Part shown: positions 1 to 64,000 of the stretch, in pieces
Position numbering within the stretch: the stretch's first letter is position 1
Layout: each line of letters begins with the position of its first letter
NCBI RefSeq assembly: GCF_001890385.1
Contig: NZ_CP018221.1
Coordinates: forward strand, 2,343,501-2,407,500
Origin: Tardibacter chloracetimidivorans
GTDB lineage: Bacteria > Pseudomonadota > Alphaproteobacteria > Sphingomonadales > Sphingomonadaceae
Length of the DNA stretch: 64,000 bases
Reading direction: 5' to 3'
Made by a program: the position numbers and the translations under genes
Notes under the pieces: generated by a model
What the model saw: the letters and a program-made list of their open reading frames with translations, nothing else
The model's database searches: none
What the model was told of the DNA's origin: nothing

Positions 1-3000
1 TTGCCGCGCGACCTGCTGTTCGAAATGGACGAGCCTTGCCTGCGCGACATCGCGACGACGGCCATGTCGCTTGTCGACCGCCCGCGCCCCAGGGCAAAAA
101 CGGTCAGGGATACGCTTCGCCGTTTCACCAATGTGCTCGTCTGGCTTCCCCGCGACGAGCTTTCATCCCAGCGTAGACGCGAGATCGGCGATCTTGCCAC
201 CGGCCTTGTCGACGGCGTTCTGGACGGCTGGACGTCGATGATGGGCGAGGACCCGCTCGTATCGCTGCGCTACATCATCCGCCACGAACGCAACCGGGAG
301 ATCGACGAGGCTGCGCTCGACGCCCAGCTGCGAGACATGATTCGCGGCTGGAACACGGCGGTGGAAGGGGCGCTTCGGTCGTCCGTCGGCGCGACCCGCG
401 CCGCGCGGCTGGCGCTGACCCATGGCAGCGCGTTCAGCCAGTCCTATCGGAGCCAGTTCGAGCCCGAAGATGCGGCAAGCGACATATTGCGCCTCGCAGC
501 CCTTTCCGGACGGGAGGAACGCGACGTCCGCGTCTACCGCAGGCACGACGACAAGCCCGGCCAGTTGCGCCTCAAGGTCTATCGACTGCGGGAGATCATC
601 CCGCTGTCCGACGCAGTGCCGGTGCTTGAGCATTTCGGCTTTCGAGTGATCGAGGAATATCCGTTCGATCTGCGCGACGGCAGGCTGGGCTGGATACATG
701 ATTTTTTGCTGGAAGGCCGGGCCGCAGATGCTTTTTCACCCGAAGCCAATGGCCGGCTCGAATCCGCGATTCGCGCCGTCCTCTCGGGCGAGGCGGAAAA
801 CGACGCATTCAATGCGCTGATCGCGGAGGTTGGACTGGAGCCCGGCTCCATCACCCTGTTCCGCGCCTGGTTCCGCTATATGCGGCAGACGGGCAGCGCC
901 TACGGCCTTCAGACCGTGGTCGATACCCTGGCGCGTTATCCGGGCCTGACCCGGTCGCTGGTCGAACTGTTCGAGGCGATGCACCGCCCGATGGAGGATG
1001 CGGGACAGCGCCAAAAGCGGGTGGAGAAGGCCGAAGCGCAGATCAAAACTGCGCTGACCGAAGTTACCGCAATCGACGACGACGGAATCTTGCGACGGCT
1101 GCTGGCGATCATCCGCGCGACCGTCAGGAGCAATGCCTTTGTTCCCGGCGGGCCGGAGGCGCTGGCGATCAAGCTCGACAGCGGGGCGATCAACTGGCTT
1201 CCGCGGCCCGTGCCGTGGCGGGAAATCTTCGTCTATTCACCACGGGTGGAAGGAATCCACCTTCGCGGCGGACCGGTGGCGCGCGGCGGCATCCGCTGGT
1301 CCGATCGCCGCGACGATTTCCGCACCGAGGTGCTGGGGCTGATGAAGGCCCAGATGGTGAAGAACGCCGTCATCGTCCCGACGGGCGCCAAGGGCGGCTT
1401 CCACCCCAAGCACCTTCCCTCACCCGCCGACCGCGATGCCTGGCTGAAGGAAGGAACGGAGGCCTACCGGATCTACATCCGGGCTTTGCTTTCGCTCACC
1501 GACAACATCGTCGACGGCGCGGTGGTGCACCCCGATCATGTGGTGTGCGGCGACGGCGACGACCCTTATTTCGTCGTCGCGGCGGACAAGGGCACCGCAA
1601 GCTTTTCCGACATCGCCAATGGCATCGCGCTGGAACGCGGCTTCTGGCTGGGCGACGCCTTCGCGAGCGGCGGCTCCAACGGCTATGACCACAAGGCGAT
1701 GGGCATTACCGCGCGGGGCGCATGGATCTCCGTCGCGCGCCATTTCGCCGAAATCGGCGTGGACGTTCAGACCGATCCGGTCACCGTGGCGGGCGTGGGC
1801 GACATGTCGGGCGATGTTTTCGGCAACGGCATGCTGCTGTCGAAGTCGATCCGGCTGGTCGCCGCCTTCGACCACCGTCACATCTTCATCGATCCCGACC
1901 CCGATCCGGCCGCAAGCTGGACGGAGCGGAAGCGCCTGTTCGAGCTTCCGCGCTCCTCATGGGCCGATTATGACACAGCGCTGATTTCCAGGGGCGGCGG
2001 CGTCTTTCCCCGGACGCAGAAGGAAATCCCGCTTTCGCCGGAGGCAAAGGCGCTGCTTGGCGTCGAGGCGGACAGCCTCGGCCCTTCGGCCCTCATTGGG
2101 GCAGTCCTCAAGGCGCAGGTCGATCTGCTCTGGTTCGGGGGCATCGGCACCTATGTGAAGGGAGCATCGGAAACCAACGGCCAGGTGGGCGACCGCGCCA
2201 ATGACCTGCATCGCGTCGACGGCCGCGACCTTCGCGCGCGGGTGGTCGGCGAAGGGGCGAACCTTGGCGTCACCCAGGCGGGCCGAATCGAATATGCCGC
2301 GCGCCGCGGGCGCATCAACACAGACTTCATCGATAATTCGGCGGGCGTCGACTGTTCGGACAATGAGGTCAACATCAAGATCGCCCTCAACGCCGAGGTG
2401 CGCGCCGGAAAGCTTGCGCTCGCCGACCGCAACGCGCTGCTGGAGGACATGACGGAAGAGGTGGCCGCACTGGTGCTGGAGGACAACCACCTTCAGACGC
2501 TGGCGCTGTCGCTTGCCGAACGGGACGGCGCGCAGGCGCTTCCATCGCACCAGCGGGTGATCCAGCTGCTCGAAGCGTCCGGCAGGCTGGACCGCGCCGT
2601 CGAAGGCCTGCCCGACGACGAGCAGTTGCTGAGCCGGTTGCGCGACGGGCGCGGCCTTGCACGGCCGGAGCTTGCCGTGCTCCTCGCCTATGCGAAACTC
2701 GCGGTGCAGGATGCGATCGAGGGGGCGGGCTTTGCCGAAGACGCGCTTTTGCAGCCGACGTTGCTTGCCGCCTTTCCCCGGCAGATGACGGAACGGTTCC
2801 AGCCCGCCATTCTGGCGCATCGCCTGCGGGCGGAGATCGTCGCGACAGAGCTCGCCAATCGCATGGTCAATCGCAACGGCATCGTGCTGCCTTTTGCATT
2901 GGCGGAGGAGGAAGGCTGCGCGCTGGGGCAGGTCGCCGCCGCCTATGCCGTTGCCGAGTCGCTTTTCGGGCTGCCCCGGCTCTGGCAGGCGATCGAGGAT

Positions 3001-3669
3001 GCGGGGCTGACCCCCGACACCGAGCTTGCGTTGTTCGACGCAACCGCGTCCGGCGTTCGGCTGCACATCGCCGACCTTGTTCGCACCAGCCCGGCCGGAA
3101 AAAACCCGGAGGCGATTTGCAGCGAACTCAGGCCGGGCGTCGAGCGCGTGCGGGAGCAACTCGACGAGCTGTTGCGCGACAATACCCGGAGCCACCTCAG
3201 GGCCCTGCGCGACGAACTGCTTGGCGCATCCGCTCCTGCTCCGCTGGTCGACCGGATCGTCGAGCTTCATGGCCTTGACGGCACCATTGGAGTCGCCAAC
3301 CTTGCCGCCCGAATGGGGCGCGAGGGCAGCGAAGTGGCGCTGGCAAAGGCCTACACCATCATCGGCGAGGCGCTGGGCGTCGACTGGGCGAAGGGCGCGG
3401 CGCTGGCGCTCGATCCGTCGGATAGCTGGGACCGACTTCTGCTGGCAGGACTGGTGCGCGATTTCGAGCAGTTCCGGCTCGATCTGCTTGGCCGCATCGC
3501 CGGGCAAACGGGCTCGCCGGAAAAGGCCGTCGAAACCTGGCTTTCGGACCATGCGCAGCGAGTCGACCAGTTTCGGGCGCTCGTCAGCCGCGCGCGAGCC
3601 CAGCCGGTGATCACGCCCGCGATACTGGCCCAGGTCGCAAGTCAGGCGCGCGTGCTGCTGGCGCGCTGA
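1..3669 (+). CDS. gdhB: NAD-specific glutamate dehydrogenase, large type (5' end outside window)
   Basis: This is the 3' part of a large (about 180 kDa class) NAD-dependent glutamate dehydrogenase, which converts glutamate to 2-oxoglutarate and ammonia in the cytoplasm. Seen: 1222 residues are open from the first base, with the family's catalytic core (GGIRWSDRRDDFRTEVLGL near residue 430, GAKGGFHPK near 465, VVGEGANLG near 750, DFIDNSAGVDCSDNEVN near 780). Known members are about 1550 to 1620 residues, so roughly 350 N-terminal residues lie upstream; the TTG at base 1 is probably an internal codon. The gene ends 2 bases before the convergent DUF2948 gene. The family assignment is firm; the symbol varies between genomes. 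Confidence 0.95.
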   Translation: MPRDLLFEMDEPCLRDIATTAMSLVDRPRPRAKTVRDTLRRFTNVLVWLPRDELSSQRRREIGDLATGLVDGVLDGWTSMMGEDPLVSLRYIIRHERNREIDEAALDAQLRDMIRGWNTAVEGALRSSVGATRAARLALTHGSAFSQSYRSQFEPEDAASDILRLAALSGREERDVRVYRRHDDKPGQLRLKVYRLREIIPLSDAVPVLEHFGFRVIEEYPFDLRDGRLGWIHDFLLEGRAADAFSPEANGRLESAIRAVLSGEAENDAFNALIAEVGLEPGSITLFRAWFRYMRQTGSAYGLQTVVDTLARYPGLTRSLVELFEAMHRPMEDAGQRQKRVEKAEAQIKTALTEVTAIDDDGILRRLLAIIRATVRSNAFVPGGPEALAIKLDSGAINWLPRPVPWREIFVYSPRVEGIHLRGGPVARGGIRWSDRRDDFRTEVLGLMKAQMVKNAVIVPTGAKGGFHPKHLPSPADRDAWLKEGTEAYRIYIRALLSLTDNIVDGAVVHPDHVVCGDGDDPYFVVAADKGTASFSDIANGIALERGFWLGDAFASGGSNGYDHKAMGITARGAWISVARHFAEIGVDVQTDPVTVAGVGDMSGDVFGNGMLLSKSIRLVAAFDHRHIFIDPDPDPAASWTERKRLFELPRSSWADYDTALISRGGGVFPRTQKEIPLSPEAKALLGVEADSLGPSALIGAVLKAQVDLLWFGGIGTYVKGASETNGQVGDRANDLHRVDGRDLRARVVGEGANLGVTQAGRIEYAARRGRINTDFIDNSAGVDCSDNEVNIKIALNAEVRAGKLALADRNALLEDMTEEVAALVLEDNHLQTLALSLAERDGAQALPSHQRVIQLLEASGRLDRAVEGLPDDEQLLSRLRDGRGLARPELAVLLAYAKLAVQDAIEGAGFAEDALLQPTLLAAFPRQMTERFQPAILAHRLRAEIVATELANRMVNRNGIVLPFALAEEEGCALGQVAAAYAVAESLFGLPRLWQAIEDAGLTPDTELALFDATASGVRLHIADLVRTSPAGKNPEAICSELRPGVERVREQLDELLRDNTRSHLRALRDELLGASAPAPLVDRIVELHGLDGTIGVANLAARMGREGSEVALAKAYTIIGEALGVDWAKGAALALDPSDSWDRLLLAGLVRDFEQFRLDLLGRIAGQTGSPEKAVETWLSDHAQRVDQFRALVSRARAQPVITPAILAQVASQARVLLAR

Positions 3670-3671
3670 GC

Positions 3672-4064
3672 CTATTCGCGGTGCTGCGGGCGGGTGAGCG
3701 CCGGATGCGGTGGCCCCAGATCCTCAAGGATCAGATCGACGCATTCGATCTCCACCCGGATTTCCGCGCCCGCCGCGAAGTGGAGTGAAATCTCGCCGGG
3801 CTCCACGCTCAGCGCGAGCAGTTCCAGCGGCAACTCCGAGCCCTCGGGCCAGTTGCGTCGTTGCGCGCCCGTCACGCTTTCAATCCGCAGCGCGGCGCGC
3901 ACGCGCTGCGCGTCCTTTTCCTCCCAGCAGAAGCGACTGGCCAGAATAACGAAGCGCCGGTGCGCCCGGTCATAGGCAATTTCATCGGGACGGACGCAGG
4001 CATCCTGCATCAAGGCCGAAACGACGGCAGCGTCATCCTGATCCTGCGCCCACAGCCGTGTCAT
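3672..4064 (-). CDS. DUF2948 family protein
   Basis: This is a 130-residue cytoplasmic protein of unknown function that I recognise as DUF2948, a family largely restricted to alphaproteobacteria. It has no signal peptide or membrane segment. The N-terminal [20 protein letters not shown] and the central RFCWEE segment are typical of the family. Its ATG overlaps the murA stop by 4 bases (ATGA), so it is very likely translated by coupling to murA as the last gene of the 7294 to 3672 operon. A link to envelope synthesis is suggested only by this position. Confidence 0.85.
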
Positions 4065-5347
4065 CCGCCGTCCGACACCCTTTCTATGTCCGCGCCCACC
4101 GCCGACAGCTTTTCTTCCAGCCGTTCATAGCCGCGATCAAGATGATAAACGCGATTGACCACGGTTTCGCCGCGCGCTGCAAGGCCTGCGATGACAAGGC
4201 TCATCGAGGCGCGCAGGTCGGTCGCCATCACCGGCGCGCCGATCAGATGATCGACGCCGCGCACCAGCGCCGACCGGCCGGTCACTGTGATGTCCGCGCC
4301 CATGCGGGCTAGTTCGGGGACATGCATATAGCGGTTTTCGAAAATCGTCTCGCTCAGCAGGCTTGCTCCCTCCGCCAGCGCGAGCATGGCCATGAACTGG
4401 GCCTGCATATCGGTTGGAAAGCCCGGAAACGGCGCGGTCGAAAGATTGACTCCGCGCAAACCGCCATCCGCCTTCACCAGCAGGCCGCCGCCGACTTCCT
4501 CCACGACGACGCCAGCCCGCCTCAAGCCGTCGAGCACCGCTTCCATCGATTCGCTTTGGGCCCCGGCAAGCTCCACTTCACCGCCGGTGATCGCGGCGGC
4601 GCAGGCATAGCTTCCCGCCTCGATCCGGTCGGCCATCACCGCATAGGTCGCGCCGTGCAGCCGTTCGACTCCCTGCACGGTCAGCCGCTCGGTGCCGATG
4701 CCGTCGATCTTCGCGCCCATGGCAACCAGGCAACGCGCCAGATCGATGATCTCCGGCTCGCGCGCGGCGTTCTCGATGATCGTCTCGCCTTTGGCGAGAA
4801 CGGAGGCCATCAGGACGTTCTCGGTTGCACCGACCGAAACGGTGGAAAAGACGATTCGCCCGCCCCTCAGGCCGCCGCGCGGCGCGGTCGCCTTCACATA
4901 GCCCGCCGCCAGCTCGATCTCCGCACCAAGCGCTTCCAGCCCCTTGAGGTGGAGGTCGATGGGGCGGTTGCCGATCGCGCAGCCGCCGGGCAGCGACACC
5001 GTCGCCTCGCCCGCCCGGGCGAGCAACGGCCCGAGCACGAGTATCGAGGCGCGCATCTTGCGGACGATGTCATAGGGCGCGACCGTGGACGTGATCCGCC
5101 CCGCACGCAGCGTCATCACCCGGCCGAAATCCTCAGGCCGCGCGCCCTCGACCATGGTGGAGACGCCATGCTGGTTCAGCAGATGGCCGAAGGTGTCGAC
5201 ATCGGCCAGCCTGGGCAGGTTCCTGAAGGTGAGCGGCTCGTCGGAAAGCAGCGCACAGGGCATCAGCGTCAGCGCTGCGTTCTTGGCCCCGGAAATGGGT
5301 ATGCGGCCCTTCAGGCGTCGGCCGCCGCGAATTACGATCTTGTCCAT
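4061..5347 (-). CDS. murA: UDP-N-acetylglucosamine 1-carboxyvinyltransferase
   Basis: MurA transfers enolpyruvate from phosphoenolpyruvate to UDP-GlcNAc, the first committed step of peptidoglycan synthesis, in the cytoplasm. The 428-residue length is normal for the family. The substrate-binding Lys is seen at residue 22 (SGAKN) and the catalytic, fosfomycin-reactive Cys at residue 123 ([13 protein letters not shown]). The gene lies 12 bases after rarD and overlaps DUF2948 by 4 bases, so the three are probably co-transcribed. Because the reactive residue is Cys rather than Asp, this should be a fosfomycin-sensitive type of enzyme by family knowledge. Confidence 0.97.
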
Positions 5348-5359
5348 GCGGGCCGAGGT

Positions 5360-6247
5360 TTAGCGAAGCGTCGCGGCTTGCGCCAGCGCTCTCCTGCGCG
5401 ACAGGCGCACGATGTCGGCGACATAGACGGCAAGCCCCGCCCAGATGCAGGCGAACGCTGCGATCCGCGCCGGTCCGAGGGGCTCGCCATAGACGAACGC
5501 CCCCTGCAGGAAAATCATCGTCGGGGCGACGAATTGCAGCAGGCCGATGGTCGCAAACGGGAGACGGCGGGCCGCGAAAGCGAACAGCGTAAGCGGAATG
5601 GCGGTAACCGGCCCTCCCAGCGCAAGCAGGCTGACGGTGCCGATGCCGGGCCAATCGCCCAGCCCGCCCCATAGCGAGATCCAGAGGAGCGCCAGCGGGG
5701 CGAGCAGCAGCATTTCGATGGAAAGTCCGGTCGGCCCCGCCACCGGGACGGAACGGCGGATCAGGCCATAGCCGGAAAAACTGACTGCAAGCCCCAGCGC
5801 GATCCAGGGTATCGCGCCCGCCTGCCAGCCAAGTATGCCGACGCCCACCGCCGCGAGCGCCACGGCGATTCGGCCCGCCACGGGCAGATGCTCACGCAGC
5901 ACCACCACCGCCAGGACCACGTTGAGCAGCGGATTGATGAAATAGCCGAGGCTGGTTTCCAGCACATGATCGTTGACCACGGCCACGACATAGAGAGTCC
6001 AGTTGATCGCGATCAGCACGCCACTGGCCGCCAGCATCGCCAGGCGCCGCTTGTCCTTGAGCGTCCGGACGAATTCTTCCAGACCGCCGGCCGCCGCCAT
6101 GATGATGAAGGCGAACAGCAACGCGGAAAGCACGCGCCAGGCCACCACATCAGCCGGCGACACATGCTTCAACGCCTTCATGTAGACGGGAAGCGTACCC
6201 CAGATGACATAGGCGGATACGCCCGCCGCCAGGCCGCGCCTGTCCAT
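5360..6247 (-). CDS. rarD: EamA/RarD-type drug/metabolite transporter
   Basis: This is an inner-membrane transporter of the DMT superfamily with two EamA repeats and about ten predicted hydrophobic helices over 295 residues. The N-terminus [20 protein letters not shown] matches the RarD subfamily. The substrate is not known for this subfamily. The start at 6247 was chosen because its ATG shares one base with the dcd stop (TAATG) and begins exactly where family similarity begins; a longer reading frame upstream lies inside dcd. It is the third gene of the UPF0262-dcd-rarD-murA-DUF2948 operon. Confidence 0.9.
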   Translation of the reverse strand: MDRRGLAAGVSAYVIWGTLPVYMKALKHVSPADVVAWRVLSALLFAFIIMAAAGGLEEFVRTLKDKRRLAMLAASGVLIAINWTLYVVAVVNDHVLETSLGYFINPLLNVVLAVVVLREHLPVAGRIAVALAAVGVGILGWQAGAIPWIALGLAVSFSGYGLIRRSVPVAGPTGLSIEMLLLAPLALLWISLWGGLGDWPGIGTVSLLALGGPVTAIPLTLFAFAARRLPFATIGLLQFVAPTMIFLQGAFVYGEPLGPARIAAFACIWAGLAVYVADIVRLSRRRALAQAATLR

Positions 6248-6801
6248 TACAGCTTCGGCAGCGTCACGCCCCGCTGGCCCATATATTTGCCCGCGCGATC
6301 GGCATAGCTGACCTCGCACGGCTCATTGCCCTTCAGGAAAAGGAACTGGCACGCGCCTTCATTGGCGTAGACCTTGGCCGGAAGCGGCGTGGTGTTGGAA
6401 AACTCCAGCGTCACATGGCCTTCCCACCCCGGCTCCAGCGGCGTCACGTTCACGATGATGCCGCACCGGGCATAGGTGGACTTGCCGAGGCAGATCACCA
6501 GCACATCGCGCGGGACGCGGAAATACTCGACCGTCCGCGCCAGCATGAAGCTGTTGGGCGGGATGATGCACACCGGCCCCTTGCGATCGACGAAGCTGTT
6601 GTGCGCGAAATCCTTGGGGTCGACGAGCGCATTGTCGACATTGGTGAAGATCTTGAAGTCGTCCGACACGCGCGCGTCATAGCCATAGGAAGACAGGCCG
6701 TAGCTGATGCAGCCGTCGCGGGTCTGGCGATCGACGAACGGCTCGATCATGCCGCTTTCAAGCGCCTGTGCGCGAATCCACTTGTCCGACATTACCGCCA
6801 T
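6247..6801 (-). CDS. dcd: dCTP deaminase
   Basis: Dcd deaminates dCTP to dUTP, feeding dTMP synthesis. The protein is 184 residues, the usual length, and shows the conserved stretch [20 protein letters not shown] followed by [12 protein letters not shown], which holds the catalytic Glu. The ATG at 6801 was chosen over a longer frame because it gives the family length and has an AGGA-type ribosome site upstream; a second ATG three codons later is possible. UPF0262 lies 10 bases upstream and rarD overlaps by one base, so this is an operon member. Confidence 0.96.
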
Positions 6802-6811
6802 GGACCTGTTC

Positions 6812-7294
6812 CTAACCTTTGATGTGGAGTACGCAGATGAGGGTGAAAAGCCTGCGTGCGGTATCGAAGTCAACCTCCACCTTCGCCGCAAGCCGTTCCT
6901 TCAATAGCTCCGCCGCATCGTTGTGGATTCCCCTTCGCGCCATGTCGATCGTTTCGATCTGCATCGGCGTGGCGTTGCGGATCGCCTTGTAATAGCTGTC
7001 GCAGATGGCGAAATATTCCCGGATCGTGCGCCGGAACGGGGCAAGCGCAAAGCTGATCGACCCGACGCGCGCGCTTTCGCCATCGCTCAGGTCCATGATC
7101 AGCCGCCCCTCCTCGACACGCAGCAGCAGCTTGAACGGGCCGTCGCAGGGGCGCTCAAGCTCCACGACCGGTCGAAAACGGTTTTCCTCGAGCAAATCAT
7201 AGATCGCGATCCGGCGCTCCTGCTCGACATCGGCGCTGCGCCACAGGATGGTGCGGTCGTCCAGTTCTATGTCGATGATGCGCGGATCGCCCAT
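6812..7294 (-). CDS. UPF0262 family protein
   Basis: This is a 160-residue soluble protein of the alphaproteobacterial UPF0262 family, whose function is unknown. The N-terminal pattern (IIDIELDD, then [18 protein letters not shown]) and the C-terminal [12 protein letters not shown] are characteristic. It is the first gene of the operon that continues with dcd 10 bases downstream. Its 5' flank holds a perfect 10-base inverted repeat (see 7380 to 7408) shared with the divergent small gene, which is the likeliest control point for the operon. Confidence 0.88.
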
Positions 7295-7379
7295 GAGCCG
7301 CGTCTATCCGGCTCCGTCGCGCTTGGCAAAGAGAAGCATGCGAACGCTCCCCTGCGGCGGAAATGTAATGAAAACGAAA

Positions 7380-7408
7380 CATTAACCATCTCTCGAATAT
7401 GGTTAATG
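7380..7408. promoter_or_regulatory. Perfect 10-base inverted repeat between divergent genes
   Basis: The sequence CATTAACCAT (7380 to 7389) is repeated inverted as ATGGTTAATG (7399 to 7408) with a 9-base spacer. It lies between UPF0262 (minus) and the small gene at 7441 (plus), inside one of the few AT-rich patches of the window. Each arm contains TTAACCAT, which resembles the half-site form of CtrA targets in alphaproteobacteria, but the spacing does not fit the classical TTAA-N7-TTAA site. It could equally be an operator for another dimeric regulator. The symmetry is seen; the regulator is a guess. Confidence 0.45.
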
Positions 7409-7440
7409 CGGGGACCGGGTTCAAACTCGGGAAACAGAAG

Positions 7441-7716
7441 ATGACGGGGAGCAGGGTTACAAAAGGCGCGGTCGCGCTCAAGCTGTTCTATCTGCTGATC
7501 GAACTGATGGTCCGCCGGAGCCTGATCGGCCGGGGTGATCTTGAACATATGGTGGCGCGGCTAAGCATGGAGGCGCACCGGACGGGGACCGGCGATAACG
7601 CCGAAATCTGCCGGGCAAGCGCTGATGAGGTGCGGTCGTGGCTGGTCGCCCTGGGGGATGATCCTCCATTTCGGCCGGGACTGCGGCTGGTGAATGTGAC
7701 AGAGGAGCTGAAATAG
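7441..7716 (+). CDS. Small hypothetical protein
   Basis: This is a 91-residue protein that I do not recognise. It is basic at the N-terminus (MTGSRVTKGAVALKLFYLL) and then alternates hydrophobic and charged residues like a soluble helical protein; there is no clear signal peptide. An alternative ATG at 7399 would add 14 residues but falls inside the inverted repeat and lacks a ribosome site, so 7441 is preferred, although its own site (GGGAAACAG) is weak. It is convergent with the ACR3 gene, 11 bases away. Coding status is supported by the absence of any better frame here, and is moderately certain. Confidence 0.55.
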   Translation: MTGSRVTKGAVALKLFYLLIELMVRRSLIGRGDLEHMVARLSMEAHRTGTGDNAEICRASADEVRSWLVALGDDPPFRPGLRLVNVTEELK

Positions 7717-7727
7717 AGCGGCGTGCG

Positions 7728-8801
7728 CTATGCCGCCGCCCCGGCTTCATACCAGCCGCGCGTGCGCTTCACGATTGCCACGACGGAGAGCATCACCGGC
7801 ACTTCCACCAGAACGCCGACCACCGTGGCGAGAGCCGCCCCTGAATCGATGCCAAACAGGCTGATCGCCGCCGCCACCGCCAGTTCAAAAAAATTGGACG
7901 CGCCGATCAGTGCGGCAGGGGCGGCCACGCACCAGGCGACGCCGAACCTCCGGCTCAGCCAATAGGCGAGGCCTGCATTGAAATAGACCTGGATCAGGAT
8001 CGGCACCGCGAGCAGCGCGATGACCAGCGGCTGGGCGATGATCTGCTCGCCCTGAAAGCCGAACAGCAGGATCAGCGTGGCGAGCAGCGCCACCAGCGAA
8101 ACCGGGCCAAGCCTTGCCTGCACGCGCGCCAGCGCCGCCTCTCCACCCGTGGAGACAAGCCTCGCGCGCAGCAACTGGGCCACGACAACGGGAATGACGA
8201 TATAGAGGACAACCGACAGCAGCAGCGTGTCCCAGGGCACGGTGATGGAGGCGACCCCCAGCAGCAGCCCCACCAGTGGCGCGAAGGCGAAGACCATGAT
8301 GACGTCGTTTAGCGCCACCTGGCTCAGCGTGTAGTGCGGCTCGCCCTCGCACAGGTTGGACCAGACGAACACCATCGCGGTGCAAGGCGCCGCGGCCAGC
8401 AGGATCAGCCCGGCGATATAGGACGAAATCTGCCCCTCCGGCAGCATCGGCGCGAACAGCCAGCCGATGAAGAACGCGCCGAGCGCCGCCATGGAAAACG
8501 GCTTCACGCCCCAGTTGATGAACAGCGTGACTCCGACGCCCTTCCAGTGCTGCCTGACCGAACCCAGCGCGCCGAAATCGATCTTGAGCAGCATCGGCAC
8601 GATCATCAGCCAGACCAGCACCGCAACCACCAGGTTGACCCGCGCCACTTCCGCCGCCGCGATGGCCGAGAACAGGCCGGGCGCGAGATGGCCAAGCCCG
8701 ATCCCCGCGAAAATGCACAGCCCCACCCAGACGCTCAGATAGCGCTCGAACAGTCCCATGGCGGCAGGCGGCGCAGCCGATTGCGACGGGTGTTGCGTCA
8801 T
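7728..8801 (-). CDS. arsB: ACR3 family arsenite efflux transporter
   Basis: This inner-membrane carrier exports arsenite, the product of ArsC, using the proton motive force. At 357 residues with about ten hydrophobic segments it fits ACR3 rather than the larger, unrelated ArsB family, although annotation tools often use arsB for both. The conserved motif with the essential Cys is seen as APCTAMVFVWSNL (near residue 139). Its ATG overlaps the arsC stop by 4 bases, so it is the last gene of arsR-arsC-ACR3. The protein ends at 7728, with convergent small gene 7441 to 7716 beyond. Confidence 0.93.
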   Translation of the reverse strand: MTQHPSQSAAPPAAMGLFERYLSVWVGLCIFAGIGLGHLAPGLFSAIAAAEVARVNLVVAVLVWLMIVPMLLKIDFGALGSVRQHWKGVGVTLFINWGVKPFSMAALGAFFIGWLFAPMLPEGQISSYIAGLILLAAAPCTAMVFVWSNLCEGEPHYTLSQVALNDVIMVFAFAPLVGLLLGVASITVPWDTLLLSVVLYIVIPVVVAQLLRARLVSTGGEAALARVQARLGPVSLVALLATLILLFGFQGEQIIAQPLVIALLAVPILIQVYFNAGLAYWLSRRFGVAWCVAAPAALIGASNFFELAVAAAISLFGIDSGAALATVVGVLVEVPVMLSVVAIVKRTRGWYEAGAAA

Positions 8802-9328
8802 GCGGCGGGTTCCGCAGGGGTGGCGTCGGCGGCCTTGCTGCTGCCGATCTGCCTAAGCCGGTTCTGAAGGCTGATCCGGTCAAGGCTGTCGAGCGGAAGC
8901 GACGTGAACAACGAGATGCGGTTGGCGAGCATGCGATAGGTGTCGAAGAAGGCGGCGTGGCGCTCCGCCTCCGTCCCTTCGACGGCTGCGGGGTCCGGAA
9001 CGCCCCAGTGCGCCGTCATCGGCTGCCCCGGCCAGATCGGGCACACCTCGTTCGCCGCATTGTCGCAGACGGTAAAGACGAAATCGAGCACGGGCGCATC
9101 CGGCCCGGAGAACTCCTCCCAGCTTTTGGAGCGAAAGCCGGAGATAGCGTAGTTGAGGCTCTGCAGCACCTTCAGGCTCAGCGAGTGCACTTCCCCCTTG
9201 GGCTGGCTTCCGGCGCTGAACGAGCGGAAGCGGCCCAGCCCCTCGCGCTGGAGGATCGCCTCTGCCAGAATGCTGCGCGCGGAATTGCCGGTGCACAGAA
9301 ACAGCACGTTGAACAGCCTGTCCGTCAT
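8798..9328 (-). CDS. arsC: Arsenate reductase, low-molecular-weight phosphatase type
   Basis: This 176-residue protein reduces arsenate to arsenite. It has the phosphatase-like loop CTGNSARS (catalytic Cys12, CX5R) near the N-terminus and the family's Asp in VPDPAAVEG near residue 110. The remaining family cysteine is in FTVCDNA, while Cys in EVCPIWPG is the second; these are candidates for the disulfide relay, so thioredoxin or glutathione/glutaredoxin coupling cannot be settled by eye. The C-terminus is about 30 residues longer than in small members. It lies 10 bases after arsR and overlaps the transporter gene by 4. Confidence 0.93.
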   Translation of the reverse strand: MTDRLFNVLFLCTGNSARSILAEAILQREGLGRFRSFSAGSQPKGEVHSLSLKVLQSLNYAISGFRSKSWEEFSGPDAPVLDFVFTVCDNAANEVCPIWPGQPMTAHWGVPDPAAVEGTEAERHAAFFDTYRMLANRISLFTSLPLDSLDRISLQNRLRQIGSSKAADATPAEPAA

Positions 9329-9338
9329 TGCCTTCTCC

Positions 9339-9671
9339 TCAACCGCAGCAGGAAAGTTCGGCGATCAGCGGCTCGCACAAGGCCGGGCTGCCGTCGCAGC
9401 AGTCCTTCACCAGGAACATCATCAGCGCCCGCAAGCGCTCCAGATCGGCGCGATAGATGATGGAGCGGCCGTGCCGTTCGGATGACACCAGCCCGGCATG
9501 GGCAAGCACCGACAGATGCGCCGACATGGTGTTCTGGGGGACGGCCAGTTCGCGAGCGACCTCGCCCGCCGGAAGGCCGGACGGCTCGTGGCGCACCAGC
9601 AGCCTGAACGCCTCCAGCCGGCTGGTCTGCGACAGCGCCGCAAGCCCTGTGGTGACCGAATCAATATCCAT
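9339..9671 (-). CDS. arsR: ArsR/SmtB family arsenical repressor
   Basis: This 110-residue winged-helix repressor should release its operator on binding As(III). The recognition region reads ELAVPQNTMSAHLSVL and lacks the ELCVCDL metal motif of the E. coli type. Instead there is a C-terminal cysteine set, Cys91, Cys92, Cys99 and a CC pair at 108 and 109, which resembles the arrangement in Acidithiobacillus-type ArsR. The gene starts 38 bases after the gcvP stop, and its start codon lies in the left arm of a 9-base inverted repeat, consistent with autoregulation. Confidence 0.92.
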   Translation of the reverse strand: MDIDSVTTGLAALSQTSRLEAFRLLVRHEPSGLPAGEVARELAVPQNTMSAHLSVLAHAGLVSSERHGRSIIYRADLERLRALMMFLVKDCCDGSPALCEPLIAELSCCG

Positions 9672-9700
9672 GTATCCAGATTATTAGATATATGGATATT
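9663..9700 (-). promoter_or_regulatory. Probable arsR operator
   Basis: A perfect 9-base inverted repeat, AATATCCAT (9663 to 9671) and ATGGATATT (9692 to 9700), spans the arsR start codon and the only spacer between gcvP and arsR. A second, nested pair TATCCA (9673) and TGGATA (9693) shares the right arm. The patch is strikingly AT-rich for this genome. An operator for autoregulation of arsR-arsC-ACR3 is the natural reading; the role is inferred from position and symmetry. Confidence 0.6.
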
Positions 9701-9708
9701 GCACAAGC

Positions 9709-12564
<2,856 letters not shown>

Positions 12565-12578
12565 GCCTTGTTCCGCCT

Positions 12579-12944
12579 TCAGCCGAGGGTTGCCTGATAG
12601 CCCGCCGCGTCGAGCAGCGAGCCCAGCTCCGCCGGATCGGCGATGCGCAGCTTCACCATCCAGCCGTCGCCTTCGGGCGCGGCGTTGATCGTCTCGGGGG
12701 CGTCGGTCAACGCCTCGTTGAAGGCAATGATCTCGCCCGATACCGGGGCATAGATGTCGGACGCGGCCTTAACCGATTCGACCACCGCCATCGCATCGCC
12801 GCGCGAGAAGCTGGTGCCGACCGGCTGCGATTCGAAGAACACGATGTCGCCCAGCGCATCCACCGCGTGCGGGGTGATGCCGACGACGCCGGTGTCGCCT
12901 TCGACGCGAATCCATTCATGGTCCTTGGTGAAATAGGTCGTCAT
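12579..12944 (-). CDS. gcvH: Glycine cleavage system H protein
   Basis: GcvH is the lipoylated shuttle of the glycine cleavage complex. The 121-residue protein begins [12 protein letters not shown], and the lipoyl-accepting Lys59 sits in [12 protein letters not shown]. The ATG at 12944 was chosen because it gives the standard length; a longer open frame upstream runs antisense-like through gcvT in another frame and is not homologous. It lies 17 bases after gcvT and 14 before gcvP. Confidence 0.98.
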
Positions 12945-12961
12945 TGAAAACTCCACGTCTG

Positions 12962-14113
12962 TCAGCGTTTGTAGCGGTTGGGAACGAATGGAAGCGGCGT
13001 CACGGCAACGGGAACGCGCTTGCCGCGCAATTCGGCGAAAACCGTGCTGCCGGGGCTGGAAAGCGCGGTTTCGACATAGCCCATCGCCACCGGCCCCTCT
13101 ATGCTGGGGCCGAACGCCCCCGATGTGACGACGCCGATCTGCGCGCCGCCTTCCACCGCCGCGAAAAGCGCCGCGCCGCCCCGAACCGGGGCGCGGCCTT
13201 CGGGCCTCAAACCCACACGGCGGCGGGCTGCACCCTCCTCCAACTGGCGAAGGATCGCGTCCGCGCCGGGAAAGCCGCCCGCGCGCGCGCCGCCCGTGCG
13301 GCGGACCTTCTGCATCGCCCACTCAAGCCCGGCCTCGACCGGCGTCGTCCCTGTGTCGAGATCGGCTCCGTAGAGGCATAGCCCTGCCTCCAGCCGCAGG
13401 CTGTCGCGCGCGCCAAGGCCGATGGGAAGCACCCGGTGGTCGGCAAGCAGCGCTTCGGCAACCACGGCCACATCGACGGCGGGCAGGCTGATCTCGAACC
13501 CGTCCTCGCCCGTATAGCCGGAGCGCGAGACGACGCAGGCAATGCCCGCCAGCACCAGATCGGCCACATCCATGAAGCGCATCTCGGCCGCCTTCGGGTC
13601 CAGCCGCCCGAGCACCGCTTCGGCCTGCGGCCCCTGCAGCGCAAGCAGCGCCCTGTCGGCCAGAACCTCCACCTCGCAGGAATCGGAAAGGCTTGCGCGA
13701 AGATGCGCCTCGTCCTCCGCCTTGCAGGCGGCATTCACCACCAGCAGCAGATGGTCGCCGCGATTGGCGATCATCAGATCGTCAAGGATTCCGCCGTGCT
13801 CGTTGGTGAAAAAGGCATAGCGCTGCCGCCCTTCGCCCAGGCCCAGCACGTCCACCGGCACCAGGCGTTCCAGCGCAAGCGCCGCGTCCGCCGTGTTGCC
13901 CGAACGCGGCCGGAGGATGATCTGTCCCATGTGCGACACGTCGAACAGCCCGGCGGCGCTCCGGGCATGAAGATGTTCCGCCATGATCCCGGGGGGAAAC
14001 TGCACCGGCATTTCATAGCCGGCGAACGGCACCATCCGGCCGCCGCTCGCGACGTGCAGATCGTAAAGCGGCGTGCGCAACAGGGGGCCTGCATCGCTCA
14101 CGGGCGGCCCCAT
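12962..14113 (-). CDS. gcvT: Aminomethyltransferase, glycine cleavage T protein
   Basis: GcvT releases ammonia from the aminomethyl-lipoyl intermediate and moves the one-carbon unit to tetrahydrofolate. The 383-residue length and motifs (LYDLHVASGGRMVPFAGYEM near the N-terminus, LFDVSHMGQI, and YTGEDGFEISLP near residue 205) are standard. The start could be the ATG at 14113 or a GTG five codons later; neither has a strong ribosome site, which fits control by the riboswitch upstream. It is the first gene of the gcv operon. Confidence 0.96.
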   Translation of the reverse strand: MGPPVSDAGPLLRTPLYDLHVASGGRMVPFAGYEMPVQFPPGIMAEHLHARSAAGLFDVSHMGQIILRPRSGNTADAALALERLVPVDVLGLGEGRQRYAFFTNEHGGILDDLMIANRGDHLLLVVNAACKAEDEAHLRASLSDSCEVEVLADRALLALQGPQAEAVLGRLDPKAAEMRFMDVADLVLAGIACVVSRSGYTGEDGFEISLPAVDVAVVAEALLADHRVLPIGLGARDSLRLEAGLCLYGADLDTGTTPVEAGLEWAMQKVRRTGGARAGGFPGADAILRQLEEGAARRRVGLRPEGRAPVRGGAALFAAVEGGAQIGVVTSGAFGPSIEGPVAMGYVETALSSPGSTVFAELRGKRVPVAVTPLPFVPNRYKR

Positions 14114-14177
14114 ATGAAAGTCGGAAATGAAAAAACGAGAATATAAGGCACGGGTGCGCTCTCCAACTGTCAGTCGA

Positions 14178-14335
14178 ATGCGCCCCTTCTGTCTGTTTGC
14201 CTGAGATCGTTATCCCGTCGGCGGACGCCCAAAGCGTCTCTTTCCAGAATCCGTCAGCCCACTGGTCCTTTTGCCTGAGAGTTTCCGGGGCGGTTGCTCC
14301 TTCGGCGGCGGATGATCCGCTCTCTCCCTGTGGTG
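14178..14335 (-). promoter_or_regulatory. Tandem glycine riboswitch
   Basis: The 5' leader of gcvT, read on the minus strand, contains the two conserved aptamer cores of a glycine riboswitch. The first runs from GGGAGAGAGCGG (14330 region) through GCCGAAGGAGCAA to CTCAGGCAAAAGG (core at 14279 to 14270). The second has GCCGACGGGATAA and CTCAGGCAAACAG (core at 14205 to 14196). Two aptamers before a gcv operon is the classical arrangement that turns the operon on when glycine is abundant. The 14114 to 14177 stretch is the expression platform; the 14336 to 14446 stretch upstream holds the promoter, and I see no gene in it. Confidence 0.95.
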
Positions 14336-14446
14336 CCGGTCGTCTAGCCTGTTACTCCTCGAAGCATTGATGCTGCACCGCAACTATCCCAAGCGGGCGC
14401 GGCGGGCAACTGGATTTGCATAGCACGACTGTCGGCGGAGTTGGAG

Positions 14447-15418
14447 TCAGCCGCGTGGGGCTGGTTCCGCATTTTCGGCAGGCGTCGGCGCAGGCGGGGC
14501 GGATGGAAGCGGGATCACCTGTTCCTTTTGGCCCGGCGGGGGAGAAAGCAGCGCCACCGTCTCCAGCGTATCGAGCGCCTGATGCGCCGACAGATAACGC
14601 CGCGCCGCCGCGCGCCATGCCGCGGCCTTCGCCCGTGCGCCTTCCGGCAGCCGGCCGATCTGCCACAATGCGCCCGCGACATCGCCCATGGACAGCCGCT
14701 GGCGCGCATCCCTCAACTGCTCGATCGGCTGCATCACTGGCTCGCTCTCGCGCTTGAACAGGATCAGCCCGGCGATATCGCTGCTCAGCTCGCTCCACCA
14801 GCTTCCGCCTTGGGCCGCATGCTGCAACTGCGGCTCAAGCGTCTGCAACCCGGCCTGGAGCTGCGACAGAGTCACCGGCTGCTGGCTTGCGGCGATCAGC
14901 GCGGCGACCGCCTGCGGCTGCGTGCCGCCGAAGCGCTCGCGGAGCATACCCTCGATCACCCCCAGCGATTGGCCAGTGTCGACCGCACGACGCGCGGCAA
15001 GCGTGATCAGCATGCCTTCGGCCCGCGCGCTGTTGGCGAGCGCCATTCCGCTGCGGGCGTCAAGCGCCTCAAACCGCTTTTCAAGCGCGGCAAGCCGTTC
15101 GGCCTGCGCCAGCCTCGCCTTCACTTCCTCCTCGGCATCGGCCGTGGACGCGAGGACCGTCGCCGCCGCGACTTTCCGGTCCTCTGCTGCGAGCGGCGTC
15201 GATGCCTCCCTCGCGCCGGCCTGCGGAGCATCCGCAACCTGGCTGCCGCCGCCGAACGGAAGGCGGGAGCGGATTTCCCGCTCGAACCAGGGGTTGGCGA
15301 GCAGGCCGAGCGCGAACGTCAGCGAGGCGAAGGTGAGTATCCACGGCAGCACGCTGCGGCGCGGCCTTGTCCGGACGCCGGGATCGGGCTCGCTCATCTC
15401 ACCAGGATAACCGGCCAT
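14447..15418 (-). CDS. Membrane-anchored protein of haem operon (COG4223/mitofilin-like)
   Basis: This 323-residue protein has a cytoplasmic N-terminus of about 22 residues, one membrane helix (VLPWILTFASLTFALGLLA, residues 23 to 41), and a long periplasmic part that looks helical and partly coiled coil (EEEVKARLAQAERLAALEKRF). Proteins of this shape follow hemD in many alphaproteobacteria and are annotated as mitofilin-like or HemX-like; the function is not established. The start at 15418 has an AAAGGA ribosome site. It follows hemD by 28 bases and is the last gene of the hem operon. The Pro-rich C-terminus is low-complexity. Confidence 0.75.
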   Translation of the reverse strand: MAGYPGEMSEPDPGVRTRPRRSVLPWILTFASLTFALGLLANPWFEREIRSRLPFGGGSQVADAPQAGAREASTPLAAEDRKVAAATVLASTADAEEEVKARLAQAERLAALEKRFEALDARSGMALANSARAEGMLITLAARRAVDTGQSLGVIEGMLRERFGGTQPQAVAALIAASQQPVTLSQLQAGLQTLEPQLQHAAQGGSWWSELSSDIAGLILFKRESEPVMQPIEQLRDARQRLSMGDVAGALWQIGRLPEGARAKAAAWRAAARRYLSAHQALDTLETVALLSPPPGQKEQVIPLPSAPPAPTPAENAEPAPRG

Positions 15419-15446
15419 GTCGTTCCTTTACTGCCCGAGCGCCATG

Positions 15447-16157
15447 TCAGCGATCCCGCACGGTGGATTGCGGCTTGTCGCACAGCAGGCCGCATGCCGC
15501 AAACAGTTGATCCTCGACAGGCGCTGGCGCGACCGCGATGCCGCGCCATCCTTCACCGGCGGCATCGGCGACCCGGTCGCTCATCGCGCCAAGCGCAACG
15601 CCGCCCCGGTCGATCCCCGCCCCGTCCATCAGAGCGGCAAAAGCGCCCGCCGCGCGCGCGGAATAGAGAAGCACCCGGTCGACCTTCCCGGCCGACAGCG
15701 CGCTTTCCACATCCGCGCCCAGCCTCCCCACCGGGTCCGCCGCATAGACGGTGCATGTCACGATCCTCAGGGCGCCGCCCGCCACGGCGCGGTGTTCCCG
15801 CCCCGCCAGATGCAGCGCCACGCCAACGCCATCCGCCGCCATTTGGGCGGCCAGCGCGCTCGCGTCGCCATCGCCGACGATGATGCGGGTGAAGCCGCGC
15901 TCCGCCGCCGCCTTGGCGGTCGCCTCGCCCACCGCATAGCAGGGAAGCGCCCGCCACGCCTCCGGCAGCGGTCCCGAAAGGCGCATCGCATTGGCGCTCG
16001 TCACCATCAGGGCGTCGATCACTTCACCCGGCGGGGACCATTGGAGTGAATGCACGGTGAAAAGCGGTGCTGTCGTCACGTCATGGCCAAGGGCCGAAAG
16101 CCGCTCCGCCGTCGTATCGGCACCGGGCTGCGGCCGCGTGACGAGAACCCGCGCCAT
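15447..16157 (-). CDS. hemD: Uroporphyrinogen-III synthase
   Basis: HemD cyclises hydroxymethylbilane to uroporphyrinogen III. The family is poorly conserved, but the N-terminus MARVLVTRPQPGADTTAERL, the segment VTSANAMR, and CYAVGEATAKAAAERGF support the call, as does the position directly after hemC. The ATG at 16157 shares one base with the hemC stop (TGATG); a TTG one codon upstream is less likely. The 236-residue length is normal. Confidence 0.9.
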   Translation of the reverse strand: MARVLVTRPQPGADTTAERLSALGHDVTTAPLFTVHSLQWSPPGEVIDALMVTSANAMRLSGPLPEAWRALPCYAVGEATAKAAAERGFTRIIVGDGDASALAAQMAADGVGVALHLAGREHRAVAGGALRIVTCTVYAADPVGRLGADVESALSAGKVDRVLLYSARAAGAFAALMDGAGIDRGGVALGAMSDRVADAAGEGWRGIAVAPAPVEDQLFAACGLLCDKPQSTVRDR

Positions 16158-17083
16158 CAACCCTCGAACAGCGCCCGCAGGGCCGGACTGGCCCGCGACA
16201 GAAGATCCCGCCCCAACGCCATGGCCTGCGCGGCTGCATCCTCGGCAGAGCAGCCCGACGCCTCTCCGCGCACCGTCTCGCCGCCGTCGGGAAGCAGTAT
16301 TTCGGCCCTCATCTGAAATCCGCTGTCTTGCGGAAGGGCAAGCGCCGCCACCGGGCTCCGGCAGGTGCCGCCAAGGGCCGCGAGCAGCGCCCGCTCCATC
16401 ATCACCGCATCAAAGGTGGGCGCGTGGCTGATCGCCGCCAGCAGGCGCGTCGCGTCGCTGTCAGCCGCGCGCACCTCTATCCCGATCGCGCCCTGGGCGG
16501 GGGCGGGCAGCATCACCTCTACGGGCACGGGCGATCCGACATCATCCTGTCCCAGCCGGTGCAGCCCGGCGGCGGCGAGCAGCGTCGCATCGGCCTCTCC
16601 CTCAGCCAATTTCCTCAGCCGCGTGGCGACATTGCCGCGAAACAGCCCGATCTTCAGGTCCGGACGAAGCGCCAGCAACTGCGCGGCGCGGCGGGGGGAG
16701 GCGGTGCCGACGCGCGCGCCCAGGGGCAGCGTCTCGATCGAGGCGGCGCCGATCAGCCGGTCCCGCACATCGGCGCGGGGCAGCATCGCCGCGATCCTGA
16801 TTTCAGGCGGGCGGATCGTCTCCACATCCTTCATCGAATGAACGGCCGCGTCGATGTGGCCACCCAGAAGCGCCGCATCCAGCTCCTTGGTCCACAGCGC
16901 CTTGCCGCCGATCTCCGCAAGCGCCCTGTCCTGCACGCGGTCGCCAGTGGTGGTAAGGGGGACAAGCGCGATTTCGCCCCTGTCCCAGCCGTGCGCCGTC
17001 GCGAGCGCATCCGCCACCATATGCGCCTGCGCAAGCGCCAGCGGGGAGGCGCGCGTGCCGAGTCTGATCCTTGGAGCCGTCAT
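16157..17083 (-). CDS. hemC: Hydroxymethylbilane synthase (porphobilinogen deaminase)
   Basis: HemC polymerises four porphobilinogens into hydroxymethylbilane in haem synthesis. The 308-residue protein has the N-terminal RLGTRASPLALAQA, the substrate-binding AVHSMKDVET and, near residue 235, GGTCRSPVAA, whose Cys carries the dipyrromethane cofactor. It is the first gene of hemC-hemD-14447. Its start is 42 bases from the divergent tsaD start, so both promoters must be packed into that short gap. Confidence 0.97.
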   Translation of the reverse strand: MTAPRIRLGTRASPLALAQAHMVADALATAHGWDRGEIALVPLTTTGDRVQDRALAEIGGKALWTKELDAALLGGHIDAAVHSMKDVETIRPPEIRIAAMLPRADVRDRLIGAASIETLPLGARVGTASPRRAAQLLALRPDLKIGLFRGNVATRLRKLAEGEADATLLAAAGLHRLGQDDVGSPVPVEVMLPAPAQGAIGIEVRAADSDATRLLAAISHAPTFDAVMMERALLAALGGTCRSPVAALALPQDSGFQMRAEILLPDGGETVRGEASGCSAEDAAAQAMALGRDLLSRASPALRALFEG

Positions 17084-17125
17084 TGCACTTGCTCTAGGTG
17101 CAACTCGGCTGGCAGGAAAGCCGCC

Positions 17126-18169
17126 ATGTCATCTTCGGCGATCATATTGGGCCTTGAATCGAGTTGCGACGAAACGGCGGCGGCGCTGGTCGCCACGGAC
17201 CGCCGCATATTGGCGCAGCGCATCGCGGGGCAGGAGGAGGCGCACCGCCCCTTTGGCGGCGTGGTGCCGGAAATCGCCGCGCGCGCCCATGTGGAGGTGC
17301 TTGCGCCGTTGATCTCGCAGGTGATGAACGAAGCCGGGATGCAGCTCGATCAGGTCGACGCGATCGCCGCCACCGCCGGACCGGGGCTGATCGGCGGCGT
17401 GATGGTGGGGCTGGTCACCGGCAAGGCGCTCAGCCTGGCCACCGGAAAGCCGCTGATCGCGATCAACCATCTGGAGGGCCATGCGCTCAGCCCGCGCCTG
17501 GTCGAGCCGGAGCTTGGCTTTCCCTATCTGCTGCTGCTTGCGTCCGGCGGCCATTGCCAGCTGCTGGCGGTCGATGGAGTCGGCTGCTACCGGCGGCTCG
17601 CCACGACCATCGACGACGCGGCGGGCGAGGCGTTCGACAAGGTGGCGAAAATCCTCGGGCTGGGTTTTCCCGGCGGCCCGGCGGTGGAGCGCGCGGCGCG
17701 GCAAGGCGATTCGCGGGCCGTCGCATTCCCCCGGCCGCTGGTCGGGTCGGGCGAGCCGCATTTCTCCTTTGCAGGGCTGAAAAGCGCGGTGCTTCGCGCG
17801 GCGGAAGCGGGCGCGCACGGCCGCGAGGATCTTGCCGCATCCTTTCAGCAGGCGGTGGTCGATTGCCTGATCGACCGCACCCGGCTTGCGCTGGAGGCGA
17901 TGCCCGAAGCAACGGCGCTGGTGGTTGCCGGCGGGGTCGCGTCCAATCAGGCGATCCGCACGGCGCTCGGCGCGCTTGCAGACGCGCAGGGGCTGCCGTT
18001 CATCGCCCCACCGGGCTGGCTGTGCACGGACAATGCGGCGATGATCGCATGGGCAGGCGCGGAGCGCTTCGGCCTTGGGTTGATGGGCGAGGCGGATGTC
18101 GCGGCACGGGCGCGCTGGCCGCTCGATCCCGACGCGCCGCCTGCACGGGGAGCGGGGGTGAAGGCATGA
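17126..18169 (+). CDS. tsaD: tRNA N6-adenosine threonylcarbamoyltransferase
   Basis: TsaD installs the t6A modification at position 37 of ANN-decoding tRNAs together with TsaB, TsaC and TsaE. The 347-residue protein has the ASKHA-fold start IILGLESSCDETAAALV, the metal-binding HLEGHALSPRL near residue 112, and SGGHCQLL. The ATG at 17126 was chosen by family length; a much longer open frame upstream is antisense to hemC. It overlaps gpsA by 4 bases (ATGA), a pairing seen in other sphingomonads. Confidence 0.97.
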   Translation: MSSSAIILGLESSCDETAAALVATDRRILAQRIAGQEEAHRPFGGVVPEIAARAHVEVLAPLISQVMNEAGMQLDQVDAIAATAGPGLIGGVMVGLVTGKALSLATGKPLIAINHLEGHALSPRLVEPELGFPYLLLLASGGHCQLLAVDGVGCYRRLATTIDDAAGEAFDKVAKILGLGFPGGPAVERAARQGDSRAVAFPRPLVGSGEPHFSFAGLKSAVLRAAEAGAHGREDLAASFQQAVVDCLIDRTRLALEAMPEATALVVAGGVASNQAIRTALGALADAQGLPFIAPPGWLCTDNAAMIAWAGAERFGLGLMGEADVAARARWPLDPDAPPARGAGVKA

Positions 18170-19155
18170 AGATCGAGCGGATCGCAGTCATCGGCGGAGG
18201 GGCCTGGGGAACGGCGCTGGCGCAGGTCGCGGCGACCGGCGGCCGCGAGGTGCGGCTCTGGGCGCGCGAGGCGGAGGTGGTGGACACGATCAACGACGCC
18301 CACACCAACCCGCTTTTCCTCCCCGGCATTGCGCTTTCGCCGTCGATCCGCGCGACCGGTGACCTTGGCGAACTTGACTGGGCGGATGCGCTGCTCGTCG
18401 TCGCGCCGGCCCAGCATGTGCGGACCCTGCTCGGCAGTCTTCCGCAAGGGGGCAGGCCGCTCATTCTGTGCTCGAAGGGCATAGAGGCAGGCAGCATGAA
18501 ACTGCTGACCGAGGTCGCGGCCGAAGCGCAACCGCAGGCGCCTATTGCGGTGCTGTCCGGACCCACCTTCGCCCATGAGGTCGCGCAGGGACTGCCGACC
18601 GCCATCACGCTTGCGGCGGCCGATCCGGCGCTTGCCGAGGCGCTGGTGGCGCGGCTCGCCCAGCCCACCTTCCGCCCCTATGCCTCAAGCGACCTGATCG
18701 GCGCGGAGATCGGCGGGGCGGTCAAGAATGTGCTGGCGATCGCCTGCGGCGTGGTGGAAGGCCGCGGCCTTGGCCAGAACGCCCGCGCGGCGCTGATCAG
18801 CCGGGGCTTTGCCGAGATGTCGCGGTTCGGCGTGGCCCGTGGCGCGCGGCCGGAAACGCTGGCGGGCCTGTCCGGCCTTGGCGATCTGGTGCTGACCTGT
18901 TCCTCGCAATCCTCGCGCAATTTCAGCCTGGGCTTTGGCCTTGGCAGGGGCGAGAGCGCCGCCGCGCTGATGGCCGACCGCAAGACCGTGGCGGAAGGCG
19001 CGTTCACCGCCCCCGTGCTGCGCGAGGCGGCGCATACGGCCGGGGTCGAAATGCCGATCGTCGACGCGGTGTGCGATCTGCTGGACGGATCGGAGAAAAT
19101 AGATTCGGTCGTGGAACAGATGCTCTCGCGTCCCCTAAGGACGGAAGGCGCATGA
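18166..19155 (+). CDS. gpsA: Glycerol-3-phosphate dehydrogenase [NAD(P)+]
   Basis: GpsA reduces dihydroxyacetone phosphate to sn-glycerol 3-phosphate for phospholipid synthesis. The 329-residue protein begins with a Rossmann motif (IAVIGGGAWGTALA), and carries the catalytic Lys in IGGAVKNVLAIACG and the C-terminal substrate segment GLSGLGDLVLTCSS. The start was fixed by the 4-base overlap with tsaD and the Rossmann motif position. A hairpin with a short T-run overlaps the stop codon. Confidence 0.97.
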   Translation: MKIERIAVIGGGAWGTALAQVAATGGREVRLWAREAEVVDTINDAHTNPLFLPGIALSPSIRATGDLGELDWADALLVVAPAQHVRTLLGSLPQGGRPLILCSKGIEAGSMKLLTEVAAEAQPQAPIAVLSGPTFAHEVAQGLPTAITLAAADPALAEALVARLAQPTFRPYASSDLIGAEIGGAVKNVLAIACGVVEGRGLGQNARAALISRGFAEMSRFGVARGARPETLAGLSGLGDLVLTCSSQSSRNFSLGFGLGRGESAAALMADRKTVAEGAFTAPVLREAAHTAGVEMPIVDAVCDLLDGSEKIDSVVEQMLSRPLRTEGA

Positions 19156-19178
19156 CGGCGGTTGGCAAGCCGTCTTTT
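19154..19178 (+). terminator. Possible terminator of tsaD-gpsA
   Basis: A 6-base stem GACGGC/GCCGTC (19154 to 19159 and 19169 to 19174) with a 9-base loop is followed by TTTT. It begins inside the gpsA stop codon. The stem is short, so this is a weak intrinsic-terminator candidate separating gpsA from the KaiC-like gene. Confidence 0.4.
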
Positions 19179-19247
19179 GGAAACTAGCTGTAGTTCAAGC
19201 GGCGCGGGGGCGGCGTACTGCCCGACCGACAGCAACGGAGGAAAATC

Positions 19248-20678
19248 GTGGCGCAGCATCTAGCGCGGTTCGCGACCGGCATCGAAGGTCTCGATCGCGT
19301 CCTGAACGGCGGCCTCATTGAAGGCGCGTCCTATATCGTTCAGGGCCGTCCCGGGGCAGGCAAGACGATACTTTCCAACCAGATCGCCTTTTCGCGCGCG
19401 GCAGGGGGCGCGCGGGTGCTTTACGTCACCCTGTTGTCCGAAAGCCATGAACGGCTGTTCCAGGCGCTCGCCACGCTCGATTTTTTCGACAGAAGCAAGC
19501 TGGGCGAGGAGATCGTCTATATCAGCGTCTTTCAGGCGCTGCGCGATGAGGGGCTGGGCGCGGTCGTCAAGCTGCTTCGCCGCGAAACCAAGCGGCACGG
19601 GGCCACGCTGCTGGTCTTCGACGGCCTGTTGAACGCCCGCGACCGGGCCGACACCGATCTCGACGTCAAGACCTTCGTCGCCGAGGTGCAGAGCCAGGCC
19701 GGATTCGTCGGCTGCACCGTACTGTTTCTGACGAGCACCCGTCTGGAGGACAGCAGCCCCGAACACACCATGGTCGACGGCGTGATCGAACTGAACGAGG
19801 ATTTGTACGGCGTCCGCACCGCCCGCCGTCTTCAGGTCCGCAAGTCGCGCGGAAGCCCTGCGATCGGCGGGTTGCACAAATTCGAGATCACCAACGCGGG
19901 CATATGCGTCTATCCGCGGCTCGAGGCGGTGATGGAGCCCGCTGCGCTCAGGGACCAGCCATCGTCAGAACGCATCTCCAGCGGCTGCGCCGATCTTGAC
20001 CGGCTGACGGGAGGTGGCCTTCCGCTTGGCTCGGTGACGCTTACCGTGGGGCCATCGGGAGGCGGCAAGACCACGCTTGGCCTTCACTTTCTGAGCCGCT
20101 CCACCGTCGACGAGCCCGGGCTCCATTTCGGCTTCTTCGAAACGCCCGAACGGCTCCATCTGAAGGCCAAGGCGCTCAACATCGATCTGCCTTCCAGCGG
20201 GCTGGACATCATCTGGCACCCTTTGCAGGAACATCTGCTCGACAAGCTGGGGGAGCAACTCCTCAGTCACGTGGCCGCCCACAAGGTGAAGAGGCTCTTC
20301 ATCGACGGACTGGGCGGATTCGAGCGGGCGGCGCTCCACCGCCCCCGGCTCATGGAGTTCTTCGCCGTCCTCACCGCACGGCTGCGCGCGCTCGGCGTCA
20401 CCACAATGGCGACATGGGAGACGCGCGAACTGACCGGGGGGGAGGTCACGACGCCCGGGTCCGACATTTCCGCCATTCTCGACAATCTTCTGGTGTTGCG
20501 AACGACCGAGGAGGATCATGATCTCATCAGGTCGATTGCGATTCAGAAGATGCGCGACAGCAGCTTTGACACCCGCGCGCATCTGGTGACCTTTTCGGAC
20601 AAGGGGTTGAGCATCGGAGCACCTTTGGGCAAGCTTGGGCGTTCCGGCGCCACGGCGGCCGCGCCAAGCGATCGCTGA
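19248..20678 (+). CDS. KaiC-like tandem RecA-fold ATPase
   Basis: This 476-residue protein has two KaiC domains in tandem. Walker A motifs are GRPGAGKT (33 to 40) and GPSGGGKT (268 to 275), and Walker B-like strands are LLVFDGL (121 to 127) and RLFIDGL (349 to 355). By hand alignment to cyanobacterial KaiC, the second domain keeps the Ser of the autophosphorylation pair (ISAILDN, 407 to 413) but has Ala in place of the Thr, and keeps a KMRxS-like element (KMRDSSFD, 434 to 441). The catalytic Glu pair is reduced to single Glu residues (SES in domain 1, FET in domain 2). The start is a GTG with a strong GGAGGAAAA site. A receiver protein follows 36 bases downstream. No kaiA or kaiB is in the window, so signalling rather than a clock is likely. 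Confidence 0.85.
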   Translation: MAQHLARFATGIEGLDRVLNGGLIEGASYIVQGRPGAGKTILSNQIAFSRAAGGARVLYVTLLSESHERLFQALATLDFFDRSKLGEEIVYISVFQALRDEGLGAVVKLLRRETKRHGATLLVFDGLLNARDRADTDLDVKTFVAEVQSQAGFVGCTVLFLTSTRLEDSSPEHTMVDGVIELNEDLYGVRTARRLQVRKSRGSPAIGGLHKFEITNAGICVYPRLEAVMEPAALRDQPSSERISSGCADLDRLTGGGLPLGSVTLTVGPSGGGKTTLGLHFLSRSTVDEPGLHFGFFETPERLHLKAKALNIDLPSSGLDIIWHPLQEHLLDKLGEQLLSHVAAHKVKRLFIDGLGGFERAALHRPRLMEFFAVLTARLRALGVTTMATWETRELTGGEVTTPGSDISAILDNLLVLRTTEEDHDLIRSIAIQKMRDSSFDTRAHLVTFSDKGLSIGAPLGKLGRSGATAAAPSDR

Positions 20679-20714
20679 GGCGGCGATGCGCGCCGAAGAG
20701 GGAGCCTTCACGCC

Positions 20715-21083
20715 ATGGCGTTGATCGTCGTCGCGGACGACGAGTTCTTGCTCGCCGAGATGCTGGCCGACCTGCTGGAGGACGCCGGGCATGAAGTGCT
20801 GACCGCCTCGCAGGGCGAGGCCGCGTTGCGGCTGGTGCGCGAGCGGCGTCCGGAACTGGTCATCACCGATTTCATGATGCCGCTGATGACCGGGCTGGAA
20901 CTTGCCGAGGCCATTCGCGACGATCCCGCCGTGTCGGATATTCCCATTCTTCTCGTCAGCGGCGCGCAGGGGATGATCGCGCGGGAGCGTAGCGATCTGT
21001 TCGTCGACGTGCTCGACAAGCCTTATGACAACCGGGTGCTGATCGACCTTGTCGCGCGGCTGCTGGCGGACAGGCACGCCTGA
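20715..21083 (+). CDS. Single-domain response regulator (receiver only)
   Basis: This 122-residue protein is a CheY-like receiver with no output domain. Acidic residues Asp8-Asp9, the phosphoacceptor Asp52 (VITDFMMP), the Ser in LLVSGA and the Lys in LDKPYD are all present, so it should be phosphorylatable. The gene follows the KaiC-like gene by 36 bases on the same strand and has a GGGAG site. No histidine kinase lies nearby, so its phosphodonor is encoded elsewhere or could be the KaiC-like protein itself; the latter is only a conjecture. Confidence 0.93.
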   Translation: MALIVVADDEFLLAEMLADLLEDAGHEVLTASQGEAALRLVRERRPELVITDFMMPLMTGLELAEAIRDDPAVSDIPILLVSGAQGMIARERSDLFVDVLDKPYDNRVLIDLVARLLADRHA

Positions 21084-21094
21084 ACGTTACGGCC

Positions 21095-22414
21095 CTAGAA
21101 CGGAAAGAACCAGTGGATTGCGATCACCGCCGCAATCCATGTGATGAGGTTCAACGGCAGGCCCACCTTGACGAAATCCATATAGCGATAGCCACCCATC
21201 TGGTAGACCAGAACATTGGTCTGATAGCCGAAGGGCGTCGCGAATGCGGCGCTGCCGGCGACCATGATCGCCACCAGAAAGGGACGCGGGCTGACGCCAA
21301 GGCTTTCGGCGAGCGCCACTGCAACCGGCGTGACCAGCACGGCGACCGTCGCGTTTGACAAAAGCTCGGTCAGGATCAGCGTTCCGCCATAAAGCAGGAT
21401 CAGCGCCATCAGCGGACCGAGTCCGCCGACCGATCCGACCAGCCAGTTCGTCACCGCCGCGGCGAGGCCGGTCTGTTCCAGCGCGATGCCCAGCACCACC
21501 ATGCCGGCGATCAGCAGCAATATCTCGGGCCGGAGCCCGCCATAGGCCTCGTCCGGCGCGATCACCCGCATCAGGATCAGCAGCACCGCGCCCGCAAAGG
21601 CGGCCGCGGCGATCGGTGCGACGTTAAGCGCAGCCAGCGCCACGACGCCCGCGAACACGCCCAGCGATGCAAGCGCCCGCCAGATGCGAAGCGGCCGCTC
21701 CTCCGCGAAATCCGAAGTATCGCCAAGCGCATCCCCCGCGATGTCGAGATGGCTGACGTGATGGCGCTCCGTCTGGAACAGCTTGGGATCTGGGCGGTCG
21801 GATGTATGTTCCAGCAGCGTCCCCGAAAACAGCAGCAGGTAAAGCCCGCCGACCAACGCCACGACAAGACCCACGGGCGTGATCTCGAAAATGCCGAACG
21901 GCGCCTGGCCCGAGGTGCGGGCCATGTCGTCCACCAGCAGGTTGGTGGATGTGCCGATCAACGTGCAACATCCGCCAAGCACCGCCACATAGGACAGCGG
22001 CAGCAGGAATCGCTTCGGATCGAGCTTCAGCGAATTGGCGACGTCGCGCACCACCGGGGCGGCAAGCACCACGATCGGCGTATTGTTGAGAAAGGCCGAT
22101 GCCCCGCCGCACAGGGTGATCAGTGTCCACAGTCCAGCAGCCCCTGTTCGCTTGCACAGCGCAATCATGCGCCGGATCATCAGGTCCAGCAGGCCCGACA
22201 GCTCCATCGCATGGGCGATGACGAAGAGCGACGCCAGCGTGACGATGGCGGGGCTTCCGAACGCAGCCTGCACCTCGCTTGGCCTGACCGCGCCGGTGAT
22301 CAGGAGGATCGCAGCGCCGCCGAGGGCGACGACATCCGCGCGCACCCGGTCCCAGATCAGCGCTGCGATGACGCCCGCGAGCACGAGCAGGGTTATGATC
22401 TGGTCTAGGGTCAT
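21095..22414 (-). CDS. SLC13 (DASS) family anion permease
   Basis: This is a 439-residue inner-membrane symporter with about 11 to 12 hydrophobic segments. The paired substrate and sodium motifs of the family are seen as NNTPIVVLAAP (first half) and GTSTNLLVDD, plus LLSNATVAVLVTP in the second half. Members carry dicarboxylates, sulfate or other anions, and substrate cannot be read from the sequence. The ATG at 22414 has an AAAGGA ribosome site; upstream alternatives do not. It is convergent with the receiver gene, 11 bases away, and appears to be a single-gene unit. Confidence 0.88.
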   Translation of the reverse strand: MTLDQIITLLVLAGVIAALIWDRVRADVVALGGAAILLITGAVRPSEVQAAFGSPAIVTLASLFVIAHAMELSGLLDLMIRRMIALCKRTGAAGLWTLITLCGGASAFLNNTPIVVLAAPVVRDVANSLKLDPKRFLLPLSYVAVLGGCCTLIGTSTNLLVDDMARTSGQAPFGIFEITPVGLVVALVGGLYLLLFSGTLLEHTSDRPDPKLFQTERHHVSHLDIAGDALGDTSDFAEERPLRIWRALASLGVFAGVVALAALNVAPIAAAAFAGAVLLILMRVIAPDEAYGGLRPEILLLIAGMVVLGIALEQTGLAAAVTNWLVGSVGGLGPLMALILLYGGTLILTELLSNATVAVLVTPVAVALAESLGVSPRPFLVAIMVAGSAAFATPFGYQTNVLVYQMGGYRYMDFVKVGLPLNLITWIAAVIAIHWFFPF

Positions 22415-22545
22415 CGTTCCTTTGCCTGATCCCACGCTCTATTACGGGCGCGGTCCCACCGCAAATATCGAAATCGTCGTCACATTTTGCGGCCGCCCGC
22501 CGAGTGGGGTTCAATTCAGCAGCATGTTTCTGCTAGGCTTCGACA

Positions 22546-23466
22546 ATGGGCGACGACCGAAACAACATGGCGCGGCTCGGCTGGGCCGTGGCGGCATTCC
22601 TTGCGATCGTGCTTGCCGGCGTGGTCGTCACCACCACCATGGACCGCCCGTCCGCCCCCCCGGCCGAGGATGCGGCCCTGGCCGATAACCAGCTTGCGGA
22701 TACGACGCCGGTTCCGGCGATCCCGGTTCCGCTGGCACCGCTCGACCGCGCGCAACTTCTGCAGGCGGCCACTGCGGCCGCCGATGCGGTCGCGGCCGGT
22801 CTGGCGTTGCCTGAGCAGAATGAGGCGCTGGTCGGGAGGACATTCGTCATCCGCCTGCCCTTCGGGTGCGGCGGGCCTGAAGGAGAGGATTCCGGCGAAT
22901 GGGCCTATTGGAGCCGCAATCCCAAGTCAGGCGCGCTCAAACTGGTGGCCAAGCCGCATATCTGGGACGAGCCGGACTGGGTCCGCGCGCTTGCGGGCGA
23001 ACTTCGGTTCGATGCGGTGGAAGGCTTCTGGATCAGGCGGCCCTGGACCAGTTCAGAGCGTTGCGCGCCCGCGCTGCAACCCGCGCCCGAGACGGCGGAT
23101 GCAGGGGCCGAGTCCGATGTCGACGAGGCCCCGGAAGTGGCGGGGCCGCCACCGCCTGTTCCGGTGGAATCGCAGACGGTCGGCATCGCCCAGTTCTTCG
23201 CGCCCGAAGGACGGCGCACCTTGCGCAGGGGAACGCGGCCCTATTCCGCGACGGTGAAGGCCCGGCCCGGCACGCCCCCGACCAAGCCGCAGGGCTATCG
23301 GCTGGTGCTCAGCGGCCGCATCACCGGCTATCCCGACGGACAACCGGTGCATTGCTGGAACCGGGGAGCAGGCATCAGGCCCGTGTGTCTGGTTGCGGTG
23401 GAGTTCAGCCGCGTTGCGTTCGAGGATCCGGCGGACGGCTCCATCATTTCGGAATGGGTGAGCTGA
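22546..23466 (+). CDS. Membrane-anchored protein of unknown function
   Basis: I do not recognise this 306-residue protein. It has one N-terminal membrane helix (LGWAVAAFLAIVLAGVVV, about residues 11 to 28) followed by a Pro/Ala-rich linker and a periplasmic part. The periplasmic part has four Cys residues (FGCGG, SERCAP, VHCWN, RPVCLV), which may form disulfides, and a Pro-rich insert (GPPPPVPVES) near residue 200. It is divergent from the SLC13 gene and convergent with the helix-hairpin-helix gene, 7 bases away. Codon use looks like the neighbours, so it is a real gene of unknown role. Confidence 0.8.
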   Translation: MGDDRNNMARLGWAVAAFLAIVLAGVVVTTTMDRPSAPPAEDAALADNQLADTTPVPAIPVPLAPLDRAQLLQAATAAADAVAAGLALPEQNEALVGRTFVIRLPFGCGGPEGEDSGEWAYWSRNPKSGALKLVAKPHIWDEPDWVRALAGELRFDAVEGFWIRRPWTSSERCAPALQPAPETADAGAESDVDEAPEVAGPPPPVPVESQTVGIAQFFAPEGRRTLRRGTRPYSATVKARPGTPPTKPQGYRLVLSGRITGYPDGQPVHCWNRGAGIRPVCLVAVEFSRVAFEDPADGSIISEWVS

Positions 23467-23473
23467 CGGACAG

Positions 23474-24010
23474 TCAGCTCTCGTCGCTGTCGGTCCTTGG
23501 CTGCTCCGCGCCGCCCGATCCGAACATTGCTTCAAACTCATCGAGACGGCCTTCGGCCAGAAGCCGCGCCTGCTCCCGCCAGCGATCACGGTGGATGCGG
23601 CCCCTGAAGCTGCCCAGCCGCTCGTCGATGATCGTCACATGCTCGTCAGACCAGCTTGCGATCTGGTGATAATGGAAGACGCCCAGTTCCCCCAGCATCG
23701 AATGCAGCTTGGGACCAACCCCCTTCAGCCGCCTGAGATCGTCCGGGTCGCCCTGCGGCGCATCCAGAAATGGTGAAAATCCTCCACCGCCCGAAAGCAC
23801 GGCGTCGCCCGCCCCGACCATGCCCGCGTCCGGAGCCGGGCCTTGCGGCATCGGCGCACGCTCCAGCGTGCGGGCGAACGGCGCGTTTTCGTCCGGCTGG
23901 GTCAGCACAACCCGATGCCGCCGCCGCGCCCACATCCATGCGCCCGTCACAAAGCCGACCAGCAGCGCCGCGATCAGGAACCAGAGGTTCATCTGAATGA
24001 GATAGGCCAT
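23474..24010 (-). CDS. Membrane-anchored helix-hairpin-helix protein
   Basis: This 178-residue protein has an N-terminal membrane helix (LWFLIAALLVGFVTGAWMW), a charged linker and a C-terminal helix-hairpin-helix domain (DDLRRLKGVGPKLHSMLGEL then VFHYHQIASWSDEHV, residues 87 to 121). This domain is found alone or fused to NuoE or ribosomal L21 in alphaproteobacteria (COG3743-like) and is often assumed to bind DNA, without proof. A second ATG six codons downstream may be the true start. It lies 3 bases after a 38-residue membrane protein gene and is the end of a three-gene operon. Confidence 0.82.
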   Translation of the reverse strand: MAYLIQMNLWFLIAALLVGFVTGAWMWARRRHRVVLTQPDENAPFARTLERAPMPQGPAPDAGMVGAGDAVLSGGGGFSPFLDAPQGDPDDLRRLKGVGPKLHSMLGELGVFHYHQIASWSDEHVTIIDERLGSFRGRIHRDRWREQARLLAEGRLDEFEAMFGSGGAEQPRTDSDES

Positions 24011-24013
24011 GGC

Positions 24014-24130
24014 TCAGTCCCTTTCGGCCCGGCGGCCCCAGATGGCCCAGATGGCCCAGGCGGCGCCCAGGCCGATGGCGAAGGCGGCAAGATTGAGCAG
24101 CAGCATCTCTGCGAAAAGGTAAAGCGTCAT
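24014..24130 (-). CDS. 38-residue single-helix membrane protein
   Basis: This very short gene begins with ATG at 24130 and ends with TGA at 24016 to 24014. It encodes one hydrophobic helix (AEMLLLNLAAFAIGLGAAWA, residues 7 to 26) followed by WAIWAIWGRRAERD. An AAAGG site lies about 10 bases upstream. It sits exactly between the BON gene (16-base gap) and the helix-hairpin-helix gene (3-base gap) on the same strand, which is strong positional support. The function is unknown. The Trp-rich helix end and RR tail suggest an inner-membrane protein with a cytoplasmic C-terminus. Confidence 0.7.
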   Translation of the reverse strand: MTLYLFAEMLLLNLAAFAIGLGAAWAIWAIWGRRAERD

Positions 24131-24146
24131 CACCCGCGCCTTTCGA

Positions 24147-24437
24147 TCATTGCTGGTCCCAGACGGCCTCGGCCACGCCGGGAACGCCGCGCACGATGGT
24201 GATCGCCTGTGCCATCTGCGCGGGCGGCAGATTGCCCCTCAAATGCGCGACGCGGCGCACCGGGCTTGCCTCGAAGGCAACGGTCACGCCCACGAGATTG
24301 TGATTGACCAGCTCCTGATTGGCGCGGGCGGTCAGGTCGTTGATCGTCCGCTCGCCCATCCCCCGGCCGTAGAAGGCCGCATAGGTCAGCAGCAGAACGA
24401 CGAAGATACCGGACAGCAATTTGGCAATATTGGCCAT
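24147..24437 (-). CDS. Membrane-anchored BON-domain protein
   Basis: This 96-residue protein has an N-terminal membrane helix (LLSGIFVVLLLTYAAFYG) and a single BON-like domain (VTVAFEASPVRRVAHLRGNL then ITIVRGVPGVAEAVWD). BON domains are small alpha/beta modules of envelope and OmpA-like proteins thought to bind phospholipid or other ligands. It is the first gene of a three-gene operon with the 38-residue protein and the helix-hairpin-helix protein. The assignment to BON is by pattern and is moderate; the function is unknown. Confidence 0.72.
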   Translation of the reverse strand: MANIAKLLSGIFVVLLLTYAAFYGRGMGERTINDLTARANQELVNHNLVGVTVAFEASPVRRVAHLRGNLPPAQMAQAITIVRGVPGVAEAVWDQQ

Positions 24438-24536
24438 GATTTTTCAGCCTGTGCTCCTCATCCCCCGGCTCCGCAGGGGCGAACCTAGCGGAAACGCTGA
24501 CATTCTCAAGTCCGTGCCATTGCCGCCCGCCACGCC

Positions 24537-25733
24537 TCACAACGTCCAGGCGGCTTCCTTTTCCGCCGCGCGGCGATCCAGCTCGGCGCGGCTGATCTTC
24601 TCGGCGGCCGATTTGAGCTGGCCGCAGGCCGCCATGATGTCGCGCCCCCGTGGCGTGCGGACGGGCGCGGAAATCCCGGCCTTGAAGATGATGTCCGAAA
24701 AGCGGGCGATGCGATCGTCGTCCGAACATTCATAGGCCGCGCCAGGCCAGGGGTTGAACGGAATGAGGTTCACCTTGGCTGGCAGCCGGTATTTGCGGAT
24801 CAGCCGCACCAGTTCGCGCGCGTCGTCGTCGCTGTCGTTCTTCCCTTTGAGCATCACATATTCAAAGGTGATGCGCCGCGCATTGTTGGCACCGGGATAG
24901 GCGGCGCAGGCGGCCAACAGCTCCTCGATGCCGTATTTCTTGTTGATGGGCACGATCTCGTCGCGCACCTCCTTGGTGACCGCGTGCAGCGAGACGGCGA
25001 GGTTGACGCCGATCTCCTCGCCCGCGCGCGCCATCATCGGCACCACGCCGGAGGTGGAAAGCGTGATCCGGCGCTTGGACAGCGACAGTCCGTCGCCGTC
25101 CATCACGATGCCGAGCGCCTTCTTCACATTGTCGAAATTATAGAGCGGCTCGCCCATGCCCATCATCACGATGTTGGTGAGCAGCCGGCCATCGGGCTGG
25201 CTTGGCCATTCGCCCAGCGCATCGCGGGCAAGCATCACCTGGGCCACGACCTCGCCCGCCGTCAGGTTGCGGACCAGCTTCATCGTGCCGGTGTAGCAGA
25301 AGCGGCAGTTGAGCGTGCAGCCGACCTGGCTCGACACGCACAGCGTCCCCCGATCGGCGTCGGGGATGAACACCATTTCATAATCCTGCCCGTCCGCCGA
25401 ACGGAGCAGCCATTTGCGCGTGCCGTCGGTGGAAACCTGGGCCTCCACCACTTCCGGCCGCCCGATGACGAAGCGTTCGGCAAGCTGGGCCTGCGTTTCC
25501 TTTGAAATGCTCGTCATTGCGGAAAAATCGGTCGCGCCGCGATTATAGATCGAGTGCCAGATCTGCTGGGCGCGCATCTTCGCCTGTTTTTCGGCAATGC
25601 CGGCGGCGATCAGCGCCTCGCGCAGCTCCGCCCGTGTAAGGCCGACTACGTCGACGCGGCCATCGGCGCGCGCGATCTCGCCGCGCGGGACGGCAACGGG
25701 GTCGATATGGCCGGGAATCTGCATCGCGCGCAT
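24537..25733 (-). CDS. rlmN: 23S rRNA (adenine(2503)-C2)-methyltransferase
   Basis: RlmN is a radical-SAM enzyme that methylates C2 of A2503 in 23S rRNA and A37 of some tRNAs. The CX3CX2C cluster motif is seen in [14 protein letters not shown], with further family segments [17 protein letters not shown] and [15 protein letters not shown]. The 398-residue length is usual. The start may be the ATG at 25733 or the one three codons later; neither has a clear ribosome site. It appears monocistronic and is divergent from gpmA. Confidence 0.97.
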
Positions 25734-25829
25734 TTAGTGATTCGCGGGCCAAAAGCCAATGCCGCACGGTTGCCCCGGCGGACGCGACCGCTTATCAGGC
25801 CCGCGAACCTCAAACGCCGGAGTGCCCCG

Positions 25830-26522
25830 ATGCCGCTTCTCGTCCTCATCCGCCATGGCCAGAGCGCCTGGAACCTGGAGAACCGCTTCACCGGCTGGTG
25901 GGACGTGGACGTGACCGAGCTTGGCGCGGCCGAGGCAAAGGCGGCGGGCGCGCTGATGGCGGAGCGGGGGCTGGATTTCGACCGCTGCTTCACCAGCTAT
26001 CAGACCCGCGCGATCAAGACGCTGAACCTGGCGCTGGAAGCGATGGACCGGCTGTGGCTTCCGGTCGAGAAGCACTGGAGGCTGAACGAGCGGCATTATG
26101 GCGGGCTTACCGGGCTGAACAAGGCGGAGATGATCGCCAAGGCCGGGGAAGAGCAGGTGAAGATCTGGCGGCGATCGTTCGACGTGCCGCCCCCGCCGGT
26201 GGAGCCGGGCTCGCAATATGACCCGTCAATGGACCGCCGCTATGCGGGCGTGGATGTGCCGAGGACCGAAAGCCTGAAGGACACGATCGCGCGCGTGCTA
26301 CCCTATTGGAACAAGGCGATCGCCCCCGCGCTGAAGGGCGGCGAGCGTGTACTGATCTCGGCCCATGGCAATTCGCTGCGCGCGCTGGTGAAGCATCTGT
26401 CGAACATTTCGGACGCCGAGATCCCGAGCCTGGAAATCCCGACCGGACAGCCGATCGTCTATGAACTGGACGATGATCTGAACGCGCTGGACCGCTATTA
26501 TCTGTCCGAGCGGGCGGCGTAA
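25830..26522 (+). CDS. gpmA: 2,3-bisphosphoglycerate-dependent phosphoglycerate mutase
   Basis: GpmA interconverts 3- and 2-phosphoglycerate in glycolysis and gluconeogenesis. The phosphohistidine motif is [20 protein letters not shown] at the N-terminus, and the second catalytic His is in [16 protein letters not shown]. The 230-residue length matches the cofactor-dependent family, and the ATG at 25830 starts exactly at the conserved region. It is convergent with the GGDEF gene. Confidence 0.97.
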
Positions 26523-26571
26523 AATCCTGATTTGAAGCGCTCAGGGTGAGCGGGGCGATTCCACGCAGACG

Positions 26572-27183
26572 CTAGGCGACCCGCTTTTCGGCGTACATCG
26601 CCTTGTCGGCGCGTGCGAGCAGCGTCTTGACCGACAACGACGGGCAAATGGCGGTGACGCCGAAGGACACCGACAGCCGGTGCTCGATGCCGTCGCAAAA
26701 CAGCGGCGACCGGGCGATCCGGTCCGCGATCGAGGCGGCCCTGGCGCGCGCGTCCGCTTCCGTCAGGTTCCGGAAGACGAGCGCGAATTCGTCGCCGCCG
26801 AAGCGGGCCGCGAAGCCCCCATGCAACGATTCGCGGATGATGCGTGCGACATGGACGATGGCGGCGTCGCCCGCCTGATGGCCATGGCTGTCGTTCAGCA
26901 TCTTGAGCCGGTTCAGGTCCATGAAGACCAGCGACGCATCGCCGCCGTGCCTGCGGCAATCCTCCACCACATCTTCAAGTTCGGCCATCATGCGGCGGCG
27001 GTTGGCAAGTCCCGTCAGGCTGTCGTGGTCCGCAAGCACGCGCAGTTCGGCGATTTCCGCCCATGCCTGGACCAGCGCCTGACGCAGCCGCGCCAGTTCC
27101 TGATCCGCCCGCTGCATGACCGGCGGCAGGCTCGCGACCCGCTCGGCCAGCGCATCGGCTACGCGCCGGTCCGGCCACGACAT
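26572..27183 (-). CDS. GGDEF-domain diguanylate cyclase
   Basis: This 203-residue protein should make cyclic di-GMP. The GGDEF domain has DHDSLTGLANRRRMM at its start and an intact FGGDEFALVF active loop. The inhibitory RxxD site usually found five residues before GGDEF is absent (the stretch reads GGFAARF), so product inhibition may be lacking. The N-terminal 45 residues look helical (LPPVMQRADQELARLRQAL) and have no membrane segment. The ATG at 27183 was chosen because it follows AAAGGGG at good spacing; other ATGs at 27228 and 27390 would lengthen it toward purE. Confidence 0.88.
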   Translation of the reverse strand: MSWPDRRVADALAERVASLPPVMQRADQELARLRQALVQAWAEIAELRVLADHDSLTGLANRRRMMAELEDVVEDCRRHGGDASLVFMDLNRLKMLNDSHGHQAGDAAIVHVARIIRESLHGGFAARFGGDEFALVFRNLTEADARARAASIADRIARSPLFCDGIEHRLSVSFGVTAICPSLSVKTLLARADKAMYAEKRVA

Positions 27184-27383
27184 GTCGATCCCCTTTGCCG
27201 CTGACGGCGGTTGTCTTGAGTAATCCATGTACGCATTTTCTCTTGAACTTGTGACAACCAGAATACGCTTTGCCCCATCCGGTTCGGCTACAAATCCCGC
27301 CAATCGATGAGCTGTTGCATTGTCAGGAGCAAACGACGTGCCTAATGTCCGCGACCTTCCAGGGGGTATCTGGTCCAAGGGGA

Positions 27384-27878
27384 ATGTCATTGTCAGAACA
27401 CCGGCCCGTCGTCGGCATCATCATGGGCAGCACCTCGGACTGGGAAACCATGCGCCATGCCGATGAAACGCTGAGCGCGCTCCAGGTGCCCCATGAAGTT
27501 AAGGTGGTGTCTGCACATCGCACACCACAACGCCTTTACGACTATGCGGGTTCCGCCGTTCAGAGAGGCCTGAAAATAATAATCGCGGGCGCGGGCGGCG
27601 CGGCCCATCTGCCGGGCATGGCGGCCTCGATGACACGGTTGCCGGTGCTTGGCGTTCCCGTGGAATCCAAGGCCTTGAAAGGCATGGACAGCCTGTTGTC
27701 CATCGTCCAGATGCCCGCCGGAATCCCTGTGGGCACGCTCGCCATCGGCAAGGCGGGCGCGGTCAACGCCGCGCTGCTGGCGGCCGCAATGCTCGCCACG
27801 TCGGACGAGGCGCTGGCCGCCCGGCTGGAGGCATGGCGCAAGGCGCAGACCGATCAGGTGGCCGAACAACCCGAATGA
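27384..27878 (+). CDS. purE: 5-(carboxyamino)imidazole ribonucleotide mutase
   Basis: PurE converts N5-CAIR, made by PurK, to CAIR in purine synthesis. The 164-residue protein carries [15 protein letters not shown] and the substrate loop [12 protein letters not shown], and [11 protein letters not shown]. The start is uncertain: ATG at 27384 directly abuts the AAGGGG ribosome site, whereas a TTG two codons later (27390) has optimal spacing from it; either fits the family. It overlaps purK by 4 bases (ATGA). Confidence 0.96.
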
Positions 27879-28951
27879 GCGGCGCGATGATCGAACCCGG
27901 CGCAACGATCGGCGTCCTCGGCGGCGGGCAGCTCGGCCGCATGTTGAGCATCGCCGCGGCCCAGCTCGGCTATCGCTGCCACATCTATGCGCCCGAGGAA
28001 GCGCCGCCCGCCGCCGATGTTTCGGCCGCGGTGACACAGGGCGACTATGGCGACGGCGATGCGCTGCGCCGCTTCGCCGCCCAGGTCGACGTCGTCACAT
28101 ATGAGTTCGAGAATATCGAGACCGGGCCGGTCCTGGAACTTGCCGAGGTGGTGACGGTGCGCCCGTCGATCGGCGCCCTTCAGGTGGCGCAGGACCGGCT
28201 GAGCGAGAAGGATTTCGTGAGCGGGCTGGGCGGAAGGCCGGCGCCCTACCGGGCCGTGTCCAGCCGCGCGGAGCTGGACGAGGCTCTGGGCGAGATCGGC
28301 ACGCCCGCGATCCTCAAGACGCGGCGGTTCGGCTATGACGGCAAGGGTCAGGCGCGCATCATGTCGCGCGCCGATGCCGACGCCGCCTGGGCCGCGACCG
28401 GCGGTCAGCCCGCCATGCTTGAGGGCTTCGTCAGCTTTGAGCGGGAGTTTTCGATCCTCCTCGCCCGGAGCGTCGACGGGCAGGTGGTGATCTGGGACGC
28501 GCCCGACAATGAGCACAAGTCGGGCATTCTGGATCGCAGCACCGTGCCCGCCGGTCCGCTGATCCGTGCGCAGGCTGCCGAAGCGGGCGAGCTTGCCCGC
28601 GCGGTCGCCGCGGCGCTCGATTATGTGGGCGTGCTGACGCTTGAGTTCTTCGCGTCGGAGAACGGGCCGGTGTTCAATGAAATGGCCCCGCGCGTTCACA
28701 ATTCCGGCCATTGGACCATCGAGGGCGCGCGCACCAGCCAGTTCGAGAATCATATCCGCGCGGTTTGCGGCCTGCCGCTGGGGGCGGTCGATCTCGTCGC
28801 CGCACGGGTGGAGATGGTGAACCTGATCGGCGGCGACGTGCACGACTGGCTGACGACACTGGCCGATCCCAACGCCCATCTGCATCTTTACGGCAAGGGC
28901 GAGGCGCGCCCCGGCCGCAAGATGGGCCATGTGACCCGGCTGGAGTTCTGA
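27875..28951 (+). CDS. purK: 5-(carboxyamino)imidazole ribonucleotide synthase
   Basis: PurK is the ATP-grasp enzyme that carboxylates AIR to N5-CAIR with ATP and bicarbonate. The 358-residue protein begins with [20 protein letters not shown], and shows [12 protein letters not shown] and [19 protein letters not shown]. Its start overlaps the purE stop in ATGA, so the two proteins are made together in order of substrate use reversed. It is convergent with the M16 gene, 7 bases apart. Confidence 0.97.
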
Positions 28952-28958
28952 GCAGAGG

Positions 28959-31817
28959 CTACTCCGCCTTCATCACTTCCACCGGGAGGCCGAGCGGCTG
29001 GAGCTGCGGGCCGACCTTCGCCGCATCGCCGACGATCACCCAGATCAGGTCGTTGGGACGGATATATCGCCGGGCGGCCGCATCCAGATCGGCCGCGTCC
29101 ATCGCGCGGTAACGGTCGGCCAGCGTTTCGTAATAGTCGTCGGGCCGCTCGAAGGTGGCATTGCGGGCGATCGCACCGAGAAGCTGGGAGGATGTCTCGA
29201 AGCTGCCGGGCAGCGACCGCACTTGATTGTTGATGGTGCGGCCCAGTTCCTCGGCCGTCACTCCGCTCTTGGTGAGAAAGTCCTGCATCCCGCCGATCAG
29301 CGCCTTCACCGAATCCCCGGTGCGGTCGGTCTGGACCGGCGCGAACAGCAGGAACGGGACCGTTTCCCTCACCAGCCGCACCTGCGTGCCGACTCCATAG
29401 GACCAGCCCTTCGCCTCGCGCAGGTCCATGTTGAGCCGCGAGACGAAGCTGCCGCCAAGCACTTCATTGGCGGTGATGAGCGTCAGCGGATCGTCCGTTC
29501 CCTCCACCCCCAGCGTCTGGCCGGCGAGGATCAGCGATTGCGGTCCGGGCCTGTCGATCACCACGATCCGCGCGGGGCGCGCCATCCGATCCATGCGGAA
29601 CAGCTTGGCGGGCTTTGCGCCGGCAGGCGATCGCCAGTCGCCGAACTGCGCCTCCAGCAGCGGCGTCAGCTCCGCCAGCGTAGTGTCGCCCACCGCGAAT
29701 ATGGTCGCGTTGTCGGGCCGCAGCCAATGGCGGTGATGCGCCGCCAGATCGTCGCGCGTCACGGCGGTCACGCCTTGCTCGTCGCCGGTGCCGGTGAAGG
29801 GAATGCCATAGGGATGCGCTTTGCCGTAAAGCAGCGGCGGCAGTTCGCGCAGCGCCAGACCCGATGGCTGGGTCTTTTCCGAGCGGATCTTCGTCAGCAT
29901 CTGGCCGCGCACCCGCTCCACCTCTCCCGCCGCGAAGGCGGGGTTGCGGACGATGTCGGCGAACAGCGCGAGCGAGGGCGCGAGATTGGGCTTCAGGGCG
30001 AACAGCGAAACATCGGTGCGGTCCATGCTTGCCTCGGGCGTGATGACCGCGCCCAGCCGCTCCTGCTCTTCGGCGATGTCGATGGAGCTGCGGGTCCGCG
30101 TGCCTTCGTCCATCAGCGCAAGCATCATCGCATGGGTGCCGAGCTTCGCCTTGTCGTCGGCCGCATATCCGGCGTCGAACGACATGGAGAGGCGCACCGT
30201 CGGCACGGTCGCGCGCCGCGCGAAGACGACTTCCATCCCGTTGGAGAGTTTCGTCCGTTCCACGTCCGGCCATTCCAGATCGTCCACCGGCTTTACATCG
30301 GGCGCTTTGCGCTTCGTCACCGCCGCTGTCTGTGGAGCCGCCTTTTCGGCGGCGGGCACCGGCTTTACATCGGGATCGGCGTAATAGCGCGGCCTGACGC
30401 CCGTGTTGCGCGCCGCCGCGACGTCATCGGGCTCGCGCTCGCCGGGTTCCACCATCAAGCGATAGGCCGGGCGCGTCAGCCATTTCGCGGCGGCCGCCTT
30501 CACCGAAGCAGGCGTCGCCGCCGCATATCGGGCGAGCTGCCGCTTGTAGAATTCCGGATCGTTCGCATAGATCGCGCCTTCGGCCAGCGCGACGGCCTTG
30601 CCCCCGAACCCTCCGACCTTTTCCAGCCCCGCGATGCGGCTTGCGACCTGACCCGTGGCGACGCGGCGCACCTCGTCGGCCGTCGGGCCTTCCTTCAGCA
30701 GCTTTTCGATCTGGCGATCGAGCGCCCGGCCCGCCACGGCCGGATCGACGCCCGGCTTCACATCGGCATAGACCTCCACCAGCCCGACCTTCTCGAACGC
30801 CTGAAGCCCGGCCGACACGGCGACCGCGAGCTGCTGTTTCTTCACCAGCTCATTATCGAGCCGGGAAGACGCCAGCCCGCCCAGAACGGACGTCGCCACG
30901 TCCAGATTCACCGCATCCGGGTCGTTCAGGCCGGGGACCGTCCACATCCGGTAGATGCGGGTGGTGGCGACCTTGTCCTTCATCACCTCTTCGACCGGCG
31001 CGGACAGCGTCGGCACGGGGGCGGTTACGGGCGGCTGCTCCGGCCCGCGCGGAATATCCCCGAAATATTTCTCCACCAGCGGGCGCGCGGCCTCGGCATC
31101 GATGTCGCCCGCCAGCACCAGCACGGCGTTGTTGGGGCCGTAATGGGCGCGGAACCAGCTCCTCACATCCTCAAGGCTGGCGGCGTCCAGATCGGCCATG
31201 GAGCCGATGGTGGAATGACGATAGGGGTGGCCTTCGGGGAAAAGCGCCGCAAGCTGCGCATATTCGACAAGGCCGAACGGCTGGTTGTCGCCCTGCCGCT
31301 TCTCGTTCTGGACGACGTTGCGCTGGTTATCGAGCTTTTCCTTCGTCACCGCGCCCAGCAAATGGCCCATACGGTCGGATTCGAGGAACAGCGCCAGCTC
31401 CAGCGCGCCGGTCGGCACCGTCTCGAAATAATTGGTGCGATCGAACCAGGTGGTGCCGTTGAAATCGGTCGCGCCCGCGTTTTCCAGCGGCACGAAGAAC
31501 TCCCCGTCCGCGTTTTCCGAGCCGTTGAACATCAGATGCTCGAACAGATGGGCAAAGCCGGTCTTGCCCTTCGGCTCGTTCTTCGATCCCACATGATACC
31601 AGATGGACACCGCGACCACCGGGGCCTTGCGGTCCGTCGAGACGATCACCCGCAGGCCGTTGTCCAGCGTGAACTGCTGATATGGAATGTCGACGGTCTT
31701 GACCAGCTCGGCGACTGGCGCAACCTTCTGCGATGGTGCGGCGGGCAGTGGCGATGAAAGCGGCAGAAAGCCAAGGACGATGCCGATTCCAAGATTACGC
31801 AACCAGTTGGCCACCAT
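28959..31817 (-). CDS. M16 family zinc metallopeptidase (two-domain)
   Basis: This is a periplasmic or envelope-associated pitrilysin-family peptidase of 952 residues. A signal peptide is visible (RNLGIGIVLGFLPLSSPLPA, residues 8 to 27). The first M16 domain has the zinc motif HLFEH (His90, Glu93, His94) with the downstream Glu expected in NQRNVVQNEKRQ. The second M16 domain (about residues 530 to 940) lacks an intact HXXEH and is the usual non-catalytic partner. The ATG at 31817 was chosen for its AAAGGA ribosome site and position just before the signal peptide; a longer upstream frame would start in the clpB promoter. Confidence 0.92.
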   Translation of the reverse strand: MVANWLRNLGIGIVLGFLPLSSPLPAAPSQKVAPVAELVKTVDIPYQQFTLDNGLRVIVSTDRKAPVVAVSIWYHVGSKNEPKGKTGFAHLFEHLMFNGSENADGEFFVPLENAGATDFNGTTWFDRTNYFETVPTGALELALFLESDRMGHLLGAVTKEKLDNQRNVVQNEKRQGDNQPFGLVEYAQLAALFPEGHPYRHSTIGSMADLDAASLEDVRSWFRAHYGPNNAVLVLAGDIDAEAARPLVEKYFGDIPRGPEQPPVTAPVPTLSAPVEEVMKDKVATTRIYRMWTVPGLNDPDAVNLDVATSVLGGLASSRLDNELVKKQQLAVAVSAGLQAFEKVGLVEVYADVKPGVDPAVAGRALDRQIEKLLKEGPTADEVRRVATGQVASRIAGLEKVGGFGGKAVALAEGAIYANDPEFYKRQLARYAAATPASVKAAAAKWLTRPAYRLMVEPGEREPDDVAAARNTGVRPRYYADPDVKPVPAAEKAAPQTAAVTKRKAPDVKPVDDLEWPDVERTKLSNGMEVVFARRATVPTVRLSMSFDAGYAADDKAKLGTHAMMLALMDEGTRTRSSIDIAEEQERLGAVITPEASMDRTDVSLFALKPNLAPSLALFADIVRNPAFAAGEVERVRGQMLTKIRSEKTQPSGLALRELPPLLYGKAHPYGIPFTGTGDEQGVTAVTRDDLAAHHRHWLRPDNATIFAVGDTTLAELTPLLEAQFGDWRSPAGAKPAKLFRMDRMARPARIVVIDRPGPQSLILAGQTLGVEGTDDPLTLITANEVLGGSFVSRLNMDLREAKGWSYGVGTQVRLVRETVPFLLFAPVQTDRTGDSVKALIGGMQDFLTKSGVTAEELGRTINNQVRSLPGSFETSSQLLGAIARNATFERPDDYYETLADRYRAMDAADLDAAARRYIRPNDLIWVIVGDAAKVGPQLQPLGLPVEVMKAE

Positions 31818-31964
31818 GCCGGGTCCTTTCGCAGAGGTGGCGCGGACCATAGCCGCCCCGACCGGCGTCGTCACCCGGCATCGGACGAACGGCGCCTGCT
31901 TGACTGAACCAGGAGAGGCTGACCGGCGTTTGATGTCTGCTGGTTCAATACCGCCGCCGAAGCT

Positions 31965-31992
31965 CTTGTGTTGCAAAAAGGCAACACCATAT
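31965..31992 (+). promoter_or_regulatory. Heat-shock (sigma-32-type) promoter of clpB
   Basis: A -35-like CTTGTG (31965 to 31970) and a -10-like CACCATAT (31985 to 31992) are separated by 14 bases. The E. coli sigma-32 consensus is CTTGAA, 13 to 15 bases, CCCCATNT, so the match is close. It ends 28 bases before the clpB start, with a GAGGGG ribosome site at 32007. The rest of the 31818 to 32020 gap must also hold the M16 promoter. Confidence 0.65.
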
Positions 31993-32020
31993 CGGCCCTG
32001 TTCCACGAGGGGATCGCATT

Positions 32021-34627
<2,607 letters not shown>

Positions 34628-34638
34628 CGCCATAAACA

Positions 34639-34662
34639 AGGGGCGGGATGTCTCCCGCCCCT
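34639..34662. terminator. Bidirectional terminator hairpin between clpB and TonB receptor
   Basis: A perfect 10-base GC-rich stem, AGGGGCGGGA and TCCCGCCCCT (34639 to 34648 and 34653 to 34662), has a 4-base TGTC loop. It lies between the stops of two convergent genes and can serve both strands. Neither side has a long T-run, so it may act by stopping polymerase less efficiently or with Rho. Confidence 0.6.
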
Positions 34663-34681
34663 ATCGGTCCTCCTCGCTTTC

Positions 34682-37591
34682 TCAGAAGCTGACGGTCGCC
34701 CCGACGAAGAAGGCGCGGCCCAGCGGATCATAGGTCGCCGGATAGGTGTTGCCGCTGTTCTCGGTCGTGCCGCCATAGTCGTTGCCGACCACGGGCGGCT
34801 GCTTGTCGAACAGGTTGTTGATGCCGCCGCGCAGCGAGAAGCGCTCGGTCACGTCATAGCTGCCCGCCAGGTCGAAATAGTTATAGGCCTTGATCTTCGG
34901 GACCACGAAGTCCGCAGGGTCGGCCGTGCCGAAGCCGACCGTGTCGTTGGTCAGCTTGCCGATATACTGCCAGCGAAGCTGGAGCGTGAGCGGGCCGTTG
35001 TTCCAGGTGGTGGTCTGCGTCCAGCGCCATTTCGGATCGGGCCTGAGGCAGATCTTGCCGACCAGCCCGACGCATTCGTTGGTCGGCAGCAGGCTTGCGA
35101 ACTGGAGATCGGTCTTGAGCTGGCGTGTCGCCGCGAAGGCCAGCCCCAGACTGCCCGCCGCGCCGATGTCGAAGCGGTACTGCAAGCCAATGTCGATGCC
35201 TTGCGAGCGCAGCTGGCCGATGTTGCGGCGGCTGACGTCGACGCCCACCGTCGTATCGCCATTAAGCCGGCCGGTCGGGCTTCGCGCGATGAGCGAGCAG
35301 AAGGTGCCGGAGGCGTCCTGTTCAATGCCATAGCAGATGTCCAGAACCGACTGTTCCGGTATCTGCAGGATCGCGTCCTTAACCTTGATGTCGAAGAAAT
35401 CGACGGTCGCCGTGAAGCCGGGCAGCGCCCGCGGCTGGATCACCGCGCCGATCGTCCAGGTGGTCGATTTTTCGGGCACGAGATCGGGGTTGCCGCCGAT
35501 GAAGTTGTTGATCTGTCCGGCGATCGGGCCGCCGACCGAACCGATCTGCGCGGCAGGCACGCCCGTGTCGATGCAGAGCTGGGTCAACGCCGGATTGCCG
35601 ACGGGATTGGAATCGGCGCATGGGTCGAAGGTCGCATCGCCGGTTGAAGGCGTCTGGGGCTGGCCAATTTCGTTGATGTTGGGCGCGCGCACGGACCGCT
35701 GATACATCACCCGGACCCGAAGATCGTTGACCGGCTTCCAGTCGCCACCCAGCTTCCAGCTCCAGTTGGAATAGCTGTTGCCAACGCCCAGCGTCTTCAC
35801 CTTGTTCTTGTAGTCGGCATAGCGGACGCCGCCTTCAAGGTTCAGTTCCTGGACGAAGGACATGTCCGAGACGAGCGGAAGCTTCAGTTCGGCATAGGCT
35901 TCCTTCACGTCATATTGCGCATCGATCGGAGTCGATCCGCCAAAGCCGATGCTGTTGCCAGCGATCAGATTGGCGTCCGGCCGGGCCTTGGATGTTTCCT
36001 TGCGGTATTCCACGCCCACCACGAAAGCGCCCGGCGTCGCTGCCATCGGCACGGTGAACGGCAGGTCGCCGGTCACGAAGCCGCCCGTCACGAACTGCGA
36101 GGTGCTGTCGTCCTGGTGCAGGTCCAGCCGGATGAACTCCGCCGCTTCCTCGCTCAAATTGCCCGGCCCGAAGATGTTGGCCGGAACGCAGCCGCCGCTC
36201 GGATCGACGCAGGCCCCTCCGGGGGTGACCTGAACCGCCTGGAACAGACGGTCATAGGCGACGTCGTTGACGAAATCCTGCGTGCGCTTCGTCTTGGCGT
36301 ATTGCGCGAACACCTCCCAGCGCAAGGTGCCGGAGAATTCGCCGCGCAGCCCGCCGACGACCTGCCAGGCCTTGTTCTCATAGATGGAATCACGCGTTCC
36401 AAGCTCGGTCAGGCGGCGGCCCAGCGCGGCGGAGACGATGCCGTCCCCCGCCTCGTTTGCAGGCGTTGCCGGATCGTCCAGGTCAAAGCCCGCAAAGACC
36501 CCGCGCGCCTGTGCACTCAGGAACGGATTGTCCAGATAGTTGATGTCGAACGGGAAGAAGAAGGTGCCGGTCGGTGCGACGATGGTCGTGACCTTGCTCT
36601 TCGCCCATGACCCGCGCCCGTAGAACTCCAGACTGTCGCTGATCTCGTAATTGGCAAGGACGGTCGCGGTCCATTGCTCGTTCGGTGCCTGGAGGAGATT
36701 ATAGGGGTTGAAGTTGAACGGCTCGAACGCGCCCGGGTTCGCCCCAAGGTCGATCAGATTGCCTCCAGCGTCGAACTGATAGCCGTCCGGTCCGAGATCG
36801 ACGAAGCCCGGCGCATTGGTGAAGCTGCCGCCGGGGCTGAAATCGGCCGCGGCCAGCGCATCGAATGAATAACCCCTCGCGCCCTGATAGACGGCTTGCT
36901 CCTTGCGATAGGTGCCGTTGATGGTGATGTTGCCCCGCCCTTCGGCAAAGTTCGCGCCCGCAGTCAGGCTGAGCGCGGTCTTTTGTCCGTCGCCCCTCGT
37001 CGTCAGGCCGTATTGGGCATCGGCCTCTATCCCCTCGAAATCCTTGCGCATGATGAAGTTGACGACGCCCGAAATGGCGTCGGACCCATAGACGGCCGAA
37101 GCGCCGCCGGTCACCACTTCGACCCGCTCGATCAGCGCGGGCGGGATCATGTTGAGGTCGACGACGCCGTTCGAATCATAAGGAACGAAGCGCTTGCCGT
37201 CGACCAGCACCAGCGTGCGCTCCTCGCCGAGGTTGCGAAGGTCGACCGTGGCCGCGCCCTCATTGCCGTTGTTGGTGGCGCTGCCCCAGGCTGCGACCGC
37301 CTGCGGAATGTCGCGCAGATAATCCTCGACGCCGGACGTGCCGGAAAGCTTGATCGATTCCTGCGTCACAACCGAAACGGGGCTGGCGGCCTGAAGATCG
37401 GGCCGCGCAATGCGGGAGCCGGTCACGATGATGACATCTTCGGCCGACGCCATCGGAAGCACTGGCGCCTCTGATGGCGTCGTCTCCTGCGCGGCGGCAG
37501 GCGATGCAAGGGCGGCCGCCAGGGCGAACGCCGACAACACTGATCCACCGCGCAAAGCTGCGCGGCATACGCTGTCTGACTTGGTGCTCAC
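34682..37591 (-). CDS. TonB-dependent outer-membrane receptor
   Basis: This 969-residue protein is a TonB-gated outer-membrane transporter. It has a signal peptide ending near ASPAAAQ (residue 34), a TonB-box-like segment with EDVIIVTGSRIARPDL (51 to 66), a plug domain (ASPVSVVTQESI to EVVTGGASAVYGSDAISG) and a 22-strand barrel ending in the C-terminal aromatic signature (RAFFVGATVSF). The type with VTGSRI and a large loop set is abundant in sphingomonads, where members take up saccharides, siderophores or peptides; the ligand here cannot be inferred because no specific neighbour is linked. It is monocistronic and convergent with clpB. Confidence 0.92.
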   Translation of the reverse strand: MSTKSDSVCRAALRGGSVLSAFALAAALASPAAAQETTPSEAPVLPMASAEDVIIVTGSRIARPDLQAASPVSVVTQESIKLSGTSGVEDYLRDIPQAVAAWGSATNNGNEGAATVDLRNLGEERTLVLVDGKRFVPYDSNGVVDLNMIPPALIERVEVVTGGASAVYGSDAISGVVNFIMRKDFEGIEADAQYGLTTRGDGQKTALSLTAGANFAEGRGNITINGTYRKEQAVYQGARGYSFDALAAADFSPGGSFTNAPGFVDLGPDGYQFDAGGNLIDLGANPGAFEPFNFNPYNLLQAPNEQWTATVLANYEISDSLEFYGRGSWAKSKVTTIVAPTGTFFFPFDINYLDNPFLSAQARGVFAGFDLDDPATPANEAGDGIVSAALGRRLTELGTRDSIYENKAWQVVGGLRGEFSGTLRWEVFAQYAKTKRTQDFVNDVAYDRLFQAVQVTPGGACVDPSGGCVPANIFGPGNLSEEAAEFIRLDLHQDDSTSQFVTGGFVTGDLPFTVPMAATPGAFVVGVEYRKETSKARPDANLIAGNSIGFGGSTPIDAQYDVKEAYAELKLPLVSDMSFVQELNLEGGVRYADYKNKVKTLGVGNSYSNWSWKLGGDWKPVNDLRVRVMYQRSVRAPNINEIGQPQTPSTGDATFDPCADSNPVGNPALTQLCIDTGVPAAQIGSVGGPIAGQINNFIGGNPDLVPEKSTTWTIGAVIQPRALPGFTATVDFFDIKVKDAILQIPEQSVLDICYGIEQDASGTFCSLIARSPTGRLNGDTTVGVDVSRRNIGQLRSQGIDIGLQYRFDIGAAGSLGLAFAATRQLKTDLQFASLLPTNECVGLVGKICLRPDPKWRWTQTTTWNNGPLTLQLRWQYIGKLTNDTVGFGTADPADFVVPKIKAYNYFDLAGSYDVTERFSLRGGINNLFDKQPPVVGNDYGGTTENSGNTYPATYDPLGRAFFVGATVSF

Positions 37592-37935
37592 TGTTACGTT
37601 TCCTTGAACAAGAGTTGCGCGTTCGCGGCCTCTCGATCATTCCCGGCCAGCGGGGTTGGCCGCTGAACGCTTTCCAACGGCGGGCGTCCCCGGCCATCGG
37701 GCATGAACAAATCGTGCGGAGTCGTAACGCCACTGTAAAGCAGCCGTTCACCCGCGGTTCATGCTTTCAGCGGCGATGTATCTTATTTGCAACAGTGTAA
37801 ATAGTGTGCGAGCGGCCTTGTCCCGAGGACCGCTGTTCGCCTCGTGGCAGGCACATGAACGCCGTACGGCAAACGGGGCCGCGGCATTTCAACCTTTCAG
37901 AAAAACGTTTGTTCCGGTGTCGGCCGGTCAGCCCG
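37592..37935. other. Gene-free stretch upstream of TonB receptor
   Basis: These 344 bases between the TonB receptor start and the M23 lipoprotein stop hold no gene that I can support. The part next to 37591 must contain the receptor promoter. A relatively AT-rich patch lies at about 37770 to 37810. I see no clear Fur-type box or tRNA. Confidence 0.6.
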
Positions 37936-38853
37936 TCAGCCGTCATCGCCCCGGCGGGAGGCGCCGGGCATCGTTCCGGCCACAAGCTCCGGGTCGAGAC
38001 GCTGGTCAAGCCAGTTCACCGCCCAGTGCAGATGAGGCCCGGTGGAGCGGCCGGTGGTGCCCACCGTGCCGATCCGCTGGCCCCGGCGCACCCGTTCGCC
38101 GCGCCGCACGTCCACGCGCGACAGATGCAGATAGGCCGTGTTCACCCCCATGCCGTGATCGATGATCACCAGATTGCCCTCAAGGCTGAATTGCGGAGGG
38201 CTGGCAAGCGCCACCACACCATCCGCCGGAGCGACGATGGGCGTACCGCTCGGCACGGCGATGTCCACTCCGTAATGCGGATTGCGGGGCACACCGCCAA
38301 GGACACGCTGTGATCCGTACACGCCGGACATCCTCCCGATCACCGGCCAGATCCATCGCTGCTGCCAGCCGTCGCTTGCGTTTCTCTGCGCGCGCGCCTC
38401 CACGATCCGGGCGCGCTCTGCCTTCCTCAGCCGCTCATATTCGGGGCTTGGCTGCGACCGGCCCGGCAATCCGGGGATGCTCTGCACATCATATCGGCGC
38501 TGCGCGATCCTGATCCTTGCGATCAGGCGCGATCCGTCGGCCATGCGCGCCTCAACGGTAGAACGCTCCTGCGCATCGCGGTTGAAGCCAAGCGCGAACC
38601 GGCGGTTGGGCGCAAGCATCACCTGCCGCCCGTCGAGCGTCACCGATATGGCGTCGGGCGGCGCTTGCCCGATCGCATAGCCGCCCTGGGCGAGCGCCCC
38701 CTGAAAGGCAAAGGCGTTGTCGTCCACCCGCTCCAGCGGACGGATGGCGACCGGCGGCGGGAGAGGTGTGGGCGGCGGAGGCGGAACCGAAGGCGGCGCG
38801 CACCCTGCGACGGCCGCCACAAGGATCAGCGACAGCCGACCCGGCGGTTTCAG
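37936..38853 (-). CDS. M23 family peptidoglycan endopeptidase lipoprotein, apparent CTG start
   Basis: This lipoprotein should cleave peptidoglycan cross-links in the periplasm. The C-terminal peptidase M23 domain has the zinc motif in NPHYGVDIAVPSGTP and the later HxH as GPHLHWAVNW. The only start that gives a lipoprotein signal (basic KPPGR, hydrophobic LSLILVAAVA, lipobox AGC) is a CTG at 38853 to 38851, which overlaps the DUF2093 stop in CTGA, like the ATGA overlaps elsewhere in this window. No ATG, GTG or TTG occurs in frame nearby; upstream starts would run through DUF2093 in another frame. The mature protein is about 285 residues with a Pro-rich linker after the lipid Cys. Confidence 0.85.
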   Translation of the reverse strand: MKPPGRLSLILVAAVAGCAPPSVPPPPPTPLPPPVAIRPLERVDDNAFAFQGALAQGGYAIGQAPPDAISVTLDGRQVMLAPNRRFALGFNRDAQERSTVEARMADGSRLIARIRIAQRRYDVQSIPGLPGRSQPSPEYERLRKAERARIVEARAQRNASDGWQQRWIWPVIGRMSGVYGSQRVLGGVPRNPHYGVDIAVPSGTPIVAPADGVVALASPPQFSLEGNLVIIDHGMGVNTAYLHLSRVDVRRGERVRRGQRIGTVGTTGRSTGPHLHWAVNWLDQRLDPELVAGTMPGASRRGDDG

Positions 38854-39053
38854 GATATGCCGGACTCCCGCTTCGCAGACGCTTCGGCAGACGCATAGGC
38901 CTCCTGCCGCTCCGCGCTCCAGTAGCGCAACCGATCGAGCGGAATCTGCTGGCCCGTCACCGCGCACAGCACATAATCCCCCGCCGACAGGACGCGGAAG
39001 GAACTGGAGAGATAATGGAGCCGGGCCTGCCGGCCTCCGTTCGACATCAGCAT
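38850..39053 (-). CDS. DUF2093 family protein
   Basis: This 67-residue protein belongs to DUF2093, a small alphaproteobacterial family of unknown function, recognised from MSNGGRQARLHYLSSSFRVL and VLCAVTGQQIPLDRLRYWS. The start at 39053 has a GAGG site; a second ATG lies two codons later. It follows xseA by 11 bases and overlaps the M23 lipoprotein start by 4 bases. The gene order xseA-DUF2093-peptidase is likely conserved in relatives. Confidence 0.87.
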   Translation of the reverse strand: MLMSNGGRQARLHYLSSSFRVLSAGDYVLCAVTGQQIPLDRLRYWSAERQEAYASAEASAKRESGIS

Positions 39054-39064
39054 TTGAAAGAACC

Positions 39065-40465
39065 TCAAAGCAGCTTGGGTTGGCTCGACGACGCGGCGGC
39101 CGCCTTTTTGGGAGACGGCGCGCGCGGCGCGGATTCATCTGACCCTATCGTAGCATCGACGCCGCCGTCCGCAAATTGCAGAGATACGCGCCGCGCCGCT
39201 CGGGCGCCCGCCGCGCTGGTGACGACATGACCCGAAGTATCGGTCACCAAAGCATAGCCCCGGCGCAGAACCCCCTTGGGATTGAGGCTTTCGGCCACCC
39301 GCCACAGCCTTTCCAGCTGGCTCCCGGCTTCCTTCAGCCGCCGGTCCAGAAGCTGGGGCCGCAGCCGTGCGCCCACTGCATCCAGCGAGGCGCTTGCCCG
39401 CTGCGCACGGACTGCGAGCGCGCGGGGCAGGCGTTCCCCGATGTCATCGGCCCGCTGACGGGCAAGCCCCAGCAGCGCGCGCGGTGTCGGCAGGCGGCGG
39501 CCAAGCCCTTCCACCCGCTCCCGCCGCGACTCCAGCACCCGTTGGGCGCAGCGTTCCGCCCTGAGCGAAAGCTGGCGGACGGCGGTGATCAGATCGGCGC
39601 GGACCGGCACCGCCATTTCGGCGGCGGCGGTGGGCGTAGGCGCGCGGACATCGGCGGCGAAATCGCACAATGTCGTGTCCGTCTCATGTCCCACCGCCGA
39701 GATGGTGGGAATGCCGCTTTCGGCGACCGCCCGCACGACGATCTCCTCGTTGAAGGCCCAGAGATCCTCGATCGATCCGCCGCCCCGCGCCACGATCAGC
39801 AGATCTGGCCGATCCACGCCCGAGATGGCGTTGAAGCCCCTCACCGCCGCCGCCACCTGGGCGGCCGCCGTCTCGCCCTGCACCAGCACCGGCCAGACGA
39901 TCACCCGGCGCGGGAAGCGATCTTCCAGCCGGTGCAATATGTCGCGGATCACCGCACCCGTCGGCGACGTCACGACGCCGATCACTTCGGGCAGGAACGG
40001 CAGCGGGCGCTTGCGGGCAGGGTCGAACAGTCCTTCGGCCAGCAGCTTCCTGCGCCGTTGCTCCAGCAGCGCCATCAGCGCGCCCGCGCCCGCGATCTCC
40101 AGCCTTTCGATGACGATCTGGTATTTCGACCGGCCGGGATAGGTGGTGAGCTTGCCGGTGGCGATCACCTCAAGCCCGTCCTCGGGCGCAAAGCGCAGCG
40201 ATTGCAGCACGCCTTTCCACATCACCCCGTCAAGCACGGCGTTGTCGTCCTTCAGGCACAGATAGCCGTGCCCCGACGCCGCCCGTTTCCATCCGGAAAT
40301 CTCGCCCCGCACGCGGACATGGCCGAAACGGTCCTCCACCGTGCGCTTCAGCGCGTTCGACAGTTCGGATACGGAAAGGGCGGGCGAATTGCCTGAAGCA
40401 CCTTCCTCGGCTACCAGCCGGGCATTCTCCTCGTTAAGGGTCGGATCATTGGGCACTGAAGTCAT
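39065..40465 (-). CDS. xseA: Exodeoxyribonuclease VII large subunit
   Basis: XseA is the catalytic subunit of exonuclease VII, a single-strand-specific exonuclease. The 466-residue protein has the OB-fold start ([20 protein letters not shown] then [11 protein letters not shown]), the catalytic region [22 protein letters not shown], and [16 protein letters not shown] with [14 protein letters not shown]. The start is the ATG at 40465, whose T and A bases are shared with the divergent purD start at 40464. It is the first gene of xseA-DUF2093-M23. Confidence 0.95.
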
Positions 40466-41741
40466 GAACGTCCTGCTTGTGGGCTCCGGCGGCCGGGAAC
40501 ATGCGCTGGCGTGGAAGCTGGCGCAATCGCCGCGTCTGGGCAAGCTCTGGGCCGCGCCCGGCAACGCCGGTATCGCAAACCATGGCGAATGTGTCGCCCT
40601 CAATGTGGCCGATCACGGCGAGGTCATTGCATTTTGCCGCGAGAACGAGATCGACCTGGTGGTGATCGGCCCGGAGCAGCCGCTGGTCGAAGGCTTGGCC
40701 AATGCTCTCGCGCAGGCGGGGATCAAGGCGTTCGGCCCATCGGCAAAGGCCGCGCAGCTTGAAGGATCGAAAGGCTTCACCAAGGATCTGTGCGCCCGCG
40801 CCGGCATCCCGACCGCCGCCTACGCGCGGTTCGACGATGCGAAGGCAGCGCGCGCCTATCTCGCGACGCAACCGGTGCCGGTCGTCATCAAGGCCGATGG
40901 CCTGGCCGCGGGCAAGGGCGTGGTGATCGCCACCACCCGCGAGGAGGCGGACGCCGCGGTCGACATGATGTTCGACGGCGGCTTTGGCGCGGCAGGCGCC
41001 GAAGTGGTGATCGAGGCCTTTCTGGAAGGCGAGGAAGCGAGCTTTTTCGCAATAACCGATGGCGAGACGGTGCTGCCCTTCGGTTCGGCGCAGGACCACA
41101 AGCGCGTGGGCGAGGGCGACACCGGCCCCAACACCGGCGGCATGGGCGCCTATTCGCCCGCGCGGGTGCTGACTCCCGCGCTTGAGGCGCAGGTGATGGC
41201 GGACATCGTCCTGCCGACGGTGAAGGCGATGGCGACGGAGGGAACGCCCTATCGCGGCGTGCTGTACGCAGGGCTGATGCTGACGGCGGACGGCCCCCAG
41301 CTTATCGAATACAACGCCCGCTTCGGCGACCCCGAATGCCAGGTGCTGATGATGCGGCTGGAAAGCGACCTTGTGGAACTGATCGACGCCGCCTGCTCCG
41401 GCAGGCTCGGCGAGATCGAACCGAAATGGCGGGACGAGGCGGCGCTGACCGTGGTGATGGCGGCGCAAGGCTATCCGGGGACACCCACCAAGGGCACGGT
41501 GATAGAAGGACTGGATGCGGCCGCCGGGACGGGAGCCATGGTCTTTCACGCCGGCACTGCCCGCGATGCCGAAGGGCGGATCATCGCCAACGGCGGCCGC
41601 GTACTCAACGTCACCGCGCTGGGGGCGACGGTGGGAGAGGCGCAGGCAGCCGCCTATCGTGCCGTCGACAGCATCCGCTGGCCCGGCGGCTTCTGCCGGC
41701 GCGACATCGGCTGGCGGGAAGTTGCAAGGGAAGGCGGATAA
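40464..41741 (+). CDS. purD: Phosphoribosylamine-glycine ligase
   Basis: PurD is the ATP-grasp enzyme that joins glycine to phosphoribosylamine in purine synthesis. The 425-residue protein begins [20 protein letters not shown], and shows [35 protein letters not shown] and [12 protein letters not shown]. The start is fixed by the conserved N-terminus and overlaps the xseA start on the other strand. The ribosome site must therefore lie within the xseA coding region. Confidence 0.97.
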
Positions 41742-41784
41742 CGTTTACCCATTGCAGCGGGACAGGGAGAAGGACAAGCCGCCA

Positions 41785-43026
41785 ATGTCGAACCGCCTTC
41801 CGGTGATGCTGCTCGACCGATTGCTCAAGCGCCTGATACGGGAAGGCGAGCTTGTCACCACCTGGCCGGACGGTTCAACGACGCGTTACGGAAGCCCCAC
41901 ACCCGGCCGCGCCCCGGTTGCGATCACCATAGCCTCGCCCACCGCCGCCCGTCGGATCGCAACCAACCCCATGCTTGCTGCGGGCGAGGAGTTCATGTCG
42001 GGCGGCCTTCGGGTGCCCGATGACGACATCCTGCCGCTGCTCGATCTCGTCTCGCACAACATGCGCTGGGAATGGGGCAACAGGGCGCGCATGCTCCTGT
42101 CCAGCGGCCAGCGCTGGCTGTCGGGCCTGACCCAGCTGAACGACGCGGTGCGATCCAAGAAGAACGTCGCCCATCATTACGACCTGTCGGACCGGCTCTA
42201 TGATCTTTTCCTCGACGCCGACCGCCAGTACAGCTGCGCCTATTTCACCGATCGGGACAACAGCCTTGAACAGGCGCAGACGGACAAGAAAGCCCATATC
42301 GCCGCCAAGCTGTGTCTGAAGCCGGGACAGAGGGTGCTCGACATCGGCTGCGGCTGGGGCGGGCTTGCGCTCTACCTCAACCGCGTCGCCGATGTGGACG
42401 TGCTGGGCATCACCCTGTCGGAGGAGCAGTTCGCCGTGGCCCAGCGCCGCGCCGCCGAGGCGGGCGTTTCCGACCGGGTGAAGTTCCAGCTTGTCGATTA
42501 TCGCGCCCTCGCCGGGCAGTTCGACCGCATCGTCTCGGTCGGCATGTTCGAGCATGTCGGGCTGCCCAACTACCGCCGCTTCTGCGAGGTGGTACGCGAC
42601 CGCATGACCGATGACGGAGTCGCGCTGCTCCACACCATCGGGCGCGCGGACGGGCCGGGCGTGACCGACCCCTGGACGCGCAAATACATCTTCCCCGGCG
42701 GCTATTCGCCCGCACTGTCCGAGGTGTTGCCCGCAATCGAGCAAAGCTGGCTGTGGGTGACTGACGTGGAGGTGCTCCGCCTCCATTACGCCTATACGAT
42801 CGAGCATTGGTATGCCCGCGCGCGCGCCGCGCGGGACAGGATCGTCGCGCTATACGACGAACGCTTCTACCGGATGTGGACCTTCTATCTGGCAGGTGCG
42901 ATCACGGCCTTCCGCAACGACGGGCACTGCAATTTCCAGATACAGCTTGCCCGCAAACGCGATTCCGTGCCCCTGACGCGCGACTATATCGCCGGGGCGG
43001 AAGCGCAGTACCGGGCGAAGGGGTAG
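41785..43026 (+). CDS. cfa: Cyclopropane-fatty-acyl-phospholipid synthase family protein
   Basis: This 413-residue SAM-dependent methyltransferase should cyclopropanate or otherwise methylate unsaturated acyl chains of membrane lipids. The SAM-binding loop is VLDIGCGWGGLALYL (near residue 190), followed by GITLSEEQFAVAQ and the family's SVGMFEHVG and HTIGR. The N-terminal 140 residues form the lipid-associating part (NVAHHYDLSDRLYDLFLD). It lies 43 bases after purD, with a ribosome site of moderate quality. Exact product (cyclopropane or methylated) cannot be told from sequence. Confidence 0.9.
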   Translation: MSNRLPVMLLDRLLKRLIREGELVTTWPDGSTTRYGSPTPGRAPVAITIASPTAARRIATNPMLAAGEEFMSGGLRVPDDDILPLLDLVSHNMRWEWGNRARMLLSSGQRWLSGLTQLNDAVRSKKNVAHHYDLSDRLYDLFLDADRQYSCAYFTDRDNSLEQAQTDKKAHIAAKLCLKPGQRVLDIGCGWGGLALYLNRVADVDVLGITLSEEQFAVAQRRAAEAGVSDRVKFQLVDYRALAGQFDRIVSVGMFEHVGLPNYRRFCEVVRDRMTDDGVALLHTIGRADGPGVTDPWTRKYIFPGGYSPALSEVLPAIEQSWLWVTDVEVLRLHYAYTIEHWYARARAARDRIVALYDERFYRMWTFYLAGAITAFRNDGHCNFQIQLARKRDSVPLTRDYIAGAEAQYRAKG

Positions 43027-43038
43027 GTCGAGAATTAC

Positions 43039-43083
43039 CCCGATCCCGTCATGCCGAGACAAGTTCGGGATGACGAAATCGGG
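43039..43083. repeat. REP-like imperfect palindrome
   Basis: An inverted repeat between two convergent genes has inner arms CGTCATGCCGA (43047 to 43057) and TCGGGATGACG (43065 to 43075), which pair with one mismatch around a 7-base loop, and outer arms CCCGAT and ATCGGG (43039 and 43078). Palindromes with a GTCATCCCGA core are common in intergenic DNA of alphaproteobacteria. This is a single copy within the window. Confidence 0.5.
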
Positions 43084-43097
43084 CCGGTTTGGTGATC

Positions 43098-43121
43098 AGG
43101 CCGCGGGCTTGGCCGCGGCCT
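43098..43121. terminator. Terminator hairpin between cfa and EF-hand gene
   Basis: A perfect 9-base stem AGGCCGCGG and CCGCGGCCT (43098 to 43106 and 43113 to 43121) has a 6-base GCTTGG loop and is followed on the plus strand by TGTCTTTC. It lies 72 bases after cfa and 7 bases after the stop of the convergent EF-hand gene, so it probably ends both transcripts. Confidence 0.5.
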
Positions 43122-43127
43122 TGTCTT

Positions 43128-43694
43128 TCACTCGCTACGCATCTTATCCCAAGCGGCCTTGCGCTCTTCAGGCGTCACCGTGCCGTCCTTGTTGGCGTCG
43201 GCCTTGCCGAACATTTCCAGCGGCTTGGCGGTGAATTCCGCCTTCGTCACTTTGCCGTCGCTGTTCGCGTCAAGCTTCGCGAACATGTCGCCTCGCATCT
43301 CGCCATGACCCATGTGGTGGCCGCGCATTATCTTGCGGTCGCCGCGCTTGCCATCGCCCCATTTTTCAGCGCGCGCCGCGTGTGCGGCGTCGAATTCGGC
43401 CTTGCTGATCTGGCCGTCCTTGTCGGTATCCATCGCCGTGAAGCGTTCGTTATGGCGTTCCGCACGCTTGGCGGCCCATTCCTTCTTCATCGCCTCGCGA
43501 TGGGCGTCGCTTTCGGCCTTGGTGATCGCGCCATCCTTGTTCGTGTCGATCTTGGCGAACTTCTCGTCCAGCTTCTGCTGAAGCTGGGCGCGGGTCATCG
43601 GCTGGTCCTTGCCATGGCCATGATGCTCGGCAATTGCCATTCCCGGAACCGCAAGCACGCCGGCGGCCGCGGCCAGCAAGAGAATCTTCTTCAT
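43128..43694 (-). CDS. Exported EF-hand calcium-binding protein
   Basis: This 188-residue protein has a signal peptide (KKILLLAAAAGVLAVPGMAIA, residues 2 to 22) and four EF-hand loops: DTNKDGAITKAE, DTDKDGQISKAE, DANSDGKVTKAE and DANKDGTVTPEE. Between hands 2 and 3 is a His-rich linker (RGHHMGHGEM). EF-hands with DxDxDG loops bind Ca2+, so this is probably a periplasmic calcium-binding protein; its target is unknown. The ATG at 43694 was chosen because it begins the signal peptide; the open frame continues far upstream antisense to argG but is not coding. Confidence 0.88.
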   Translation of the reverse strand: MKKILLLAAAAGVLAVPGMAIAEHHGHGKDQPMTRAQLQQKLDEKFAKIDTNKDGAITKAESDAHREAMKKEWAAKRAERHNERFTAMDTDKDGQISKAEFDAAHAARAEKWGDGKRGDRKIMRGHHMGHGEMRGDMFAKLDANSDGKVTKAEFTAKPLEMFGKADANKDGTVTPEERKAAWDKMRSE

Positions 43695-43832
43695 CCATCG
43701 TCTCCCGTGGTTGCCAGCCTTCCGGCCGACGCTGATTCGTTGAATAGACGGAATATCCTGTATCGCGCTTGAACAAGCGGTTGTGCAATGGCAAGGCGCG
43801 GCGCAATTCGTGCTGGATTCGGGGAGCAAGCG

Positions 43833-45050
43833 ATGGCTGCGGGTTCGATCAACAAGGTGGTGCTGGCCTTTTCGGGCGGTCTGGACACCAGCGTCATCCT
43901 GAAATGGCTGCAGCAGACCTATGGTTGCGAGGTCGTGACCTTCACCGCCGACCTCGGCCAGGGGGAGGAGCTGGAACCTGCCCGGAAGAAGGCGGAGCTG
44001 ATGGGCGTCCGGCAGATCTTCATCGACGATCTGCGCGAAGAATTCACCCGCGATTATGTTTTCCCGATGATGCGCGCCAATGCGCTGTACGAGGGGCTGT
44101 ACCTGCTCGGCACCTCCATCGCGCGGCCGCTGATCGCCAAGCGCCAGATCGAGATCGCGCGCGAGGTGGGCGCCGACGCCGTCTCCCATGGCGCGACCGG
44201 CAAGGGCAACGACCAGGTGCGGTTCGAGCTTGGCTATTACGGCCTCAACCCCGACATCAAGGTGATCGCCCCCTGGCGCGAGTGGGATCTGACCAGCCGC
44301 ACCGCGCTGATCGCCTTTGCCGAACAGCACCAGATTCCGGTGCCGAAGGACAAGCGCGGCGAAAGCCCCTTTTCGACGGACGCAAACCTTCTCCACACCT
44401 CGTCGGAAGGCAAGGTGCTGGAAGACCCGTGGGAAGAAGTGCCCGACTATGTCTATTCGCGCACGGTGAACCCCGAGGATGCGCCCGACCAGCCGGAATA
44501 CATCACCATTGATTTCGAGCGCGGCGATGCGGTGGCCGTCAACGGCGAGGGCCTGTCGCCCGCAAGCCTGCTCGCGAGGCTGAACGACCTTGGCCGCGCG
44601 CATGGCATCGGCCGTCTGGACCTGGTGGAAAACCGCTTCGTCGGCATGAAATCGCGCGGCATGTACGAGACGCCGGGCGGGACCATCCTCCACACCGCGC
44701 ACCGCGCTGTCGAGCAGCTCACGCTGGACCGGGGCGCGGCGCATCTGAAGGACGAGCTTGCCCCCCGCTATGCCGAGCTTGTCTACAACGGATTCTGGTT
44801 CAGCCCCGAGCGCGAGATGCTGCAGGCGGCGATCGACCACAGCCAGCAACAAGTGACGGGCACCGTCCGGCTGAAGCTCTACAAGGGCAGCGCCTGGGTG
44901 GTGGGCCGCAAATCGCCCAACAGCCTCTATTCGGAAAAGGTCGTGACGTTCGAGGACGACGCGGGCGCATATGACCAGCGTGACGCCGAGGGCTTCATCA
45001 AGCTCAACGCGCTGCGCCTGCGCCTGCTGGGCCGCCGCGAAGGGCTGTGA
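43833..45050 (+). CDS. argG: Argininosuccinate synthase
   Basis: ArgG condenses citrulline and aspartate with ATP in arginine synthesis. The 405-residue protein has the PP-loop [12 protein letters not shown] near the N-terminus, [11 protein letters not shown], the aspartate/citrulline region [15 protein letters not shown] and [13 protein letters not shown]. The ATG at 43833 has a GGGGAG site. The last 47 bases overlap, tail to tail, the GT87-like gene that ends at 45004. Confidence 0.97.
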
Positions 45051-46230
45051 GGGGGCGGGTGGCAACCGCGATCTTCAACTGAACAAGTAGCAGCAGGACC
45101 ATTATCGCTGGCCCCACGACCATGTAAGTGCGGCCCGGACCAAGAAGCAACGGCAGCAAGAACCCCGCAGTCAATCCCAGCTTTTCCATTGTGCTGTAGG
45201 AATAGTCCTGCCGAGCAGCGAAAAGAAGCGCCGCCGCCGAGACCACGGTCATGTCATAATTGAAGGCATAAGGCAGAGCGAGAAAGACTGCACTGGCAGC
45301 AATCAGGCCAATATCTGTGGTTTTGACGCCCCGGTGGCTCGCAAACAAGACAACGAGAATGGCAAGGGCAGCGCTTGCTGCCTGGACAGCATTGATCAGA
45401 GGTTCCGGAACATTCATCCGGAGCAGGCTGGCCGTAACGGTCGGCATCATACTGTGGAAGGCCGCCACTCCTCTGGTCAGCAGTTCCGCGTGGAAGCTCA
45501 AAGTGTGCAGCAAGTACACTGACCAACTGTTGAGGCCGAACATCGCACTGCTCACCAAGAAAAGCCCGCCGAGGGTCAGAATTGCATAAATGATTGCGGT
45601 CCAACGACGTTGAACCAGCAACACAAGAGCGATCAATATACCGAGGTGCGGCTTTATGGTCATCAGACCAAACATAATTCCAGCGGCCCGAGGCCGGTCA
45701 TCCAACAGCCGCCAGCCTGCAAGCGCCAGCGCCCCGACGAGCAGACCATAGTGGCCAGCCCAAATGCAAACGAACGCGGCAGGGTTGCATAGCGCCAACA
45801 GGGTGGGCAGGCCTAGAGCATTGAAGTACGACCGAGCCGCGCAATAGAATGCGCCAATTCCTGCCAAAGTCCACACCACGAGCGCCAGCCAATAGGGCAT
45901 GGGCGCAAAAAGCATTGCGATCGGCAGTGTGGAAGGCGGATAGGAATAGGCGTATACGTCTCTGATATTGAGCCTGTTCTCCAGAAACTGTCGATAGGCA
46001 TCTATGTCGTAGACAATGGATGGTTGATTAATCCAGGCCAGCTTTCCGCCAATCCAGACATTGACAAAATCTCGGCCGATTACCGCATGCGGTCCAATCC
46101 GCACCCCCTCCAATCGGAAAAGATCGGCAGTCACCAGAACGGCGAAGCTGGCACATGTAAATAAGATCCAGACCCGTGCGAACGGAGCAAAGCCCGGCAA
46201 TAATCTTTCGAGCCGGACCGACATGTTCAT
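45004..46230 (-). CDS. GT87/DUF2029-like membrane protein (copy 2)
   Basis: This 408-residue protein has about 10 to 11 hydrophobic segments and belongs to the DUF2029/GT87 family of polyprenyl-phosphate sugar-dependent transferases. Conserved stretches shared with its neighbour are [40 protein letters not shown] and IKPHLG, and [11 protein letters not shown]. The start has Met residues at 46230 and 46224. The DNA is lower in GC than its neighbours: I counted 30 and 32 G+C in the 60-base lines at 45301 and 45481. The 3' end runs 47 bases into argG on the other strand, and its last residues ([15 protein letters not shown]) look like antisense sequence. Confidence 0.85.
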
Positions 46231-46247
46231 TCAGTTCGAAACTTTTC

Positions 46248-47567
46248 TCATGCGCTTAAACGCTGGCCGAAGACGTGGCGGATGAACCGCGTCGGGAAAG
46301 ACACTTTCAACCCATGTGGGCGGGCAACTAGAAGCAACTGCCCACCCAGCATCAGCGCCAGCACGACAGGGCCGATCACGACGTCCTGCTGGCCCAGCCA
46401 GGGCAGCGCCAGCGGCAGGACGAAGCCGATGGCCAGCACCGTCTGCAGGCCAAGGCGGGTCCAGAAGCCTTCCCATTCCGATGCGCGGGCAAGGAACACC
46501 AGCGCCGCCAACGACACCACCGTCATGTCATAGTTGAAGGCGTAGGGCACCACCAGGAACACGGCCGTGGATGCGATGAGGCCAAGGTCCAGCGTGTCCA
46601 CGCGCCTGCGGAACGCCTCGATCACCACGGCCACCGCGATCAGGGCGCTGACCGCCTGCCAGAACTTGGCCGTCGTTTCCGAATAGCCCAGCAGCAGGAT
46701 CGCGGCGGATGTGGTCGGCATCATGTGATGGAACGACCGAGTCACCTCGCCCGTGAAAAGATCGGCCTGGAACAGCAGCGTCTTCAACACATAGACGGGC
46801 CACAATCCGAAGCCGAACAGGCTGCCCGACACCAGCGCCAGCGCGCCTGTCGCCGCCGCCGCCCAGCCGATCGCAGCCCAGTCCCTGCGCAGCAAAAGCA
46901 CCAGCGCCACAAGCACGCCCAGATGCGGCTTGATCGTCATGATGCCGAAGATGATCCCGGCGCGCCTGGGATGCGTATCCAGCCACCGCCAGCCGTAAAG
47001 CGCCAGCGCCCCCACCAGAAAGCCGTAATGGCCCGCCCATATATTGACGAGGCTGCCCGGCAGGATCAGCGCGACCAGAATCGGCAGGCGCACCCGCGAC
47101 AGATAGGGCCGCGCGGCATGGCAGAACAAAGCCGCGCCAACTGCCGTCCACAGCGCCAGCGCCACCGGATAGGAGAAAAGGCTGAACGGCACGGCCAGCA
47201 ACAGCGTGTGCGGCGGATAGGAATAGGCGTAGATGCCGCCAAGCTCCATCGCCTTGCGCAGGACGAACCGATAGGCGGGCACGTCATAGATGACGCCGAG
47301 ATCGCCCAGCCGCGCGAGCAGGCCGCCCGTCCACACATTCACGAAATCGCGGCCGATCAGCACCTGTCGCGAGACGTGGAGTCCGGTCAGCCGCTCCAGG
47401 TCGAAAAGGTAGAGCCGCCGGGCGAAGTAGAAGGCCGTGGCCCAGGCCGCCAGCCCGAGGAGGCCGAAGGTGGGAAGGCGGGCGCTGATCTGGGCGCGCA
47501 CCCAGAGCAGGCCCAACAGGAGCCCGCGCCAGACCGTCCAGCCCTCATGTCCGCGCTCAAGATCCAT
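46248..47567 (-). CDS. GT87/DUF2029-like membrane protein (copy 1)
   Basis: This 439-residue protein is the paralogue of the 45004 to 46230 gene and lies 17 bases upstream of it on the same strand. The same motifs appear: [50 protein letters not shown] and [11 protein letters not shown]. About ten hydrophobic segments are visible. Members of this family transfer mannose or other sugars from lipid carriers in the membrane; the acceptor here is unknown and no polysaccharide cluster adjoins. Unlike copy 2, its DNA has the GC content of the surrounding genome. The start at 47567 follows CATATG, without a strong ribosome site. Confidence 0.85.
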   Translation of the reverse strand: MDLERGHEGWTVWRGLLLGLLWVRAQISARLPTFGLLGLAAWATAFYFARRLYLFDLERLTGLHVSRQVLIGRDFVNVWTGGLLARLGDLGVIYDVPAYRFVLRKAMELGGIYAYSYPPHTLLLAVPFSLFSYPVALALWTAVGAALFCHAARPYLSRVRLPILVALILPGSLVNIWAGHYGFLVGALALYGWRWLDTHPRRAGIIFGIMTIKPHLGVLVALVLLLRRDWAAIGWAAAATGALALVSGSLFGFGLWPVYVLKTLLFQADLFTGEVTRSFHHMMPTTSAAILLLGYSETTAKFWQAVSALIAVAVVIEAFRRRVDTLDLGLIASTAVFLVVPYAFNYDMTVVSLAALVFLARASEWEGFWTRLGLQTVLAIGFVLPLALPWLGQQDVVIGPVVLALMLGGQLLLVARPHGLKVSFPTRFIRHVFGQRLSA

Positions 47568-47673
47568 ATGCCCCCAACCACCAATATGGCGTCGACCCGG
47601 CGGCCTCAGCCATGCGCCTCACCGGGCAGCGGCAACGCCATAATGCATCGGCGGCGGAATATACAGAGGTGGG

Positions 47674-48423
47674 TCATTCATCCAGTGGGATGAACGGCGG
47701 CCGCGGGATGAGGCTTTGCGCCTCGCGCAGCTTTTCGCCCCAGGAACGGGACAATTCCGTGAAATAGGGATCGCCCCGCTCAATGCGGAAGGGCTGCGCC
47801 TCCTGCCCCTCTCCGTTCCTGAGCGTCACCATGTCTATCGGAAGGCCCACCGCCAGATTGGACCGCATGGTCGAATCGAACGAGATCAGGCCGATCTTCA
47901 CCGCCTCATTGAGCGGCGTGCCGTAATCGAGCGAGCGGTCGAGGATCGGCTTGCCATATTTGAACTCGCCGATCTGCAGATAGGGTGTATCCGGCTGACA
48001 TTCGATCGCGTTGCCCGCGTCATAGATCATGTAGAGGCGCAGCGCCTCGCCGCCGACGCGGCCGCCCAGCAGCATGGTCGCGCCAAAGGCTATGCCTTCA
48101 TCGGCATGGAGGCCGCTCGTCACCTCGTCACGGGTCTCGCGCAATATCCGCCCGACGAGCTGCACCGCGCGAAATACCGACGGCACCGTCCACAGCGTTT
48201 CATGCTCGCCGGTCTCGGGGTTCAATATGCCCTCTTCCAGCTTTGAAAGGGTAGACTGGGTGACCGAAAGATTGCCCGCAGTCGCGATCGCGATGAAGCG
48301 GTCGTCACCCTCATATATATGCAGCTTGCGATAGACCGAGATGTTGTCCACGCCCGCATTGGTGCGGGTGTCGGCCATCATCACCAACCCCGCTTCTATC
48401 AGCATCCCCACGCAATAGGTCAT
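47674..48423 (-). CDS. Proteasome-type protease Anbu (COG3484)
   Basis: This 249-residue protein is an Anbu-type Ntn hydrolase, a bacterial relative of HslV and the proteasome beta subunit. After removal of Met, the sequence TYCVGMLIEAG gives a Thr1 nucleophile; Asp17 (MMADTRTNAG) and Lys32 (VYRKL, the Lys33 equivalent) match the proteasome catalytic set. Family members form open helical rings and no ATPase partner is coded here. It is the last gene of a four-gene operon (ATP-grasp, alpha-E, transglutaminase, Anbu), 10 bases after the transglutaminase gene. Its natural substrate is unknown. Confidence 0.93.
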   Translation of the reverse strand: MTYCVGMLIEAGLVMMADTRTNAGVDNISVYRKLHIYEGDDRFIAIATAGNLSVTQSTLSKLEEGILNPETGEHETLWTVPSVFRAVQLVGRILRETRDEVTSGLHADEGIAFGATMLLGGRVGGEALRLYMIYDAGNAIECQPDTPYLQIGEFKYGKPILDRSLDYGTPLNEAVKIGLISFDSTMRSNLAVGLPIDMVTLRNGEGQEAQPFRIERGDPYFTELSRSWGEKLREAQSLIPRPPFIPLDE

Positions 48424-48433
48424 GTTCGTTCGC

Positions 48434-49267
48434 TCAAGACTGTGACTGCGACTGTGCCTGCCCGGGCCTTACATGCAAGCCGACGGACATGGTTTCCAGC
48501 CCGCCCCCATAGCGCGCGCCGGCGACCGGAGCAGCATCACGATAATCGAGACCAGCTGCAACGCGAACATAATGCTCGTCGGCGCAAATGCCGTTGGCGG
48601 GGTCGAACGCCACCCAGCCCAGTCCCGGCACATGCGCTTCCGCCCAGGCGTGGGCCGCCTCCTGAAGCTCCGCCCCGTCCTGCCGAAGCAGATGGCCCGA
48701 TATATAGCGCGCGGGCAGGCCCTGGCTGCGTGCGGCGGCGATAAAGACATGGGCCAGATCCTGGCAGACCCCGCTCCGGGCGGCGAAGGCGGAGGCTGCG
48801 TCCGTCAATATGGATGTCGTTCCGGTATCGAAGCGCAGGCCCGTGTGGACTGCACCCAACAGCGTATGCAGCCGCTCCAGCGGATCGCGCGTGGCGTCGC
48901 CCATCGCCTGACGCGCGAAATCGGCGATCGCCCCGTCCGCCGTGGCAAGCGGCGTGGGGCGGAGATAGACGGCCGGAGGCAGAGGCTCCGACACCCCTTC
49001 CACCACCCCGCTGCCGGGCGTGGTATCCACCTGGCCGATGGTCTCGATCGTCAGACTTTCCACCGGATGATCAACTGTCATCATGTGACAGAGGTTGCCG
49101 TGCGCATCGGTGAAGGGACGGAGGCGGGCGTCGCAATCCACCTCGATACGCCAGTCGATCACGGATTGATGCGCGGTCGAACGGGGCGTCAGGCGCAGAA
49201 TCTGGATCACCGACCTGACAGGCAGGCTGTAGCCATATTGGGTCAGGTGATCGATCCGGATACGCAT
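48434..49267 (-). CDS. Transglutaminase-like cysteine hydrolase
   Basis: This 277-residue protein has the bacterial transglutaminase N-terminal domain (about 1 to 85) and a transglutaminase core. The catalytic triad is visible as Cys168 (RSGVCQDLAH), His206 (EAAHAWAEAHV) and Asp222 (WVAFDPANG). Such proteins are thought to hydrolyse or transfer amide bonds and typically accompany the alpha-E and circularly permuted ATP-grasp genes, as here. The C-terminus is a Gln/Ser repeat (AQSQSQS). It is 9 bases after the alpha-E gene. Confidence 0.93.
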   Translation of the reverse strand: MRIRIDHLTQYGYSLPVRSVIQILRLTPRSTAHQSVIDWRIEVDCDARLRPFTDAHGNLCHMMTVDHPVESLTIETIGQVDTTPGSGVVEGVSEPLPPAVYLRPTPLATADGAIADFARQAMGDATRDPLERLHTLLGAVHTGLRFDTGTTSILTDAASAFAARSGVCQDLAHVFIAAARSQGLPARYISGHLLRQDGAELQEAAHAWAEAHVPGLGWVAFDPANGICADEHYVRVAAGLDYRDAAPVAGARYGGGLETMSVGLHVRPGQAQSQSQS

Positions 49268-49276
49268 GGTTCAGCT

Positions 49277-50212
49277 TCAGAAGAGGAACTGTTCGGCAAC
49301 CGCCAGGCTGAGACGGTTGCTGTCGGAGATGAACCCCGCCAGGAACTCGTGCAAGCCCGACTGGAAGATTTCCTCAATGTTCCGGTCGGTCAGGCAGGCC
49401 TGCAACGCACGGACCTGCCGGTCGGCCGGGCCCGTGCGGCCGCTGGTCCTGCGAAGCTGTGCGAGCAGTGCGTTCGCCTCCACCATGCAGGCCGCAAGCG
49501 AGCGCGGCATTTCCTCGCGCAGGATCATCAGATCGGCGATCAGCCATGGTTGCAGCCCCTCGCGATAGACCCAGCGATAGGCAGTGACTGCCGAGACGCT
49601 GCGCAACAGCGCCGTCCACTGCGCCTGATCCAGCGCCCCACCTACCTGTTCGCCCTTGGGCAGCAGCACATGATATTTGACGTCAAGAAGCCGCGCGGTG
49701 TTGTCGGCCCGCTCCAGCACAAGGCCCAGTTGCAGGAACCAGCACGGCTCGTTCCGCAGCATGGTGCGGTGGAGGGCGCCCTCGAAGGTGCGGCCCACTT
49801 CCTTCACCCAGTCGAGGAAAGGCTGGAGGTCGCCGCCGCGCGCGTTGCGCGCACGGGGCCGGAAGCTCATCCAGGCGTCGTTCAGCGTCTCGAAGCATTC
49901 GCGGGTCAGCGCGGTGCGGACGGTCCTGCCGTCGTTCCGCGCCTTTTCCAGACAGGAGATGATCGAGCTTGGGTTGCCCTGGTCGAAGGCCAGGAAATGC
50001 GTGACCATCTCCCTGGTGGCGGTGGCGAGATCGCCGTCGAACAGGCCCGCCGAGCCCGAGGCCTGCATTGCGCTGGTCCAGTCGCTCTGCGTTTCGGTGA
50101 ACGGCAGGAGGTCGAACTGAAGCGCCGCCTCGATCAGCCGGGCGGTGAAATCCGCGCGTTCGATGTGGCGGCCGATCCAGTAGAGGCTGGATGCCGCGCG
50201 CGACAGCATCAC
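49277..50212 (-). CDS. Alpha-E domain-containing protein (DUF403)
   Basis: This 311-residue, mainly helical protein belongs to the alpha-E (DUF403) family, recognised from LSRAASSLYWIGRHIERADFT at the start and WFLQLGLVLERADNTARLLD in the middle. The biochemical role is not known; it is found with circularly permuted ATP-grasp and transglutaminase proteins and is believed to act in the same peptide-forming pathway. Its start overlaps the ATP-grasp stop in ATGA, so they are probably made as partners. It has no signal peptide. Confidence 0.93.
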   Translation of the reverse strand: MMLSRAASSLYWIGRHIERADFTARLIEAALQFDLLPFTETQSDWTSAMQASGSAGLFDGDLATATREMVTHFLAFDQGNPSSIISCLEKARNDGRTVRTALTRECFETLNDAWMSFRPRARNARGGDLQPFLDWVKEVGRTFEGALHRTMLRNEPCWFLQLGLVLERADNTARLLDVKYHVLLPKGEQVGGALDQAQWTALLRSVSAVTAYRWVYREGLQPWLIADLMILREEMPRSLAACMVEANALLAQLRRTSGRTGPADRQVRALQACLTDRNIEEIFQSGLHEFLAGFISDSNRLSLAVAEQFLF

Positions 50213-51648
50213 CGCCGCCCTCCGTCATGGAGCACCCAGGTGTCCTTGGTGCCGCCGCCCTGGCTGGAATTGACGACGAGCGATCCTTCGGTCAGCGCCA
50301 CCCGGGTCAGACCGCCCGGAACGATGGTGCTGCCCGTGGCCCCGGTCAGGATGAAGGGCCGCAGGTCGACATGGCGCGGAGCCAGGCCCTTGGCGGTCAG
50401 CGTCGGACAAGTGGAGAGCGCGAGCGTGGGCTGGGCGATGAATCGTTCCGGCGACGCGACGATGCGCGCCCTGAACGCCTCGATTTCCGCCGCGGTCGCG
50501 GTCGGCCCCACCAGCATGCCATAGCCACCCGATCCGTCGACCAGCTTCACGACCAGTTCGGGCAGCCGGTCCAGCACATAGGCGAGCGCGTCGGGCTCGC
50601 GGCAGCGATGGGTCTCGACATTGGGCAATATGGCGTCCTCGCCGCTGTAGAAGCGGACGATCTCGGGCATGTAGCTGTAGATCGCCTTGTCGTCGGCGAT
50701 GCCCGTGCCGGGCGCGTTGACGACGGTGACGTTGCCCGCCGAATAGGCGTCCATCAGCCCCGGCAGCCCAAGCATGGAATCGGGCCTGAACATCAGCGGA
50801 TCGAGGTAGTCATCGTCCACGCGGCGGTAGATCACGTCCACGCGCCTGGGGCCTTCGGTGGTCCGCATGTAGACGGCGCGGTCGCGCACGAACAGGTCGT
50901 TGCCTTCCACCAGTTCCACGCCGATCCGGTCGGCAAGAAAGCTGTGCTCGTAAAAGGCCGAGTTGAACGGCCCGGGAGTCATCACCACGCAGCAGGGGTC
51001 GCGCCCCGCCCCCGGCGGCGCGACCGATCGCATCATCGCCAGCAGCGTATCGGGATAATGTTCGACCGGACGCACCTTGTGACGCGCCAGAAGGCCGGGG
51101 AAAAGGCGCTGCATCGCCTCGCGGTCTTCCAGCATATAGGACACGCCCGACGGCGTCCGTGCATTGTCCTCCAGCACGAAGAAGCTGTCGGGGCCGGTGC
51201 GGACAAGATCGGTGCCGCAGATATGCGCCCAGACGCCGTGCGGCGGCTTGATGCGAGTCATCGGCAGCCGGAACTGCGGATTGGCGAGGACCAGTTCTTC
51301 GGGGATCAGCCCCGCGCTCAGGATCTCGCGGCGGCCATAGATGTCGCAGAGAAAGGCGTTGATCGCGGATACACGCTGCTCAAGCCCACGTTCAAGCCGC
51401 GCCCATTCGTCGCTTGAAATCACGCGGGGCACGATGTCGAACGGGATGATCCGCTCCTCGGCGGCGTCATCGCCATAGACGGCAAAGGTAATTCCCAATT
51501 TTCTGAAGATCGTCTCGGCAGCATCCTGCCGTTGCAGCAGTTCGTCATGCGGGGTGTTTTCAAGCCAGGAAGCGACTTCCTCATAAGGTGGCCGGACGCC
51601 GTCGCCCTCTTCGCCGCCCCACATTTCGTCAAACGCTGGCCCCGGCAT
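50209..51648 (-). CDS. Circularly permuted type 2 ATP-grasp protein
   Basis: This 479-residue protein is a circularly permuted ATP-grasp ligase (DUF404/407). Family features include YGRREILSAGLIPEELVLAN near residue 120, FVLEDNARTPSGVSYML near 170, RRVDVIYRRVDDDYLDP and VVKLVDGSGGYGM, likely nucleotide-binding. Such ligases are predicted to form peptide bonds with free amino acids or protein tails. The ATG at 51648 was chosen because GGGAGGG precedes it and it fits the family length; ATGs at 51678 and 51705 are alternatives. It starts the operon and ends in the 4-base overlap with the alpha-E gene. Confidence 0.93.
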   Translation of the reverse strand: MPGPAFDEMWGGEEGDGVRPPYEEVASWLENTPHDELLQRQDAAETIFRKLGITFAVYGDDAAEERIIPFDIVPRVISSDEWARLERGLEQRVSAINAFLCDIYGRREILSAGLIPEELVLANPQFRLPMTRIKPPHGVWAHICGTDLVRTGPDSFFVLEDNARTPSGVSYMLEDREAMQRLFPGLLARHKVRPVEHYPDTLLAMMRSVAPPGAGRDPCCVVMTPGPFNSAFYEHSFLADRIGVELVEGNDLFVRDRAVYMRTTEGPRRVDVIYRRVDDDYLDPLMFRPDSMLGLPGLMDAYSAGNVTVVNAPGTGIADDKAIYSYMPEIVRFYSGEDAILPNVETHRCREPDALAYVLDRLPELVVKLVDGSGGYGMLVGPTATAAEIEAFRARIVASPERFIAQPTLALSTCPTLTAKGLAPRHVDLRPFILTGATGSTIVPGGLTRVALTEGSLVVNSSQGGGTKDTWVLHDGGRR

Positions 51649-51874
51649 CCACCCTCCCAGAGTCGTGTTCCTGAGCATGCTGCGCCAAGTTGCTGCACTG
51701 CACAAGTGGGCTTAACCAAAATGTCACGGAAGGACGAAAGACCGCGCCCACCGAGGTGCGGCCATTGTGCAACACCCGGCCGGGGAACGAGCCGCCAACG
51801 AAACCCGTTGCTGTTCAAGCCGTTGTGACAGTCCGCGGTTCGCCGTGATGTGTGACAGTAGTTTGGAGTAGCTT

Positions 51875-52435
51875 ATGTTCAGAATTTTGACTGCCCTGGC
51901 GCTGGCCGCCGGGATCTCTTCCGCCGCTTCGGCTCAGGAAATGACGGCGCCCGATGGAACCGAGGCCTTTGGAATCGAGCCCTATGTCGGGGTGCTCGGC
52001 GGTTATCACTCCTTCGACCGCGACAGCGAATTCGGCACTGTTCCCGGAAGAAGCCGCTTTGACGGTGCGGTGATCAGCGGAATCGCGGGCGTGAACGTGC
52101 CGCTTGGGCCGATAGTCATCGGTGCCGAGGGCAATGTCGGCAAGGGCTTCGGCGACATTGACTGGGAATATGGAGTCGCGGGCCGCGCCGGTTTTCGTGC
52201 CGGTGAAAGCGGCCTCATCTTTGCGTCTGCCGGCTATCAATGGGTGAACGGCAAGGGCAATCGCGGCTTTTCCGACCAGAAGGACTGGATCTACGGTCTG
52301 GGTCTTGAAGTCGGACCCAAGGACATCGGACTTGGCGGCCTGACTGGCAACAGCGGCGCACGGCTGCGCCTGCAGGCCCAGACCTATGATTTCGACAGCA
52401 TCCGCCCGATGGCGGGCGTGGTCTTCCACTTTTAG
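51875..52435 (+). CDS. Small outer-membrane beta-barrel protein (opacity-like)
   Basis: This 186-residue protein has a signal peptide (FRILTALALAAGISSAASA, residues 2 to 20) and an eight-strand barrel pattern of alternating hydrophobic residues with Gly-rich turns, ending in an aromatic C-terminus (AGVVFHF) typical of outer-membrane proteins. It resembles opacity and OmpA/OmpX-type barrels. The role is probably structural or adhesive and is not known. The start has a GGAG site, and a strong hairpin follows the stop. It is monocistronic. Confidence 0.82.
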   Translation: MFRILTALALAAGISSAASAQEMTAPDGTEAFGIEPYVGVLGGYHSFDRDSEFGTVPGRSRFDGAVISGIAGVNVPLGPIVIGAEGNVGKGFGDIDWEYGVAGRAGFRAGESGLIFASAGYQWVNGKGNRGFSDQKDWIYGLGLEVGPKDIGLGGLTGNSGARLRLQAQTYDFDSIRPMAGVVFHF

Positions 52436-52438
52436 GGC

Positions 52439-52484
52439 TGCGCAGTCTGCGGCCGCCGCACCGTTGGCGGCCGCAGACTGCGCA
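52439..52484 (+). terminator. Perfect 19-base hairpin after the outer-membrane gene
   Basis: Arms of 19 bases (52439 to 52457 and 52466 to 52484) are perfectly complementary, containing TGCGGCCGC and its inverse, with an 8-base GCACCGTT loop. It lies 3 bases after a stop codon. There is no T-run after it, so it may act as a Rho-dependent or mRNA-stabilising end rather than a classical intrinsic terminator. Confidence 0.55.
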
Positions 52485-52535
52485 TCGGCGATTGCATCAG
52501 GCGCATTTGCCCCCTGCACTCCGGCGCGATAGGAC

Positions 52536-53933
52536 ATGGGTCCCATGGACGCCTTACTCCTCGCTCGAGTGCAGTTCGCCTTCACGGTCAGCTTCCATTT
52601 CATTTTTCCAGCCTTTTCCATCGGTCTCGCCAGCTATCTGATGGTGCTGGAAGGCCTGTGGCTGAAAACCGGCCGAGGGGTTTACGCCAATCTCTACCGC
52701 TATTGGCTGAAGATCTTCGCCATCACCTTTGCGATGGGCGTGGTGTCGGGCATCGTCATGTCCTACCAGTTCGGCACCAACTGGTCCGTCTTTTCAGACA
52801 AGGCCGGCCCGGTGATCGGCCCGCTGATGGCCTATGAGGTGCTGACGGCCTTCTTCCTGGAAGCGGGCTTTCTCGGCGTCATGCTGTTCGGCATCAACAA
52901 GGTGGGCAAGGGCCTGCATTTCGCCGCGACCTGCGCGGTGGCGATCGGCACCTTCATCTCCGCCTTCTGGATATTGTCCGTCAACAGCTGGATGCAGACT
53001 CCGACCGGTTTCGAGATGGGGGCCAACGGCCAGTTCCTTCCGGGCGAAAGCTGGCCTGCCATCATCTTCAACCCCAGCTTTCCCTACCGGCTGTTCCATA
53101 CCGTCACTGCCGCCTATCTCACTACCGCCTTCGTCGTGGGCGGCGTGGGCGCCTGGCACCTGCTGAAGGACCGGGCAAACCCCGGCGCGCGCAAGATGTT
53201 CTCCATGGCGATGTGGATGGCGGCGCTGGTCGCGCCCGTCCAGATCGTCGCGGGCGATCTCCACGGCCTCAACACGCTGGAGCATCAGCCCGCAAAGATC
53301 ATGGCGATGGAAGGCCATTACCAGAGCCACCCCGAAGGCGCGCCGCTGATCCTGGTCGGCATTCCGAACAGCGCCGAAAAGCGGGTGGACCACGCCGTCC
53401 AGATCCCGAAGGCGTCCTCGCTGATCCTGAAGCACGACGCAAACGCCCCGCTTGCCGGGCTGGACACCATCCCGGAGGACGAGCATCCGCCTGTGGGAGT
53501 CGTCTTCTGGTCTTTCCGCATCATGGTCGCGCTCGGCTTTGCGATGCTTGGCGTCGGCCTGTGGAGTCTCGTCGCGCGCGCCCGCAGATCGCTGTACGAC
53601 TGGCCGTGGCTTCACAAGGCGGCCGTGCTGATGGGGCCTTCCGGATTCGTCGCGGTGATCGCAGGCTGGGTGACGACCGAGGTCGGCCGCCAGCCATGGA
53701 CGGTCTACGGGCTGCTGAGGACGGCCGATTCGGTTTCGCCGCTCGACGCGCCCGCCGTCGCGGCATCGCTCCTCGCCTTCGTCATCGTCTATTTCGCGGT
53801 GTTCGGCGCGGGCACATGGTACATATTGCGGCTGATGGCGAAACCGCCCGAGCCGCATGAAAGCGCGACATTGGCCGGCCCCGTCCGCACCGCCGGAATC
53901 ACCCCCGCCTCTCAGATCGGAGGGACGCACTGA
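52536..53933 (+). CDS. cydA: Cytochrome bd-type (CIO) quinol oxidase subunit I
   Basis: Subunit I holds haems b558, b595 and d and oxidises quinol with oxygen as acceptor in the inner membrane. The 465-residue chain has nine or so membrane helices. The first conserved His is His21 (SFHFIFPAFSIG), a second is in FPYRLFHTVTA, and GRQPW closes the quinol site. The Q-loop is short, which marks the cyanide-insensitive (CIO-like) subclass. A Met at 52545 is an alternative start. It shares one base with the cydB start (TGATG) and leads a four-gene operon. Confidence 0.93.
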   Translation: MGPMDALLLARVQFAFTVSFHFIFPAFSIGLASYLMVLEGLWLKTGRGVYANLYRYWLKIFAITFAMGVVSGIVMSYQFGTNWSVFSDKAGPVIGPLMAYEVLTAFFLEAGFLGVMLFGINKVGKGLHFAATCAVAIGTFISAFWILSVNSWMQTPTGFEMGANGQFLPGESWPAIIFNPSFPYRLFHTVTAAYLTTAFVVGGVGAWHLLKDRANPGARKMFSMAMWMAALVAPVQIVAGDLHGLNTLEHQPAKIMAMEGHYQSHPEGAPLILVGIPNSAEKRVDHAVQIPKASSLILKHDANAPLAGLDTIPEDEHPPVGVVFWSFRIMVALGFAMLGVGLWSLVARARRSLYDWPWLHKAAVLMGPSGFVAVIAGWVTTEVGRQPWTVYGLLRTADSVSPLDAPAVAASLLAFVIVYFAVFGAGTWYILRLMAKPPEPHESATLAGPVRTAGITPASQIGGTH

Positions 53934-54943
53934 TGGATCTGACCGTCATCTGGGCCGCCATCATCGCCTTTGCGGTTGCCGCTTATGTGGTGATGGACGG
54001 CTTTGATCTGGGCATCGGCATCCTCTTCCCCGGCTTCCGCGTGGGCGGCGAGCGCGACATGGCGATGAACAGCATCGCACCCGTCTGGGACGGGAACGAG
54101 ACGTGGCTGGTGCTTGGCGGCGGTGGGCTGCTCGCCGCATTCCCGCTGGCCTATGCGATCGTGCTGCCCGCGCTCTATGCGCCGCTCATCGTGATGCTGC
54201 TCGGCCTCATCTTCCGTGGCGTCGCGTTCGAGTTCCGCTGGCGCGACCCGGCGCACCGCGCGGGCTGGGACGCCGCCTTTTGTGCGGGCTCGCTTGCCGC
54301 CACGCTTGCCCAGGGGATCACGCTCGGCGCGCTGCTTCAGGGCATCACGGTTGAAGGCCGCGCCTATGCGGGCGGCTGGTGGGAGTGGCTGTCGCCCTTT
54401 TCTCTGCTGACCGGCGTCAGCCTCGCCATCGGCTATGCGCTGCTCGGCTCGTGCTGGCTGATCTGGAAGACGTCTGGCGCGGTGCAGGCGGATGCGCAGC
54501 GCCTCGCCCGCCCGCTGACACCAGCGCTTCTCGTCGCGATTGCGGCGGTCAGCGCCTATACCCCCTTTCTGGAAGGCCAGTATTACGAGCGCTGGTTCAC
54601 CTCGCCCGGCATCTTCGCTTCGGTGCCGATGCCGCTGCTGGTGGCGGGCGCGGGCTATCTGCTGTGGCGGTCCATCGGCCGCACGGGGCAAGCCGGGGGC
54701 CGCGACTGGCTGCCGTTTCTCCTCACCCTCATCATATTCGCCCTGTCGATGATCGGCCTCGCCATCTCCATCTGGCCCGATGTCGTGCCGGGGCGGGTGA
54801 CGATATGGGAAGCGGCGGCCCCTGAACGCAGCCAGATCTTCATGCTGGTCGGCGCGGGCATATTGGTGCCGATCATCCTCGGCTATACCATCTGGGCCTA
54901 TTGGGTGTTCCGGGGAAAGGTTGATGAGGCAGGCTATCACTGA
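53933..54943 (+). CDS. cydB: Cytochrome bd-type (CIO) quinol oxidase subunit II
   Basis: This 336-residue, eight-helix membrane protein is the structural partner of CydA. The N-terminus LTVIWAAIIAFAVAAYVVMD and the motifs DGFDLGIGIL, VWDGNETWLVLGGGGLLAAF and FRGVAFEFRWR are conserved in the family. Its stop overlaps the start of the small subunit gene by 20 bases, so all three proteins are probably made in stoichiometric proportion. Confidence 0.95.
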   Translation: MDLTVIWAAIIAFAVAAYVVMDGFDLGIGILFPGFRVGGERDMAMNSIAPVWDGNETWLVLGGGGLLAAFPLAYAIVLPALYAPLIVMLLGLIFRGVAFEFRWRDPAHRAGWDAAFCAGSLAATLAQGITLGALLQGITVEGRAYAGGWWEWLSPFSLLTGVSLAIGYALLGSCWLIWKTSGAVQADAQRLARPLTPALLVAIAAVSAYTPFLEGQYYERWFTSPGIFASVPMPLLVAGAGYLLWRSIGRTGQAGGRDWLPFLLTLIIFALSMIGLAISIWPDVVPGRVTIWEAAAPERSQIFMLVGAGILVPIILGYTIWAYWVFRGKVDEAGYH

Positions 54944-55061
54944 CCCGCCGCCCGCTCCCTGGTGGAAGCGGCTGGCCTGGTTTGTCGGCATCTGGGCGGC
55001 CAGCGTCGCCGCGCTCGGTCTTGTGGCCTTCCTGATCCGCCTGTGGATCGGGGCAGACTGA
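54924..55061 (+). CDS. DUF2474 small subunit of cytochrome bd (CydX-like)
   Basis: This 45-residue protein starts at ATG 54924, inside the end of cydB, and ends at TGA 55059 to 55061. It begins MRQAITDPPPAPWWKRLAWF and has one membrane helix (VGIWAASVAALGLVAFLI). The PWWKRL motif and the single helix match DUF2474, a small protein paired with CIO-type oxidases as CydX is with E. coli CydAB. It overlaps the next gene by one base (TGATG). Confidence 0.85.
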   Translation: MRQAITDPPPAPWWKRLAWFVGIWAASVAALGLVAFLIRLWIGAD

Positions 55062-55588
55062 TGCGCCGACCGGTCGCGGCCACCTTCACCCTTGCGGCAC
55101 TTGTGATGTCGTCACCCGCCCATGCCGAGGAATTGTGGGTCGGCGTCTATGCGCATGACGTGACTCCGATTTCGGCGACCGAGTTCGAATCGGGCGTGGA
55201 CGTTCAGCTCGGCTGGCGGGGCAAAGCTTTCGAGGCGCTTGGCAGCATCGGCCGGCCCGCACCCTATGCCTTTGTGGGCGTGAATGCGGGCAGCGGCACC
55301 GATTACGCGGCGGCGGGGCTGAGCTGGCGCTGGGGAAGCAGCGTCTATGTGCGTCCCGGCATCGGCATCGCCGTACATGACGGCCCGCTCTATGCGGTGC
55401 GCAAGGGCCGCCGGGTCGATCTTGGATCGCGCGTGCTGTTCGAGCCGGAGCTTGCCGTGGGGGTTCAGATAAATCCCCGGCTCACCGCCGAACTTTCATG
55501 GGTCCACATGAGCCATGCGACCCTGTTCAGCCGGCAGAACCGGGGAATGGACAATATCGGCGCCCGCCTTGTCTGGCGGCTGCCCTGA
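55061..55588 (+). CDS. PagL-like lipid A 3-O-deacylase / acyloxyacyl hydrolase
   Basis: This 175-residue outer-membrane protein has a signal peptide (AATFTLAALVMSSPAHA, residues 5 to 21) and a PagL-type barrel. The active-site His-X-Ser appears as WVHMSHATLF near residue 148, and RGMDNIGARLVW places Asp where Glu is usual in PagL. PagL removes the 3-linked acyl chain of lipid A. The start shares a base with the DUF2474 stop (TGATG), so expression is tied to the bd oxidase. Asp for Glu may mean altered activity or just family variation. Confidence 0.8.
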   Translation: MRRPVAATFTLAALVMSSPAHAEELWVGVYAHDVTPISATEFESGVDVQLGWRGKAFEALGSIGRPAPYAFVGVNAGSGTDYAAAGLSWRWGSSVYVRPGIGIAVHDGPLYAVRKGRRVDLGSRVLFEPELAVGVQINPRLTAELSWVHMSHATLFSRQNRGMDNIGARLVWRLP

Positions 55589-55591
55589 CGA

Positions 55592-56023
55592 TCAGACAGC
55601 CTGGGAGTGAAGCCCGCTTGGCCGGGCGATCTCGCACAGCGCCTCACCGGCCTCATCCTCTTCGCCGGGGGCCAGATCGCTGAGCGATACAATGCCGCAC
55701 AAGCGCTTGTCGCGGTCCAGCACCGGCAGGCGGCGCACCTGGATTTCGCCCATGTTGATAAGCACGTCCTCGACGTCCTGATCCTCGAAGCAATAGAGCA
55801 CTTCCTGGCTCATCACATCGCCGACCCGGGTGTCGGGAGACCGGCCCAGCGCAACGCCCCTGACCGCGATGTCACGATCGGTGATGATGCCGATCAGCCG
55901 CTCGCCGTCGCTCACCGGCAGGATTCCGGCGTCGATTTCCGCCATGATGCGGGCGGTGTTCTGCAAGGTCGTGTCGGGATCGACGATTTCCACCTCGCGC
56001 GTCATGCATTCGCTCACCTTCAT
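55592..56023 (-). CDS. CBS domain-containing protein
   Basis: This 143-residue soluble protein consists of two CBS motifs (MTREVEIVDPDTTLQNTARI then RLIGIITDRDIAVRG; VGDVMSQEVLYCFEDQDVED then KRLCGIVSLSDLA), enough to form one Bateman module that binds adenosine nucleotides. No output domain is attached, so it probably regulates a partner. The ATG at 56023 was chosen for its GGAGG site. It is convergent with the PagL-like gene, 3 bases apart. Confidence 0.9.
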   Translation of the reverse strand: MKVSECMTREVEIVDPDTTLQNTARIMAEIDAGILPVSDGERLIGIITDRDIAVRGVALGRSPDTRVGDVMSQEVLYCFEDQDVEDVLINMGEIQVRRLPVLDRDKRLCGIVSLSDLAPGEEDEAGEALCEIARPSGLHSQAV

Positions 56024-56144
56024 GATGACCTCCATCCGTTCCGTTCGGGAGATAACAGCCTTCGGCGTCAATGCCCGCAAGGCTAAGCCCATACGGTTGC
56101 CGGGGACCAAGGTTCCGCGTTTTCAGAGCCACTCGGAAATGTCG

Positions 56145-56375
56145 TCAGACAAACGCACCCGCAAACAGGATGACCGCCCCGACGATGATCAGCGCAAAGG
56201 CCGGAAGCTCCGCGCTGAGGCTCAGCCTGCGGCCGCGACCGGCGGGTTCAAGCGTATCGGCGGATTTGGTGGGAGCGGGCTCGGGGTCGCTCAGACGGCC
56301 GCGCCTGGTGGTCGTCATTGCCGCCCAGACAACGCCCGCCACGATCAATATTGCCCCGATCCAGATTGCGGGCAT
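56145..56375 (-). CDS. Small two-helix membrane protein
   Basis: This 76-residue protein has two hydrophobic segments (IWIGAILIVAGVVWAAM at 4 to 20, and AFALIIVGAVILFAGAFV at 59 to 76) joined by a charged, Pro-rich linker of about 38 residues. I do not recognise a named family. It starts 128 bases from the divergent udgX start and lies 121 bases ahead of the CBS gene on the same strand. It is probably a real inner-membrane protein, with unknown function. Confidence 0.65.
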   Translation of the reverse strand: MPAIWIGAILIVAGVVWAAMTTTRRGRLSDPEPAPTKSADTLEPAGRGRRLSLSAELPAFALIIVGAVILFAGAFV

Positions 56376-56503
56376 GACACTCTCCTTCCATCACAACCCG
56401 ACGCGCCCGCATTCGTTCCCGCGCCGCATCGATGGACAAGCGTCTGGAAAGACCCGTGCTCGGCTGCGTTGATCCGCTGGGAGCCACAAAGCCGGAGGCG
56501 GCA

Positions 56504-57106
56504 ATGGAAAAGAGCAACAGCCAGTCCGCCTGGGCGGCGATCAGGGAAGAGGCAAGGGGCTGCACGCGCTGTTCCCTCCACCTGTGCGGGACGCAGACGG
56601 TGTTCGGCGAGGGGCCGGTCGACGCGTCGCTGATGCTGGTGGGCGAGCAGCCGGGCGACAGCGAGGATCTGGAAGGACGGCCTTTCGTCGGCCCGGCCGG
56701 ACGTCTTCTCGACAAGGCACTTGGCGACGCCGGTATCGACCGGGCGCGGACCTATGTCACCAATGCGGTCAAGCACTTCAAGTTCAAGCCGCGCGGCAAG
56801 CGGCGCATCCATGAAAAGCCGAACGCGGGGGAGATTGCCGCCTGCCGCTGGTGGTATGAGCAGGAGCGACTGCTGATCCGCCCGCGCGTGACGGTTGCGA
56901 TGGGTGCTACGGCGGCGCGGTCCGTGCTCGGCAAGGCAGTGACGATCTCCGCCACGCGCGGCCGCTCCCACGCCCTGCCCGATGGCGGCGAGGCCCGCGT
57001 CACCATTCACCCGAGCTTTCTGCTGCGCATCGACGACCACGCCCGCGCGGCCGCCGAATATGAGCACTTCGTCGAGGATCTGCGCGCCGCCGAGGCCTTG
57101 GTGTAG
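56504..57106 (+). CDS. udgX: UdgX-family uracil-DNA glycosylase/binding protein
   Basis: UdgX excises uracil from DNA and then stays covalently joined to the abasic site through a His. The 200-residue protein has the family 4 UDG motifs GEQPG (47 to 51) and HPSFLLR (169 to 175), cysteines at 20, 23 and 114 that suit a 4Fe-4S cluster, and the diagnostic UdgX insert KRRIH (99 to 103), in which His103 is the cross-linking residue. The ATG at 56504 follows GGAGGCGGCA. It is convergent with the TPR gene and apparently single. No uracil-mutagenesis or phage partner is visible nearby. Confidence 0.92.
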   Translation: MEKSNSQSAWAAIREEARGCTRCSLHLCGTQTVFGEGPVDASLMLVGEQPGDSEDLEGRPFVGPAGRLLDKALGDAGIDRARTYVTNAVKHFKFKPRGKRRIHEKPNAGEIAACRWWYEQERLLIRPRVTVAMGATAARSVLGKAVTISATRGRSHALPDGGEARVTIHPSFLLRIDDHARAAAEYEHFVEDLRAAEALV

Positions 57107-57122
57107 ACGGCGCGCCTCCCGC

Positions 57123-58460
57123 TCAGGCTGCGGCGCGGACGACGGGCGACGCCTCCACCTCGCGTTGCAGGCGCTTTGCCGACGGACTTGCGGGCTTGTG
57201 GGCGAGCCGTTCGGCCACCAGCGCTTCCGCCAGCTGCCGCATCCCGCCCCGGCGCGCCGCGTGAAGCGCGGTCAGCGAGAGCAAGTCCCGCTGCGCATGT
57301 GACCCGCCGAGGCGCTGGCCGATGCCCCGCACCGCCAGGATATTGTCCACGGCGACGTCATGACGCCCGTTGGCGAACGCAAGAAATCCCTCGGCGAGCG
57401 GCAGACCGACTTCCCGCGCCATATGGCCGTTGTCGTCACTCCCGGCAGCCGAACGGCGCACCGCCTCGACGATACGCTCGGTGTCCGCCATCCGTCCCGC
57501 GCCGATGAACGCCATCAGTGCATGAAGATCGTTGAAGGCGTAATAGCCGTCGGCGGTCACATCGGCCCAGCAGTCCGCCAGCGCCGCAAAGCGGTTGCCC
57601 GTGTCGACTCCGTCGAGATGGAGCCGCCAGAGCAGGGCCGATGCATCGATCCACTCCATCAGCACCTTTCCGTCAGCGACGGGACGAACCCGGCTGTCGT
57701 ACAGCGACAGCGCCTCGGCATGGTCGTTGCGGTCGAGGTGCAGCAGCGCGAGATGCCACCAGTTGTGATAGGAAAAGCCGTTTTCCGGCCCCATCGCCTG
57801 AATATTGCCGCGCAGCCAGGGAATGCCGCGGTCCGTGTCGCCGCGCATCTCATGGACGTGCGCCACCGCATGGACCGCCCATCCGTCGCGCGGCTCAAGC
57901 GCAACCGCCTCGCTCCCCATGTCCTCGGCCCGCGCGAAATCGCCGCACTCCTCCAGCCCGAAAGCGGCCATGCCGAGAACCGCGTGCCTGCCGTCGTCCT
58001 CGCGGCCGAACGCCCGCAGCGCCTGAAGCGGCCAGTCGCGCAATTCGGCCTGTCGGCCGACGAAGAAGCAGCCGACATGCGCCGATTGCAGCGCCAGCAG
58101 GTCGCGCGGGTTTTCCAGCGCTAACCGCGCAAAGCCGGTGACCGCCTTGTGGAGCCTGCCTTCCAGCCAGTCCCGCGCCGCCGCCAGATGCATGCGCTCT
58201 GCATCATTGCCGCCCGAGGCGAACCCCGCCCGGAGCGACCGTTCGGCCTCCGCGTCATAAGCCTTGTCGGCCTGCTGCACGAGCACCGCCGCCCTTGCCG
58301 CCCAGGCCATGGTGAAATCGGGGTCGTCGTCCAGCGCCGCATCGAGCGCGGCGATCGGATCGCCCTCATAAAGCCGGATCAGCAGCAGCGCCTCGTTGTA
58401 GCGGTCGAGCGCCGCCTGCGAAGACGTGGAAACATCATTGCCATAGCGGTCGGCCAGCAT
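57123..58460 (-). CDS. TTC38-like tetratricopeptide-repeat protein
   Basis: This 445-residue soluble protein is built of degenerate TPR-like helices. It resembles the TTC38 family (helical repeats with FSYHNWWHLALLHLDRND and GWAVHAVAHVHEMRGD). No enzymatic motif stands out, so a scaffold role is likely; the partner is unknown. The start at 58460 has an AGAGGA site. It is monocistronic, divergent from the first TetR gene and convergent with udgX. Residues before 58460 in the same frame are not homologous. Confidence 0.82.
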   Translation of the reverse strand: MLADRYGNDVSTSSQAALDRYNEALLLIRLYEGDPIAALDAALDDDPDFTMAWAARAAVLVQQADKAYDAEAERSLRAGFASGGNDAERMHLAAARDWLEGRLHKAVTGFARLALENPRDLLALQSAHVGCFFVGRQAELRDWPLQALRAFGREDDGRHAVLGMAAFGLEECGDFARAEDMGSEAVALEPRDGWAVHAVAHVHEMRGDTDRGIPWLRGNIQAMGPENGFSYHNWWHLALLHLDRNDHAEALSLYDSRVRPVADGKVLMEWIDASALLWRLHLDGVDTGNRFAALADCWADVTADGYYAFNDLHALMAFIGAGRMADTERIVEAVRRSAAGSDDNGHMAREVGLPLAEGFLAFANGRHDVAVDNILAVRGIGQRLGGSHAQRDLLSLTALHAARRGGMRQLAEALVAERLAHKPASPSAKRLQREVEASPVVRAAA

Positions 58461-58584
58461 GGTTGGGTCCTCTCTTGTCGGATTCGGGTGGACGGCGGTG
58501 CGTCCGAATGCCCCGATGAATAGACCCAGGTTGAGGCGGGAAATAGCGGAGCCATGGTTCACATCGGGACATATCCATAAAAAC

Positions 58585-58608
58585 GTTCAAAATCAGTACC
58601 TTGTGAAC
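58585..58608. promoter_or_regulatory. Weak candidate operator between TPR and TetR genes
   Basis: GTTCA (58585 to 58589) and TGAAC (58604 to 58608) form an inverted repeat with a 14-base spacer in the 221-base divergent region. The spacing is plausible for a TetR dimer site, and the following gene is a TetR. The arms are only 5 bases long, so chance is possible. Confidence 0.25.
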
Positions 58609-58681
58609 AAGATCTGGCCGAAAGCCCCCCGCCCGATGTGGTTATGGCCCCGCCAACTGCACTCATGGTATGGTTATCGTC

Positions 58682-59317
58682 ATGTCAGCAACCGCCGTCC
58701 TTGCCAGGGGGCAGCAGACGCGCGAGCGGATTCTGGAAGCGGCCGAGCGCGCTGTGCTGCAAAAAGGGTTCAAGTCGACGTCGATCGAAGAGATCGTCGT
58801 GGCGGCCGGAATCACGCGCAACGGATTTTTCTATCATTTCCCCGACAAGCACGCGCTCGCCAAGGCCCTGCTGGTCCGCTACATCGCGCATGACGACGCG
58901 CTGATCGGAGGCCTTCTCGACCGCGCCGACGAACTGGTCGACGATCCGCTTCAGGCATATCTCGCCTTTCTGAAAATGTTTTCGGAGGTGATGGCCGACC
59001 TGCCCGACCGGCATCCCGGATGCCTGGTCGCTTCCTACTGCTATCAGGATCAGGTCTTCAGCCGCGAGATAAGGGCGCTCAGCGCCGAAACCATGATCCG
59101 CTGGCGCAACCACTTCCGCGCCCGGCTGGACATGATCGCACGCCACTATGCTCCCGGTCTTCCCGTCGATCTCGATGCGCTCGCGGACATGGTGCTGGTG
59201 CTGGTGGAAGGCGGGATCATCATGGACAAGGTCCACAGGGGCAAGGGCGTGCTGCCACGGCAGCTGATGCTTGCACGAACCTTTATCGGCTTGCTGTTCG
59301 AACGGGCGCGGGCGTGA
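58682..59317 (+). CDS. TetR/AcrR family regulator (first of tandem pair)
   Basis: This 211-residue repressor has an N-terminal TetR HTH (TRERILEAAERAVLQKGF, then SIEEIVVAAGITRNGFFYHF) and a C-terminal ligand domain containing HPGCLVASYCYQ. An ATG at 58670 is an alternative start; neither has a strong ribosome site. It overlaps the second TetR gene in a GTGA, so both are probably made together. The two are similar throughout and look like a tandem duplication. Ligand and target are unknown; the divergent TPR gene is a possible target. Confidence 0.88.
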   Translation: MSATAVLARGQQTRERILEAAERAVLQKGFKSTSIEEIVVAAGITRNGFFYHFPDKHALAKALLVRYIAHDDALIGGLLDRADELVDDPLQAYLAFLKMFSEVMADLPDRHPGCLVASYCYQDQVFSREIRALSAETMIRWRNHFRARLDMIARHYAPGLPVDLDALADMVLVLVEGGIIMDKVHRGKGVLPRQLMLARTFIGLLFERARA

Positions 59318-59940
59318 AGGCGGCGACGCTCAGCAGGGGCGAGCGGACGCGCGAACTGCTGCTCGACCTCGCCGAAAGCGCGGTGCTGGAAAAGGGCTAT
59401 GCCGCCACCTCGATAGAGGAGCTGATCGCAGCAGCCGGCATCACGAAGAGCGGCTTCTTCTATCACTTCGACGGCAAGCCAGCGCTGGCCAAGGCGCTGA
59501 TGCAGCGCGACAACCAGCGAACGGAGGCCGCCTTCGAATCGATCTTCGGCATGGCGGCGGCCCGATATGCCGATCCGCTGGCCGCGCTGCTGGACGGCCT
59601 TGTCGAACTGGGCGAGATGGCGGCGGTGTCCCCCAACGCGTATCCGGGCTGCCTCGCTGCCGCCTTTTCCTATCAGGAAGCGCAGTTCGACGACGATCAC
59701 CATGCGCTGATGCGCGAAGGATTCCTGATGCGCCGCCGCCAGATCCGCAAGCGGCTGGACAAGGTGGCGGCATCGGCCTCCCCGCGCGTGGCCGTTGGCC
59801 TTGATGACCTGGCCGACATGGGCATCGCCGTCATCCAGGGCGCGATCGTGCTGGAGCGGGTACGCGGAGAGCCGGGCATATTGGCGCAGCAGGTCGATCT
59901 TTACGGCGCGTTCATCCGACGTCTGTTCCAGCCGGTCTGA
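59314..59940 (+). CDS. TetR/AcrR family regulator (second of tandem pair)
   Basis: This 208-residue protein is a paralogue of the preceding gene, with the HTH SIEELIAAAGITKSGFFYHF and the C-terminal YPGCLAAAFSYQ. It starts with a GTG at 59314 that overlaps the upstream stop in GTGA. Identical order of conserved elements suggests a duplication, which lets the two act as heterodimers, a guess. The gene ends 87 bases before the GNAT-nitrilase gene. Confidence 0.87.
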   Translation: MKAATLSRGERTRELLLDLAESAVLEKGYAATSIEELIAAAGITKSGFFYHFDGKPALAKALMQRDNQRTEAAFESIFGMAAARYADPLAALLDGLVELGEMAAVSPNAYPGCLAAAFSYQEAQFDDDHHALMREGFLMRRRQIRKRLDKVAASASPRVAVGLDDLADMGIAVIQGAIVLERVRGEPGILAQQVDLYGAFIRRLFQPV

Positions 59941-60027
59941 ACCTTCCTCCATCTTGATCCATTCTTCTCCGGGTTGCGCCGCAACCCGATTTTCTGTCGT
60001 ATGGCGCCATTATCCGGGAGACGTTGA

Positions 60028-61635
60028 TTGGCGAAGGCAAGCGAGGCGAGGCTTCTGGTGCGGAACGCGGTGACCGGCGACATCGCCGGAATCCGGGCGC
60101 TGATAGCGCGCGTCTATCCGCACATGGGCAATTACAGCACCGGCATGATCCGGGGCCAGATCAACAACTTTCCCGAAGGCCAGTTCGTCGCCGTGTTCGA
60201 GGACAAGATCGTCGGCTATTGCGCCTCCTCGCGCATCGACGAGAATGTGGCGCTGAGCCCGCATGACTGGGAGACTATCAGCGGCAACGGCTTCGGCAGC
60301 CGCCACGACCCGACCGGCGACTGGCTCTATGGAATTGAAATGGCAGTCGACGAGCGCAGGCGGGGGCTGCGCATCGGCAAGCGGCTCTATGAGGCGCGCC
60401 GGACGCTGGCCGAACGGCTTGAGCTGAAGGGCATCGTCTTCGGCGGACGCATGCCCGGCTTCCGTCGCGCCAGACGCCGCGCGGACGGGCCGGAGGACTA
60501 TATCGAGAAGGTCCGCGAGGGGAAGCTGCGCGATCCGGTGATCGGCTTCCAGTTCGCCAACGGCTTCGCGCCCATCGGCGTGCTGGCGGACTATCTGCCC
60601 GACGATCAGGCATCGTGCGGCTTTGCAGCGCACATGGTCTGGCGCAATCCCTATGTCGATCCCAACGAGCCGCCGTCGTTCAGGGTGCCGCGCGACGTGG
60701 AAAGCGTGCGGCTTGCGACGGTGCAATTGCAGGCGCGCCCGGTGAAGGACTTCGCCGAGTTCATCCACAACATCGAGTATTTCGTCGATGTCGCGTCCAA
60801 CTACAGCGCCGATTTCGTCGTCTTTCCCGAGCTTTTCACCCTCTCACTGCTGTCGTTCGAGCCTGAGCAGCTCTCGGCGACCGAAGCGATCGACCGGCTG
60901 ACGGCGCATCGCGGTCCGCTGGTGAAGGAACTCTCGCGGATGGCGCTTCGCTACAACGTCAATATCGTCGGCGGATCGCACCCCACCCGCACCGACGACG
61001 GCGACATCCAGAACGTGGCCTATGTCTGCCTGCGCGACGGTTCCGTCCATGAGCAGGAGAAGATCCATCCCACGCCAAACGAAGCCTATTGGTGGAAGAT
61101 CAAGGGCGGCGACGGACTGAACGTGATCCAGACCGACGTCGGCCCCATCGGCGTGCTCATCTGCTATGACAGCGAGTTCCCCGAACTGGCGCGGCGGCTG
61201 GTGGACGAGGGCGCGCGCATCATCTTCGTTCCCTTCTGCACCGACAATCGCCAGGGCTATATGCGCGTGCGCTATTGCGCCCAGGCCCGCGCGGTGGAGA
61301 ATCAGTGCTTCGTCGTGATGTCGGGCAATGTCGGCAATCTGCCCGGCGTGGAGAACATGGACGTTCAATATGCCCAGTCGTGCATCCTGACGCCCTGCGA
61401 CTTTCCATTTGCGCGCGACGGCATCGCGGCGGAGGCAAGCGAGAATATCGAGACTCTGACCATCGCCGACGTGAACCTTTCCGACCTCACCTGGGCCAGG
61501 GCCGAAGGGACCGTGCGCAACCTCACCGACCGCCGCTTCGATCTTTACCGGATCGACTGGAGCAAGGGCGGCGCGTCGCAACGCCCTGCTCCGGACGCTC
61601 AACCCGCCGGGCCGAAGGGGCCGGGCGGCGGCTGA
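60028..61635 (+). CDS. Bifunctional GNAT acetyltransferase / carbon-nitrogen hydrolase
   Basis: This 535-residue fusion has an N-terminal GNAT domain (residues about 1 to 215, with the acetyl-CoA loop RRRGLRIGKRLYEA at 110 to 123) and a C-terminal nitrilase-superfamily domain (about 225 to 510). The nitrilase catalytic triad is Glu268 (VFPELFTL), Lys345 (QEKIHPTP) and Cys379 (LICYDSEFPE). It may acetylate and hydrolyse the same amide or nitrile compound, which is unknown. The start is a TTG at 60028 preceded by GGGAG. It is convergent with the ROK kinase. Confidence 0.9.
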   Translation: MAKASEARLLVRNAVTGDIAGIRALIARVYPHMGNYSTGMIRGQINNFPEGQFVAVFEDKIVGYCASSRIDENVALSPHDWETISGNGFGSRHDPTGDWLYGIEMAVDERRRGLRIGKRLYEARRTLAERLELKGIVFGGRMPGFRRARRRADGPEDYIEKVREGKLRDPVIGFQFANGFAPIGVLADYLPDDQASCGFAAHMVWRNPYVDPNEPPSFRVPRDVESVRLATVQLQARPVKDFAEFIHNIEYFVDVASNYSADFVVFPELFTLSLLSFEPEQLSATEAIDRLTAHRGPLVKELSRMALRYNVNIVGGSHPTRTDDGDIQNVAYVCLRDGSVHEQEKIHPTPNEAYWWKIKGGDGLNVIQTDVGPIGVLICYDSEFPELARRLVDEGARIIFVPFCTDNRQGYMRVRYCAQARAVENQCFVVMSGNVGNLPGVENMDVQYAQSCILTPCDFPFARDGIAAEASENIETLTIADVNLSDLTWARAEGTVRNLTDRRFDLYRIDWSKGGASQRPAPDAQPAGPKGPGGG

Positions 61636-61641
61636 CCAAGG

Positions 61642-62511
61642 TCAGGCGATCGCCCTGGCGGCCAGCGCAAGCGCACCCAGCGGCCCCGCTTTTTTGCCAA
61701 GGGCGGGCGGCGCGACATAGGCGGAGAGCGGCCCGGCGAGCCGAAGCACGCCGCCGTAATCCGCGATGCTTTCGGCGAGCCTTGCCCGGAGAAGAGGGAA
61801 GAGCTGCGGCTGGCCCGCGGCAACGCCGCCGCCGATGAGAATTCGCTGCGGCAAGGTGGTGAGCATCAGATTGTGGCAGAGCGCGGCCAGTGCATCGGCG
61901 GCTTGCGGCCAGACGGGATGATCGGCCGGTATGTCGCGCCCGGACATGCCGGCCCGCGCCGCAATGGCCGGACCGCTCGCCAGACCCTCCACGCAATCGC
62001 CATGATAGGGGCAGATGCCCGGAAAGCTGTCGCCGCGCCCGCGCGGGATTCGCATATGGCCCGCCTCGCTGTGGCCAAGACCGCGCACCGGCTTTCCGGC
62101 GACGATGCTGCCGACGCCGATCCCCGTGCCGATGGTGACATAGGCCCAGCTCGACAGCCCCTGCGCGCCGCCCCACAGCCCTTCGGCAATGGCCGCGCCA
62201 TTGGTGTCCGTGTCGAGCGCGAACGGCTTTCCCCCGGCCAGATCGGCAAGGAAGGCTTGGTTCCAGCCGGGCTTGGGCGTGTGGACGATCCGCCCATAGC
62301 GGGGCGAGGAGGGATCGAGATCGAGCGGGCCGAAGCTCGCTATGCCAAGCGCCTCATGATCCCATTGGCCGAGAACCGCGCGAATTGCGGCCAGCGTCTC
62401 GTCGGGCGTGGTGGTGGGCAGTTCCACCATCGCCCGGATGTCGTCCGGCTCGGTTCCCGAGATGCACACGCATTTGGTGCCGCCAAGCTCTACGCCGGCC
62501 AGAAGCGTCAT
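61642..62511 (-). CDS. ROK family sugar kinase (fructokinase-like)
   Basis: This 289-residue kinase phosphorylates a sugar, probably fructose. The ATP site begins GVELGGTKCVCI, and the ROK zinc-binding region is HMRIPRG... followed by CPYHGDCVEGLASGP, with the usual His and Cys ligands, while the catalytic Asp is in ALDTDTNGAAIAEG. Without a nearby sugar operon, the substrate is inferred from the family. The ATG at 62511 has a GGAGCA site. It is convergent with the nitrilase fusion, 6 bases apart. Confidence 0.88.
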   Translation of the reverse strand: MTLLAGVELGGTKCVCISGTEPDDIRAMVELPTTTPDETLAAIRAVLGQWDHEALGIASFGPLDLDPSSPRYGRIVHTPKPGWNQAFLADLAGGKPFALDTDTNGAAIAEGLWGGAQGLSSWAYVTIGTGIGVGSIVAGKPVRGLGHSEAGHMRIPRGRGDSFPGICPYHGDCVEGLASGPAIAARAGMSGRDIPADHPVWPQAADALAALCHNLMLTTLPQRILIGGGVAAGQPQLFPLLRARLAESIADYGGVLRLAGPLSAYVAPPALGKKAGPLGALALAARAIA

Positions 62512-62668
62512 TGCTCCTTGGCTCCCGAGAGCGCGTTCTTGTCCGGCAGCCCGCAGTCCATGATCCAATGCGCCTTTCCAGGTGAGCGTCCGTATACGCA
62601 CAGCGTGACTCATCGGCGTTTCGCCGTCGACGGCGAAATTGCAGAGGATGAAGAATGGAGGGAGAAAA

Positions 62669-62744
62669 TGGTGCCCAGGGACGGAATCGAACCGCCGACA
62701 CGGGGATTTTCAATCCCCTGCTCTACCAACTGAGCTACCTGGGC
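62669..62744 (-). tRNA. tRNA-Phe (GAA)
   Basis: The gene folds into a complete 76-base cloverleaf on the minus strand. The acceptor stem GCCCAGG pairs with CCTGGGC; the D arm is GCTC, AGTTGGTA and GAGC; the anticodon stem GGGGA and TCCCC surrounds the loop TTGAAAA with anticodon GAA for phenylalanine; the T loop is TTCGATT. The 3' CCA is encoded. It lies 36 bases after yacG on the same strand and 157 bases ahead of the ROK kinase. Confidence 0.97.
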
Positions 62745-62780
62745 ACGACCGCGAACGCGGTCGACGGGGCGCTATAACGG

Positions 62781-62987
62781 TCAGCCGCCGTCTTTGTCCA
62801 GCATCATGTCCATGCTTTCGGGGTCGGCGGGCGGACCGGCTATCCGATAGCCCTCGCCCAGCCATTTCAGGAGGTCGCGATCGCGGCAACCCTGGCTGCA
62901 AAAGGGGGAATGCGCGGCGGCAGTCGGCTTGCGGCAGACGGGACAGCGGGCGCGCGTCTTGGCTTCAGGGGTGTTCGCGGCTGACAT
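62781..62987 (-). CDS. yacG: DNA gyrase inhibitor YacG
   Basis: This 68-residue protein has one treble-clef zinc finger (CPVCRKP then FCSQGCRDRDLLKWLGEGYRI), with all four Cys ligands. YacG binds gyrase and represses its activity. The ATG at 62987 lies 23 bases inside the RNase E/G-like gene, so translation is coupled. Gene order maf, RNase E/G-like, yacG is common in alphaproteobacteria, and all three are packed with overlapping ends. Confidence 0.93.
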   Translation of the reverse strand: MSAANTPEAKTRARCPVCRKPTAAAHSPFCSQGCRDRDLLKWLGEGYRIAGPPADPESMDMMLDKDGG

Positions 62988-63960
62988 CGCCCGACCATAT
63001 GGGACGGCTCGCCTCCGTACGCAACAGCAGCCGTGCGCCGATGCGCCGTTCCAGCTCGCGCACCCATGCGCCGTTCGCCTCGATCCGCGCCACGACCGCC
63101 GGTGACGCGGCAATGGTGACGGCCCCCGCCCCGCCCTGCCGCTCGGCGCGGCGCAGCAGGGCCAGCGCCGCTGCGAGCGCCGGGTCCGCCTGCACAAGCT
63201 CTGGCAGGGAAGGTCTCGTCCGCCGCCGGATGATCTGCATGAAGCCGAAGCCGTTCACCGCCGTCCGCTCGAACGGCTGCGGCAGCGCCCGGTCCAGCGC
63301 CTCGGCCGCCGCCATGCGCTCCGCCTTGCCGTTCATCGTCGGCAGGTCGATCCCGATCGAGCCGGTGATGCCCAGCCGCCGGATCGCCGCACCCGCCGCC
63401 GCAGCGCCCGCGCGCGCAAGCTCGGCGGGCGGAAGATCGCCGTCGACGTCGATCAGGGTCATCGCAGGCGTGAGGCTGATCCGGAGCCCGCCGCCTGGAA
63501 AGGCGATGTCGCCCCTTGCCGCCTCGTCGAGCAGTTCGGACCAGCCCGCCTGCTCCAGAAGATCAGGCCCTGTCGGCGGCAGCAGGCGCGGCCTGCCGCC
63601 CATCGCCGTGACCCGTTGCTCGACCGTTGGCGCGGGCCGGGGGGCGTCATCGCTTGCAGCCACGCGGGCCATCTTCGCGCGGCCCGGTTCGGGGATCGCC
63701 TCGCGCACCACTTCGACCGTCAGCCGCGCGCCCTCCGTCACTGCGGGTGGAAACGGCTCGATCAGCGTCTCGGTCCCGTCCGCAAGGGTGACGATGCCGC
63801 GCTTGCCCGGCACGAGGATGGCCGTCAGCCGCCCTTCGGAGACAGCACCGGCCCGAAGACCCGTGTCGTCACGCTCAACGATTGCTTCGACGATTTGCCC
63901 ATGCTCGATCAGGACGGCGCGCGTCTCGCCAATGCCATGCTCGATCAGCCACTCAGCCAA
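62965..63960 (-). CDS. Short ribonuclease E/G-like protein
   Basis: This 331-residue protein resembles the catalytic half of RNase E/G. An S1-like segment (AVLIEHGQIVEAIVERDD, then LVPGKRGIVTLADG) occupies about the first 100 residues, and the active-site aspartates appear as Asp171 (TLIDVDGD) and Asp205 (IGIDLPTM). It is much shorter than typical RNase E/G, so it may be a specialised or weakened nuclease. It starts at a TTG (63960) that overlaps the maf stop by 8 bases. It overlaps yacG by 23 bases. Confidence 0.85.
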   Translation of the reverse strand: MAEWLIEHGIGETRAVLIEHGQIVEAIVERDDTGLRAGAVSEGRLTAILVPGKRGIVTLADGTETLIEPFPPAVTEGARLTVEVVREAIPEPGRAKMARVAASDDAPRPAPTVEQRVTAMGGRPRLLPPTGPDLLEQAGWSELLDEAARGDIAFPGGGLRISLTPAMTLIDVDGDLPPAELARAGAAAAGAAIRRLGITGSIGIDLPTMNGKAERMAAAEALDRALPQPFERTAVNGFGFMQIIRRRTRPSLPELVQADPALAAALALLRRAERQGGAGAVTIAASPAVVARIEANGAWVRELERRIGARLLLRTEASRPIWSGDVSREHP

Positions 63961-64000
63961 GCGGGTATCCGGCGGTCCTGAGCAGCGCCCGCGTCTCGAA
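63953..64000 (-). CDS. Probable Maf nucleotide pyrophosphatase, C-terminal fragment
   Basis: Only the last 15 codons are in the window, ending in TGA at 63955 to 63953. They read FETRALLRTAGYPLG, which resembles the usual C-terminus of Maf-type nucleoside triphosphate pyrophosphatases. Position before the RNase E/G-like gene agrees with the common gene order. The rest lies beyond the window edge, so this is a positional and short-motif call. Confidence 0.55.
   Translation of the reverse strand, partial: FETRALLRTAGYPLG

Follow-up and report, generated by a model that had tools for sequence, protein, structure and literature searches.

Relatives of KaiC that work without a clock are widespread, and in the literature that we found their mechanism is mostly not established. 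Three genomic contexts of kaiC were defined in the genome paper of Ramlibacter tataouinensis (PMC3164672, 2011). In the third of them (the "black" context), a single-domain receiver often comes after kaiC and the phosphosites are incompletely conserved. The same paper proposed that the histidine kinases of kaiC operons bind KaiC, and already noted a weak similarity of the N-terminal domain of these kinases to receiver, SasA and KaiB (PMC3164672). KaiC-REC fusions have been described in Methanosarcinaceae, covering six archaeal genera (PMC5847659). In cyanobacteria, the pseudo-receivers of KaiA and CikA act on clock proteins, that of CikA through binding of KaiB (PMC12632262, PMC6378743). KaiC-like proteins of Pseudomonas, perhaps of another family, were the subject of a study on stress and biofilm (doi 10.1111/1462-2920.16330, cited in PMC11372060). 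In a literature search that covered open-licence papers, few subscription journals and almost no preprints, we found no experiment on a kaiC-receiver pair or on an interaction of its two proteins.

The kaiC-like gene and its receiver

The window, a 64-kb stretch of the Tardibacter chloracetimidivorans genome, encodes a KaiC-like double ATPase of 476 amino acids with a GTG start (P0001; 19248..20678, + strand; two PF06745 domains, 3.5e-56) and a free receiver (response regulator) of 122 amino acids with an ATG start (P0002; 20715..21083, + strand; PF00072, 5.5e-20). According to the ORF positions, 36 bases separate the kaiC-like stop from the receiver start. This arrangement was already described in 2011 as the third kaiC context (PMC3164672). 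Upstream of the pair, a glycerol-3-phosphate dehydrogenase gene (gpsA) on the same strand ends at 19155, and downstream of the receiver lies a citrate-type transporter gene on the opposite strand. Further downstream, at a distance of about 5.5 kb from the pair, lies a GGDEF diguanylate cyclase gene (26572-27390, - strand). The two genes of the pair have GC contents of 0.64 and 0.65, the window as a whole has one of 0.66, and GC3 is similar; a recent foreign origin was therefore rejected on composition. No sigma-70-like promoter site was found at the pair, and a hairpin after gpsA, considered as a terminator, folded no better than shuffled copies (z 0.39). An EcfG-type general stress response promoter was also considered and dropped: with a motif taken from general knowledge and upstream pieces anchored at the first start codons, it was found in 0/42 alphaproteobacterial loci and in 39/2100 random pieces, and the window has no such motif upstream of the pair.

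The ATPase is a member of the KaiC superfamily (PF06745), having two KaiC domains over the cut-off and a KaiC fold. The best PDB matches of its predicted structure (pLDDT 84.1, pTM 0.82) were KaiC crystal structures (TM 0.82, E 1.1e-38, 25% identity). The CI Walker A motif, GRPGAGKT (residues 33-40; 19344..19367, + strand), keeps G33, P35, G36, G38, K39 and T40 in 83/83 members each, as does the CII motif, GPSGGGKT (residues 268-275; 20049..20072, + strand), for G268, G271, G273, K274 and T275. The C-terminal tail is short, with 19 residues after residue 457.

It is known that E318 of KaiC activates T432 and S431 for phosphorylation, that phosphoryl transfer is missing in the E318A mutant, that E319 binds Mg, and that K457 and R459 reach from the next subunit to act on the ATP of its neighbour (PMC2777353). 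A HMMER alignment to solved KaiC places F297 and E298 (20136..20141, + strand) on E318 and E319, and S408 and A409 (20469..20474, + strand) on S431 and T432; K434 and R436 (20547..20555, + strand) align with K457 and R459. Among 91 aligned members of the receiver-linked family, the residue equivalent to E318 is Y in 74, F in 16 and T in one, so that Glu is absent from all, while the equivalents of E319, K457 and R459 are present in 91/91. Since the Glu aligned with E318 is missing throughout, KaiC-style autophosphorylation has probably been lost in this family. Nucleotide binding would be kept, and hydrolysis probably as well, although the ATPase activity may also be weakened, given that roles in ATP turnover are assigned to both Glu of each KaiC pair (PMC2777353). 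In CI, a single Glu, E65 (19440..19442, + strand; E in 91/91 rows), corresponds approximately to the second Glu of KaiC E77/E78, and residue 64 is A in 68 and S in 23 members (S64 in the window); this correspondence involves a one-residue insertion relative to KaiC that was placed by eye. For the rows of the KaiC type linked to kinases, the alignment was faulty at the CI Glu, and these columns were left unused.

At the phosphosite, the pair of residues is SS in 57 of the 91 members, SA in 17, LS in five and SG in three, the remainder being other pairs. Among 83 members, the position of Ala409 is occupied by Ser in 65 and by Ala in 15, and in the clade of the window (15 rows) the pair is SA in 14 and SG in one. 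By this alignment, Ala409 is a trait of the window's clade and not of the whole receiver-linked family. The frequent SS pair is not explained by a loss of autokinase activity.

The receiver has D9 and E10 as the acidic pair, Asp52 as the phospho-acceptor (20868..20870, + strand), S82 and K102. Therefore, the acidic pair, Asp, Ser/Thr and Lys of a phosphorylatable receiver (PF00072) are all present. D9, E10, D52, K102 and P103 are invariant in 83/83 receivers, including that of the window. The family also has a signature of its own, namely 21 positions at which at least 85% of the members share one residue that fewer than 40% of 51 other receivers carry; the latter were drawn from the same loci and the window genome and are not a neutral sample of all receivers. 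Six signature positions (A84, Q85, R90, F96, V99 and D101) lie within residues 84-101, which we take, going by CheY topology, to be the alpha4-beta5 side. This side of receivers is a common docking face.

The sequence-only reading had reported intact Walker A motifs in both domains, a conserved CII Ser followed by Ala in the place of the second Thr, one Glu per domain where KaiC has two (here E65 and E298), and a receiver with intact Asp52 located 36 bases past the ATPase. The ORFs, the translations and the HMMER alignment agree with these statements, and the alignment puts no Thr at the phosphosite. Thus, the observation of a KaiC-like ATPase with a free receiver is correct, and it is beyond chance, because the same gene order was found in 82/82 loci and D9, E10, D52 and K102 in 83/83 receivers.

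Histidine kinases and a possible switch

Searches with kinase cores located a histidine-kinase ORF within 500 bp of the pair in 47/80 loci and no adjacent one in 33/80; these cores were partly drawn from neighbours of the pair, so that dissimilar, distant kinases may have escaped the search. When whole kinases, which are able to match receivers, served as queries, the counts were 49/80 and 48/80; the core-based count is the one used here. By flank shell, kinase ORFs numbered 55/158 at 0-500 bp, 57/158 at 500-1000 bp and 57/157 at 1000-1500 bp, then 17/156 at 2000-2500 bp and 13/153 at 3000-3500 bp, and finally 9/152, 6/150, 4/144 and 3/141 in the far shells between 4 and 7.5 kb. The adjoining kinases occur on both sides of the pair and in both orientations, and belong to the HWE or the HisKA type (best match HisKA 32, HWE 22; 54 matches). 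In Novosphingobium lindaniclasticum (L066), for example, the order is kaiC, receiver, HWE kinase. Ten picked neighbour kinases were all confirmed by Pfam (10/10). In a clustering of neighbours, the most widespread cluster was histidine-kinase-like (38 loci). A third conserved gene beside the pair was rejected; the next clusters covered at most 12 loci, and several were runs in the same eight Pseudomonas loci.

The kinase searches found no histidine kinase within the 64-kb window, so that the linked kinase for which the sequence-only reading had recommended a search is not beside the pair in this genome. Most of the window's close clade likewise has no nearby kinase. The window genome has six HWE matches, one of which belongs to a second kaiC operon, where kaiC, an HWE kinase gene and a receiver ORF succeed one another (L009:7218-10572, at about 3.079-3.083 Mb). 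A kinase gene comes directly after kaiC in 26/29 loci of this second KaiC type. Pfam alone reported no receiver at the N-terminus of the second-operon kinase of the window genome. The N-termini of 24 such kinases, however, form a receiver-like profile, which hhalign matched with a probability of 96.7% to the receiver family of the pair and of 98.8% to other receivers (controls: 20 column shuffles, 0.0-2.9%; a reversed copy, 0.2%; four pieces of KaiC, 0.1-0.8%). Because generic receivers are matched better, we claim a shared fold only and no special kinship. The place of the Asp is occupied by Glu in 20/24 and by Asp in 2/24, and that of the Lys by Arg in 23/24. In both contexts, the sequence immediately after kaiC thus encodes a receiver fold, as predicted by these profiles. 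Upstream of the second kaiC (L009:4570-7057) are a flavohaemoglobin-like gene with globin and NAD-binding domains, a Rrf2-type regulator and a 148-aa ORF with no Pfam match; a link of the second operon to nitric oxide or iron is possible.

The scheme that we favour, as a tentative but quite plausible one, is a two-component switch with a KaiC-type ATPase as its output. A sensor histidine kinase, encoded beside the pair in many relatives and elsewhere in the window genome, would phosphorylate Asp52 of the receiver. Once phosphorylated, the receiver would dock on the KaiC-like ATPase, which is probably hexameric, and would thereby change the ATPase cycle or the assembly of the ring. The KaiC-like ATPase, itself presumably devoid of self-phosphorylation in the style of clock KaiC, would then act on some further target. 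On the side of observation are the conserved pair, the residues kept in the receiver and at the nucleotide-binding sites, the lost equivalent of E318 and the kinases adjacent in 47/80 loci. From these we infer the phosphotransfer, the docking, the signalling direction, the hexamer and the loss of kinase activity. The signal likely runs from the kinase through the receiver to the ATPase, opposite to the earlier idea. Phosphate on the receiver more likely comes from histidine kinases, since such kinases adjoin the pair in more than half of the loci, and the recurrent presence of dissimilar kinases nearby agrees with a receiver that draws its phosphate from them. It could just as well be that the ATPase acts on an adjacent kinase.

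The earlier idea was that the ATPase signals through the receiver. Its conserved two-gene module holds (82/82 loci, Mantel r 0.873; see below), whereas a KaiC-type passing on of phosphate does not agree with the absence of Glu at the E318 place in 91/91 members or with the kinases that adjoin 47/80 pairs. In its general form, with the KaiC-like ATPase upstream, sensing ATP or redox state or phosphorylating itself and signalling to or through the receiver, this alternative seems to us rather unlikely. The conserved pair, Ser408 of the window and the SS pair in 57/91 members are in its favour, but all 91 members have Y, F or T in the place of E318, the kinases beside the pair provide another phosphate source, and we are aware of no case in which a KaiC protein has been demonstrated to phosphorylate the Asp of a receiver.

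Alternatively, the ATPase might tune a kinase-receiver phosphorelay, as KaiC does through SasA, with the receiver as output to other proteins. The kinases adjacent in 47/80 loci are consistent with this, as is the kinase that follows the other KaiC type in 26/29 loci, such kinases having been proposed to bind KaiC (PMC3164672). On the other hand, 33/80 loci have no adjacent kinase, and the types and positions of the kinases vary (HisKA 32, HWE 22) while the receiver is constant, which makes the receiver the likelier direct partner of the ATPase. We regard a tuned phosphorelay as improbable.

The favoured switch can be extended to the second KaiC type. Because a receiver fold stands directly after kaiC in both contexts and the pseudo-receivers of KaiA and CikA act on clock proteins, the receiver fold may be a general handle of two-component systems on non-clock KaiC-type ATPases, free and phosphorylatable on a kinase-dead KaiC in one lineage, and in the other mostly devoid of its Asp and joined to the N-terminal end of an HWE kinase. 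This extension is possible, though we consider it doubtful. If it is true, the pair would represent the version that can be switched, the state of the ring being set by phosphorylation of the receiver and not of KaiC.

Conservation and inheritance of the pair

The sequence-only reading depended on conservation of the gene pair in relatives, and such conservation was found. A receiver ORF directly follows kaiC in 82/82 scored loci, which are the best 80 of 178 relatives (52-69% identical) and two further ones, L011 and L087 (Sphingobium sp. SYK-6) apparently being the same genome. It also does so in 14/14 further, mostly more distant loci, comprising three alphaproteobacterial loci (48, 44 and 40% identical) and eleven plasmid loci; for the plasmids, 14 of 32 matched records were sampled, two of which were outside the family (29 and 31% identical) and one of which, the unannotated L144, was left out. 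Some family members reside on large plasmids (L131, L137, L139), of which some are typed as conjugative and have transposase or integrase genes next to the pair. In four Burkholderiaceae loci (L103, L112, L116, L126), a second receiver-like ORF comes after the first.

The pair occurs in Alpha-, Beta- and Gammaproteobacteria, and the distribution of the receiver-linked family is patchy. In Sphingomonadaceae, 3/249 genomes, including that of the window, have a clear member (100, 66 and 43% identical), the next best proteins being 34-35% identical; at the class level, 4/385 genomes, again including that of the window, have a member at E 1e-50. In a tree of 121 rows, made by a quick method with an arbitrary root and several long branches, a branch with an SH-aLRT support of 98 separates the 91 receiver-linked proteins from 30 other KaiC-like proteins. 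A histidine kinase follows most of these 30, one of which is encoded in the window genome. This outgroup is narrow, because the 30 proteins are mostly from the window's own bacterial family. The kinase-linked group of the tree (HKctx) is not pure: no kinase was found adjacent in L015, and a diguanylate cyclase follows in L138. The window clade (15 rows, support 98) contains sphingomonads, four Alcaligenaceae and one Rhodobacteraceae. This mixture in the tree suggests that the gene pair was transferred between classes.

The distance matrices of receiver and ATPase were highly correlated (Mantel r 0.873, 82 rows), and 0/2000 permutations gave a value as high. Judging from gene order and these distances, the two genes are a conserved, jointly inherited module. 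Shared descent alone would also yield a high Mantel r, a point in favour of two neighbours that travel together with no physical interaction. Such a companionship is very unlikely in our opinion: strict adjacency is maintained in all scored loci, including the clade that mixes Alpha- and Betaproteobacteria, and is kept on plasmids whose other neighbours differ.

Comparison with known KaiC systems

A KaiC-type timer, hourglass or clock, to which the KaiC fold and the two KaiC domains would be suited, is extremely improbable, given that equivalents of E318 and T432 are absent, that the protein scored far below the cut-offs of the clock KaiC models (98.6 against 546.25 bits for the circadian model TIGR02655, 163.1 against 408 bits for NF006799), and that the search for kaiB recommended by the sequence-only reading gave 0 matches to KaiB (PF07689) at E 0.001 in the window genome, which is 96.85% complete. 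The window ATPase shares with cyanobacterial clock KaiC the fold, the two KaiC domains and the equivalents of K457, R459 and E319. It differs from clock KaiC by the lack of the E318 and T432 equivalents, by an identity of only about 25% and by its short C-terminal tail.

The family is a minimal system of two small, strictly paired proteins, in which the phosphate switch has apparently moved from the ATPase to the receiver. The pair makes the control of a KaiC-type ATPase in the absence of KaiA and KaiB approachable with purified proteins, and lends itself well to studying how proteins of the KaiC type function when no clock is involved.

The kaiC - histidine kinase operons (the second context of PMC3164672) resemble the window pair in that a double ATPase is directly followed by a receiver-fold domain. 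In those operons, however, the receiver-like domain forms one protein with an HWE kinase, whereas the receiver of the window pair is free, and the KaiC proteins of the two types are about 30% identical across a supported branch. KaiC-REC fusions (PMC5847659) likewise couple a receiver to a KaiC-family ATPase, but as one archaeal protein instead of two separate bacterial ones.

The closest described system is the third context (PMC3164672), to which the pair is matched by gene order and phosphosites. As there, the window kaiC is followed by a single-domain receiver and has no kaiB context, and its S/A phosphosite corresponds to SA among the listed types. That context was called heterogeneous, with one or no phosphosite as a rule, whereas SS is the commonest pair in the present family (57/91); the receiver was said to follow frequently, whereas here it follows in every scored locus. 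To the 2011 description, the present analysis adds the family-wide loss of the Glu aligned with E318, the receiver signature, and the receiver fold predicted right after kaiC in both contexts.
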